From Dysidea avara (taxonomy: Eukaryota > Porifera > Demospongiae > Dictyoceratida > Dysideidae), in the NCBI RefSeq assembly GCF_963678975.1, contig NC_089285.1:9100694-9164693 (forward strand): a stretch of 64,000 nucleotides of DNA. Reading direction: 5' to 3'. This document shows positions 1 through 64,000 of the stretch, in pieces (position 1 is the first letter of the stretch; every line of letters begins with the position of its first letter). The position numbers and the translations under genes were made by a program. The notes beneath the pieces are model-generated. The model was given only the letters and a program-made list of their open reading frames with translations. It made no database searches and was not told the DNA's origin.

Positions 1-706
1 AGTCTTTGGTATTAAAGCCTCACACAATAGAACAGACTATAGTGAATTAATACAACAACCATTATAACTGTTACAAAAGAACAGACTATTAATAACTCAT
101 TCTCAAAGCAGTCACTATAATTATGCATACAAAAATGCAATTATAAAAAAAACCATCCTCAGATGATTGATCTATATATAGCTGCTGGGTAAACCAGTGG
201 CATTCATTATCACCCCTTACTGGCTTCAGTTCTGACAGGAGCTCATAAGTGCAGCAAGCCTTGTGACGCATTTATGAGCTCTTGGTTCTGAGCATACCCA
301 CTTATGTTTAAAAGTTTGTCGGCCATAGCGCACTTTCAAAAATGAAATTGGTTAATAGAAATCTGTGTACATAGAGTAAATTGTTAGCATATACTGTTAT
401 TGATCATGTACCTCATATGTGGTATGTAGATGTTACTGCATGGTAAAAAAAAAAAAAACAGTTAAGCTTTTGGGTGTACAAGTTTAGATTTGGCCTGTAA
501 TCATTATGTAATGCCAACATGGTTTTGGGTGGTTACACAAATCACCAACTTGACCAAGCCAAGATAAACACTTTGCTGCCTATCATTTTTATAGATAGGG
601 TTACACAACTATTTTGGGCTTGGCACTTCAATTAGCCATATTCTTGAGTGAAGTCATCCATTACTTGTGATGATGGAACAGAAATTATTAGTGGCTATGA
701 GTCTCT
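1..706. other. Non-coding flank upstream of the first gene
   Basis: No convincing coding frame is visible. A small inverted repeat (GAGCTCATAA at 239-248, its complement at 272-281) and an A-run near 447 are the only structures seen. The promoter of the following gene should lie here, but no clear core promoter motif can be named. Confidence 0.4.
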
Positions 707-3700
707 GTGAAACCAGCACATATAAAAAGAGTCATGCAACTAGATATGTATGATAGTTGTTCACAGGAAATGATTACGTGTCCTTTGTGTGCAGCTAGTG
801 CTGCTTCTGTTTCAATGCTTTTGACTCACATACGACTGGTCCATGCTTGTGATCCATGTTTTCATATGCAGTGTGGTTTGCAAGGCTGTCAAAGGACTTT
901 TCGTAACTTTTACACCTACCGAAATCATGTTTACTCAATGCATGGATTGGATAGTGACAACAGTACAAATAACACAATGGAGTTAGAAGCCACTGGTGAA
1001 AGTGTAGGTCTGTATGATATTTACACTGGTGATATTGAGCCAATGGTAATTGATGGTAGCAATCACACTGAAAGGGATCAGGTCTCTAATGAAGCAACAT
1101 TACAAGAAGACAGCTTATCTATCTCAAGCATAACAGGTATTACATGTACACAATGTATTATGATGTAACAACATACTCTGGGTACAATAGTATAGTGCAG
1201 TATATTATTCTGCAGATGGTGAATCCACAGATAATTCCAGAGTTGTCGCACTCTGGTTACTTAAATTAAAAGAAGTACATGGAATGCCTCAATCTGCAAT
1301 GAGCACAATCACAGAAGAAGTGCAGACTCTATTTGATAGTGTTATAGAAAACATAGGGTGTCAGATAGGGACAATGATGGATAGTACAGCAAATATGGCA
1401 GAAGCTAAACTACTGATACATCAACATCTCTATTCGGCTACCAGCAGGCTATTCAGAGGATTTCAAACACCAGCCCAACAACTCACATATTTTCGAGAGA
1501 ACTTTAATTTAGTTGTAAGTTCATTAAATTACAAAACAGAATGCTACGGCAGTGGTAGTGTATGTTTGCATTCATAACCACATTTAATACTGTATTACAC
1601 ACAACTGACACCAGAACATACAAATGAAAGTATTGTCGCTTAATCACTTACATACAGAGGCCAACAAAAATCAAGATGGGCACTAGAAGAATTCACCGTG
1701 GACACGGAAGGAAGCGTCGCTTGAAAGAAGTCACTGACACACTAGTTTATGTACCCTTGCTGAAGACGTTACAAATGTTACTTAAAGATGAGGGTATTTA
1801 TACTGAAGTATGCAACACGTAAAATATTATAGTGGTTGTAATTACTGCATGTGCTACCCAGGTCCAAAAAGGTCACACATCAACTACACCAGAAAGGCTG
1901 ACAGATTTTTGTGATGGAGCTCATTACTTTACACAGCCACTATTCAGTGAACACCCAACAGCACTACAAATTTTTTTATACTATGATGATGTTGAGGTGT
2001 GTAACCCGTTAGGTTCAAGTAAAGGAAAACATAAACTAGGTAATTATAAAATACACGTACTACCGATAATAGTGTCTTAATGAACATGGCTCCTTTTAGC
2101 TGCCTTTTACTTTGGACTGGGAAATATTACTCCAAGCAAGCGTTCTAAGCTAAAAGGAATACAACTTCTTGCTTTGTGCAAATCCAGGACACTGAAAAAG
2201 TATGGCATGAGTAAAGTAATTAAGCCAATAGTAGAGGACATTAAAAAATTGGTAAGGACAGTTTAAAGTCATTTCAATTTTAATTATATTCCACTTATAT
2301 AGGAAAATGGCTATGATCTTGTTACCTTCAATGGACCACAGAAAGTTTTTGGTTCACTTGCTGTTGTAATAGCTGACAATCCTGCCAGCACTGCTTTAGG
2401 TGGATTTAAAGAAAGTGCTAGTGCCCAACTACCTTGCCGTCATTGCTTAGGAACAGCAGAAGAAATCAAAATACATGTTAGCATATAAGTATATAGTGAT
2501 TTATATTCAGTAGAAACATTTATGTTCTTTATACCTCTAGTTTGATGAAGACCACTTTGAATTGCGAAGCAGTCATACACATGAGACACATTTACAAGCT
2601 ATTGATGATGACCCATCTCAGTCACGCGAATATGGAGTGAACAGCAGAAGCTTATTGATGGAAGTTTTACATTTTGATATTTGCAGTGGTGCACTAATTT
2701 GTGATATGATGCATGACTTATTAGAGGGAGTCTTGCAATACGAAACAAAACTAATGCTTATCAAATTAATTGAAAGGAACTACCTTACACTCGAAACTTT
2801 AAACAAGCACATTGAGTCTCTGGAATTACCCATTGGAACAGAATCTGATACGCCTGTACCAATTGAGAGAAAAACACTTTACTCAAATACAAGCCGATTG
2901 AACCAAAAAGGTAAATGAACACACACATAGCTGTATGCAAACTATACAAATGCATGTCGCATTATTTTGAAATTACATATTTAGAGGTGATATCAAAGGT
3001 TGGCGGCCAAGAAATGGCTGCAGTGATATCAATGGCATTTTATAATGTTATTTTATTTACCATGCCAGTTTACATGAACATCCCATGCACATAATTATAC
3101 AAATTACGCATGAAATTTTGCAGCAGTCCAAATGTGGACCTTTGCTCGTTATTTACCAATACTCACTGGACACTATATCCGAAGTGATGACAACTATTGG
3201 CACAATTTTCTTACTCTGCTGGAAATAACTGACTACCTAATGGCACCAAGTATTACAATAGATGAAACTGCGTATCTAAAAATATTAATAGAAGATCATC
3301 ATATAAGGTTTACACAGTTGTATCCAGATAAAAGTGTAATTCCAAAAATGCACTACCTGATTCATACTCCTAGACTCATATCCAAGTAAGCAAATATTAT
3401 ACTTGATTTAGCCATATGTATGCATGTGTACACCATAGGTTTGGACCACTCTCAAGGTTGTGGGCACTTAGATTTGAAGCAAAACATAAATATTTCAAAA
3501 AAATAGCTCAGCGCTTGGGAAATTACATTAATTTACCATGGACACTAGCAAATAGGCACCAAATGCTGCAGTGCTTTTACCACACAAGCCAGAAATCACT
3601 TTTCGAAGAAGAGAAAGAAGTTGGGCCAGGTAAATACATAGCTATAACTGATCACGATTGCCAGAATTGTAAATTCATAATGTTATGATCTTATATAAAC

Positions 3701-4203
3701 AAATACATACCCATCTATAATTTTGGTGAAACAGATGAATTCATAAATTATGTGTGTGGCACTTTATAGGGAGTCTTGTTGCAGAAAGAGACAGGCCCTT
3801 ATCACTAAGGGGGAATTCTGACTGTTTCAGGTAACCACAAACTTCAATTACCATGCAAACTTTATTACTTGCACACATACTTTGCAGAGCAAAGTGGATA
3901 AAACTTGCTGGACAGAAATATCAAACAAGCCATTTAATAATGATGGAAGCAGCAGATGGTGAATATCCCAAGTTTGCCAAAATTGAAAATATTTACATAT
4001 CAAACAGCAAGATTCTATTAGATTCCACTACCTATGAAACCATATCATATTGTAACCATTATCATTCTTATGAAGTTAAAGAGACATCCATATCACTACT
4101 TGTAGATATTGAAAAGCTACCTTATGTTTACACAGAAATTTTGCAGACTCAAAATAGCAAACATTTTGTGATAGTTAGATACCACATTGCAGAAAGTGTT
4201 TAG
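707..4203 (+). CDS. C2H2 zinc-finger, tnp2-like (CACTA/EnSpm-related) transposase-type protein, 11 exons
   Basis: My gene model joins exons 707-1136, 1216-1514, 1658-1807, 1862-2039, 2100-2251, 2303-2476, 2541-2910, 3124-3385, 3439-3629, 3770-3830 and 3888-4203. All introns are GT-AG with matching phases, giving 2,583 nt or 860 residues. The N-terminus has two C2H2 fingers (CPLC...H-x4-H and CGLQGC...H-x4-H). The middle carries the motif YYDDVEVCNPLGS, a CRHC pair (residues about 450) and DMMHDLLEGV, which resembles the D-x-MH-x-x-LEGV motif of tnp2/EnSpm transposases. The C-terminal part has RFEAKHKYFK and a RAKW-type domain. The family is common in invertebrates and fish as an uncharacterised transposon-like protein. 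The frame has no stops or frameshifts, so the copy may be active or domesticated. No terminal inverted repeats were found around it. The start could be the Met at 707 or a later one at 734. Confidence 0.75.
2984..3040. repeat. Copy of a short interspersed foldback-related repeat inside intron 7
   Basis: The segment GGCGGCCAAGAAATGGCTGC with flanking GTGATATCA is nearly identical to the arms of the foldback at 11,067-11,151, including a GATATCA-type flank. It lies between exon 7 and exon 8 of the transposase-like gene and is spliced out in the model. It is a dispersed repeat, not an exon, because joining to 3,124 keeps the family-consistent reading. Confidence 0.55.
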
Positions 4204-4766
4204 TCACAATTCATTTCTGTAAATTTGACTCCTGTGTTCATATTTTATTACAAAAATACTAAGTGCTTAACACGTGCAGCTTGGAAGTATGTGCTTGTAT
4301 GTGTAGTTGCATTTAGCAATGAATAACTAACCTTTCTACCTCAGTCTATCATCTGTATAATGATAAAGGTGTCATATTACACAAAGCAAATGAACTTGTT
4401 GTTGTAACCACAAGTATATGTAAGTGTTTCTAAATTCATGGGGAATGGTAGAGGGGTACAGTAATGCTGCGAGGAAGGACTTAAGTGTTTGAGAATGGAG
4501 GATATGGGTATAAATTATTATAATATCATCTCAGGAATCAGCTAAGATTCAGTTGCAGCCCTGCAAGTGTTTAACTTTCAGTTGGATAGCACAGCAGCCG
4601 CCAATTAAACACGATAGGATGGGTATATTTGCTCTATAGTATATTCATTTTGTTAAGTGTTATTTCACACCCAGTGCTGATTAAATACATGCTGTAATCT
4701 GCCCCAGTGGTGATGTATAAAAGAAGCAGAAATCACTGTTACCATGTCAGGATTTTTGCTGGAGTC

Positions 4767-6438
4767 ATGGACATTGCAAAGTGCACTGTGGATGAGTTGG
4801 AGGCTTTCCTTACTTCTAACCTGGAAGGAAGAGTTGAGTCTCCTGATTCTGTGGCTTCAGCCTTCAAACATCATAAAATCGACGGCTCAGCATTTTTGAA
4901 ATTATTGCCAGAAGAGATTCAGGAGATAGTGCCGATTATCGGAGAGAGAAAAGTTGTTACTTCTATTATTCATTCCAACCAAGAGTCTTCAGCTATCACA
5001 GTAAGCATGACTATACATGTGTATGTATATAACTATATCAATTTTATAGACAACAAAAGGTGCTGTCAAAAGGACTAACTCTGACTGGCACTCAAAATTC
5101 AAAATTCCTCAATTTTCAAGGAAAACATGTGAATCTATAGAGAAGTCCCAGATTGTGAAAGGAGTGCGTACAGAAATCATTACCACTATTGCATGGGAAA
5201 TATGGCAATTTACACAGTATCCAACCTCTGAGGACTATACAACTGTGTGCAAAATGCTGGTTCAAACACATCCTATACTGAAAGACACCATTGGAAATGG
5301 ATATGTAAGTTAGCACAAATTTATAAATAATAGCACGTATTTATGTAACTATATAGGGTTCGTGGAAGCTTCAACTTCGACAGAAGCTCAAGAATATGAG
5401 AAGACCTTCAGAAGCATCCAAAGGAGGGGGAAAGCGAAGAAGTGAATCAGATACAAGCACACAGGAGACAGATGAAAGTATTTCAGAGTCATTGCCTTCT
5501 GCTAAACGGAAGCGAACTGCACCTAGACTGACACCGCCACCAGAAGATGAAGCAATAACTTTGCAAGATTTGGAAAATGCTTTGCAAGAAGAGAATTGCG
5601 ATACTGGCTTTGTAAAAAAGGCTATGAAGAGTACTTACCAAGCTAGAAGAGCATGGTTGCTTCAAGAGTGTCCACCAGTACAAAAAGTACTGCAGAAGTT
5701 TCCAGTTCTTGAAACAAAAAAATATGTAAATATAGCGGCCACAAAATTGGTAATATTTATTATTAAACATTTTTTTATACAGATCATAAGGGAGATCAGA
5801 TATATATTAGAAGAATGCAGGGGCACAGATGAAATTGATGATGCAGGAAGCCAATTAGATATGCTGTCAAGCAAAGTATGGGTTCAAGCTAATTTAGAAG
5901 GCTGTACTTCTCAAACGATGAGTAGACTTCTTCAAAGTTTACCTGATGAAGGTAAAATCATTTTTTTTTCATTCATGTAATATTTTCTTATAGAGAATGT
6001 GAATGTGCAGGATGAAAATACTATAATTTTACTTAGTCAGCTCCTCGGACCTAAAACAAAACAAAAGATCTTTCACAAGATTGCTGTAAGTCTGTCTGCA
6101 CTAATGTTTGTATAGTGATTCATTGTATCTAATAGTTGGAAGATGAGATCAGTACAATAGATCAAAATGAGCCTTACATTGCTCGGACAAGTCCAGGGGA
6201 CTATTTCATTACAATAGAAAGGAGAAATGCCATGATATGTGTTTCATTTAAGGATGCTTTAATCAAAATGATCTGTTCATATTATGTATTTGATATTTGT
6301 TATCCTAAATCTTTGTACCCTATTTTAATTTTTGTTCAGCGATATATCCTAGGTATCAAAGACAAACAGAAAGTGCCTGATGTTGTTACTCGAGTACTGA
6401 CCAGTTTGGATCAGCATCAACCAAGTCCTGAACTGTAG
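4767..6438 (+). CDS. SAM-domain protein resembling SAMD3, 6 exons
   Basis: Exons 4767-5000, 5050-5304, 5357-5749, 5783-5951, 5994-6085 and 6136-6438 join with GT-AG introns and consistent phases into 1,446 nt (481 residues). Residues 1-70 look like a sterile alpha motif: CTVDELEAFL near the start and a helix around GSAFLKLLPEEI. Next comes a region with WHSKFKIPQFS and a segment around YPTSEDYTTVCKML, then GNGYGSWKLQLRQKLKNMRR, which matches the layout I know from SAMD3-like proteins. A basic, Ser-rich stretch (KRKRTAPRL) may be an NLS. The C-terminal part ends near YPKSLYPILIFVQRYIL. The function of this family is not well understood. The gene follows the transposase-like gene by about 560 bp on the same strand, and both frames are intact. 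An upstream in-frame Met at 4707 is possible. Confidence 0.7.
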
Positions 6439-7623
6439 TTTTATTTTGGATCAGCATCCTGAACTGTAGTTTTAGTTTGTTAGCTATATAGTACTGATGA
6501 CGAGTGCATTCTTCAGTGTGTATACTTTGTTCCATTATCATTATTATTATCAAGTTTACCAATTGGGCACTGGACAAATTCTGCTATCAGTAAAATTAAA
6601 CTATAGCTATAGTTGGATATTTTAAGATCGCCATGTAGTTCAGACTTTAATTTGAGCTACGAGATTCAGTTAAGCTTGTTTAAGTTACACAGGTCCTCGC
6701 ACAGCTAGGTCAGTGACTGGAAAGCATCAGTGCAAAAATACCTCGGATGTTAAAGGCCAATGCTCTACTGTATTGCTGGTGTTTTACATATAGCGACACA
6801 TACCCAGTGTGCATCAAACACAATGAACAAGTAGCTACTCACTTTTGGTAAAGGCATGCCTTTGGTAAATCACTGTGTGAGATGCAGAATAGTAGCTAGC
6901 TACTAGAGATTGAAATCACTGTAGCTCGCCGTATATTTGTTACCCCGTGAAAAGGTGAGAGGCTAATAAAATCTTGATTCTCTTTATCAGGCAATAATCA
7001 GCAGTTCGACCCTACCTCCCACGTGCAAACTTCGCGTGATCAAGTGGTTTTATAGTCGATTTCCGGTTGGTTCTTCACATCACATAGTACCACGTGCACA
7101 AAAAGTAACTACTGCAGGGCTGGCGGCGCAAGACAAGCTGTTTAAATGAAGGCAACTGATTTCATTGGCTACTTTCAAGCATATGATTTTAGTTCCGTGG
7201 TGTACTTCACGCGACAAGATTTCAAAATGGGCGGTAAATATGATGAAAGGTAACAACTTGATTACTGTATATAGTAACTGATATACTTCCAGCTTCTTCT
7301 AGCTATACTTCTAAGCTATACTTCGCTTCCAATGAGCCTGATGATAGACGAAGAATTGTTTGCGCGTAACTGAACACTCTTACTGAAGCCGGGGAGTAGT
7401 GAATCGAGTACTAGCATTTGGTGACGCACAGTCGTGGCAATGCAGTCTTTGATGCATTAATCAGATTCAGTTTAATTAAGGTGAGAGGCTATATTTAGAG
7501 CAGCTACAAGTGTGAGCCTTCCGCTGCACGCGGGTAAAGAAATAACAAATAAGGCACCGGTCCCCAAATGGTGATTGGAGTGTTCATTATACAAGTAGGT
7601 TGAAGTAGCTATAGCATTTCCAC
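6439..7623. other. Intergenic, no gene recognised
   Basis: No coding frame of note. A TATA-free stretch with CACGTG-like E-box sequences sits near 7,019 and 7,090, and a tiny ATG frame of eight codons followed by GTAACA at about 7,228 could be a lone first exon, but nothing downstream supports it. Confidence 0.3.
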
Positions 7624-8364
7624 TAGGGCTGGGAGATAGTATGAACATATCGAAATATTGGGATAGTATTGCTATAGGATATCGCCTATCGTTTGAAAAA
7701 TTACTATAGGACAGTAATTAACATGTACAAAGTGTATATTTAGCCGGTACCGGTTTGCAAACACTAACGGCTATTGTGCCGGCACTAATAGGTTGCCTCG
7801 AGCATTCAACTTTAGGGGATGCGAAAAGTAGTTCCTTAGCGTTAGGGGTAGGCTAGGGTTCAGCTTTGGTTTCTTCTTCACTCTTGTTCACTTCAGTCGG
7901 ATGTTTATAACGTAGAAACTAAATAACATGACTAGCTGCAGCACTGGTGGTATAATTGTTACAAACATTGCTTATGAGTACGGATGCCCGGGTTCGAACC
8001 CTCGCTTAGACAACTTTTTTTTTTCGCTTTCTTAGGTTTTTTGTACAAGTTTTTTTTTAATGCACGTAACATTCTAAGTATTATACCCTCCACTGCCGGC
8101 AAAACAGTGTAACCGGTACCGGCTCTATATAACCTGCCTAACATGTAAAAATATAACATGTAAAAATATGCAGATATAAATGCGAAATGATTTTTTGGGG
8201 AACAAGGAGCATCCTAAAATGGCTGTTTAGTCTCTTAGTCAAAAACATACCCATAAGTATATCCCTCCTTGCATCTCTCTTTGGCATGTTATAGGTAAAT
8301 TTTCACTATCGGCTATCGTGAACATCCGTTCGGACATTAAAAATTTCACTATCGCCCAGCCCTA
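7624..8364. mobile_element. MITE-like element with TAGGGCTGGG(C/A)GATAGT terminal repeats
   Basis: The left end TAGGGCTGGGAGATAGT is matched in inverted orientation by the right end near 8,350 (reads TAGGGCTGGGCGATAGT on the minus strand). Subterminal sequence is rich in CTATCG motifs. It is non-coding and contains the tRNA-like segment at 7,939-8,026. The family is related to the copy at 29,151-29,563. The superfamily is uncertain (TA-flanked or hAT-like). Confidence 0.6.
7939..8026 (+). repeat. tRNA-derived SINE-like segment
   Basis: A tRNA-like body has an A-box-like TGGTGGTATAATTG (7,945-7,958) and a near-consensus B box GGTTCGAACCC (about 7,991-8,001), followed by a T run (8,015-8,026) that would terminate Pol III. 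Acceptor-stem pairing is poor, so it is probably a SINE head or tRNA fossil rather than a working tRNA. It lies within a MITE. Confidence 0.5.
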
Positions 8365-9129
8365 ATTTCCACCACACAGGCTGTTAATGTGGCTAGTTAT
8401 CATGATTATAGATTAGCACCGTGGCTTCTACAAACATTCACCCCGCATTTCTCAGTGTGTTAGTATTATTAGCGCATTATGTGTAGAAGTTGTGTATATA
8501 ATTTTATATTCATTGCGGCATGCAATGTTTTACACAATAATTACCTGTTATTCAGGAATACCGGCGTGATTTCAAACTGTCAGTAGTAGACTAGTCTTCA
8601 ATTCACTCAAGGGGTGAGTGTATGATTACTGAGTATGAGTAAATGAGTTTAGTTATACTTATTTGTAAAGCTTGGAAGCTAATTAAGCCTATTAATTGGC
8701 CATGCTGTTGCTGCATTTAAAATGTAATATCCATAGCAAGATGCCATATTTAATTTTATTACATGAGCACGTTCTGTTCCAAAACTGCTAGTTAAACACA
8801 GGCTGAGGATTTTATTCAAATTTTGGGAGTAGGGTGCCAGACTACAAGAGTATTATTTACACTTCATGCATACTTAAGTGGCCAGTCTATATTAGAATAT
8901 ATTGACCGCAAGTGACTGTTCTATTAGAGTATCTCAATATTTAAGCCAATTTCATGCTTGCAATGTTTGAGGTGTAGCTAGCCATCTAAAAGAATTGTAC
9001 CTTCCCCTCCAAGTTAAATTTATAATACCTTAAATTCACCCTATCATCACACCCAATTCTTTTCACCACCTATTTTTCCCAAAATTATTCTGGCATAATA
9101 GACACATGTCTATGTAAGTCCATACTTTA
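8365..9129. other. Intergenic, no gene recognised
   Basis: AT-rich DNA without coding signal. It includes one copy of the recurring GACTGTTCTATTAGAGTATC motif at 8,914-8,933. Confidence 0.3.
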
Positions 9130-9776
9130 CAATTTAGATACCGCTTTTTACCGATACTTCCAATACCAGTACTTGTAGTGAAATCATCTGCCGATATCGA
9201 TGCTGATACCGATACTAAGCATTGCAGCATTGTGGATTATTAATTGCTTGGTCTGGGGTGGTTTTCTTGTAAGCTTATTAATTAAGTAATTAATTGCGTG
9301 GGCGGCCAATATTTCTTCAGTGCTTGTTACAGCTTTGCAACCAAACTTTTTCATGAAAAAACAAGCCAGGTAGTTATAAAACAGCTAAGCTAGCTTCTCA
9401 AGCAACAGTTTTAGTGCATGGGATTCCACACTCAGACACTTATAAGTGAACTAAATCTATTTACCCTATATACTACTGCAAACACCGTAAACTTACACAC
9501 TTTAGCTTCTTTTTGAGGAATAACTGCACTGTCATTAAATTTTAATCACAAAGGATTCATGTATACTCTAATTTATTAGAACACACACGAAGCAAGTGTA
9601 GCAATACTTGGAAAAGAGTAACAAAGGCTTTGTATTAGCTACTTTGTTAGCCCAACAAACTTATTGCTACTGGAAATTTAGTTAGTGATGGTTGAAGATA
9701 TAATAAACATGGTAAGTGTCTACTGGTGGTATCTGCAACTTTGTATTACCGATACCGATCTGATACCACCTCTACT
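9130..9776. mobile_element. Possible MITE with ACCGATAC-rich ends
   Basis: The left part (9,138-9,220) has several ACCGATAC/GATACCG motifs, and the right part (9,745-9,770) has the inverted pattern (ATTACCGATACCGATCTG). Both sides share CTTTAC near the edges. The exact ends and target duplication are not clear. Confidence 0.35.
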
Positions 9777-11040
9777 TTACATATATAGCTGTGCCATGGT
9801 GTGCGCCCTCATTGTATATGTTTATATTCACCGGAGTCTAAACCTGCCTGTTTATATTATTAAGACAGTGTGTGCATGAAATTTAAGCTCTGCTTTTCCC
9901 AGAAGTAGATCCTTGCAGTGGCCAATCTAGATGGGTTTCTGTGGTTTCGGTCGAAAATTAAATTTAGCTCAGTAGCAGTCTATAGCTAATTCAGTAGCTA
10001 TTTTATTGCTGTGTTGACAATTTATCATAGTAAACAACCCTATTGTCCTGCATTTTGGCTGTATGAATGCAATTGCACTTAACTAACATCCTTTATAGCT
10101 ATTGAATCCTCCTTTTCACCTACCATTTCATTAAAAGCAATTGAGATTTAAGACACACAATAATGTGTTTGTGTGGCCAAGGATTGCTGGTGCGGGTATG
10201 CAACAGAGAAGTGTGTATTATATACATGTACCAAGAGAATGAAACTTTCACACACACGTAAATCGGTCATGCTCGAATAGAAATAGACCATTTTGGTGTG
10301 GTAATCCCTCATGGTGGGACACCGTATATACCAAATTCGAGCTTAATCCATCCAGGCACCACTTCTTTTCGTAATACTTAGAATAACGTTGTGGCTCACA
10401 CATGCTTTATTTGATTTTCAGATTTAGCAAGACCATATTAAAGCGTATTTGCCCTTCAATTTTCGTACAGATTGCATAAAGTACAGGCAAGTTACACACA
10501 GTTTTCAAATAATTATAAGTGCAATTGTTGCGCACACTCACTGCATAAACTGCTTACGCAAACTGGCTGAAGTTTCTTGCAGACTCTCAAGGTACAAACC
10601 TTCTTTTACAGAGTGGAAATCAAATTAAAGATCAAGGAGATATAATGCAAAAACCAAACGCACAAGAATCGAGATCTTCTAATAGAACAGTCGATAGTGC
10701 GATTCATTGTCACTCCTACCACCTAAGTTGCCCATGTTGGTAAATTATCAATTAAGGTACAAACATTATGGAATGGACATCACCTTAAACATCAATGAGC
10801 TATAACATGAAAACCAAACATGTACATGCAACAATTGCATTTCAAGGCAATCTAATAGAGCAGTCATACAAAGAACATTCAACAAGTTACAAAAAATACA
10901 AACACATAAAAATGTAGCATCAAATCTAGTTCTTGTGTTTACCTGTAGAAAAATAAAAAAGATAAGCAAAACAAGCCCCAATATATAAATACAAAAGAAA
11001 TGATATCTACAGCTGTGATAAAGAACGCGGCCTTCCAAAA
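9777..11040. other. Intergenic with diverged tandem repeats
   Basis: No gene recognised. Two diverged copies of a segment of about 90 bp lie at about 10,610-10,697 and 10,780-10,870. Both include ATCAA-GA-ATATAA-GCAAAAACCAAAC-like sequence and end in CTAATAGA(A/G)CAGTC. Confidence 0.35.
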
Positions 11041-11066
11041 ATGGCTATAGCATGGAAAAGAAAGTT

Positions 11067-11151
11067 GGCGGCCAAGAAATGGCTGCAGTGATATTAATGC
11101 CAATTGTGTATTGATTGGCATTATTATTGCTACAGCCATTTCTTGGCCGCC
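11067..11151. repeat. Near-perfect 38-bp foldback (hairpin) repeat
   Basis: Arm 1 (11,067-11,104) begins GGCGGCCAAGAAATGGCTG. Arm 2 (11,114-11,151) is its complement with few mismatches, around a 9-bp loop. The outer flank ATTGATATCAC matches the copy at 2,984. It looks like a small MITE able to form a cruciform or RNA hairpin. Confidence 0.7.
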
Positions 11152-11540
11152 ACCATTGATATCACATCTTTCTCATACAAGCCTATTTGGGAAGGCCATG
11201 CTTCTTTTTTCACAGCTTGGCTGGTTTGGATTAAATACTCTAATAGAGCAGTCAAGTAACTACTCTATTAGAGCAATCAACAACTTGTGACTACTTTATA
11301 AGAATATTTTGTATATAAGTGCATGTGTGATTGCAGGTTGTTGTTCAAAATAAATGCTAACATGCCTGTTTTCACACATAGGATATACAGATGTGCTGAT
11401 GAAGAAACCAATTAACTATTAACATTTACTTGAAAAAGTGGACAGAATTACTTAATCTTAATTGATATCTGTTCTTTTGTGCATAAGAACAGCATTTAAA
11501 GTGTCTGCATGCATTCATGCATGCATGATTCCTGATCATG

Positions 11541-12000
11541 GTGCTCCAGATCACCTTTACAACACCTTTAAAGTGCAATGTAACACCTAATAGAGTGCTG
11601 CAGATACACCTTTACAACACCTTTAGGGGATTTCAAGTGCTATGTAACACCTAATTGAGTGCTGCAGATACACCTTTACAACACCCTTAGAGGATTTCAA
11701 GTGCTATGTTACACCTGATAGAGTGCTGCAGATACACCTTTACAACACCCTTAGGGGATTTCAAGTGCTATGTAACACCTAATAGAGTGCTGCTGATACA
11801 CCTTTACAACACCCTTAGGGGATTTCAAGTGCTATGTAACACCTAATTGAGCGCTGCAGATACACCTTTACAACACCCTTAAGGGATTTCAAGTGCTGCT
11901 GATACACCTTTACAACACCCTTAGGGGATTTCAAGTGCTATGTTACACCTGATGGAGTGCTGCAGATACACCTTTACAGTGCTGCAGATACGCTTTTACT
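11541..12000. repeat. 64-bp minisatellite, about 7 copies
   Basis: The unit contains GAGTGCTGCAGATACACC followed by TTTACAACACCCTTAGGGG and a linker ATTTCAAGTGCTATGTAACACC. Unit starts at 11,593, 11,657, 11,721, 11,785 and 11,849 give an exact 64-bp period. A truncated unit follows near 11,890, and degenerate copies extend to about 12,100. The units are very alike, so the array has been homogenised recently. Confidence 0.85.
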
Positions 12001-12129
12001 GGAGGGTTGGTGTTGTGGTAACACTAATGATGGTGTTGTACAACACCTGATAGAGTGTTGCAGAAGCACCTTTGTAACACCCATGGGGGGTTGTATTTAA
12101 ACATGCAACTGGACACCCCTTTTTGGTAT

Positions 12130-13730
12130 TGCCATGACACCCAAAATTTTACAGTGTAGTAAAATTTGGGTAGATACAATATTTGTATTGATAAATTTCT
12201 TGCTCAATGGACTTCAATTTTCTATTCACTATCTGGTCTGCTGATATATTTGCATCAGTTTATAAGTGTTACTAGTATACCGGCTGATACACACTTGTGC
12301 TTACCAGGTGTATTCGTTATAAAAAAACTAGAACTATAAGTTGACATTGAAATCAGTATCAACTATGCTGTAACAGACCGTATCCCTAATTAGCATAACA
12401 CAAATCTTGTGAACTCTTATGAACAGCTTCAGAAAACCATAGAAGGCTAATAGATGTGATCTGCCAAGAAAATAATTTTGTACATGGAACCAAACTATTC
12501 ATATTTAGGGGATAAGTGATATCATCTGAAGTTTAATGCTTCAACCTGACAGGCGCCTTTTGACATCATGAACTTACCTTAGTCCTCTTTTGTGTCCCAT
12601 TTCATTTTGCTGACATCTCTAGGTGTCAAATCTTGGTGGCTCGATGGCTTTCCTACATTTGTAAATAAGAATTGTCTGTATTTTCCATGGTGACTAGATT
12701 GATTGCAGAGGTGCTTCTTCCAGTGTTACTTGTTTGTAAAGCTACAGTATGAAATGGGCTGAACATAGTGGCAACTTCACTTTTGAATCAGTAATTGATA
12801 TTTGGGGCACACGTTTAGTCAAAAATATTACCTTTGGCACCATCATTTCTTTTGACGTAGTATGCACAGATCACAGTCATAATAATTGTTACAAAAAGTA
12901 AACAAAATTAATACAATAAATTAAGAATTAGGTTTTTGCAATTGAATTAGTCCCATTTGCAATTGAATTTGTCCGTTTGCAATAGAATTCATCGCTTTAC
13001 AGTTAAATTTATCCATAACAAGAATGGCAGCTCGAGAAAACATGAAAACATGGTGTAGCAGCTGCTACAGGAACTTGTTCAAGTACATCAGTAGTAAACA
13101 ACTCTTTATAAGGCAATAATTCTTCCTCTACAGCCTATCCAGCAACATTCCAAACTCTACTACAAGTGTTTTTTGATTTGATGCTCCTCCCAAGATGATA
13201 ACTTCACCCAAGGGGTTTATAATTATAATTTGATGCTGCTACCTATCACATTACATCTTCTTTTTGGAACTATAAATTTTAATGTGAGTGCTCCTAATGA
13301 ATCAGAAATGAACAGAAAACATGTTAATAAAGATGGCTCCCGCATCAGATGAGATGTATGCTGATTGATAGAATATTAGAATTGCATGCATGGTTGTGTT
13401 GTGTTTCTTTAGCACTACCAACAAAGTGATAATAAGCAGCAGTAGCAGTGAAGAAGCGAACTATGGTAGCAGTGAAGAGGAAGCTAGTTGCACTATGGTA
13501 TGTATGTGTATGTGTATGTATGTGTGTGTGTCTGTATGTGTTGTATTTAGGCATGCATACATTATGCTGGAATAACTTTTGGAATAATCAGTGGTAAAAA
13601 GAATCAAGAATAATTCTGAAATAGGATGATCTTCTAGAACAATTAATTAGAATTCACACACTTTTCGTGTAGTAAAAATTCATAAAGGAACATCTGCAAT
13701 CATTGCTAGCACAAAATTGGGCAACGAGAT
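12130..13730. other. Intergenic with a dispersed repeat and a TGTATG microsatellite
   Basis: No gene recognised. A segment at about 12,401-12,500 recurs at 15,371-15,486. A (TGTATG)n-like tract lies at 13,498-13,540, and the small open frames over it are low-complexity artefacts. Confidence 0.35.
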
Positions 13731-13812
13731 TGAGATACTCTAATAGAGCATTCACTTACCCTAATAGAACAGTCAGACAAGTTTAGTTGTGACTGCTCTA
13801 TTAGAGTATCTT
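13731..13812. repeat. Palindromic cluster of the CTCTAATAGAGCAGTCA motif
   Basis: Two forward copies (GATACTCTAATAGAGCATTC at about 13,733 and CCTAATAGAACAGTCA at about 13,759) face one inverted copy (TGACTGCTCTATTAGAGTATC at 13,790-13,810). This makes a foldback of about 80 bp. Further solitary copies lie at 8,914, 10,672, 10,850, 11,235, 11,260, 44,244 and 61,378. Confidence 0.6.
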
Positions 13813-14501
13813 GATCTTTAGGTATAGTTTTTATGCTTGCAAGTGGTATCCATTTGACTTTTACAATTCCATGAATTACTCCAGGAATAGTTGGGAATAA
13901 TAGGTGAAGAATTGCCAGAAAGAACAATAGGCATATGCATTTTAAAAAGCATAATGTACTCAAGCCTAGTTGTGTTTGTGTTGCCAGGGGGACATGGTAC
14001 AGCCTCCTGCAGGTTATACTGATACAGAAGGATTCCAGAGCTAACTTCTAAGTAGCGCGCAGATGTCCCAGTGCTGGTCACTGGGAAGGCTTGACCGTGC
14101 TAGCATGGCACCTGAAAGGCTTGGCTTTGCTTTGCCTTTGTAAATGTGGAGGAACATGTTATGGGCAGCCGCAGGAAACTACATCATCTACTAATTAACT
14201 TTGTGTCCATTTACAGTTATAGATTATCATATGACCTTCAAAATATTTACCATTACTGTATGAAAGCTACAGAACAAGTTCTATTACAATAGTGAAAACA
14301 AATTAAGTATCAAAACGGTGGTATTATGCAAAATGCATGTTAATTAAACACAAGGGGCGTGTCCTATATCAGAATTTGGTTAGTACCTATAAATGGTCAT
14401 TTGTGCAAAATTTGGTGATTTCTGCCAAAAGTGCACATCAAAAACCCTAAGACAGCAGACTATCATAGACAGGAGCTACATTTACAGAAGTTTCGAGGTT
14501 G

Positions 14502-15021
14502 AGTTGTTACGATCACGACTGATTCATCATAACAATGTTAAACACATACATTACAATCATACAGTATAGTTACAGTACATCATCAGTCATAGAATACAGT
14601 GAAGATGATACTGAATTACAGCATATGAGAGATTCTATTGGAGCAGTTAACAAAGAAATTGTGGTACCAGTGGCTATGAGTTCAAGTGATTGTGACTGTG
14701 ACCGTTCTGTGCATCATTACATTGGTGGTAAAGAGGAATTAGATATTCGTGAGCTAAAGAAGGAATTAAAAATTGAAAGCACTGAAGAGAAGTCTTTAGT
14801 GGAGCTCAGTTCAACCGTTGGGAAGCTGACAAAAGCAGTAGAGGGTCCACAAAAAACTCTGTCATCTATTCTAACAAAAATGTTCAATCCCACTTCTGAC
14901 ACCATGTTACAATCACAACTGATACATCATAATAATGTTAAACACATAATATATTACAATCATCAGTATAGTAACATCATCAATTATTACATAATCAGTC
15001 ATACATCATCATAGAATACAT
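14502..15021 (+). other. Unrecognised acidic coiled-coil ORF flanked by roughly 100-bp direct repeats
   Basis: Segments at 14,502-14,597 and 14,906-15,021 are diverged direct repeats (both contain CATCATAA-AATGTTAAACACATA). Between them runs an open frame (within 14,535-15,014) encoding a charged, helix-prone stretch around ELDIRELKKELKIES. I do not recognise it. It could be one exon of a larger gene or a relic captured in a duplication. Confidence 0.35.
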
Positions 15022-16000
15022 CACTATATGTCACAGAGTGATACAGGTAAGTGCACTTAATCAAACATTTTTGCTTGAAATCTGCTACAAAATTAGCGAT
15101 GACGATATTCAGATTGTGATTTATGGAATGGTCACAATTTAACACACCTGTTCTGTAGGCTGAAAATGCAGCTGCTGTTAAAAATGGGACGAATAGACAC
15201 AGATTTGTAACCCCATCCACACCATGCAGACATCAGATGTATTTCATCAGCCTGTCCACGGCACAATTGTCACTGCCCAATGCTAGTCCATTATTGTCAT
15301 TGCAGTTCATCAACAAAATTAAGATACAAGTAGAGGGAAGAAAGTTGACCAAAGTTTTTAGAAAGAGGTAAAACACAAATCTTGTTAACCCTTATGAAGA
15401 GCTTCAGAAAACTATAGAAGGCTAATTGAAAGATGTGATCTGCCAAGAAAATGCTGATATTTGTTTTGTACATGGCACCAAACTAGATTTACAAATTATT
15501 TTGGTAATTAACTAAATTTTATGGTGTGATGGCTAAAATGATGAAGCTGATTAAGTTAACACAATGTTAAGCTGGCAGAAGAAGCCAGGAAGAAGATGTA
15601 CACAGAAAGCTTGAACATCTAAGAAAGTAGCATGGGTGATGATGTACTTACGACCAGAGATGGTAAGCAAGTAACTAGGAAGAGCTCATAAGTGCTACAG
15701 AAGGCAAGTATTTTACATGATAAAGAAAATTCTGCCAATATATTGAGACTAGCATTGTTACCTGCCCTACGTGCAGGTATTATAATAAAAAAATTAATGT
15801 AATAGTATAAAATAATTACAAAGACAGCATATTATGATTGCCTTTCTGGGTCATTGAAATTTACGGAGCAAATCACCATCTATTATAATGTAGAACTAAA
15901 CACAATGCAGCTATATATTCAGTCATAATGCATTGCAACATTTTGGAGCATCAATCATAAAATTGTGCATCGGTAGTGCAAAATAAAGTTGCTGGGAATG
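15022..16000. other. Intergenic, holds the second copy of a dispersed repeat
   Basis: The segment 15,371-15,486 matches 12,401-12,500 (both contain GATGTGATCTGCCAAGAAAA). No coding sequence recognised. Confidence 0.35.
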
Positions 16001-16422
16001 ATATTTGTACTATGCATAAACTATTTTTGGAGAACCCAGACAAATAAACACTTGCACAATGGAGAGTACTTAAATATCCATAGCACGTGTACCCCTTTTG
16101 TTGAAGCAGATAAATTAAATAGTGTGAGCTGTGTATCTCCAAAACATGTTTACAAAGAGGCCTATTCCAGTAAATTCCAATAGGTCTCCAGCATAGCTAG
16201 TTGGATAGTATATATTTGTACTATGCATAAACTATTTTTGGAGAACCCAGACAAATAAACACTTGCACAATGGAGAACAGTGAAAATATTCATAGCATGT
16301 GTACCCCTTTTGTCCAAGCAGATTAATTAAATAGTGTGAGCTGCGTATCTCCAAAACATGTTTACAAAGAGGATTATTCCAGTAAATTCCAATAGGTCTC
16401 CAGCATAGCTAGTTGGATAGTA
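16001..16422. repeat. 211-bp tandem duplication just upstream of the RPA-like gene
   Basis: Copy 1 is 16,001-16,211 and copy 2 is 16,212-16,422. Both start ATATTTGTACTATGCATAAA and end in CTAGTTGGATAGTA. They differ by only a handful of bases. The second copy ends about 50 bp before the start codon at 16,475, so the duplicated block probably covers the promoter and start region of that gene. Confidence 0.85.
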
Positions 16423-16474
16423 TAAATAAGCTGCAAATAAATACTTTTCACTCACTTGAGTTTTGTAACTTGAA

Positions 16475-17536
16475 ATGAATCTGAACACGGAAGAAATGGA
16501 TGTTAGTGGTATCAAAGGTGCATCAATAGATGCACGCATAGGTGGCGTGTTGGGAGATATTTCATCTATGAAGAGAGGCAAGAGTGCATCATATTTTGAT
16601 GGCGAGATAAGCGATGAGCAAAAGAAAATAAGATTGTATGGGTTTGACAGCTCAGTCCGAAAACGGTTATTTGAAGAAACTGGAAAAGCGGTTGTCTTGG
16701 GAAATTGTGAAGTCAAGAAAGCTCGCCATGGCAATGAATATGAGGTAAATGTTTAGTAGAATTTAATACAGTTTAGTTAAATTTTTTGCATGTTATAGGT
16801 GTTAGTGAGCAAGAAAACTACAATAGAGAAATCTCCTCGAAAGTATGATGTACAGAAAATTGATGATGATTGTAACACTGCATTAAGCGATCTATCTGAT
16901 ATTCCAGAATACACAAAGGTTACTTGTGAAGGCAAGGTGATTGAAGTAGATAATGTTGTTGAAACAGCAAATGGAATAAAGCTACAGAGTGTTACGATTG
17001 CAGATAGATCTGGTACAGCTAGAATTGTCTTGTGGGGAGATGATGTAAATATGCTGTCTTCATCCAAATGCTACAAATTTGAAAAGGTCATTGTCAAGGA
17101 ATTCCGTGGTGAGACGCAGTTGTCTGTGTCTAAGAGCAAAATAGATGAAATAGATGACATTGATGCAGTAAATATAAGAGAGCAAGAGAAGGTGCATACC
17201 ACTGATGAAGCAAAAGTACTTGGTGTACAATTATTTGAAGTGTACAAAGCTTGTCTGAACTGCCGCAGCAAACTGCCACATGGAATTGAAGGAGAATTTG
17301 ATACTTGTAGCAGATGTGGTATGCTGCAATGCACGGATGAATGCAAAACAGAAGCGACTGCACAAATGATGATTAGATCTGAAAGTTCCAGCAGTGTTGT
17401 TACCCTAAAAGCATTTGGAAGAAGCTTACAGGAAATAGCTGGAGAAGAAGTTTCCAGTCCACTTGCACTTTTAAAAGCTACACCTTTCAGTGCAACTCAC
17501 CAGCATGGAGTGATCCAATCAGTCACCAGAGTGTAG
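16475..17536 (+). CDS. RPA1-like single-stranded-DNA-binding protein (OB folds plus zinc ribbon), 2 exons
   Basis: Exons 16,475-16,744 and 16,799-17,536 (GT-AG, phase 0) encode 335 residues. The first about 90 residues (IDARIGGVLGDISS... SSVRKRLFEE... GNCEVKKA) and residues 125-210 (VTCEGKVIEVDNVV... VTIADRSGTARIVLWGDD... ISVSKSK-like end) have the strand pattern and the G-x-A-x-I-V-L-W motif of OB folds related to the large subunit of replication protein A. A zinc-ribbon-like C-x2-C...C-x2-C (ACLNC / CSRC) follows at about residue 235. Such proteins bind ssDNA. RPA-like genes are known as passengers of some Helitrons, and a Helitron lies about 1.3 kb downstream on the opposite strand, but I see no boundary that includes this gene. 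It could equally be an expanded host family. Confidence 0.6.
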
Positions 17537-17869
17537 CTTTTGTAGCATGCAACTGCATATGTGATTAAATACTTTATTGACTTGTTAACGCTGTACTAAT
17601 GATGTGCTTGAAAATCACTATTAATAATTCAATAAGTTTGAGGTTAAATGTACTATTTCATGACATCGAATAGCATGCTGTCACTGAGGCCTGCAGCTGA
17701 GTTGGATAACCACATTTGTTTGTGGTTTTGACAGGAATGTGCACAATACTTCCCTTTAACTCTATAGTTATCAATTAGCAGCTACAATGTTCTCCTGATG
17801 TGTGCTTGAATGCCAGGTAGCAAAGATAATAACGGTGCTTGATAAACCCAATCCCATATAATATTAATT

Positions 17870-18066
17870 CATATCATTAAAGCTATCTTTGCTCAACTGA
17901 GGATCAAGGGCGAAAATGATAGACTTTGTCTGAGTGCTTTTGATGACATAGTAATGAAAATTGCTGAATTGCCAATGGAGAAGATCACTAAGAAGGCACT
18001 GATCAAGGTGGATCCTTTTGACATGAAGTTCAGCAATGGTGTCATTTACTATGTTTACCACAAGTG
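17870..18066 (+). pseudogene. Partial second copy of the RPA-like C-terminal exon
   Basis: An open stretch ending at 18,066 reads AQLRIKGENDRLCLSAFDDI... ALIKVDPF... GVIYYVYHK and stops. It aligns with the end of the upstream gene (AQMMIRSES...VTLKAFGRS...ALLKATPF...GVIQSVTRV). No upstream OB part is attached. It is either a relic of a tandem duplication or an alternative last exon of the upstream gene, since it lies only 330 bp downstream in the same orientation. Confidence 0.5.
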
Positions 18067-18837
18067 ACTGATTAACATGTTTAGCTACTGATTAATAGCT
18101 AGTTGATTGATACATAATATTCTAATATAAATTGATTGAGGCATTATTAATCATTTCATAATTAACAGGGGCTGGGGTTAATGATATTGTTAGAGGTATG
18201 CACTTATAGTATTGGAATATTTTGTGACTTCAGATATTCATTGCATCGCTCGAATTCTATCATCCAAAGACACCATGAATTACTGTACTCTGCACTACAA
18301 TGATTCTGTTATGACAAAATATAACCGCTTTACAAAATGTAACAGTGGGGGCTAGCAAGAAATAATAATAAATATAAACAAAAAATTTTGAGTCATCCAG
18401 CCCAAGACAACTCATGGGAAAAACCTGCCAGCCTTTTCTTTATTTCTTTGCTGTACAGGAAAAACCAAAAAATGCTCCACTCTGCTGTTTATGCATGTGT
18501 AGAAAAGAGTTCAAATCAATGCTGTAAGTCCATAAATAGCTCCCATTTGCATAACATGCCCCATGTTGTGAAGAACAGTCTGCCACGGGACCGCTATCAT
18601 TTCACTGTAGCTGCAGTCATCCCTCCTCCAGTAATCAGGAGCAAACCATCCAGGATATGCATACAGACAAAAGAATAGAAAAGATAAATAGTTTTACACA
18701 TACATAAATATACAAAGCAATCACCTGATACATTGTTTACCATAATACCTTCCTTACCACCATCTACAGGTGCTGATTCACAATACCACAAAGCAGCAGT
18801 AGCAGCAGACAAACCTAAGTAAAGTGCGTGTGTTTGC
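18067..18837. other. Region expected to hold the Helitron 3' end
   Basis: The helicase frame stops at 18,838 (minus strand), so the Helitron 3' hairpin and CTRR end should lie in or beyond this stretch. I could not identify a convincing hairpin next to an A/YYAG junction. A frame at 18,597-18,854 on the minus strand has no recognised homology. Confidence 0.3.
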
Positions 18838-20072
18838 CTATCTAAAAACCTCACTATAGACTACATTACGTGTTTTGCAATCCCCTCTAACTAAAAGTGT
18901 CAATCTATCTGCTGAACCTATCCTAGATAGTGCGACATAAAGCATGCCGTGTGTGAAGCTTTCGTCTGTCAAGTCTAATCCTACAGCCTTAAAAGTTTGG
19001 CCCTGGCTTTTGTTAATGGTCATAGCAAAGCAAAGCGCAATTGGAAATTGAAGCCGTCTAAATTCAAAAGGCAAAACCGAGTTACTTGGAATGAGAGGAA
19101 CGCGTGGTATTATAATATCGTGTCCTGCATATCTACCATGAGAAATCTTAGCCTCTACTGTGTTAGCCGAGAGTTTAGTAACTACACTCCTAGTGCCATT
19201 AGTAACCCTTGGAGGATCTAGAGAGCGTAGAATAATAATAGGAGCACCTACTTTAAGTAGGAGAAGATGCTGAGGTAGTCCAGATACCTCTAAAGAGTTC
19301 AAGAATTCTGTTGGAAAGTGAACAGCCTGAGATTCATCAGGTATGGTGTCCAAGGACCTGTACTCACAACAGTCACCAGGTAACTGCTCCACCAGAGTCA
19401 TGTTGATGGAATGAGTGGTCTTGTTAAGAGGAGCAAGAATGCAGCGCTCAGAAAGCCAAGCCAAGTTCCTAAAGTTAGTGAGCAAATCTGGATACACCCT
19501 GGAAACCAATTCCTCCATGTTATTCACAAAGGTTCCCATGATGTCAGGTAGCTGGACAACATCAGGTGGAGTGTCAATAGGGAACTTCCCATCTCCAATG
19601 GCCAATAGTTCTTCAGCAAATTGTTCAGCTGCCACATCCCCACACAGGTGCACTCTCATGTTACTGTGTAGTTGTTTAACTACCACACTGTCCCACAGAT
19701 GAGATCGCTTGAGGCAAGCATCAACAATGTTACCTCTGGTGCCACCTTGAATGACAGGTAGAATCTGCCTGAAGTCACCACACAGTAGTACGCACTTGCC
19801 TCCCATTGGATGATCACTCCCTGTCAGGTCCCTCAGGGTACGGTCCAAAGCTTCAAAGGCACCCCTGTTGGTCATGGGGGCTTCGTCGACTACTATGGCT
19901 TTAGCCTCTATGATCACCCTGCAGAGTGCAGTTCCCTTCTTGATGTTGCACATGGGGATGTCCGATGCATGCAAGTCCAAAGGGATCTTAAAGGTGCTAT
20001 GCAAGGTACGTCCTCCAGTCAAGAGAGTAGCAGCTATTCCGCTAGAAGCAGTAGCTAATGCTATATTACCTA
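18838..20072 (-). CDS. Helitron helicase, C-terminal part (about 410 residues)
   Basis: It continues the frame interrupted at 25,156. Removing the Tc1 element with one TA copy restores the expected order LRSV-GNIALATASSGIAATLL. Visible helicase motifs are IVVDEAPM (Walker B, DEAP), GGKCVLLCGDFRQILPV (motif III), NKSQGQTF (motif V) and YVALSR (motif VI). The stop at 18,838 comes shortly after motif VI, as in complete Helitron helicases. The local Met codon near 20,157 lies in the Tc1 end and is not a natural start. Confidence 0.9.
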
Positions 20073-20325
20073 CAGTAGGGGCCATAAAAAAGTTTGCATT
20101 TCGTTTGTGGAAAACGATTAATAAATGATTGTATAATATCGTTAAATGATTTTGCAAGGGTTCGTTAAAACGGCATTACAGCTACAGTATCGTTATCAGG
20201 TTCAACGATTTGAATCGTTGTAATGATGTAGCGACGATTATGCTACAGTAAGTAATCATTCTAACGATTTAGTATAAATATTGCGAGGCGTCTCAAATAT
20301 TGTGCAAGCGTAGCCAACTAACAAA
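20073..20325. promoter_or_regulatory. Left subterminal zone with AACGATT motifs
   Basis: After the 37-bp terminal repeat, AACGATT or close variants occur near 20,106, 20,202, 20,230 and 20,261. One is palindromic (CAACGATTTGAATCGTTG, 20,201-20,218). The matching zone at 24,920-25,060 has copies near 24,925, 24,933, 24,962, 25,000 and 25,031. They could be binding sites for the transposase or the BEN protein, and the left zone also holds the transposase promoter. Confidence 0.5.
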
Positions 20326-21380
20326 ATGGTTTACAGCTCGTACGAGAAGCGGAGAATCCTTCATTTTCATCAGCTTGGGCATAAGCCACCGACTATCGTC
20401 AAGCTACTCGGCGAAGAAGACATAACCGCATCGCGAGTGGGTGTGGCTAAGTTTATCGCAACATTTGTGGAAAGTGGATCTCTTTCACGAAAGCCGGGCT
20501 CAGGAAGACCACCCTCAATCACAGTACAGATGCAACAAATAGTTGAAGCAAGGATGAGAGAGGACGACGAAACAACTGCGTACCAACTTTGCTCCCTGCT
20601 TCTGTCCTATGGCTTTAACATCAGCAGGAGAACCGTTCTCCGCTGTCGATCCCAATTAGGTTGGACTTTCAGAGGCAGTGCATACTGTCAATTGATAAGA
20701 AATGCTAACAAAGTGAAGCGACTGGATTGGACTCGCCAACATCTTCACGATAACTTCGATAATGTGGTCTGGACAGACGAATGTTCTGTCCAGTTGGAAA
20801 GCCACAAGCGATTTTGCTGCAGAAAGCAAGGAGAGCCACCGAGATTAAAACCCAGGTAATGATATATTCATCAATTCAACTATTACAAAATGTGTACGTT
20901 ATTTTATACAGAGCTAAACATCCAGTTAAAGTCCATGTCTGGGCTGGAATCAGCAGACGCGGTCGAACAGCAATCTGTATTTTCGAAGGAATCATGGACG
21001 CACCACTGTATATTCAAGTTTTGGAGAAGACGCTACTGCCGTTTCTCTCAGCTGTCTATCCCGATGGCCATCGCTTTATGGCTGATAATGATCCTAAACA
21101 CACCTCCAACGAAGCTCAAAACTACCTCACTGAGAAACACGTTGAATGGTGGAGGACTCCAGCAGAATCGCCAGATTGTAATCCCATTGAAAATCTGTGG
21201 CACGAGCTCAAGGAGTATAATCGCCGAGTTGTCAAGCCTACAACAAAACAAGAACTGATTCAGGGAATAAAGCAATTTTGGGAAACTGTTACTGTAGCCA
21301 AATGTAACAAATATATTAATCACCTTAAAAAAGTTTTACCTAAAGTAATTGAATGTAACGGTGCTGCTACTGGTTATTAA
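20326..21380 (+). CDS. Tc1-like DD34E transposase, 2 exons, intact
   Basis: Exons 20,326-20,855 and 20,912-21,380 (56-bp GT-AG intron, phase 2) encode 332 residues, close to the usual 340. The N-terminal paired-like helix-turn-helix is followed by the GRPP hook (residues 64-67). Catalytic residues are D in VVWTDECSVQ, D in MADNDPKHTS and E in PDCNPIENLWHELK. The second and third are 34 residues apart, the Tc1 hallmark. No stop or frameshift is present. It would cut the element out and insert it at TA. It has an intron, unlike most Tc1 genes. Confidence 0.92.
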
Positions 21381-21856
21381 ACATTGTGTTGTATCTATTG
21401 TATACTAAACTTGTTGTATTCTTGTATTATAATCACTAACCTTACAACGGTAACTCTGAAAAGATACAAGTGCGACTTCTTCAGTGATACAAATATCTCC
21501 ATTCTACACTTTCGCACGTACAAACTGTGAGGCCAGCTGTTAACAAGTAATTAAATCACGTGCTAATCTGTCAGCAGTTTGGGTAAGTTAATTAAGTCAC
21601 GTGCTTCCTGTCAGCAGAATTTTTGCAATCACGTGTGTCATCACGGAAAAAGGTCACGCTTTTAAATGAACTATAGGAACTCCGTTGTTTTATCTGAGCA
21701 GCTAAATTGTATCTCTTTAATCGTCATCACGAAAGGTAAGTACAGTATAATTAAACATTTTATGGGTAGCATTAAAATAGATACATGCGTGGCATTAAAT
21801 AGATATACACGTGTGACAGTAAATAGATAAAAGCCAATACAATAATACGTATGCTA
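21381..21856. other. Convergent 3' spacer between the two Tc1 genes
   Basis: Non-coding. Both genes end here tail to tail. The sequence has CACGTG-like and TCACGTG-containing short repeats near 21,557, 21,598 and 21,632, and AATAAA-like A-rich sequence, but no clear ORF. Confidence 0.4.
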
Positions 21857-24800
21857 TCACTTCTTTTCCTTTATTCTGAGGCCCTTACACACTTCCCCAA
21901 TAGACACAGTGCATGTTTTCCAGATCTGTTCAAAGGAGAGTGGATTTCCCCACTTGTCTGGAAAAAGGGAGAAAATTTTTGCCTTCAAATCATCGAGTTC
22001 CTTGAGAGGAAGACCTGGTTGACTACGTGAGCCAGCCACTGTGCATTGCTGAAGAACCCGGTCGCCAAAATATGATCTCTCCGCCAGTTTCCGTGCCAGT
22101 GTCCTAGCCCGTTTCTCATTGTGGAATTGTGGATACTTGGCAATAATAATATGTGGGTCTATTAATCCTGTCGTATCAATCTCCTTTGAAGGTAGGTGTT
22201 CAAACTTTGGCACGATTGGTATGCATGCTGGTTGTGATGATGGCTGGAGACCATTGGTATTTCGTGTTGTAGGTGTCTCTTCATGATGATCATTTGGGCA
22301 TACCATCAGAGAAGATTGGTTGTTCTTGGAGTTGTTACCTATGGCGGAAAGAAAATGTGGGTGGCTGATATGAACCTTGGACAGTTGTTAAAGTAAGATA
22401 ACATGTTAAACAGCTACATTTTTACATTAGTTTCTGCAGTACAAGTTTGCCATAGACTTGCAATACATATGTGGTTAAAAGCACTACAAAGTTTAGATAG
22501 ACTGTAGACTGCAGGAAGCAAGTTGTAATCCAATGCATAAATTACCTTTAATATACTTTTCTAATGCTTCAATTCGTAACATCAGGTCATTTTGATTTCG
22601 GAGAATTGCTTGAATAGTAGCCAATATATCTTCAAACTGTTGTTGCATATCTAAAGGATCATGCAAAACATAACAAAACTTCTTGTTTATATTTTACCTT
22701 TCTTCTTGTCTGCAGATTCATCCATCAAACCAGTGTGGTCTTCTAAAAATTGATCCATTTCGACAAACATGTCCAGCGCAGTATTCGCATCTTCAGTTGA
22801 GATGTTACTAAATAGTGAAGGTACAGTTGGTATTATTCCAGCATTCAATACTGTTCCACTACTAGTAGGTGATGAAACAGTGGGAGGTACAGTTGGTGAT
22901 ACTCCAGCACCGAACATCATTCCACCACTAGGAGGTGCTGAGCTATTAGGAAGAGCTGAGACAGTGAGAGGTACAGTTGGTGATACTCCAGCACCGAACA
23001 TCATTCCACCACTAGGAGGTGCTGAGCTATTAGGAAGAGCTGAGACAGTGAGAGGTACAGTTGGTGATACTCCAGCACCGAACATCATTCCACCACTAGG
23101 AGGTGCTGAGCTACTAGAGACAGTGAGAGGTACAGTTGGTGATACTCCAGCACCAAACATCATTCCACCACCAGGAGGTGCTGAGCTACTAGAGACAGTG
23201 AGAGGTACAGTTGGTGATACTCCAGCACCAAACATCATTCCACCACCAGGAAGTGCTGAGCTACTAGAGACAGTGAGAGGTACAGTTGGTGATACTCCAG
23301 CACCAAGCATCATTCCACCACTAGGTGCTGAGCTACTAGAGACAGTGAGAGGTACAGTTGGTGATACTCCAGCACCAAACATCATTCCACCACCAGGAGG
23401 TGCTGAGCTACTAGAGACAGTGAGAGGTACAGTTGGTGATACTCCAGCACCAAACATCATTCCACCACCAGGAGGTGCTGAGCTACTAGAGACAGTGAGA
23501 GGTACAGTTGGTGATACTCCAGCACCAAACATCATTCCACCACCAGGAAGTGCTGAGCTACTAGAGACAGTGAGAGGTACAGTTGGTGATACTCCAGCAC
23601 CAAGCATCATTCCACCACTAGGTGCTGAGCTACTAGAGACAGTGAGAGGTACAGTTGGTGATACTCCAGCACCAAACATCATTCCACCACCAGGAGGTGC
23701 TGAGCTACTAGAGACAGTGAGAGGTACAGTTGGTGATACTCCAGCACCAAACATCATTCCACCACCAGGAGGTGCTGAGCTACTAGAGACAGTGAGAGGT
23801 ACAGTTGGTGATACTCCAGCACCAAGCATCATTCCACCACTAGGTGCTGAGCTACTAGAGACAGTGAGAGGTACAGTTGGTGATACTCCAGCACCAAACA
23901 TCATTCCACCACCAGGAGGTGCTGAGCTACTAGAGACAGTGAGAGGTACAGTTGGTGATACTCCAGCACCAAACATCATTCCACCACCAGGAGGTGCTGA
24001 GCTACTAGAGACAGTGAGAGGTACAGTTGGTGATACTCCAGCACCGAACATCATTCCACCACCAGGAGGTGCTGAGCTACTAGAGACAGTGAGAGGTACA
24101 GTTGGTGATACTCCAGCACCAGAGATGCTCTCACCACTAGGATGAGCAAAAATGATATCAACAGGTATGTCTGACACTTCCAAGATTCTACCTGAAATAA
24201 AATATCTTACACCACAGTACTATATGTTGAATTTTGTACCCTTTTCTTTCTTCTTCTTTTCTTTTGTTGGTTTGTCCTTTGCCTGTTTGTCCTGTTTATC
24301 TTCTGTTTTACTCTTGTTCTTTCTTTTCTTCTTTTTAGGTGTTTCATTTGTGTTTAAAATGTTCTTTCTTTTCTTCTTTTTAGGTGGTTCGTTTGTGTTT
24401 AAAAAAGATGGTGACCATGTCTTGTTCACGAAATTATCTTCCAGCTTCTCCATATCGGATTTGGTTCCTGTAATATGTTTTGAATGATTTTTAAAGTGTG
24501 TGTATAATGTGTTACCTTGAGCAGCAACCATCCCATTATATTTATGCTGTACTGTACATTGTTTCCCCACCTCCATGGTGGTCTCGTCAATGGAAGCACG
24601 CTCCACAGTGGAAACACTGCCTTCATTAGGCCAGTACACTAAGGCATGACTGTGAGCTTCTGTAACAAATGAATTTCATAGAGTAATTAACAATTCACAC
24701 CCATTAGGTAAACTTACAAATTGGCTTACCACCTGTTAATTACGTTTGTGGGCTTCAAAGGAAACCGCACTGTACAAACCACTAAACATTACGCAACATT

Positions 24801-24866
24801 CAATAACTTACGCGTTTCCTTGCAGACGATAGCGAAGGCCCTTCGCACGCTTACAGGAACAGCCAT
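21857..24866 (-). CDS. BEN-domain nuclear protein carried by the Tc1 element, 6 exons
   Basis: Exons on the minus strand are 24,866-24,812, 24,659-24,516, 24,467-24,240, 24,191-22,698, 22,650-22,546 and 22,338-21,857. All introns are GT-AG and phase 1, and the total of 2,508 nt gives 835 residues. Residues 19-66 form a small domain (ALVYWPNEG...VGKQCTVQHKYNGMVAAQ). Two PKKKKRK nuclear-localisation signals lie near residues 96 and 111. Residues about 150-610 are 17 tandem repeats. Exon 5 (about 641-675) is a coiled coil (QQQFEDILATIQ...LMLRIEALEKYI). The C-terminus (about 745-830; ARTLARKLAERSYFGDRVLQ ... W-x-x-C-x-x-SIGEVCKGLR) looks like a BEN domain, a DNA- and protein-binding fold found in chromatin factors. 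It could bind element ends, recruit chromatin factors or repress the transposase. This is inference. Confidence 0.8.
22860..24150. repeat. In-frame coding minisatellite of about 75 bp, 17 units
   Basis: Each unit encodes GAGVSPTVPLTVSSSSAPPG plus a short GGMMF linker. Lengths are 72, 75 or 84 bp, always a multiple of three. Variant types (APPGGG, APSGG, ALPGGG) recur in the same order, which shows a higher-order repeat of about four units. Units are almost identical in DNA, so they were amplified recently. The array also stays open on the other strand, which is a by-product of the unit length. Confidence 0.9.
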
Positions 24867-25155
24867 TCCAACTTTCTTCTCTGTAAAAGAATAACCCCGC
24901 CTTCCCGCTAGCGCCCATATTTCATGCACCGCGAACGATTTAACGATTGCGCAATGTATAATAACGATTTGTTATACGCATGATGATGATGTAATGCATT
25001 GTAACGATAGCTTAGTGTGTTCTGCATGCATAACGATTCGTACAGTACAGTTTTCGTCGCCGTGCATGGTATCGTTTCATGTGAAGAAGGATGAAATGTA
25101 TCGTTTAATGATGGTGTTCACAAACGAAATGCAAACTTTTTTATGGCCCCTACTG
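24867..25155. promoter_or_regulatory. Right subterminal zone and promoter side of the BEN gene
   Basis: It contains five AACGAT(T) motifs between 24,925 and 25,037 and then the 37-bp terminal repeat. Being immediately upstream of the BEN gene's first exon, it should hold its promoter. The pattern mirrors the left zone. Confidence 0.5.
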
Positions 25156-28100
25156 TACAGACCTAAGTTTAGCTAGAATAAGATTGATCAAGAAAGTTTT
25201 GCCAGTTCCACCAGGAGCATCCAAGAATAACATGCCTCCCTCGTCCCTATCTATCATGGAGCAAAAGGTGTCATAGACATCTCGCTGGTCAGCAGTAAGC
25301 AAAGGAACATTACAATTTATGTACGCTTGTTGCTCTTCATGATTATAGTCAATCTCCCTACGGTACACGCGTGCAAACCTATCGCTATCCACTGTCTGAG
25401 GATGGGGGAGCCCATACTCAGACAGTTCCCTACCTCCCATGGAAATAACTTTTTCCTGCAAGTCATTGAGAGCCACATTGAAGATGTCATCATTGAACTC
25501 CAAGTCTTCATCCTGATGTTGAGTACGTTGCTGGTGCAAGAAGTCCTCTGCCATGTCTTCCTTGTGATTCTCGTAAATCTCCAGAGGGTTGGATGGTTCA
25601 CACCAAGTAAGGATCACTGCAAACAGGGTGCGAAGACTTGCAGGTGAGTTGCTTACTGATGCCTCATCCATAGCCAAGTGGTACTGATTATCATCCTCAA
25701 GAAGACCTAACCTCAAGCATGCATCCCTAAAGGAACTACAGAGGTCACCTTCAACAGTTCTCAAGTCAGCAAAAGACTGAGGTCCCCTAACATGATGAAG
25801 CAGCAATCGAAGGTAGAAGCATTCTCCCTGACGTGGACTGATGGTGTAGACTCTGCCTATAACCTGAGCCTCCTTAACTCCAGGATGGCCAGCGACATCC
25901 TTTCCCTGTTTTCTCCTGTTCCAAGTCTTCCTACTCCACGTGTAGTACTGAGGCACTTCTTGATACAACAGAGTCCTGGCGAAATCATCAGATTGACAGA
26001 GAACAAAGAACTCTGTCAACGTAGTCTTTGGAGGGTCGCCAGAAACCTGTTCTCTTGCTGTATCTTCAGTGAAGTACACTCGCTGGCCATTCTCCAAGTG
26101 AACAGCAAGCTGTTCCACAGGAGGAAACCTTTCATGTATGGGGAACTCCAGTATCCTCCAGGCAGCCTCGCTGCTGCTGATGTAGCGTGCATTCTGGAAG
26201 TCCGAGATCTCATCCACCTGATGAGACCTCAGAGCAAAGGTTGCCTGATCACAACCCTTGTGTATGTACTTCAGTACATACTTGATGGATTTGATGGACA
26301 TGCAAAGCTCGACATTACAGTGACAGTTTAAAGAACGAAGCAGAAGTTTGTTGTAAGGCACAATCCACCTATTGTCAATCTCCTGAGTAATGCGAGACCC
26401 CATCACCCTCATGTTAATGGTAGCCACCTGTCCACCATCCTCAGGGCTCCTCCTCCTGTACAGTGGGTAACTGTCTGCACCTAGTTGGGTATCAGCCTTG
26501 AACTGCTTTGGGTAGCTCTTACTGCAGCGACCATCTTCCATGCAAGGGGAGTCAGGGTTGATGCTCCCACAGGGCCCGTGTACCATGTTGCAAGTCACGA
26601 TCTGATGCAGCTCAGGATCAACCGTTGGATCAGGGATCTCAGCACAGATGACATCATCAATCGTATCTGGAGTAATCTTGTGCTCCGGAATAAGCCACAA
26701 CAGCAAATGACAATGTGGCAAACCGCGCTTTTGCCATTTTATTGAGTAGAGCCTTGCCCGTGGTTTCCCAAAAATCATCTCCTTTGTGAACATCTCTAAC
26801 AATTTCTTCACCTTAAGCCTAAACACACGTGCCACTAAGTCTGGACGGTCCAGAGGCTCCTGACCTGGTAGTAGATTGTTCCTAATCTCCGGCCAATTAG
26901 GATTGGTGGTCATGGTGATGAAGAGATCGGGGTGGCCATACTTCCTAACGTAAGTCATTGCGTCCTGCTGACGCTCATGCATGTAGCGTGGTCCACCAGT
27001 GAATGATGATGGTAGAATGACCCTACGACCAACATTCCTGGGGTCACCATCCCCATCTACCATTGCATCCCGCAAATCTTGGTAGCAATCAGCACGTAGT
27101 GACTTCTGTTCACGCCTGAGAAACTGTAAGCGCTCAGTTTCAATCTTACAGTAGGTGTCAACCAGGAATTGCTGGAAAAGCCATTTAGCCTTAAGCATTA
27201 CAGGCACTTGCTGCCTAACCATGATGTGGTAGCGGTAATACACCATGGCTGTTAATTTCCTACCATTAGCCAATTTCAGGTTGATGTGCCATCCATCAGT
27301 GCCATAGGAAAAGAGTAAAGGATACTGCAAAGGATCATATCCCCTATGAAGTTCAGAAATGCGCTGCAAAGACCCATCCCTATAGTGCAAAACTATGTCC
27401 CTATTATTTACATTATCATTAGGCATTAGCACTCCTACCTCGTCACACATCGGGCTATTATACCTCCTAGCATGCTCTCCTACGGGCCGTTTGTTCTCGT
27501 TAATCACTACCCTAACATTCGCTGGCTCATCATGCTGCTCAAATATTTCTTTAGCTACTTTAATAAGCTGAACATAGTGATTATTGTCATGCAAAAGCTC
27601 ATTAATGCCCCTAACTATGTCAAGCCTTAACCCATCAACTATTCCACACCTAGTAGCTAATTCAGTTTGCTGATTGTCAATAAAATAAATTTGGGAAAAT
27701 TTAGGAGACTCACCTGCTGATGGAACTAAACTACCTATACGATGATAGACCTGACCCTGTACTCTAAAAGAAGGATTGAAGCCAGCCATAGTTATCTCGT
27801 TACAGCCGAAGCTTGTCATTTGAAATGCACTATTGTACTTACGTATGGTATGTAGAAAATGTCTACCTGCCGAGTCCGTACCTTCATACAGGTGTCTTAA
27901 GAATGACTGAGGCTGTGGAAATGCCTCTAACTGGACATTTCCCTTCAAGCAACAAAGGGATTCCGTCTCCTCGGGAAATTTTAATGCGCCACAGTGTGTG
28001 CATTCTACACTAAGTGCGCCTACATCTGTAGTGTTGAAGAAGTTGTGTGGCTGATAGTTAAACCCCCTAAAGCTTGGGTGTGTGCTTGCACGTACCTGTT

Positions 28101-28506
28101 GTCTGCGTGTGGTGTTAGCCTGCTGCTCCTGAGCTCTGTAGCGTGGATCAGCCCGAGATTCTTGATGAGCAGCTGTATTTTGTTGTTGCTCCTCCCTCCT
28201 TGTAGCTGGGTCCTCACGCGCCAGTCGACGGGCAGATGCATCGCGGATCCGTTCCTGTGATCTTCTTTCTTCGTCCTGGCGGGCCACACGATGGGCTTCT
28301 GCGTCACGTTGTCTTCGTCTATGTTGTGAGTAGACTTCACACCTGGCACTGGTCGAGGTGGTAGCTCGAGTTGAAGCCTCCTGGCGGCGCAGTCTTTGTC
28401 GTTCTGCTTCTTCCTGTCTCTTCGCTGGATCTAATCTTTGGTTCTGCTTGTGTCTCTTTGCTTGAGACGCACAAGAGGTAGACGATCGTTTTCGCTTAGG
28501 CGGCAT
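25156..28506 (-). CDS. Helitron Rep-helicase, N-terminal 1,117 residues
   Basis: The start MPPKRKRSS at 28,506 was chosen because it opens with an NLS-like basic cluster; an upstream Met at 28,524 is also in frame. Residues 30-150 are Arg/Gln/Glu-rich repeats typical of the family. A CTHCGALKFPEE...CC zinc motif follows (about residue 170). The HUH endonuclease motif GLPHCHLLLWL is near residue 593, and the two-tyrosine motif KYVLKYIHKG near 741. The PIF1-type helicase begins near 1,080, with Walker A APGGTGKTF near 1,098. The frame stops at the Tc1 insertion point at ILAKLRSV. The protein nicks and joins DNA ends during rolling-circle transposition and unwinds the strand. Confidence 0.9.
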
Positions 28507-28659
28507 GCTTACACAGCACATCAAATGAAATTTGAATTTGCAATATCACGTGTGTACAGTCTCGGCAAATGTAACGTGTATGATCATGTGTTTACAGTCA
28601 TATACAGTACAGGATTCGAACTCACGGTACACATTGAAGTTTCAAAAGGTACCCAGAGT

Positions 28660-28772
28660 GACTAAAAGGTGCACTGAAAAGGTACCTGAACGAAAAAAAA
28701 AGTGTACTGAAAAGGTGACCAAATCGAAAAAAAAGTGTACTGAAAAGGTGCCCAAATCGAAAAAAAAAAAAG
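28660..28772. repeat. Minisatellite of about 36 bp, 3-4 units
   Basis: Units of the type GTGTACTGAAAAGGTG followed by CCAAATCGAAAAAAAA repeat from about 28,660 to 28,772, next to the SINE-like segment and within the 5' region of the Helitron. Confidence 0.7.
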
Positions 28773-28786
28773 TTATCACCAACTGG

Positions 28787-28861
28787 AATTGAACCCACAA
28801 CTTCTACACGTAAGGCGGCTGTCTAACCCATTCACCTACCTGCCCTACACCTGAGGCTACA
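28787..28861 (-). repeat. tRNA-derived SINE-like segment
   Basis: On the minus strand the sequence has an A box (TAGGTGAATGGG), the run TTAGACAGCCGCCTTACGTG and a B box (GGGTTCAATTCC), the usual layout of a tRNA head. Downstream on that strand comes a T run at about 28,772-28,761. It sits in the Helitron 5' region. A working tRNA is unlikely, since stems are imperfect. Confidence 0.6.
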
Positions 28862-29150
28862 CCTTTATTTTTGTCTTATAAAGACCTGTACAAATGGACT
28901 GAGATAGGTGTCTACTTGCGGTTTATAGAAAGAATTTAAGCCATTTTTCTTCTACACCTTCGCGTTTAAAGAGCGGTAACGGACAAACGATAGCTTGCAC
29001 GAACTTTTCGAAACCGTCATTGTAGAGCTGGATAATGAGCGCTTATTTAGACACAAAGACGCTTCGAAACGCGCAGCGGTTCAAGAGTACATGCCTGACA
29101 TCAAACGGAATGCAGACAGACGGACGGCTTTTCAGTCTTATAATATAGAT

Positions 29151-29563
29151 TAGTGCTGAGCGATAGTAAAAATATTACTATCACGATAGTTACTCATTAA
29201 ATATCGCGATAGTGAATACTATCCCAATAGTTTATGAAACACTTTGCTCTTAACAAAGTCTTAGTGGTATAGCTATGATTTGTAGTCATATAGAAAGTTA
29301 TTTTGCATGCACAGGACATTTGTTAATTAACTGCGTGAGCGGCCGATGGAATATGGACTTTTGGTAAAACTTTTACAGGCCACTCCTTTGTAAGAAAGCT
29401 GGTAATACCAACTGTAAAACAGTATAGAAGGGTTGTTAATACCATTTTAATGCAGATCTGAGCTTATCATAACTATCACAATAGTGATATCCCTACTATC
29501 GCGATAACGATAGTGATTTACTATCGCGATATATCGCACTGTCGATACTATTGCTCAGCCCTA
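29151..29563. mobile_element. MITE with (T)AGTGCTGAGCGATAGT ends, same family as 7,624-8,364
   Basis: The left end TAGTGCTGAGCGATAGT and the right end (reads TAGGGCTGAGCAATAGT on the minus strand) are inverted repeats, and CTATCGCGATA motifs fill the subterminal zones. The Helitron 5' terminus abuts it within two bases, so the Helitron probably landed in the edge or TA flank of this MITE. Confidence 0.65.
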
Positions 29564-30900
29564 ATTGAGATTGCCTCCAATGATCCTTGACCTAAAATCA
29601 TAAACAGTAAAAGTGATCTAGTAAGAGCAATGGGAGAAAATGATCAGCCTTATTTAGAAAATTTTACAGTGAAGGAGCTGCATTGCAGAGAAGATACTTA
29701 TCCTTGTCGTTTTACTCTCGTGACTTATAAGAGTCTGAAAGGAAATCATCAAACTAAATCTGTTGCCACATGATCCTTGACAGTAAAAGCACAAATATTG
29801 GCCGCACCTTCAATAAAGGCCAACCTACTGTATAGTTACGCATTGAGCTTTAATGAGCTAATTTAGGATGGTGGAGAACTCTACTTGTGAATAATGTAGT
29901 CTACATCTAAAGGGTTTTAAAAATAGTTTGTAGCGTTATAGTTTACCATACCATGTTTTGTGGAATCACCAGTTTTAATTTTGTGTCTATGAAACTCAAA
30001 AATAGCAAGTCGATTTTAAAAATAACTCTCCAAGATAAAGCCTATCGCTAAGCCGTCTTGGCTCTTACGGTTTCTCACCTTGTAGAACAGCTCTATGCAT
30101 TCCCTTTTACAAAACAGAAAGTTGCATACTTTTTTCTTCACTATGGTCTAACCAACCTGTCGAATGTGATTCTTGAAAAATCGATGCAAAGACTTACTAA
30201 AATATGCCTCCCAAGTGCCTCTACCAAATCTTGAAGGTCTACTGTACACAAAACTGAAGTTATTAAGTGAATAGTGAGACAGTGTGGTGGCCATGGCGCA
30301 CTCTGTAAAGTAGACATCATACAATGATAGCTGGTGCCATTCGCCATTTCACAAGGCAATGCTGTTATAACGTGAATAATGTTATTTGTATCAACAATGG
30401 TAGACTGACGCATGGTCATGTGCTCTCGATCAACGGATGCTGTTTCAAACCGGAACCATTGTATCATCTGACAAGACTTTTATTATTTTTAGACACCCAC
30501 TTCTCCACCATTTTCTTTGCTACCACACACTTCTTAGTGCTTAGGCAACCATTGCTAGCAGTATCTTCAATTTCGTCCAAACAAATAGAAGCTTATTTAA
30601 ACATTTTGTGTATTGTTTGGATAATATCTGGTTGTCGAATGTTATCTGGCATCCGTGACCACACCCATCGCCATTGGTGAAGCCTAATTGTAAACCCTGT
30701 TGAAGAAGCTGTAGCAGAATTGTTACCACATAAAGAGTTGTTTACAACAGTTATACGTTAGTATTATTTTGATTTGTAGCTAACTGGAATACACAGTTTC
30801 TTGTTGATAGCTAATATCCCAGGGAACTGAAACTGAAATCACAGCTCCAGTAAAACAATGTACAATAACTAATAAACACAAGAATATAATTACAAAAATA
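29564..30900. other. Intergenic, no gene recognised
   Basis: Short open stretches (for instance around 29,610-29,770 on the plus strand, reading SDLVRAMGENDQPYLENFTV) may be exon relics, but I recognise no family. Overlapping frames at 30,141-30,680 are on both strands and look like chance. Confidence 0.3.
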
Positions 30901-31073
30901 CAGCAGAACCTCTCTATAATGGACACTTTACGACCAGAAATTTTTGGTTGTAATATAGAGGCTTCCTCTTTTAGAGGTAGAAATGTATGGAGTTGGACCT
31001 GTTGGGACCAAAACCTTTTGTCTTTAGTACAGAGGTTTCCTTAATTCAGAGTCCTTTAAGAGAGGTTCCACTG
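30901..31073. mobile_element. 173-bp pogo/Tigger-type MITE
   Basis: The ends CAGCAGAACCTCTCTATAAT and (inverted) CAGTGGAACCTCTCTTAAAG are terminal repeats of the Tigger kind, flanked by TA at 30,899-30,900 and 31,074-31,075. Non-coding. Confidence 0.8.
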
Positions 31074-31799
31074 TATATATAAAAAATAAGTACCATAGAT
31101 TCCTTAATAATAAATTAATTCCATTCACGTCTGGCCAAGCAATTAAGAAAAATTTTCTCAACCCAGTGCTATTGTTGAACTTTTAGGGATCTAGGCATCC
31201 CTGACACAGTCTGCATGCTTCATGGCTGTTATTTACAATTTATGATCAGTTAACATTTAACTATTGCTTATTTTCTGGATTTCTTTCTACAGGGACCAAA
31301 AGTAACAACTTGAGGAAGAACTGACGATACTGCAACTGGGTCAACTGCAACACTCACTGAATCAGAAATGCATGAGGAAAGGTGCTATATACCGTGACTA
31401 CCTAAGAGGGATGATCAACATCTCTCTAACATCATAATAAGGATTTCAACAGCTAGCCAATAAAAATAGAAACCACAATCAATAATTATTTAAATATCTT
31501 GACTTGCACGTGCTAATTAATTAAATCTTGCTACAAGATGCTGCATGAAGTGTTTCACTACTAACAGCTCAACAGTGCATGGACAGCATTATCTGAAAGT
31601 ATCACGTTATAAGGAGATGTGGGTTCCAGTTGTTGGAGAAATCTTATATTCTGTGAATAGAAATGAAGATAGTTTTGCGGTAGCTGTGATGTCCACTCAG
31701 TGATATCGTTGAGCATGTTTCCTGAACAATTTCACACTTGGTACTTCATCCAGCATCAAGGTAGCATATCGTGTCTGGTCACTGGGAATCTTCAGTAAC
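31074..31799. other. Intergenic, left flank of the CACTA element
   Basis: No coding sequence recognised. Confidence 0.3.
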
Positions 31800-32085
31800 G
31801 TCCCTTACAAAAATGTCAATAGCAGATAACAAGTTGTTTACGATTCACATGCAAGCAAAAAGTTTACTATGATAGCAAATTGCGAGCATAACAGTAGCAG
31901 TAGTGTGCTTGCAAACCACTTGCTTGTTTACAATTCATGCAGTCAACTTGCATGCAAACAATTTAATAGCACTTGATAGCAGAATTGTGGTATTAACTTG
32001 CTACTATAGCAATTTACATGTAAATCCAATATATTCATTTAATTGACTTATACTGATATATAGTACAACATATGGTTATACAAGT

Positions 32086-33668
32086 TCAATCTTTCTCTAA
32101 TACATTGGCTAATGCAGAAATAAAAGTTTTATCAGTTATATCAGTGAATGACATGTAAACACAAGGGCTACAAATGTCAGTCACCTCAACGGCTACAACA
32201 TCTAAATCTGATGGTGGACTACAAGTTTGTATATGTGGAATACTTTGTCGCTTTCCTAGCAAATACACACTATCAGATATCTTTGTACAGTTGTGCCCTG
32301 GAATGTGGTGGCAAAAAAGGTAGTTGACCAAATGCCTGCACGTATACACTGTCTTCTGGTATTAGTTCCTTGACAGCTGAAGGTAAATTTTTTTGGTATG
32401 AAAATGAAGTTATTATCTGCTTTTCCACATGCTGCGTTCCATGTACCAATGACTTCAAAATACCATTCTGGCTTTCAAAGTGAAAACATGAGTAGGCCCA
32501 TAGTGGACCTAATTCTCTAACACATTGAGTTAGATGAAGCAGCAAGTGGATATTTGCAATCATGTATCTTTTTCCACATAAGTTTTCAAACTGGCAACAA
32601 AACTTCTTAATTGTTCTCTCACAATATTCCAATTGTTTGTCAGAAAAGACTGGTGCATTAAGTTATAAATAGATATTACGAAGCATGCATAGTGGTTCCA
32701 GTATTCCTGTGGTAATATATCATGCAATATGGGCAAAGAATAATACAGTAAAAAGGATCAGTATTCGGAGGCTTTGTAAAATTTAAAATGCTGATCCCTG
32801 TGGTCTCCGGGTAATTATTGATGGTGGGTTAACTTCACAAAGACGTTTGTCTACCAACCCAACTTTCCTTCCTACATAGTATCTTTCATGATTATGTGTC
32901 GTGTTGAACCAAAGTGACATCAGCAGCTTCATAACACCCAGCAAGACACAATGCATGTAGTCAATGCTAGTGCCTCTAATGATGTCATAGTGTTTTAATT
33001 TCATCAGCCATGACGGACCTTTAACTCCATCTACTATTGAACTCTTTTTCAACACTTCTCTGGAGCTCGCACAATGTGTCTCTTTTGCTCGATTTTGGCA
33101 ATGTCCATCAGAATATAGAGTGTTATAAGGGTAAACATGAGTGTGACCACGTGCACTTGTGGTAAGTGTAATTCCAGATTCCAAGCATTTACTACAGCTG
33201 TTCTTGCCATTGAACTGTATGCAATTTAACACTAAACACTTGGCGGGAAAATCACAAGTTCCAGCTAGTACGACAAATAGCCTGCACATAAGTGGCTGTA
33301 CTTCAACTCCACGCTGTTCCAATACCATTAATTCCTAATTATTGGTTTTAAATAAATATTCATGCTTGGTTTGCTTTCGCCAAACCAGAGACCAGCAATT
33401 ATCATGTTTTCTTTAAGTGTCCGGAGCTTAGCTTATAAGGAAGTTCATTAATGATGAAATACAGAGGCCACAAGCTAAACTTAGAGGATTTGAACAGTGG
33501 TCGACCATCTACATTCCATGTCAAGGAAAAGTTGTTTTTACATAATAGTATGCCATTCGAAATCATTAGTTCCTTGTACAGGTTGCCATCATAAATATGC
33601 TCATAATTACTTTCATGTACTTTGACCCTTGAAAAACGGTGTTGTAAATTGGTGAAAAAACCTTTCCT
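32086..33668 (-). pseudogene. CACTA transposase, middle and C-terminal part
   Basis: Across the MULE the text reads on in frame: RIKSLFA then RKGFFTNLQHRF. After that come IYDGNLYKEL, FSLTWNVDGRPLFKSSKFS, INELPYKL, ENMIIAGLWFG, PAKCLVLN, CSKC, IDYMHCVLLGV (tnp2 domain, 33,328-32,783), then EYWNHYACF and the C-terminal RELGPLWAYSCFHFES...NG domain (32,632-32,273). These are landmarks of CACTA/EnSpm transposases. At least one frameshift near 33,340 and several frame changes (introns or decay) interrupt it, so this copy is unlikely to work. Confidence 0.75.
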
Positions 33669-33677
33669 AGCAAAAAG
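33669..33677. repeat. 9-bp MULE target-site duplication, left copy (AGCAAAAAG)
   Basis: It is identical to 39,851-39,859. A 9-bp duplication is characteristic of Mutator-like elements. Confidence 0.9.
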
Positions 33678-33808
33678 GGGTACAGTGGATCCTCACTAAT
33701 CCAAACTCCAGTAATCCGAACGCTCGATAATCCGAACATGATTAATGCGAAACCCACAATCGAATGTAATTTTAATTTAGTGCTACAGTAATTAATTTTA
33801 TTTAAAGA

Positions 33809-34141
33809 ATGGTGAAGCGCGCTCATAAGACACTAACGATTGTAGATAAAATGAAGATACTAGACGAAATAGGGACAAAATCATACACCGTATTGTCGGA
33901 GGAGTATGGCGTAGGACGTTCGACAATTTGCGACATCAAGCGTAAAGAAGCGGAACTGAGAGAATACAACCGCAATATGAAAGAGATAGGGATGGTAAGG
34001 CCAGCGAAAGTTATGAAGTGTGGGAAGGATGTAGAATTGGAGAAGGCTCTATTCATATGGTTTAAGCAAAAACGGGAGGATGGAATTCCTATCAGCGGCC
34101 CTATTTTGAAAGCGAAGGCATTAGAGTTACACAAGCGATGA
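33809..34141 (+). pseudogene. pogo/Tigger transposase, CENP-B-like N-terminal DNA-binding part
   Basis: The 110-residue frame starts MVKRAHKTLTIVDKMKILDE and has the CENP-B N-terminal helix-turn-helix (YGVGRSTICDIKR) followed by the start of a CENPB-type second domain (ELEKALFIWFKQKREDGIPI). The stop comes right after LHKR. The DDE catalytic domain is absent. The remaining end of the protein continues at 34,158. Confidence 0.8.
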
Positions 34142-34157
34142 TGATGATGATGATGAA

Positions 34158-34394
34158 GTGCAAGTACAGCCATGCCAAGTGTCTCATGCAGAAGCAGCTG
34201 TGTGTGCAGACAAGCTGCTTATCTGGCTACAGAAACAGGATGAATGTAATACACACAACTTTAATGTACTCCAAGGTTTACGTGATATTACAGCCAAGAA
34301 ACGATTCAGTTCAATGAAACAAACTTTAATAACTTCCCATCAAAGCTCAATGCAAAGATCATTTACAGTCACTAACTGTTCAGTCAAAGTTTGA
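34158..34394 (+). pseudogene. pogo/Tigger transposase, C-terminal tail
   Basis: The reading VSHAEAAVCADKLLIWLQKQ ... LRDITAKKRFSSMKQTLIT is the usual tail of jerky/Tigger transposases (ending KQT-x-IT). It follows the N-terminal part directly, so about 300 residues of DDE domain were lost by internal deletion. Confidence 0.65.
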
Positions 34395-35345
34395 GAGTTC
34401 CGCTGAACTAGAGAGCTCCTGTAAAACTTGGAACAGGCTACTGAAGGGATTCCACCCCGGTCAATTGTCATTCCTTCGTGCAGCATCTGACACTCTACCC
34501 ACCGCTGTGAATTTACAGAGATGGTCCATCCTATGTGAAGCGAAGTGTTTGCTTTGCGATTCACGGCGCCCAACAACTGCTCATGTTTTAAGTAGCTTCC
34601 CTGCAGCATTAAATCAACAGCGGTATACCTATCGTCATGATCAGGTTCTTCATGCTTTGGCCACTAAACTTTCTGAAGCATTTGCTGACATCCCATTTGT
34701 TAAAGTGTTTGCTGATATACCTAATTTCCATGCTGATAATTCTCCACAGTCTACAATTCCGATGAGTCTCCTTATTACATCCTACCGTCCAGACAATGTA
34801 ATATATAATTCCCAGAGTTCTTCCATCACTCTGTTGGAACTAACATGCCCTCTGGACTCCATCCATCACATCCAGTCTGCTCGCAATAGGAAGCAGAGCA
34901 AAACTGAGTATCTGCAGCTGTTGGCTGAATTTGATCGCCTAAATATTGCTAACTATTATGACACCATTGAAATCACGGTACTTGGTCATTTTCAAGTGTC
35001 TTCCATCAAGAATTTATCTAGTTTGTTAAACTTCGTTCAAGCTGATATAAGGATTTCGAAGCACATTATTAAGGAATGGTTAGATGCTGCTGCCTCTGCC
35101 AGTATCTCTGCCTCTCAGAGAATTTTTCTAGCATGAAACTGTATAGAGTGGTGCACAAATTAGACAGTTTTATTTTTGTAATTACAGTAATTAGTCTTTT
35201 TTGTTGTTGTTGTTTTGCTTTGCCATGCCCACAGTGTAGTCCTCTACTTTTTGTGTTCGCATGCTGTCCGAGGTTTCACATGCCTATTTGTTTTGTCGTA
35301 CATCTTTTCATCACAACTGTCAATGATGGTTCTCTCTCATTTACA
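34395..35345 (+). pseudogene. 3' fragment of a retroposon reverse-transcriptase protein
   Basis: The frame to 35,136 reads TWNRLLKGFHPGQLSFLRAA, a zinc-knuckle-like CLLCDSRRPTTAHVLSSFP, RYTYRHDQVL, then RPDNVIYN...LLELTCP. The order (knuckle, R-H-D, PD...E-x-T) recalls the end of LINE proteins with a restriction-like endonuclease, but the family is uncertain. The upstream reverse transcriptase is missing (5'-truncated). It is embedded in the pogo element. Confidence 0.55.
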
Positions 35346-36072
35346 GGTAATAAGGATTAAATACAAATTTACAGAACAATATTGTAGTTAGATCTATACT
35401 GTATTGTACAGGATTACAGTACAGTACACTTGTACAGGTATATAACAGTGTATGGTGTATTATAACTACAGTGTACTGTATTATAACTATATGTGGAGAA
35501 AATAATACAATTACAGTATGATATATAGTTATATAATATTGGTGTACTCTAGTTCTAAAAGTATCTGGATAATTTATTAATATTTCAATAATCCGAACAA
35601 ATTCACTAATCTGAACAGACTTTTGAAAACTTGAGTACAGAGCTGTTCGGATTAGTGAGGATCCACTGTACTGATGAAAGCCGGAACGGAACGGAATGGA
35701 ATGAAGAGGGGCGGGCGCTCACTGACTAATCGTGTTTAGAGCCATGATTGCTGATTTATTATACTGGGGGATACATTTTATAATACTACTACCACACACA
35801 CACTCACTTTGGCATGAAAGCCTTCAACTCACGAGTGGTTAGTCACGCGCAATTCTAAATAGCGCCCATCACGTGACATCGCGAATCTCTCCAATGTAAA
35901 ATAATCATGGTTGGTAATCTGGCAACAGTTGTTTCAGATAATATAATAGTTAGTCTCTCTTGTTATTGCATGTTATTGCACCTATTAGCTACGAAAGGCT
36001 GGATTTTAGTGTACTGAACTCGACATTAATTAGAATTAGTGTGCATGGCAACACGTGTTTGAATCGTGAGCA

Positions 36073-39000
36073 ATGGAAGGAGAGATAATAGACTTAACTG
36101 TTGACAGCGAAAGAGAAGAAGAAAGTGCTGATGATATTCCTAATGAAAAACCCAAGAAAAGGGAGAGGCTTGATGTTCATAGCAGGGAAGGGTATGATTT
36201 CATTATAACTTTTCATTTCTATGAAAATCTTTGTATGTTTTATGCATTACAATATTTGTTTCATTGAATATTTGCTTATATTTCTATACCTAGGATTCGC
36301 TCTTCTTCCAACAATTTGCCATGTTTCTTATTTGAGACTTTGTTGCAGCCTTCTGAAGCTTTTGATCTTTTACTTAATTTGTCACCTGGCCACCCTGATG
36401 TCTGTTCATCAAAGCCAGTTGGGGTAGTGAAGCCTGCAACATTTGTTGTTGCTAATAAAGCTGTTGGGAAGTTGGATGACTTAAAAGCTGATGATGTAGA
36501 CGTGTGGGAACACAAGGGAAAGCCAGTTAGAAGCTACCAGGTGTCTAGGTTGTTGTCTGGAGAAGTTTATGGAGCAGAATTAACTAAAGAGAGTGGAGAA
36601 AATATCTATGACCTAGTTCGTGTGTACTATCACCATAAGCATACTCCATCATTTCGTCGGACTTTGTTTTATATCAAAGGTAAGTATACAAAAGATAGGA
36701 GTAAATATTATTATATGTTTCAGGACCTCGGAAGATTCCACTCACTATTATCCAGTATACATTTTCTGATGGGACAGTGATTCCCATTAAAATGGCACCT
36801 CATGGGAATTTCATTTCCAACAAGAGACCATTTTTTTGTACGCAGTCCAACACTCTTGATTATATGAAGGATAAATTATCTGGTCTGACACCCAAGGGTA
36901 TTATAAATGAAACGTAAGAAAAGGCTGGAGGATCTCTTCAATGTCAAGCTGCAGTGAGGTGGGGCGCAATTTAAGACAGGTTTACAACATGAAGGCTACC
37001 CAAGGAACCACATCAGGCTTGAGCTCAAACTGTGATAAAGATCTGATATATGATCTGTTAGAACAACATTATCATGGTGCACCTGGGTTTGTACGTAATG
37101 TCAGTTTTGATGATGGAATCATGTCCATTGTTGGTACAGATCAGCAGTTCTATGACATAAGCCGATTTTGTACACGTAGTGGATGTGCAGATGGATATGT
37201 CCTTGGTGTCGACCCGACGTTTAACCTTGGGGATTTCTATGTGACACCCATTGTATATGAGCACCAAGTGATTGTGAACAAAGAGACTGGGAAACATCCC
37301 ATCTTCATTGGTCCTGTGCTGATTCACACAGACAGAAAGTATTCAACCTACTCTTATTTTGCCTCTCAGTTGAAGAAGTTATGTCCTGATATAGAAGATT
37401 TAATCGCTGTTGGGACAGACGGGGAAGAAGCATTGTCTTCAGCTTTTTTATCAGTATTTCCTAGTAGTATTCATTTGCTGTGCAGTTTGCACAAGAGGGA
37501 TAACATTACAAGGAAATTGAGGGAGTTCAAAGTTGACGACTGGGTAGTGAAGGATGTGTTGGGTGACATATTTGGTAGCAAGGTTGATGACTCATATTTT
37601 GAGGGGCTGATAGATGCCAAAGAATCTAGAGAATTTATGGACAAGCTTGAAACATTGAAACCAAAGTGGGAAACACAATGTGCAGGATTTTCAGAATGGT
37701 TTTCAGTTTACGAGGCAGAATTGTTTTGCACATCCATGATTGCTTCTGTCCGCACTGCTGCTGGTTTAGGAAACCCACCAGAAGGCTATACAACAAATGC
37801 AAGTGAATCACTTAATAATGTTTTGAAGCGAAAGGTCAACTTCAAACGTAGTGAATGGCCTCAGTTTAACAATGTTCTCTTTGACTTAGTAAGGGAGCAA
37901 CAAGAAGAGTTGAAAAGGCTGTCTTCTCTCAAGGGGAGTACAAAATGGTTGACGAGTGTCAAGATCTTCAAGTTACTCATTTGAATTGGATTCAGATGAA
38001 CTCTGCACAGCAAAAATCTAAAATTGAGAGGGCTCAAAAAGCCAAGCTACACAAAGATTCTCATGTTTTTGTAGAGCCTGAACAGTCATCATCAATGCAG
38101 ATCAGCAAGCATTTGAGTATAAAACTAGAAGATGCATGAATATCACATGTTAGCCGAGATAAGTTGAAACGCATGTGGGAAAAAGCTGAAAAACTCTGTA
38201 GTGGTGATGGTTTAGTGTTACCAACAGCTGGTGCTGTGGGAACAGCTCGTCAAGTTGCTAGTTTATCTGCTTTTGATTCTGGAATTGCAGGAACACCTCA
38301 TAATGTAACCTCACAGGTACGAAAGGTTGGCAACGAAGTCAAATGTGATTGCCCAGTGTATCGCAGCTCTCCACATGACTGTCAGCATGCTCTAGCTGCA
38401 GCAGATGATCTTGGTATACTTGATGCATATCTGCAATGGCTTCGGAAAACTAAGAAAGGCTTAAACATCTCACAGCTTATTGCTGACAAGATACCTAGTG
38501 ATGCAGGGAACAAACCATCAGCACGACGCAAAGGTGTAGCAAAGACAAAGAAGAAGCAGTCTGCTAGTAAAATTTGCAACCCTTCCCCATCATCAAATTC
38601 AACATGTGCACAATTCGTTGTTTCTGAAAGTACAGACACAGTGTCTCCAACTAAGAATTCTTGCACTCCTGAGAGTTTTGCATCCAGTGATAACCTTTCA
38701 TCAGAATGTCATTCCTTGTTTTCTAATGTTGCTAATTCACCTTTTAGTTTAAACCCTCCAGCCTACAATGCATACCCTCCACCATCCAATCGCTACCCTC
38801 CACCATCCAACTGCTACCCTCCACCATCCAATTACTACCCTCCACCATTTAATGCTTACCCTCCACCACACAATGCTTACCATTCACCATACCCTCCACC
38901 ATTGCCGATTCCTTCATTTCAGATGGTACCACCTGTGGGTAACTATGCACAGCCAAGTATTGGTACATCAGCTGGTCAACTAAATGCTTCATCTCAAGGG

Positions 39001-39345
39001 AAGCCCGTTTTCACTTTGCAATGGCTGAGCGGAAAGATACGAAAGTGTTATGGATGTGCCAGCAATATCTGCACTGACACCAGCATTATTCCAGATCCTC
39101 CATATGATTTAGTGGTACGGTATAAGGAACGAAGGTACTACAGAGACACTGCCACCCAGTCTATGCAGTCTATGAAGTTAACAAAAAATGAAGAAAACAC
39201 TTACTATCATCCAATGCAAAGATGTATACAAATGAAGCATCCATCTTTCAATACTAACATGCTAGACATTCCAGCTGAGCTAGCACATGATCTCTTACCT
39301 ATTCACAAATCACACATGTTTGATAACTTTGACATTTTTCTTTAG
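36073..39345 (+). pseudogene. MULE transposase with SWIM zinc finger, lightly decayed
   Basis: Exon 1 is 36,073-36,191, exon 2 36,294-36,679 and exon 3 starts at 36,724. The protein has an acidic N-terminus with a basic NLS-like KPKKRERL, then the MULE DDE region (GYVLGVDPTFNLGDFYVTP ... VGTDGEEALSSAF ... LLCSLHKRDNI, 36,941-37,984). A SWIM finger follows (CDCPVYRSSPHDCQHAL, about 38,345-38,395), then a YPPPSN-type proline repeat and a C-terminal Cys/His domain (KIRKCYGCASNIC...PPYDLVVRY). A stop at 36,914 with a frameshift near 36,935, a frameshift near 37,945 and a stop at 38,139 break the frame, so this copy is probably inactive. Confidence 0.8.
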
Positions 39346-39850
39346 GTTTACAAAGCAAACTATTTGACTGATTCATTTTTTGTTGTGTTATTTGAATGAT
39401 CATTTTTTTCCTGTGTTATTTGATGGATCAATTTTTAGCTATGTTGAGTTAGAATTTTTTTGCAAGTATGATCAGTAACACTGCAATGATTTGAGTTATT
39501 CCAATTAATGCCGAGTTTAGTACACAAAAATCAGCCTTTTGTAGCTAATAGGTGCAATAACAAAAGAGACTAACTATTATATTATCTGAAATAACTGTTG
39601 CCAGATTACCAACCATGATTATTTTACATTGGAGAGATTCACGATGTCACGTGATGGGCACTATTTAGAATTGCGCGTGACTAGCCACTCGTTGAGTTGA
39701 AGGCTTTCATGCCAAAGTGAGTGTGTGTGTGGTAGTATTATAAAATGTATCCCCCAGTATAATAAATCAGCAATCATGGCTCTAAACACGATTAGTCAGT
39801 GAGCGCCCGCCCCTCTTCATTTCATTCCGTTCCGGCTTTCATCAGTACCC

Positions 39851-39859
39851 AGCAAAAAG
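39851..39859. repeat. 9-bp MULE target-site duplication, right copy (AGCAAAAAG)
   Basis: It matches 33,669-33,677 exactly and joins the two halves of the CACTA transposase frame. Confidence 0.9.
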
Positions 39860-40673
39860 GGACTTAATTCGGTTACTTACTGAGAAATGTACAAAATAGC
39901 TGAAATCTTTAATGGAACTAAAAGCCTTTTCACAAACAGAGCATGCAGAGGTAGCAATATCATTGATAGGATTAAAACAGCTCGAACAATTATAGCAGAA
40001 ATGGACTGGTATGATCAACCTAGAATTTTTTGTTCTAAATTTGTATACAGAAGTGCAGGTATTATTAGGTTGTGGACAGATGGTGCGGATGAGGTATAGT
40101 AAATCAGATATGGCCTCATTAGTAAGTTTGTGACGAACTGCAAAGGCCAGCAAAAGTACCATTGTTACATTGACTGTGATGGAAGCACCTGCATAAAAGG
40201 GGGGTATCATTGGCCGGCAGATTATCTGCTTCGTCATCAGTTGATGCTCTATAACTATCAGTGTCTTCCTCATCACTCTGTTGTTCAAAATCAAGATCAT
40301 CATCAGGGCGTTCAAAATACTGGTCATCAAAATGTTTAATGTTTTGGTCTTCACAATCATCATCATCAGGTTGTTCAAAGCATTGGTCATCATAATCAAG
40401 GCAGTCAAAGTACTGGTCATGATAATCTAGAAGGTCAACGTGCTGGTCATCATTGTCAAAGTGTTCAAAGTGCTGGTCAACATTATCAAGGTTTTCAAAG
40501 TATTGGTCATCATCATCAAGGTTTTCGAAGTGCTGGTCATCATTGTTAAGGTGTTCAAAGTACTGGTCATCATCATCAAGGTTTTCGAAGTGCTGGTCAT
40601 CATCGTTAAGGTGTTCAAAGTGCTGTAAATCGTCAAAACGGGACCATGACTTCTGTAATTGTGTGTATACCAT
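39860..40673 (-). pseudogene. CACTA transposase, N-terminal part
   Basis: The start MVYTQLQKSW at 40,673 is followed by an acidic 10-residue repeat (HFENLDDDDQ and variants). Then comes the family N-terminus with PFYAGAS, LLLAFAVRHKLTNEAISDLL, CPQPN and a CYNC...C-x-x-C zinc pair. The acidic part and the PFYAGAS part are in different frames, the change falling at a run of six C (near 40,200); this is either a frameshift or a sequencing error. The reading ends at RIKSLFA, exactly at the MULE insertion site. Confidence 0.75.
40280..40625. repeat. 30-bp coding minisatellite in the CACTA N-terminus
   Basis: About ten units of the type AAGGTTTTCGAAGTGCTGGT plus CATCATCATC encode the acidic decapeptide on the minus strand. 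Open frames on the opposite strand are shadows of it. Confidence 0.8.
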
Positions 40674-41316
40674 GATATGAAGTTATTAAATTGAACAGGA
40701 TAGATAGTTTCACATAAGAATAATCACTTGTGCACAGTATAACACTAATTATTGAATTAAAAGCCACCAAAAATTCAATTTATTGGTTACATGTAGGTAC
40801 TAGTTATGTGCAAGCATGTGGTAAACTGGTAATGGTTATGTGAAACTTATCTTATGCTATTGTATGCTATTGTATAGAGTATATAGCTAGTCATATAGTA
40901 GCACCTGGTGGAGTTTGGTCATCCTGGAATGCGTGGGTAATTGACTGTGGTAAGTTAAGTTGTAAACCACTAGCTGTAAACATAACTGCCTATGTAAATG
41001 ATGGTTAGTCACAACACAATTATCCTTGTAATGAATTCCCCTCTAGCGCTTTAACGGCTTTCTTATAGCAATGTCGTGTTTGTCTTGGCATAGAGGAAAT
41101 TGGATTATCTGCCTCCAAGTATCATTTATACGAAAATCATTCTCCCTTTTCGTTTTGCTCTGCCATTGTAAAATCGCACAAAAAACTTGGCTCTAATAGA
41201 TGATTATGCAATACTCGTGCCATGAAATATAAGCCAATCAGCTGGGTTAAAGAAAAAGAACACTCGTTATAATAGCCTGCACCTGTTGTTAACGACTTAG
41301 TTAGTACGCGTAGAAC

Positions 41317-42763
41317 ATGACGGAACCTACTGAAGCTTTTGTTGTGTGGGCTGGGTACCAAAAAACCAGTGTAGTTAAACGCAAGAACGTAACAAATGGC
41401 ATTTTTGCTCCTAAAAACAACGTATCGGTTAAATGGAAGGGAAGATGCTACAAGACTAAAATCATTTCAGTTGGTAAGTTTGTAAAACTAGTTGCTTTAG
41501 CTAAAAATGACGTTTTACCATTCCATTAATAAATAATACTTCCTGTTTCATTCAGGAAATGACAATAAAGCTCTGCATAATGAAATGGGAACTTACAATG
41601 CAAAAATTCGGAAGGAAATGGGAAATCACAATGCTGGAGCTAAAACCCAGAAGAAAAAGAAAACCGAAAAATCTGAAGTAGACAAAGTTATTGAAGCTGA
41701 GATTATGGAAGACTTAGAAGAAGTCCCACCACTTCCCCTCTCCTTTGGTGCTCCCTGGACTTACTTTCAATAGTGTCACCACTACTACTGTGGGTAGCAG
41801 CACTATAACAGCAACTAGTTCTGTTGGCAGCAAAGTAGTGCCACCATGACAGCAGTGGTTCAAAGTACTTCCACCATGACAATGGCAGCTCGAAGTAGTA
41901 GTGCCACCATGACAGCAACAGCACGAAGTACTTCCACCATGACAGCAGTAGTATGAAGTACTTCCACCATGATGGCAGTGGATCGTAGAAGTGCCACTGT
42001 GACTAGTACTGCCACTGCAACTACCATGGCCAGAGGTAGAAGTGCCATCACTACAACTGATAGGACTGCCAGGTCAACATCACGCATGGGTCTAGTGCCT
42101 CATGACCTTGAGAGTGCTGCTTTCCCTACGCAACAACAGCAATATTATGACATGTTTGGTTGTGGTAATAAAATACTACATGTTTATTATGCTATATACA
42201 CACAATTCCAGGTTCTGGTATGGTCAGTCGTCAATACTATCCACCACCATATCCTGCCAACATCTATCCTCCTCCCCAGCAGGAAGCTCCTGCCTGCTAC
42301 AGATCTGCTTGTACTGTACCACTCCTTAAATGAACGAGTGAAGCAGGCACTAGCTTCTGGTAGGGGTAGTGGTGATGATTCAGAAAGGAATGGTATACCA
42401 GGAGTATTGGAGTTGACAAGAGAGCAGGAGCTAACTGTGCACATGATCCTGTCAAGTAATGCAAGCTGGATGGTGGCTATAAGAAAATTTTTAGTGATAG
42501 TGTTTGTGATAGATGCTTTGGCAGGATCATGTGCTGTGGGGAGGCCGATGAAGAATTCAACAACGCAGCCGCTGAACTCAATAAAGTTGAATGCCATCAA
42601 AGGTGTGTACAATTTAAACTTAACTTATTATTTTTGTAATTCATCATTACAGGCCTCATACTAAGTGTCCAGATGAATGGATCAAAGATTGTGATCTAGC
42701 GGTTGCATGCATACATTTGCAAGTGCATACATGCACAAACATACAAGCAAATAGTTGCAAGTG
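41317..42763 (+). pseudogene. BEN-domain accessory gene of the CACTA element, decayed
   Basis: Exon 1 (41,317-41,473) encodes AFVVWAGYQKTSVVKRKNV...VSVKWKGRCYKTKIIS and ends at a phase-1 GT. Exon 2 starts at 41,556 with a Lys-rich NLS-like KTQKKKKTEK and an acidic stretch. A Ser/Thr/Ala repeat region (41,770-42,060) and a Gln-rich/Tyr-Pro-rich part (exon from about 42,211, YYPPPYPANIYPPPQQ) follow. Residues from 42,466 (MVAIRKFL...DALAGSCAVGRP...LNSIKLNAIKG) and, after an intron, 42,654-42,725 (PDEWIKDCDLAVACI) look like the two halves of a BEN domain. The frames do not join cleanly, so it is a pseudogene or mis-modelled. Its design matches the BEN gene in the Tc1 element. Confidence 0.5.
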
Positions 42764-42940
42764 AATTACAAGAATTTGCACACAAGTGCATGCATGCATG
42801 CTGCTTGCAATTCTATGTTTACATGCAAATAGGCCAAATCTTATACTTCTGCATATAAACATCTACAGTACTTGTGAGTAAATTGCATTCAGTATGCAAA
42901 CAGTTTGCATGCAGTATACAAGTACATTTTCGTAAGGGAC
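42690..42940. repeat. CACTA right subterminal zone with TTGCATGCA motifs and terminal repeat
   Basis: Many TTGCA(T/A)GCA-type words lie between 42,694 and 42,920, ending with GTACATTTTCGTAAGGGAC. The mirror zone is 31,800-32,030. CACTA transposases are known to bind subterminal repeats. Confidence 0.55.
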
Positions 42941-45341
42941 TACTCAAGAGTAGGTGTCAAAAAATTTGCACACCTATCATAAGAAGCTTTATCATGCTTG
43001 CCGAAATTTAGAGCACATCTCATTCAACGGAAGTGCTGAATATTTTGAGATGCAAAAATTTTAGGGAATTTACAGTAGTTGGTTGTAAGCAAAAATGTGC
43101 AAGATTATGAAGCAGCTGCAACATCTTATTTTCATGTTTTACTGCAGCTGCCAATCTTGTTACAGATGAATTCTTGTGCAAACAATGAATTCTACTGCAA
43201 AAGCAACAAACTCTATTGCAAATAGGTATGCACCAAACAACCAGACTCTATGGTATGCTAGTAGCTACAAACATACATACATTTTGTTTAATGCACTAGT
43301 AATAGCCACACGAAGCAAATCATTTCACCATAGAGAGTTACACTTGACACACTAGAAGATAATTTAAGCTGGTTGAACACAAAGCTGATAGCTGGTCTGG
43401 CAAATTAATTAGCTTGTTCGCAAGTGACCACGCCCATAGCTAATACAGTTAAAGTTATGGTAACTACATTCTACTTTACAATATACAATTTACATACCTC
43501 TTTGCAGAGTTGGTATACTCCCTACACTATGTAACAACAATTCCTGGTGTATGGTATCAGCAATGCCTGGTCTAAATATTACAGTTGACATAGTCAGTTA
43601 GCACAACAAAACTCTGTAGAGCTACATAAAATGCTAAGCTATATATAGAAATGAAGTCATATAGGAGTGCATGACTGGATGTCAATCATGCACACCTGTG
43701 GTTTTTGAATATTATAAAATAGCTGGATAGCTGGCAATAATGCACTTGCTCTATAAGTACAAAAATGTCATAAACTTCTTCTATTATAATTACACCAGAA
43801 AGCAGGGACACTGCACACAGGGTTTTACAGCTGCCAACTGCTATTCACAACACTACGCATGACGGATCATGCCCACTGACAGAGGTAACGAGTGGTTGTC
43901 AAAGACAATTTAAATTTCTTTCACAAGCATAGCGAAATTTACAAGGAGAAACCTGGTATTAAAAAGTAGCAAAACTTGCTGAATGGATCATTGTGCGTGT
44001 CCATGACCTATTTATGAGTTCTTTTTCAGATGGCTGGAAAGAGGGCAAACCAAGCCGTTTCTGTTTGCCAAAATGCCATTCTGCACGCAAAGCCATGCAA
44101 GATCACGCTCCAGAGTTAGATTTTCCAGTGTGCGCTGCTTGTTGCTAATAATATCTGTTCTTATTAAATTCAGTATAGGCCAGGAAGCTTAATCTGTGAA
44201 GACTTTGTCGCAAAGTGGTTTTTTGCTCCATGCATTCAATTAAATACTCTAATAGAGCAGTCATGCGTAAATACTCTGGTAATGCAGTAGCATATATCTT
44301 TACTATGCAATGTAAATCCTAGTTTACTCTGTATGTACACCGCAATTTGATCAGTTTCGTATGTGTACTGAAATGTGAAGGCATCGCTGCAGAATGCAAA
44401 ATTACACTATTTACAACAATCTTTATTATCAATAACATAAATCCATTACTGGAAAGTAGATGAACCTCCAAAACATACAAAATTTTTGTGACACAACCAG
44501 TCCTATGAAGAGGTAGCTGAGTTCCGTGGTCTCATGACTTAAGAATTGCAGGACATTCACTCAGAACGTCTTACCAGCAAGAGACAATAAACAATCTTGG
44601 GCACACACAGGTATACCCAGTCAGCACAGGGACTTTTCGAGGTATATTGTTTATAGGTAAATTCCATGTGAGCAAGAAGGTAGGGTGGTATAGAGCATTG
44701 GTTTCTCATTATATATGTATTACCCACCGGAGACAAGATGCAAATGTTCATTCATTTGTTCATAATTGATCAAAGTAATGCTTCTTTACGTAGATGATCT
44801 CTGGACAGATAACATGAATATATATGCCATAGCTGAAGAGAACATAAAAACAGGAAATTGCAATGCAGAAATTGTTTATACTTGTGTACTAATTATAGTT
44901 GTTTATTTGATTTTTGTATAGTAATTAGCTATTTTATGTGCAATTTGTTTGTGATATACAGGCACAAGCCTTTATCCTTATAATTACAATTAAATTACAT
45001 TAATATAAATTGTAACAAAATAGATAGGGAGGGAGAGCATCCAACACTTTATTACCTGGTCAAACACAGTGCATTCAAAGACACATTGGGGTATCGAAAC
45101 TGAGTTGGTTTATCAAAGGGAAGTGTTTGTAGTGCTTTGCCTTGTGAAAGACCCTAAGCAGCTGCACTTCAGTAGAATTGACACCCCTTATAGTAGCAAT
45201 CTAATACATTATGGCACTGATAGTTATTGTGCAATCTTTGAATGCAGTGTGTTTTAGGAACTGATACTGTTTTATCACCAAATATACACTAGCCGTTATA
45301 ACACATGCTGCACTATTGTTAAGTCCACAGAATGTATCCAG
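42941..45341. other. Intergenic, no gene recognised
   Basis: AT-rich. It holds one ACTCTAATAGAGCAGTCA motif at about 44,246. No coding family is recognised. Confidence 0.3.
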
Positions 45342-45903
45342 ATGAAATGGAAGCAACAAAGGAAGCTAGATCATTTCGCCAAAGCTATGCGATATATGTA
45401 CCCAAAAACTTGTTGGTCCAGAAGGCCCTTTTACTTCCATGGGTATGCTAAGTATCAATCCTCTGAAAACACCAGTACTATTCTAGCTACCCTGGATATG
45501 GGAGATAGCAGCGTGCAATTCACTTCTCATTGGCTATTGCACCAACCAATCACTCACCTTGATGGTTACATGATGCACAAGTGTGTTCTCAACAAGTTTG
45601 GGACAATATTATATCACAATGGAGGAGACATCATAGCTGCATTGTTGTGGGCATTTAGTGCATCACAAGGAAATGAACAATAAAAAGGTTATAGTCGATG
45701 AATACATAGCCAATATAATTGAGGTTGTAGGTGATATGAAAGCTCAGGGTATGACTGCAGGAGAACTCTTACTAACCACCAGTGTCACCGAGCTGAAGGT
45801 GGAGCTGCCAGTACCATTTACAGCTGCAGAGAATGAAACATTTTATAACATGTTTGGGGAAGCAGTCAGGTTGACTTTTGAATCCTTGAGTAGAGACTTA
45901 TAA
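45342..45903 (+). other. Possible exons of an unrecognised gene
   Basis: Two overlapping open frames (45,342-45,683 and 45,658-45,903) have non-repetitive composition. The second (VIVDEYIANIIEVVGDMKAQ ... LTFESLSRDL) is helix-prone. I recognise neither. They may be parts of a decayed gene. Confidence 0.25.
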
Positions 45904-47385
45904 ATACTGTAACAATTTATGGCATATTAGTTGCCATTCACAGACACCAGGAGGCATATTTACTGAAATTAACCATAAACTACTACAACAGTAATTGTAA
46001 ATAAGAAAGGCTGAGAATGGCCATTCCATTTGTTGATCATACAAAGCATGATAAGGATGAAACTGAGATAAGTGCTGCAAAGATGACAAAATGATTGTTG
46101 AATTTTACAGAAATCTCTGGGGTGTACGTGCAAGGACAAATTGAAGGATATGACATTTGGACAATGGGTTGAGGGGATTGACCTGTCTGTTTGTTATCGC
46201 CAGCTTGTGTACCATACAACACCTCATGCCTTTTGGTTTGCTGTCTGGTCACCTGATAAGCTTTCTTCAGTGAACCGTATTTTGCTTTAAAACTGATTGG
46301 TTTACGTTCTGCAGCTGTTCTTTCATCTTCCACCTGACACACATATTATGCTTTCAACATTCATTAACAGTATATGCATAGGTACAGGTAGTTTCAACTT
46401 TCAGCCCATTCATCACTATCCAATTCAATGTCAAATTTGAAGGTGGTGGTTTATGTCAGGATGTGCATGAGTATAATGTTAACAGAAGAATAAGTAAGCC
46501 AAGTCATGATGAAAGGACTTATCTTCTTTCTAGCAAACAGCCATTATGGAGTTTTATGTGCCATGTAATAAAAGCTGACTGAATACTATGTGATTGACTC
46601 CAATTACAGGTTTGTATGTATGAATAGTTTTTGTGATTAATAAAGTCATTGTAACACGAAGTAAATAACATTTGTTAAAAAATACTTTGAATATCTCCTA
46701 AAAAAAGCTCATAAACCTGAAATCCTATGTCAAGCATTAGACGCAGAGACAACCCTAAAGGAAGCAGGCACTATTGTCAACAATTTAATACATGAAGAAA
46801 TAAAGAGGTCATGTTGTTTACAGCCGTATCTGTTAGCTGTATTTTACTTAACATCAATGAAGAGATAGACAACATCAATCCTCTATTACTCGATTTTTTT
46901 TAACAACTTCAGTTTGAAATAGAGAAATCACCAATGTTACAGAACTCATAAACTCATAAAAAGTTGATTATTTTTCATTCTAAGTCAATTATAGTTATGT
47001 ACTAATCCAAAGATACCCACACCAATCCACCTTATAGAAATTTGTGGAGGGTCACGTCTACTGACTAGTACTGTAAAAGACTAGGATGTGTCACCTCTGC
47101 AGACACCCAAGATAGATTTGTAACTCAACACGCTATGGATAGACGTCGATCTATAATCTGGGATGAAATCCCCAACAACAGATTTACATGAGCCTCCATT
47201 GATAACTTCGACAACTTATGTGATACATTCTTAAAACAGTATCATTTTCAACCCACTCATCAATCCATACATATACATGTATTGCCCCTATCTTGAATTG
47301 TTCAAAATGTATAATGCATTGCCAATGAAAGTGACTTAATGATTGTGAATGTAAATATATGTATTACCAGTGCATCATACGTGTA
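45904..47385. other. Intergenic with a possible LINE 3' relic
   Basis: Around 47,060-47,250 a decayed reading (TQDRFVTQHAMDRRRS, then IIWDEIPNNRF and ASIDNFDNLCDTF) recalls the end of LINE reverse transcriptases (the 'WN-LP ... S-F' tail). At 46,676-46,810 a short frame (KKYFEYLLKKAHKPEI...) is not recognised. Confidence 0.25.
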
Positions 47386-47689
47386 GTAATAACCAGTGTT
47401 GGGGCAGTTACTTTTAACAGTAACTAGTTACATATTACTTACCAGTTGCAACTGTTAGTTACAGTTACATATTACCCATAAAATAAAGAAGTAACTATAA
47501 TAATACATTACATATTATATTACTTTTGTTAGTAGCCCAAAAATGATGAAAAGTTCCTAAAAGTTCATTACTGACATTCAATGATTGACAGGGAAAAAGA
47601 AGACAGACTTCTATGAGTTTGACAGTGATGATAAAACCTCAACCAACAATGTAGATGCTGAAGCTATCGGATATATCTCATTGATGAAA

Positions 47690-47815
47690 AAACATTTGAA
47701 TGCTTACGGAAGTATCCACTTGTAAAGAAAGATTTTCTGAAGTACAATACAACACTTCCCTCAAGTGCACCAGTAGAGTGACTCTTCAGTGCAAATACCT
47801 GTTTAGAAATAAATC
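47690..47815 (+). pseudogene. Inverted extra copy of the hAT dimerisation segment
   Basis: The plus strand reads [20 protein letters not shown] followed by a stop and LFSANT, the mirror image of the minus-strand copy at about 47,960-48,070. The two form an inverted repeat centred near 47,880, from an inverted duplication or a second hAT inserted in opposite orientation. Confidence 0.65.
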
Positions 47816-47959
47816 ACTTACATGACAAAGTTGTATATATTCCTGTCACTGCTAAGTCATTATGGCTAGTTACTCAAGTAAAATCTTTGTTGAATCTCAT
47901 GAGCAGAAGTCTCTCAAACCATGCATCCGTTAATCGATTTCGTTTTGGCGCTAATACAA

Positions 47960-49327
47960 GTGCTCATAAGCTGAAGAGTTACTCCACTGGTGCACTTGAG
48001 GGAAGTGTTGTATTGTACCTCAAAAAAACTTTCTTTTTAAAGGTGGATATTTCCGTAAGCATTCAAGCTTCAGTACAGTGCAGTGTTCTTTCAAAAACAT
48101 GGTCTCTCTCTCACTAAAGCCATGCAAAACAAGTTTAGCACATAAATCATTCAAAACTGCAAGGGAATTCTCAGCCACTCTTTCTATGATATCATAATAA
48201 GAGTTCCAACAAGTCGGAGAAGGAACTAAAAGCTTTCTTTTCAGTATTTCTTGTAGTTGATCTGAAGCAACAGTTGAGCGGCTGGCCTTGTAAAATAGTC
48301 ATGCATTTACTAAAAGTGCTTCTGTATAAGCTCCTATATGCTGGAGATGACGAAAGGAATTTGTTAACATCAGTGCTGGCAACCAGGTTGAGAGTGTGAG
48401 CTGCAAATCTCTGGTGAGGTGGTGATTCATAATCAATTTGTGATGAATCATCTTGTGTATCTACTTGATCAGGCACAATCAACTCTGCTACATCTACAAA
48501 GTCATTTCTTCTTCAAGCTCAATGTTGTCTTCAGTATCTGATGATTCTGGAACATCTAGAATTGGTAGCACAAAAGTGGTAAAAGCTTTGACAAAATTAG
48601 ACTTGTTGTCTGTAACTGTTGAACTTACTTTACTAGAAAGCCCAAAGGACTCATGGACACTTTCAATTTTAGCTGCAAGAACATTGTATGTGTGATGCAC
48701 TGGGATCTATCCAGTGCACGGTCACGGTCATCCCTAGGTAACTTCTTCTGTTAGCTGACCACACATATGCAGTTGTGCATACTCTTTCCACCATTACCGA
48801 TGTACCCTTCACTTTCGTTATCATAGAGTCACAAGTCTTGTCCAAGAACATACTTTCTGTTGGGCAAATGCACATTGATATACCACACACCAATTTACTA
48901 AAATATGGAGACTTAACTTTTGATATTGGCAACATATCTTCAATAGTATATTCAGCAACCAAACCTCACAACCTCGATGGGTTAATTGACAAGCTCATTA
49001 ATGACAGTGTGCACTGCCTCTTTGTCTGGCTTTGGTGTTCCTCATCATCATTGACTGATTTTCGTTTCCTAGTTTTCTCTGTTGTCAATGGCACTAGCAG
49101 TGTCATTTTATGTACTGTATTCAAATGCTTCCTAAGATTTGTAGTAGTGTTACGAGCGCTGGAGAGCGTTTTATTACTTGGTGCACCGAACTCATATGTT
49201 TTTGTCACCTTCCTCCACCACAGTAAAGTAGTGCCTAAGTCTCCATTGGTAGAACATTGCTTTCTTTACCTCCTCCACACTTGCACTGCCATTGCCATCA
49301 TCAGAGTCTTGTAGCTCCTCTGCCATT
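47960..49327 (-). pseudogene. hAT transposase relic (BED finger to dimerisation domain)
   Basis: From the right: a BED-finger-like part (NKTLSSARNTTTNLRKHLNTVH, 49,208-48,966), then AEYTIEDMLPISKVKSPYF and VCTTAYVWSANRRSYLG (48,962-48,669), then an acidic part and PHQRFAAHTLNLV (48,430-48,370). It ends with the hAT dimerisation signature (KYPPLKRKF...[11 protein letters not shown], about 48,030-47,960). Several stops and frameshifts break it. Confidence 0.75.
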
Positions 49328-49928
49328 GCTGAAAATCATCAGCCATGTGGAATAAACTATTAGCTATTTTCTATGTGTATCTCAAATAACCATCACATGT
49401 GTGTAGCTAGCCATGTGACAGAGATTATAATCATATTCAAGGGAGGGTAAAACCATTTCCTGCATGGTCAGTAACTTAGTTTGAAGATGATTATTTAGAG
49501 GTGAGTTTCAGGGATGGTTGATAATTTCGTTACTGCCACAATATTAACTTTGTTACATCTAGGTGTTTAATTTGCTCGATAACTAACTTGTATACTTTAC
49601 TAGTTACCAAGTCGTTAGCTACCGTTTGCTATTTAGATAGTTATAATGCTAATATTAACAGTAACTTTACTTTGGTAGCTGGTAATAATACACATTACAG
49701 TTATTTCGCTACTTTACTAGTAATATTGTTATGTAATATTTGCTACTATGTAATGCGTTATAGTTGTGAGTGAAGTAACTTGCATTATATTACTAGGTTT
49801 TGTAGCGTATTTTGTTATATTACTTAGTTACCAAAAACGGTAGTAATATTACATAACACGTTACCACCAACACTGATAATAACACTGCTAAAATGATTCT
49901 CAATGCACAGTGCTGACTGCAACCAAGA

Positions 49929-50469
49929 TACCAAATGGAGGGAAACTTTGGCACCATTAAATTTGGCGAATTTGGCGAATGATCATGAATTTGCTCATTT
50001 TTCCCCATCCAAATATTTTGGTGGCAAAGAAAATAGCAAACCATGTCTCGAACTAATCAATTTTTTACTCAACCAAGGGACAGTGGGCCAGACATTAAGC
50101 TAGAGCCAAGTCTGCCTCGACTACCTCACTAGGTAGCTAGTTACTGTACACGTAGTATCCTCAAACTTCACCTCGAAACGGGCATGACAAGTAGCGAGTC
50201 CTACCATATTAAGTGTGATATTCACTATTCCAGAGGGTCTAGATCTACTATCTATATAGTATTACCTTTTGGTTGGTAGCTGGCTTCAGGCGCCGACCGC
50301 TGAGAGGCATGGCACTCCAGTTCTTGCTCCAGGCACAGCGATTAGTGATTGAATTAATTAAATAGGGCGTGCACTTTGCTAACAATTCACCAAATTTTAT
50401 TTCACCAACAGTGATATTTTGCTTGATTCGCCAAATTTTCCCCCCTCCAAAGTTTTCCTCCGTATGGTA
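49929..50469. mobile_element. MITE with TACCA-ATGGAGG-AAACTTTGG ends
   Basis: The left end (TACCAAATGGAGGGAAACTT) and the right end read on the minus strand (TACCATACGGAGGAAAACTT) are imperfect inverted repeats of about 45 bp. Both are followed by AAATTTGGCGAAT. Non-coding. Confidence 0.55.
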
Positions 50470-52900
50470 TAATGCACTGGCATAACCAAAAACAAACACC
50501 CCATCTTGAATAAAAGCTAAAAGCCTAGGGCCTGAGGTAAAAACTCAGGGGTCAATATAACCCATGCATTTACCAGGAGACGTGGCACATATGTACAAGC
50601 ACCCCCAGATGTTGTTGTGTTAGAGTACACCACTTAAAAACATTTACGAAACTAACTGGTGAAACATTAACTAGGATTCGCTCCTTATGTGTGTGATGAA
50701 AATCCAAATCTCCTGCTGTATGTATGTAATCGTTATGCCACCAATGGAAGAGATTTGCGTATATACACACACCCTTTTCAAGACTAGAGCTGCAGGCCAG
50801 GGTGTATCATTGTGTTTACCCTGAGGACATGATTATAAAGTTTCTCATCCCTTCATCTTCTTTTCTTCCCTAAATACATTCCACTATACCCCCACCCACT
50901 GCCTAAGTGTGATCCCATTCCCTGAGCAATCTGAGTAATACCGCAAGTGCAGATTAGTACCAAAGCTCATGGACAAGTTGTAGCTCACAAATATTCTAGC
51001 ATGTACTCCAAGTGTTTATGCCATAATACAATATTCTCTCAGGCCAACAACTCAATCTGTTGGGATACAACATTTTAATACTTGGGCACAGAAGAAATTC
51101 TGTACCTATCCCACATTATCTTTATTTGTTGGCACAAGAAGACCACATCAAACGGATGGAAAGCATACTGTGCTCTACAACAATAAAATTTTATAATGCC
51201 CTTTTCTCCTGATAGTGCAAGAGAATGGTCAAGATACGTATGTTTGGGAACATGTGTTTATTGTTGTGGTGTAAAATGGTGGCTGTGTGCTGCTGTTTGG
51301 CCTATGGCCTTGCTACTGTGATCAGAGAGGCAGTGAAGCAGGAAGGCCGACCAAAATGCAGGTTTTGATGATTTTATAAAATCTTATATCCAAATGGTTG
51401 TCTTCTGTATTTGATATTGAGACTATTTCACATGATTTTCGTCACATGTGATTTTTCTATGGGACACGGTATTTTAGTGGTACATGCCACTTTGATGGGA
51501 ACCTACTATAGTATGCATGAGTTGAGCTGGATCCTTAAAAACATTTAATAACTCGTGGATGCAATTACACATGATCTTGAAATTTGACTCATTTGCAGCA
51601 TTGCTTGACCCACTAAAAATATTTTAAAATCTTTTCACTCAAATGTCTACATTACGTACTTAAGAACAGTATTCTAATAAATTAACACTGTCACAACAAC
51701 CAAGACACGAATGAAAAATGCACAAAAATACTCATGTTCCTTAAGTTCACTCTCTACCTTGGAGTGGTTCCTTATTGCACGTTTAGGACTTGTGTGTCAG
51801 GGCCTCAATATCTTAAAAGCAAACGTGTATATTTCTACAAATATGTGGCTACTTCACACCACAAGTGTTGACTATCACCAATGCCACTCATAAAGACAGA
51901 TGGTATCACTTATGTTGTACACTCCATGACCATTGCATAATCTCCCATTGTGCAATATTAAAAGTTACCAGTCTACATGCATATATGTACTGATTCAATC
52001 AATATGGTGATAGCATTGGTATAGACATATCTTCTAGTGATGGGATAGAAACCACTTTGAAGAATGCTTCATGTGAATACTTGTTTCTGACAGTACAAGT
52101 TTAACCAAGAGGAGCTTTAAGCATACTATTTAACCTGTGAGCCAGTGGCAGTATTTCTTCCATGTCCATGCCACTGTAGTGCCTCAAAGTGGTAGTCCGA
52201 TTTCCAAATTTTTTCATTTGTATTGTTAAATACATTACACCTGCAGATTGACTTGGCCATACTCCAATAAATTGGTACTCTTGTAGCGTTGATTTCACAA
52301 ATGTATCTTGCCAGTGTATGTGTCTCCAAATTGATGTCCGCAGCTTTAGTTAGAACAGCCAGGGGGGAATTAATTACAAAACCAAGTAGATGCTTTAGAG
52401 CGTATACAACAGGACTTCAACAGCAGTCAAATTGCAGCAGAACTGGAACTACAGTACATCTTGAAGCAGACGCCAAAAATAATTAGTTTCTTGACGTTGT
52501 GTCACTTGGTTACAAAATCCACAAGCGGCCTTCTTGTCAATTAATATGTCACAAGAAGTATTGGCTACATTATTGTTTTAATGGTTTTGTTTATCACGAC
52601 AGAGCAAAGTGAGTTATTTTAGTGCATAGTCTGCAGATAACAAGTGATCTTGGCTCTCAGCTTAGTGAAATCAGACACATCTTCACTACAAATCATGAGT
52701 AAGCCCTTCAAAGATATTTTGCAATTTCTTAGGTAGTGGTGATAGCCAGAGTGATGGAACCACGTCATTACAACAATTACAATCATCATAGAATGTGTAT
52801 CAGACAAGTGGCCAAGACTCAAGCACTCACTCCAGCATATCCAAAAATGACTTAAACAGTCCATGCTAGTAACTGTTGTTTTTCACTGAATCAGTCTATC
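50470..52900. other. Intergenic, no gene recognised
   Basis: No coding family is seen up to about 52,900. Part of 52,340-52,900 may belong to the decayed Tc1 relic that follows, but it has no clear motif. Confidence 0.3.
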
Positions 52901-52909
52901 CTGGCTCAC

Positions 52910-53191
52910 ACAGATTCATGCAAGACAATGACCCAAAACACACTTCCAGGATGGGTCAGACATTTCTGAGTGACAACAAGGAAGATTCCTACTGAATCAC
53001 CAGACCTGAACCCCATAGAGAACTTGTGGCATGAAATGGAGTACATCAGAAGAGAAGTGAAGGATAATGAATTGGCAGATGAAGATATGAAAATTTGGGG
53101 TTCAGTGTCTGCTGAGAAGTGTCAAGTATATATACAACAACTGGACAAAGTCATACCAATAATCATCAAGCTGGGCAGATCATGCACATAG
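52910..53191 (+). pseudogene. Tc1-like transposase relic, C-terminal part
   Basis: DNDP-like text (KTMTQNTLPGWVRHF in one frame, with the DNA reading DNDPKHTSRMGQTFLSDNK in another) is followed after a frameshift near 52,980 by TESPDLNPIENLWHEMEYIRREVK, the DD34E acidic end of Tc1 transposases. Its sequence differs from the intact Tc1 at 20.3 kb, so it is another, older family. Terminal repeats were not found. Confidence 0.7.
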
Positions 53192-54317
53192 GTTATTGCA
53201 TGATTTTATAATAAAAATTATCAATTATTTCCACACAAAAACCCGTATAAAAATAAAGGTAGTCTGAGAACTATCAATTATCAAGAGCCCTACATCAATG
53301 CCATGTCATAATGTTTCTAACCCATAGGGCACTGGTGGAAATTGGCAAAAAAACTAAATGACGGACCCTATCTTCTTAAGCTGTGTATTGGTATTGGAGT
53401 ATTATGTATGTGTACTTTGAATAGGCTGATCAACTCCAGCAGAATGACTATGATATAGCTATCCTGGACAACAAGTATAATCCAAAACAAAAGTTCTTGA
53501 TGGAAAAGAACTTACGGTAGAGTATCCTTTAGTGGGGACAATTTGGAAGAACTACTATTATGCAAGGACAGGATGTAGACAAAATTACAATACTCAATAG
53601 CTATAAGGTAAGTAGAATTCTAGGAAAATGGTAGTGGCATATTTTCACATTTACTGATACTGATTGTTTTCCCTTTCCTTCCAAAGGCTGATTTCTCTTT
53701 CCTGGCTTTCCCCCTCATGTTAACGAACTAATATGTGTCCTACTGGTTTGTATGGATGATGATTCAACACTTCTTGTCGATCTAGCATGATACACTATGC
53801 TCATCTTTGGGTGACTACTAGTGACACTTGCAACAAAATACTAGACTTGGTAGTCTTGGACATTAATTGAATTCCCATATTATGAGGGAGTTAGTATTCC
53901 TGATTTCACTGGAAAGAACATTGCAATGTGTACACAGACTATACAGAGTTGGTTGGAATGTAATCGGTAACAGATACTGTTTGATAACATGCATTTTACA
54001 ATATGTATGAAGACCACTCCACAATAAGCTACCACAAACATTACACGTAGTTTATGAAGATCCTAAAAGGATGCAAATAAACTCTTGTAGACATTAACCA
54101 AGTCCTAGTGAAGGCTCAAACAGTAGTTTTAACTTGTTGGCACAAAGTTTCTGAGCTTACAGTATATATTGGGCTATAAGTTGGTGAACTCATCATGTAG
54201 GACTTTTTGACCAGCCAGCTATCAGAACAGAACCATTTTCAGGGTAGGCGCTTATTGATATAGTGAGGACTGATGGGAGAGACCATAACACTATGACTTA
54301 GTATCTAGTACGTGTAG
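53192..54317. other. Intergenic, no gene recognised
   Basis: No coding family recognised. Confidence 0.3.
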
Positions 54318-54429
54318 GTTATCATTTGAATACAAGGATCTGCGCTATTTTAGATACCTGAAGAATGTGACATAATCACACCCTGAGGTTATCTAAATAG
54401 CGTAGATCCAAGGGTTCGAATGATAACCA
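54318..54429. repeat. 112-bp foldback repeat
   Basis: The left arm GGTTATCATTTGAATACAAG and the right arm (inverted, GGTTATCATTCGAACCCTTG) continue for about 45 bp with few mismatches around a short loop. It is a small MITE of unknown family. Confidence 0.65.
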
Positions 54430-54647
54430 ATTTAGACTGTGTCTAGTTAACTTGGTAGTCGTAGGGAGGTTTGTACGGTAATGCTACATGTAAACTATAA
54501 AAATGGGATCAAAAACAATGTAGCCAATGAAATTGCCTCAAGTTTATTATAGCAAAAATGAATATCCATAGCAACAGCAAATATAACCAATGAAATTTCT
54601 CCAGCACATTTCAATCAAGCAGTCACATTGGCGCAAGGGCAAAGAAT

Positions 54648-56171
54648 GTGATCGTGTCACCTTTGCTTATAGCGGACGTATCTAAAACACCACCAGACTG
54701 GGTTGTGCCCAAGCAGTTTCTGTTGGGCCTAGGGCGTCCGTGGGAGCTGTATCCATGGGAGTACTCAACTTCAGGTGACTTTCGCTGTTTTAATTGTACT
54801 GTTTTTAATCTTATGGTTTCTCTAGTTATGTTCTTTACCTTTGTAATATAAAGTGTTTTGAATTGGTGTCTTTAACTTTTTCTCCAGAAGAAGACAAGTT
54901 GTTTCTTCGAGCATCTTAAGAGATCGAGTCTAAATTAGACGAACTACTAGGCGAGCCACAAAATAGCCCTCAGAATGAAAAAAAAACCAGCTGAAAAACT
55001 ATTGTCAGAACCTTCTAGATGAGGTAAACCAGTGTCAGATGCTCAACTAGAGGAATTACGACTAGATGGAATACCTAAAACAACACAAAAGTAGACCCAG
55101 TGGAGTATATCTGTTTGGATGGAATGAGCTGCACATCGGCAGACTGTTGTGATCAAACAAAGTGAAACTGCTCACCAGTTGCTGGTAAATATCAATGAAA
55201 TACAGTACTGGTTAGTGAAATTTGTTGCAGAGATAAAATAAAAAGATGGAAATTATTACCCACCGAACTCCATGTACTAAATTTGTTGTGGTCTTGGACG
55301 AGCTTTTCGTTATGCAGGATGCACTGATAGACATATTTAATTCACCTGAATTCTCCAAATTCAAAGATACACTTGATGCTTATATGAAGCAACGAAAATC
55401 TAATGCAGCATACGAAAAAAAGAAAGCCAATACTACATCTGAAGAGCTTGAGGATGTATTTTGGGAAAAAGAGTTACTTGGGGATTCTAATCCTCTAGTG
55501 CTATTGGATACAATGGTGTACTATTTGGGGTATTACTTTGCCCTTAGAAGCGGAATGGAACAACAATGTCTACGTTACTATCCCTCCCAGTGAACTCTTG
55601 TTGAGAATCCAGGGACTCGTCCATATCTGCACTACAAGGAGGATGTATTAAAGACGAATCAAGGTGGCTTAAAGCACAGGAGGAAAGAGCCAAAGAAGTT
55701 ATCCAATATGCTAATACAGACAACCCTGATCGTTGCATTGTGAGACTGTACAAGCTTTATAATGAGAAGTGTCCAGCTGATCGTCCTAAGATGCCTTTTA
55801 CCTACAACCAGTCTCTAATCCAGTTGCAGGTTGTTACTGGTATCATCCTTGTGCTGTGGGAGATAACCCCCTAGGAACAACTGTGATATGGTTGTGTGAA
55901 AAGGCGGGCATGTCAGGATATTTTATAAACCATTCACTATGTGCCAGCTACTACCAGGCTGTTTGAGAATGATGTTGATGAGCAGTTGATAATGCAGCGC
56001 ACTGGTTATTCAACTACCAGTGGTATGCGTTCTTATAAGAGAATTGAAGAAAAGCTAAAAGCTATTATGTCTGATGTTTTGAATGGAAGCACTAGGATAC
56101 AACAAGCACAGGACAAGGAGTCAAAGTACATGATAAGTATAAGGAATCTGTGGATAAGTACCAGGAGGTGA
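54648..56171 (+). pseudogene. Crypton-like tyrosine recombinase (DUF3504-type) relic
   Basis: Order of recognisable parts: an N-terminal PPDWVVPKQF exon (54,648-54,774), then LGEPQN, VSDAQLEELRLDGIPK and KKDGNYYPP-like text near 55,030-55,260, and an FW-x-x-x-LLGDSNPLVLLDTMVYYLGYYFALRSG block (55,462-55,556). NPLGTT...KAGMSGYFINHSL follows (about 55,867-55,940), then TTRLFENDVDEQLIMQRTGY...MRSYKR (55,945-56,055). This is the catalytic tail of Crypton-derived tyrosine recombinases (the R-S-Y carries the nucleophile). The frame is broken in several places and the copy looks old. Confidence 0.65.
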
Positions 56172-56382
56172 AATCTACTGGTGTATCTTGTGGTTATATT
56201 GAGAACAAGAAAGTGAATGATTTGGTCCAGTGTTGAATCTAGAAGGTGCTACTAACTTTACTATTAACTTTAAATGTCTAAATGAACAGTGGAACTAGTT
56301 AAATGAACAGTGAACTAACTACTACAAAATATGTGTACTTTTTATGTAGTTACAGTGCGCATATACAGTGATTTGGTAAATA

Positions 56383-56524
56383 CACTGGATTTCAAGTCCG
56401 TTGTCCTATTTAAACTCGCACATGCGTTTCATTTATGTGCAAGATGGCTGTCAGTCAGTCATTCAAATGCTCGCGCCGTACGCATGCGCGAGTTTAAATA
56501 GGACAACGGACTTGAAATCCAGTG
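56383..56524. mobile_element. 142-bp palindromic MITE with TA flanks
   Basis: The arms start CACTGGATTTCAAGTCCGTT on both ends and are almost perfect for about 45 bp. TA flanks lie at 56,381-56,382 and 56,525-56,526. Non-coding, probably mobilised by a Tc1/mariner-type transposase. Confidence 0.8.
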
Positions 56525-57691
56525 TAACAATGAAGTGTGTTGACAGAAAATGTGGTTGTTGTTGTGTGTTTAAATTACACTATATCACACATAGTTACTA
56601 TGAGTACATGATAACCTATAATTGAGCACATGCTAATGGTGAATTCCTAGTGCTAAATAACTCTCTGGTAGGTTTCCCAGATGAATGCAATAGTTGGCGA
56701 TGCTTTCTAAAGCACATGACAGGTATCTAACAGTTTAAATACCTACCTGTAGGTATCTATTGGATTTTAAATATCTCATTAGCCATGAAACTTCAAAGCA
56801 TACTATGTGTGACAGTCTAAATAGAATAAACGTTTAAAATTCCAAGGAAAGGTTGGTCCTGTTTATATACCAAATTACCAACTTCATTAACATGCCACTA
56901 GGGGCAGTAGTCATGACAACCTAAATTAATAGGTCTACTACACACCACCCCTGAACATGTTATGGGATAGCTTGTTCACAGGCGTGAAAATGTGATAAAC
57001 TTGTTACCAACAACATTGTTCTCTGACAACACATGCTTCCTGCTAAGGTGCAACCTATTCCTTGACCAGTCAAAACAGGTTCAAAGGCCAGTACAAGTCA
57101 CATACACATCACAATCAACACTAGTCTAGCAGCACCCACCCCTTCACAGTACTGAGGAAGAGTCTCATGACCAGTCTACAGAGGTTTGTGAAATATTTGC
57201 AACAAAACTGTAAAGCACCAACCAAAAAAGGTGATCCATCAAGTTTGAAATGAGCTAAATTATGTGTCACCACAACTTTAATAGGTCATGTTCTAGTCAT
57301 TTCCTGTACTACATAGATTCTGCAATTCTCTGTATGGCACTTGTGCTATTACCACTATAGTGGTATAGACAATCAAATTGCAATAATTTAAATAAGTATT
57401 ACAGTGTAGTTTGTGCCATGAATAACACAATAACCATGGCAACCAAAATTTAGAACAGTTGGAATGTGGCTGACACTCTCCGAGATACAGATTTATGTTG
57501 AGAAGTATGAAGTTTTGTACTTTTGTCATTGAGTTACAACAGGTTAAAAGATCATGCTCAATTTTGAAACCATGTTTGTAGTGCATTTGTTTGCACAAGC
57601 ACTGTACACTGTCATCACCAGACCCTATGTGAAAGAGCATGCACTGCCAGACTAAATCAGCACCTATTTAAATAGAAATGCCATACCATAG
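56525..57691. other. Intergenic, no gene recognised
   Basis: AT-rich, no coding family seen. Confidence 0.3.
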
Positions 57692-58106
57692 GGCAAAAAT
57701 TTTCATGGTATTAAATTTTTGTGGATTAGCAAAAATCTTCGTACGTGTAATTTTTGTGGCAATAAATTTTCGTGTCTATTGAACACATAATTTTGTCACT
57801 AGCTACCACATGGTTTAGCTCATTAGTTGCTTAGCAGTTTAGTGATCGTCAGCTGCAGCTTATGTTGTTTTCTTTTCATACAGTTGTGCATGACTATCAC
57901 ATTTACAAAGAGTTCTGGCTGGCAAATTTTGGAGAAGTGCTGCCATGCGTCAGGAAAACAACCAATCACACGATTTGCATACTGTTAACCGCTTAAACAA
58001 TCTTCGCGCTACAATTAGCTTCACATTACGTGTGGGCTGAATAATCACTAATTTTCGTGAATATTGTTTGCACCACGAAAATTATTATCCCACGAAAATT
58101 TCTTGC
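57692..58106. mobile_element. MITE with GGCAA(A/G)AAATTTTC(A/G)TGG ends
   Basis: The left end GGCAAAAATTTTCATGG and the right end read inverted (GGCAAGAAATTTTCGTGG) are terminal repeats. Inner copies of AATTTTCGTG flank both. Non-coding. Confidence 0.55.
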
Positions 58107-58144
58107 CTTACAGTACGCAATTCCTTTGCCACCAACACACATAC

Positions 58145-58574
58145 TAGTCTCGCGTGGCCAGACCGCTTTTTTCCGTATATTGGGTAGGAAAAAAAGGGTC
58201 TGGTGCAACTCCAATAGCTGTTTACTTCTGAGCCGTCCCCACATTCCGGGGATGCTAATTGAATACAAAGGAGGTGCCATGACATCAGTAAGTTAACTAG
58301 AGATCTGTTTATCCTTTAAACGAATCTTAATTTGCTCTTTATAGCGTCTTAAAAGTTAATCCTCATCGTGTAACAAGACTCACAACCGGAGCAGGAGTGT
58401 AGGAATACTTTATAGTTTTACTGACGTCATGGCACCTCCTTTGTGACCAATGTTATTCAATTAGCGTCCCCGGAATGTGGGGACGGCTCAGAAGTAAACA
58501 GCTATTGGAGTTGCACCAGACCCTTTTTTCCCCACCCAATATACGGAAAAAAGCGGTCTGGCCACGCGAGACTA
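58145..58574. mobile_element. MULE-type foldback element, 9-bp duplication CACACATAC
   Basis: Inverted repeats of about 140-150 bp start TAGTCTCGCGTGGCCAGACC at 58,145 and mirror at 58,574. The flanks CACACATAC at 58,136-58,144 and 58,575-58,583 are identical. Non-coding. Long inverted repeats with a 9-bp duplication point to a Mutator-like transposase as mover. Confidence 0.88.
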
Positions 58575-58864
58575 CACACATACAGCTTAAAACGCATAAT
58601 TAACAAATTTAAATAACACACAAGAAAAACACAAGCATCACAAAACACATTTCGAAAGGGATGCTTGTGTTTAATATATCGCACGCGCCGTGGGTGTCCT
58701 GGTCGGTCCTGGCGATGCCGGTGTAGTTGAGCTGTGAGTCTTGCGTGACCTACCAACACAACAACACATCGAATCAAACTCAACTGGTAAACTAACCATG
58801 AAAAACAAATGAGTAATTACTCATCGCGACAGAACCTTCGAGCTGCAACCGTCACGCTGTCATC

Positions 58865-59694
58865 ATAGATAATGCATGCGTTCCTACTGGATTGGAAACG
58901 CCAGTTAAATTATTTTCCTATCCTAGTTACGGTGCGCCAAACATTGGGAAATTTGTTGAGTGGCTGTTTGGCTTTCTCTTGCTTGTTTGAAGGCCGGTTC
59001 GAAGGCGTGGACATTCCTTTTACATTGTTTATTGTGTTGCGTTGTGTACTGAACAAGAACACAGCGTGTCTGTGGGCACTGGGAGAAATATTGTTTGCGA
59101 CAGGTGACAATGGCAGGTACGCACCAGCTAATAATTCAACAGCAGTACTATTAGCCAACTTCTCGTCACCGCATTTACACAACCAAAGAAATGTGTGATA
59201 CATTGAAATAAATTTTATGCTTCAGTACTGCTCAGCTTGAGCTAAACAATAGCACAAAGTAGTGCTTGTTTTCTGAAGTTTTATCGAGGCAGTGGAAATA
59301 TACAGTGAAGCAGTGAATATCTAGCTAGCCTACTACACTCTACCTGCTACAAGTGGTGTAAACAGCAGCAAAGAAACAATGCTACACTTTCTGTTTCTTC
59401 AGGAAATTTGCACAACCGTTTTGAAACACCATATTTCACCTTTGAACCTGAATTTTCTTACGCTATTGTTTACTGCCCTCCAGCGTCCCTACCCAGTCCA
59501 GCCTCCAATTAGTGTAGGTGATAACTAACCCAGCTGTAAACAACAAACACTAATTTGCTGGTTACAAGAACAGCGAAATCTTCCACCTGTCGAGGCCATA
59601 AAGTTTACGCGCAGCGAAACGAGGATGGCCTATGACGTCACTACGTAAATAATACGGGCGTTTCCAATCCAGTAGGAACGCATACATTATCTAT
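58865..59694. mobile_element. MULE-type element, 9-bp duplication GCTGTCATC
   Basis: Ends ATAGATAATGCATGCGTTCC and (inverted) ATAGATAATGTATGCGTTCC share about 40 bp. GCTGTCATC flanks both sides (58,856-58,864 and 59,695-59,703). The 830-bp element has no recognisable transposase, and the small frames inside are not supported. Confidence 0.85.
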
Positions 59695-59706
59695 GCTGTC
59701 ATCAAC

Positions 59707-59783
59707 TAGTCTCGTGCCCATCCGGGTTCGCGCTAATGCGCAAACACCATGCATTAGCGCGAGCCCGGCTGTGCACGAGACTA
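59707..59783. mobile_element. 77-bp foldback MITE, near 9-bp duplication
   Basis: Both arms begin TAGTCTCGTGC and form a hairpin of about 33 bp arms with GC-rich CGGG(T/C)TCGCGCTAATGCG text. The flanks GTCATCAAC (59,698-59,706) and GTTATCAAC (59,784-59,792) match at 8 of 9. The tips resemble those of the element at 58,145, so it may be a minimal derivative mobilised by the same transposase. Confidence 0.75.
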
Positions 59784-59809
59784 GTTATCAACATGCAATC
59801 ACGCGAGCA

Positions 59810-60727
59810 CCCCCAGCAGGACTTACAGGCTCTGTTAGATCAAAATCAGTATGACCAACTATTTGCTTCTTTCAACATCCGAAACCGTGCTCGACTTACT
59901 GCTCTCTCTCACTCATCTGGTACTAGCAGTGGATGGCTCAAAGCTATTCCTCAATCTCCCTTGCTCTGGCTATTCCTGGTCCTGAGTTTGTTGTTGGCCT
60001 TCGTTTGTGGCTCGGAATCCGTCTATTTCCACTTTCTCCATTATGTGTGTGTCTTGCTTCCATTGACCAATTTGGTGACCATCTTCTAGAATGTTCTCAT
60101 GGTCCTATGAGAATTCGTCGCCATGATGCTCTAGTTGACATTGTTTGTCATGCTTTGTCCCAGAGTCACTCAGGAGTTTTGAAGGAACAATCTGTTCCTT
60201 ATGAAGATAATTCTCGCCCAGGTGATGTGTACCACCCTAATTTTCAGCATGGTCGTCCAGCTTATTTTGATGTGTCTGTTCGTAGCACTACCCAGCCTTC
60301 TCACATTTCTTTTTCTTCTTGTGCTGGGGTAGCTGCTGCAGCTGGTGAGTTAGCCAAGGACCAGAGACATCAAGATGCTGTAGAGGAGGCGGGGTGTGGC
60401 TTTGTCCCACTTGTTGTAGAAACTTTTGGGTTTTGGTCACTATTTGCGCTTCAAACCCATCGTACCATCGCTGAACGCACCACAGCCAGAAGTGGTGCAT
60501 CAACCAAACAGGCTCGCAAACATTTGTTACAACAACTTTCAGTTTCTTTATGGACGAACAATGCCCATATGATTTTACGGTACTGGGCTTTGCAGTGCGA
60601 GGACTCTGATTTTCCTTTCCCCAAACCCCTGTTGTAATTAATTGTGTTTGTAGTGTAGTTGTAAAGTAATTTGTATTGTAGCTAACTGTATTATTTAAAA
60701 AAAATAATAAATTGAAAAAAATATATA
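59810..60727 (+). mobile_element. 5'-truncated LINE-like retroposon, 12-bp target duplication
   Basis: Flanks ATCACGCGAGCA (59,798-59,809) and ATCACGCAAGCA (60,728-60,739) match at 11 of 12, and the insert ends in an A-rich tail (60,697-60,727). It contains only the 3' end of a reverse-transcriptase protein. This is the pattern of target-primed insertion with 5' truncation. Confidence 0.75.
59820..60637 (+). pseudogene. C-terminal part of a retroposon reverse-transcriptase protein
   Basis: The first part (to about 59,955) and the second (59,933-60,637) are in different frames. The landmark text is SGWLKAIPQ, DQFGDHLLECSHGPMRIRRHD, SRPGDVYHPNF...AYFDVSV, then VPLVVETFGFWSLFALQTHR and a terminal basic helix. 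The order (Cys/His knuckle, R-R-H-D, RPGD...D-x-S-V) is like the restriction-like-endonuclease end of some LINE proteins. It differs in sequence from the fragment at 34.4-35.1 kb. Confidence 0.6.
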
Positions 60728-60739
60728 TCACGCAAGCAA

Positions 60740-61472
60740 AAAGCGGCGAGCGAAAAAGCGTTATTTGGAATAAGAGAATGTCCATAGATAATACAGGGGT
60801 GTAGGAAGCATGGGTGCCATGAGTGCTTGGGCACCCATAAATATTTCCAGTTGCATAACTAATGGGTGTCAGCACACTGTACTATATATTACTGTTTCCT
60901 TAAAATATTATTATAGTTATGATTATTAAACTTAAAACTACAAACGAGACTGTAAATTTACAAACTATAGGCACCTGAAGATGTTTTAAGTGTCATTGAG
61001 CCCATAAACAGACTTTTTAATCCATGAAAAGTATATTTGAGCTTATATTATAAACTTGGAATAGGGAGCGAATTACAAATCATTCTCTGGATCAGTCAAT
61101 TTGAAGGGTGAAACTCTAGTAATGGTACTGTGTAGCTACCCATGTATGCAAATAAGAATTGTGGTCAACAAATAATTCCTTTATGGGATGTCAATAATTA
61201 CATAAAGTCGTCACATATTTCTACTCTATCTAGTGGCTTTAATTTTCAATGGTGGTACTCTCCTATATAACACTTGAAATAATGTATGCCACACACTTAC
61301 CAAATATATGTTTACCATGTGTGGGCATGCAGTCATATTATTCAACCATGCCAATTGTGCGTGTTTCCAAGCAGTGATGCTCTATTAGAGTGTCACTTAG
61401 CCATGAACTGTCCAGATACTTTGGGAAGCCACATGAACCAACAGGCTATTCTCTTACTTTATAAAAGTGATG
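60740..61472. other. Intergenic, no gene recognised
   Basis: It contains one CTCTATTAGAGTGTCAC motif at about 61,380. Nothing coding seen. Confidence 0.3.
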
Positions 61473-61480
61473 GGTAAACA

Positions 61481-61978
61481 GGGGCGGATCCAGGAGCTGG
61501 CAAGGGGAGGGGCACAAACAGGTTAAGTTGTAGGTAAAAATCGATAATCTAATCTAATCTAATCTTGTAGGTGGTTGTAGGTAGTTTGGGAGAACCAGAT
61601 TCTCTTGTTAGTTGCTGCATTTTTGAAGCAGCAAATAACCACCTCTTAGCAGTGTCACACTGTTGGTTTTTGATTGTGAAGTCTTAAAAGTTGTTTTTAA
61701 AATAGCAACACGTTAAATATTTTTTGAGGCGCTTAGTACGCACGAAGGTGCTGGGTGACAATTTCGCAGTTAGTTTCACTTTGGTTCGCTTAGGTTTGGT
61801 GAATTTGTAATAAATGCTAGTAAAATGTGCATATCTTCATGAGTTTTATAAACTGATCTTGGCCTGACAAAGTTTAGTGCTTTAATCAGAAATATGGCTG
61901 CATGCCAGCATGGCTCCTCCACAAAGTGGGGGGGGGGGGGGGCATTTGCCCCAAATGCCCCATCCTGGATCCGCCATT
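61481..61978. mobile_element. hAT-type MITE with GGCGGATCCAGGA ends, 8-bp duplication GGTAAACA
   Basis: The ends GGGGCGGATCCAGGA and (inverted) AATGGCGGATCCAGGA face each other. GGTAAACA occurs at 61,473-61,480 and 61,979-61,986. The exact border is uncertain by a few bases because the duplication and tip share letters. Inside are an AATCT microsatellite (61,540-61,566) and a run of 15 G (61,928-61,942). Confidence 0.75.
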
Positions 61979-61986
61979 GGTAAACA

Positions 61987-64000
61987 CCACAAACAAATGT
62001 TAGATGTGTATAATTTAATGAATCATTCACACCATTTACTATTAAAGCTGTACATTATTATGTCTACTGCCTTATATGAAACCATGCTACTAAACCACCC
62101 AACTACATCGCTATGACGTTTTTTAATATATTATTATTTGATAAAATCAATTAAATCACTTGCATATACTACATAAAAACATCCAGAATATTGTCACAGT
62201 TCCCATGACGATTAGATCTCCCAACAGCTGCATGATAATCCACCCATGGAATCCAATGGAATTCTATTAATTGAAAGAGCATGAAATGAAACACCAATAT
62301 GTATGCACTCATACCCAATATTATGGTGGACATAAATCAAGTCGATTACCCAATTAGATGTGTTGTAGAAGCGAGTGAAGACTCTCATCTAAAGAAAAAA
62401 AGGATATGTTTGTGTATATGTATTGTATGTGTGTGTACGTGTGCATGGATGTGTGTGTGCGTGTGCGTACAAACAACAGTACACAGCAATTACTATTCAA
62501 TAACAGCTATCCACAGCTACCATCACCTCTCAAGATTCCAATACTACAACTATGTGAAATAAATGTAGCTGACTTTTACAGCTAGCCTTAAATCAAGAGT
62601 TGGGGGAGTGCAGTGGTATGTAGGACACAAACATATGTGACCATCTCAGCAAAACCCCGTATAGTTCACACAGCCCCGAATTTTTTATATTTTTATTTCT
62701 CAGCATTGTCCAAGGAATGGTTCACCAAAGTTTCAGCCTTCTGTGGTGAGTAGTTTTGGAATTACAGAAATAGAAAGTAGAGAGAGCAAGGAAATTGATT
62801 TATACAGTGACTATACTAAAAATAAACTACAGGCGTGTGCATTCGCAGTAATAACTTCCGTTTGGATTAGTCTACAGAGTTGGAATTTGGCTTACAATGT
62901 ACACCATGGATTGGCAGATCAACCAAAGTATAGTTTTAGCCTTGCAGTCACTTGCGCATAGGTGTATGAAGGCAGTTTTGTTGAAGAAATGGCAACAATT
63001 TTAAACAAATGCACCTGACACGCAAACCATTAGGGCTGCAGAAATGAAACAAAGATTTTCGAACTCTCCATGAGTAGGCGAATAAGATGGTTTATAGTTT
63101 TAATCGATCTGAGTCTTCCTTCTTCAAGTACTTGCCTGATAAAAACTTGCTTATTTTTTTCTTGTAGCATGAGCAATTTTATGAATTATTTTTACATTTT
63201 GATTTTCTCAATACGCATGCTTGTGTGAATTAAATGGGTTTTCACTGAGACGGTCACATATGTGACCACATCTGCAAAAGAGGTCTAATAGCTTTTCCAA
63301 TGGTATGTATTTGGCAGTCCATAACTTAACTTGTGTGGGTATGGTATCAGCCTGAAATTTGGTCACCTTACACTCCTAACATAGCACTATTGCTGGATGT
63401 AATTTTAAGACAATAGGTTAAACACACGATGGGTTATGACTTGTCAAACTTGGAAATTTGGAAATGTTATAAGACCCCTTTTCACAGATCTGGTCACACT
63501 TAGTATTAACAATCTACTTTGACCTCTATGATGATCCTGAATCTAAAAAAGGGCTACTCTGAATGTGTGCTTACGTATTACCAATTAAGTTAGACTTTTA
63601 TACCGTTCTGTGATGTACGACAACACACACAACAACACACACACACGAACTACACATACTGTACAAACACAATTTAGTCAAATCTCACCTTACACTGTAT
63701 GTGGTCCCAGTCAATTTATTTTCTAAGACCTAATTAACATCGTTGACATTAAAGGCATTCTAATGGAATAACCGTGGCAAGTGACTGTCATATATGTATG
63801 GGATTGAGGGGTATGTCCATACCTTTAGTACATATTGTTGTCCACTGTATGGAAAGGTTGTTGTACTTCTGGTAGAAAACCTGTCTGAGGAATGAGATAT
63901 TTACAAAGATTAATCATTACTCTCACCCACTCACCTATCAATATTTCATACATGATCACTCCAATTGACCAATATCCAGTATGCCTGTACGATTGTGTTA
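61987..64000. other. Intergenic, no gene recognised
   Basis: A TG-rich microsatellite-like tract (62,406-62,470) is present. The small open frames are low-complexity or unsupported. No family recognised. Confidence 0.3.

Follow-up and report, generated by a model that had tools for sequence, protein, structure and literature searches.

Does a six-exon gene that lies beside the transposase gene of a sponge Tc1/mariner transposon belong to that transposon, and what might its product do there? Animal Tc1/mariner elements normally have one gene, and to our knowledge transposon-encoded anti-silencing proteins are little known in animal genomes. The element that raises the question occupies 5,083 bp (20073-25155) of the window, by which we mean the whole 64,000-nucleotide stretch of Dysidea avara DNA that was analysed. 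Its parts are listed in Table 1.

Table 1. Features of the Tc1/mariner element and its target site, in window coordinates
Feature	Position	Strand	Remark
Left TA target-site duplication	20071-20072		
Left terminal inverted repeat, 37 bp, perfect	20073-20109	+	
Left array, six AACGATW	20113-20268		3 per strand
TATAAA, possible promoter	20273-20278	+	word match only; 53 bp before transposase ATG
Transposase exon 1	20326-20855	+	
Transposase exon 2, to stop	20912-21380	+	carries D235 and E270
Second gene exon 6, BEN-like domain and stop	21857-22338	-	
Pfam BEN match, sub-threshold	21899-22099	-	computed from residues 27-93 of last 106 aa
Second gene exon 5, coiled coil	22546-22650	-	
Second gene exon 4, 17 repeats of 22-28 aa	22698-24191	-	tandem array 22877-24121
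Second gene exon 3, two PKKKKRK nuclear-signal-like motifs	24240-24467	-	
Second gene exon 2, N-terminal region	24516-24659	-	no above-threshold family match
Second gene exon 1	24812-24866	-	55 nt; ATG at 24866
Right array, seven AACGATW	24934-25105		5 on +, 2 on -; upstream of second gene's ATG
Right terminal inverted repeat, 37 bp, perfect	25119-25155	-	
Right TA target-site duplication	25156-25157		

The element is bounded by perfect 37-bp terminal inverted repeats and flanked on both sides by TA, the target-site duplication of the Tc1/mariner superfamily. When the TA is counted, the inverted arms (20071-20109 and 25119-25157) are 39 nt long and 100% complementary, and weaker similarity between them extends to about 57 bp. 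A search of the window for the initial 31 bases of the repeat, with up to three mismatches allowed, hit two sites, which are the two ends of the element (chance expectation 0.00), so that no further copy with these ends was found there. The insertion is the sole interruption of a Helitron-like gene on the minus strand (18838-28545), and the frames that neighbour it on that strand match Helitron_like_N (3.3e-57) and PIF1 helicase (1.8e-51). When the empty site was reconstructed by joining 200 bp of each flank with one TA, a single open frame ran across the site, and with longer flanks the joined Helitron frame comprised 1,540 codons and closed exactly. The stretch between the repeats thus arrived as a unit, and recently, given that the restored frame has no other break; the insertion of a two-gene Tc1/mariner transposon is apparently recent and the element intact. 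The perfect ends with their target-site duplication, the closure of the Helitron frame and the array of AACGATW motifs at both ends described below all argue that the two genes belong to one transposition unit, which we regard as very probable. The original prediction had claimed both the perfect 37-bp ends with TA duplications and the position of the two genes inside them, as one mobile unit; the first of these claims is confirmed and the second is supported.

A nested later insertion or an assembly error might instead have placed the second gene in an ordinary Tc1 copy. One copy has been seen, and the near-identical repeat array within exon 4 is hard to assemble, both of which would suit such an origin. 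Nevertheless, neither long inner inverted repeats nor a flanking duplication turned up around the second gene, the window contains no N bases, and the second gene adjoins the terminus together with its motif array, with frames that are intact. We therefore consider an artefact of this kind very improbable. No second copy of the element was found in the window or in two sequence collections, viral_contigs and genome_contigs, which hold mostly viral and prokaryotic DNA and so say little on this point. In viral_contigs, the 20-base end sequence had 0 matches, as did sequences from the inner end and from the repeat unit, and peptide-pattern scans matched 4, 1, 14 and 34 stretches, none of which was confirmed. 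One stretch of genome_contigs did match the 20-base end sequence; this site falls within a bacterial reading frame of 496 codons and was set aside as a chance match.

Other traces of mobile DNA are present in the window. Part of a related but decayed Tc1 transposase survives at 52873-53188, recognisable in two frames (46.6% and 57.1% identity, E 3e-21), and tblastn with the 835-aa second protein at E<=1 detected no second gene near it. Inverted arms of about 370 bp that are 91.6% identical (35668-39848) enclose frames with a weak match to a MULE transposase (8.1e-4, below the cut-off), and this stretch of about 4.2 kb is probably a Mutator-like element. MITE-like palindromic or inverted-repeat units without frames are found at 58145-58574, 56381-56526 and 47696-48066. 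The window contains no tRNA and no Rfam family at its gathering score.

The transposase gene encodes 332 amino acids in an intact frame, with two exons separated by a 56-bp intron. Its triad is D151, D235 and E270, and the 34 residues that separate the last two make it a DD34E enzyme of the Tc1 type, as had been predicted. Residues 147-292 of the spliced protein match Pfam DDE_3 with 74 bits, where the cut-off is 28.6, and comparison with solved structures gave one match, to Sleeping Beauty (6.1e-26). The N-terminal matches to HTH_32 (27.9 bits, E 3.4e-6) and HTH_Tnp_Tc3_2 (19.6 bits, E 0.0011) fall below their respective cut-offs of 33.7 and 31.5. The protein had no match among phages. Among plasmids it matched 28 records, all at less than 60% identity, and the 20 that were listed are bacterial IS630 or unannotated.

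The second gene lies on the minus strand, convergent with the transposase gene, and its six exons join in frame to give 835 codons. The five predicted introns are all GT-AG, all in phase 1, 47-207 bp long and 64-75% A+T. We also scored the exons with a codon model built from the Helitron frames and the transposase, independent of the original gene reading. The claimed frame came first among the six for exons 2, 3, 5 and 6, and second for the short exon 1 and the repeat-bearing exon 4. In exon 4 the antisense frame outscores the sense frame but holds two stops. With its phase-1 introns and with first-ranked codon support for four of the six exons, the convergent 835-codon gene thus stands as it was first read from the sequence. 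Two further observations concern its annotation. The higher-scoring antisense frame is open for 463 codons over the repeat array on the plus strand (22754-24145). In addition, a splice-acceptor-like stretch, TTCTTTTACAG, lies on the minus strand at 24876-24890, about 15 bp before the ATG of the second gene, and it makes possible a non-coding first exon farther from the ATG, either within the motif array or past it.

The protein predicted from this gene carries a set of features whose combination makes a DNA-binding regulator likely, namely nuclear signals, a coiled coil and a BEN-like domain. The two PKKKKRK motifs arise from a 45-bp in-frame tandem duplication (24315-24404), 17 repeat units of 22-28 aa are present, and in the exon-5 stretch the heptad a/d positions are hydrophobic in 9 of 10 cases, so that the motifs, repeats and coiled coil originally described are borne out. 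The N-terminus may resemble human BEND5, and weak LRP6 matches to the N-terminal region (E 0.09-0.94) were taken as chance. No zinc finger, kinase or tyrosine recombinase family of Pfam was listed at E<=1 for the two pieces of the protein outside the repeats.

The claimed BEN domain found a more divided outcome. On the last 106 aa, the Pfam BEN profile (PF10523) aligned over positions 2-68 of 76 and scored 14.2 bits, below the gathering score of 23.2 (E 0.053), and it was the sole Pfam family listed for this piece at E<=10. When a longer C-terminal piece of 254 aa was used at E<=1, BEN was absent and four other families appeared, all below their cut-offs; the best of them, CENP-K (0.033), was located on the coiled coil. 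Two of ten control sequences (one reversed, nine shuffled) listed a family, with E values of 0.28 and 0.18. Sequence comparison of the C-terminus with solved structures gave no match up to E 10. The BEN fold consists of two strands and five helices, the last of which reads the major groove; two single-sequence models of the BEN-like C-terminus were all-helical and of poor confidence (pLDDT 44.9 and 45.5). Because BEN had been proposed from the sequence before any search was made, chance agreement with one of 24,736 families is unlikely, and on this sequence evidence we think that the C-terminus is probably a BEN domain. Since its score lies below the gathering threshold, we call it BEN-like.

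We counted words in the two stretches between a terminal repeat and the neighbouring start codon, with no word preselected, and found that AACGAT is the top 6-mer common to both, with six sites on the left and seven on the right. All 13 sites are followed by T or A, hence AACGATW. The interval from one start codon to the other (20326-24866) contains 0 sites, and the rest of the window has 12 scattered AACGAT sites, no two of them within 253 bp. None of 2,000 dinucleotide shuffles reached the AACGAT count of either end, and when the best word common to both ends was taken, whichever it was, 0 of 1,000 shuffles matched AACGAT (the best shuffle reached 3). Among random pairs of window stretches, 1 of 2,000 shared a word equally often, the simple repeat TCATCA (9 times). 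The arrays end 57 bp before the ATG of the transposase and 67 bp before that of the second gene. The two termini of the element are therefore built alike, and each also serves as upstream region to a gene that reads inward. That an array lies just upstream of each inward-facing gene is our main reason for thinking that the second gene looks integral to the element, not swept in. The word "passenger" that was first applied to it is probably the wrong one, in that the layout fits an integral regulator better.

The arrays also bear on the CpG content of the element. The ratio of observed to expected CpG is 1.89 at the left end and 1.58 at the right end, compared with 0.44 for the whole window and a median of 0.37 over its 280-bp stretches. 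The motif itself contains a CpG, so that part of this excess is simply the motif: AACGATW supplies 6 of the 14 CpGs on the left and 7 of the 19 on the right, and the 8 and 12 that remain roughly equal the numbers expected from base composition. The ends are thus enriched in CpG through the motif and are otherwise undepleted. Low CpG loss at the ends could be due to the youth of the insertion alone, which would account for the undepleted ends but not for the CpG contrast of the second gene. The two transposase exons are little depleted (0.87 and 0.77), whereas the second gene is CpG-poor, at 0.46 without exon 4 and 0.08 within it. This contrast inside one element, between 21857-24866 and 20326-21380, perhaps reflects separate histories of the two genes.

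A different history of this sort may hint that the second gene is cargo. The fungal relative Ant1 carries captured host sequence. A host BEN-family gene could have been captured together with its introns by a Tc1 element that it does not serve, in which case AACGATW would belong to the transposase or to a host factor. The retention of five introns would fit a capture, as would our finding no report of a BEN gene inside a Tc1/mariner element in the literature searched, the broader part of which was covered in excerpt. Two considerations make us view cargo as unlikely. The array stands directly before the second gene as it does at the other end, leaving the gene with no host-like upstream region of its own, and without selection a frame of 835 codons would not have stayed intact unless the gene was captured very recently.

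The reading that we tentatively favour is instead that the second protein acts on the element's own ends as a self-acting regulator or anti-silencer; we place it ahead of, in descending order, cargo, an end-bridging factor, a host-directed factor and an artefact. On this reading gene 1 is an ordinary DD34E cut-and-paste transposase, and gene 2 belongs to the element as an accessory gene whose product is nuclear. This protein would oligomerise via its coiled coil, and its BEN-like C-terminus would bind the AACGATW arrays between the terminal repeat and each gene start. Once bound, it would keep both of the promoters located in the termini active or unmethylated, and it may also help to hold the ends of the element together. 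A true BEN fold, binding to AACGATW and the consequence of that binding are all things that we infer. The link between the second protein and AACGATW is one of position, and the sites could instead serve the transposase or a host factor. If the reading is correct, a transposon of a kind that normally has one gene has acquired, in an animal genome, a regulator that acts on the element itself, and the element offers a compact testable pair of one protein and one 7-bp word. Moreover, transposons would then carry genes for BEN chromatin factors from one genomic place to another, which bears on the origin of these factors.

Two other roles for the second protein deserve mention. TnpA of En/Spm is an accessory factor that acts on subterminal arrays in the assembly or bridging of ends, and the second protein could likewise be an accessory transposition factor that binds the subterminal arrays and helps in assembling or bridging the ends, with no role in silencing. 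The presence of arrays at both ends in mixed orientation, the coiled coil and the length of the element are all consistent with such a factor. We nonetheless judge it rather unlikely, as Tc1/mariner transposases mostly work alone (a title cited in PMC5704228 has purified mariner transposase as sufficient in vitro) and the triad of the transposase is intact here. Alternatively, the protein may act on host chromatin or host genes and not on the element. BEN proteins are, after all, chromatin and transcription factors, but a host-directed role leaves the arrays at both ends unaccounted for and seems to us improbable.

For the self-acting regulator, a more specific version can be drawn by analogy, and we offer it as a doubtful extension: a Tc1/mariner element may have evolved an epigenetic self-defence in which the BEN-like protein reads unmethylated AACGATW arrays and keeps the two terminal promoters open, a counterpart of VANC that would have been built independently from a chromatin-factor domain. 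The self-acting regulator as such, apart from this extension, draws support from published work. Excerpts of PMC11472053 describe BANP and BEND3 as binding unmethylated CpG-containing motifs, with BANP needing oligomerisation to select them. In excerpts of PMC5735166, VANC21, encoded by a VANDAL element, binds a short motif arrayed in the non-coding DNA of its own element, and VANC causes loss of methylation.

How the element compares with known systems depends on which of its parts is considered. Its TA target, inverted ends and DD34E transposase are those of the Tc1 clade (Sleeping Beauty and its kin), from which it differs in its length of 5,083 bp, its six-exon second gene, the 56-bp intron of its transposase and its AACGATW arrays. 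The second protein shares with BANP and other coiled-coil BEN proteins the pairing of a coiled coil with a BEN-like domain and a CpG-containing site, here a candidate one; it differs from them in being encoded by a transposon, in its sub-threshold BEN match, and in the order of its parts and its repeats. We know of no BEN-like domain in the VANDAL/VANC system of Arabidopsis. Two features of the element are VANC-like, in that the second gene lies inside the element's ends and a motif that is rare elsewhere is dense in its non-coding DNA (13 AACGATW sites in the ends against the 12 scattered AACGAT). Both systems would thus combine a transposon-encoded DNA-binding protein, predicted in our case, with a short motif dense in non-coding DNA (PMC5735166, in excerpt). 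VANDAL elements are Mutator-like and belong to a plant, and their motifs are described there as lying in one orientation, whereas the sponge element has them in both. In Sola1-1_Ec32 of the brown alga Ectocarpus, a protein encoded on the opposite strand has been suggested to bind the transposon that encodes it and to modify it epigenetically (PMC12477816, in excerpt). There too the accessory gene is opposite in strand to the transposase, but the element measures 21.5 kb, belongs to the Sola superfamily and features a ParB-like domain and a DNA methyltransferase.

Additional ORFs within Tc1/mariner elements have their closest precedent in ciliates. The Oxytricha TBE elements have three ORFs, for a 42-kD transposase, a 22-kD product and a 57-kD product with zinc finger and kinase (PMC4724952), and 13 IS630-Tc1-mariner elements with several ORFs have been described from Paramecium (PMC5405496). 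The statement made at the outset of this work, that Tc1/mariner elements normally have one gene, is accordingly fair for animals but too absolute for the superfamily. The extra ORFs of the ciliate elements are of unknown kind, zinc-finger/kinase or tyrosine recombinase, and the excerpted texts of these papers name no BEN domain among them. Tc1/mariner elements with several ORFs were thus already known, and what this analysis adds to the first description of the sponge element is the AACGATW arrays at both of its ends.
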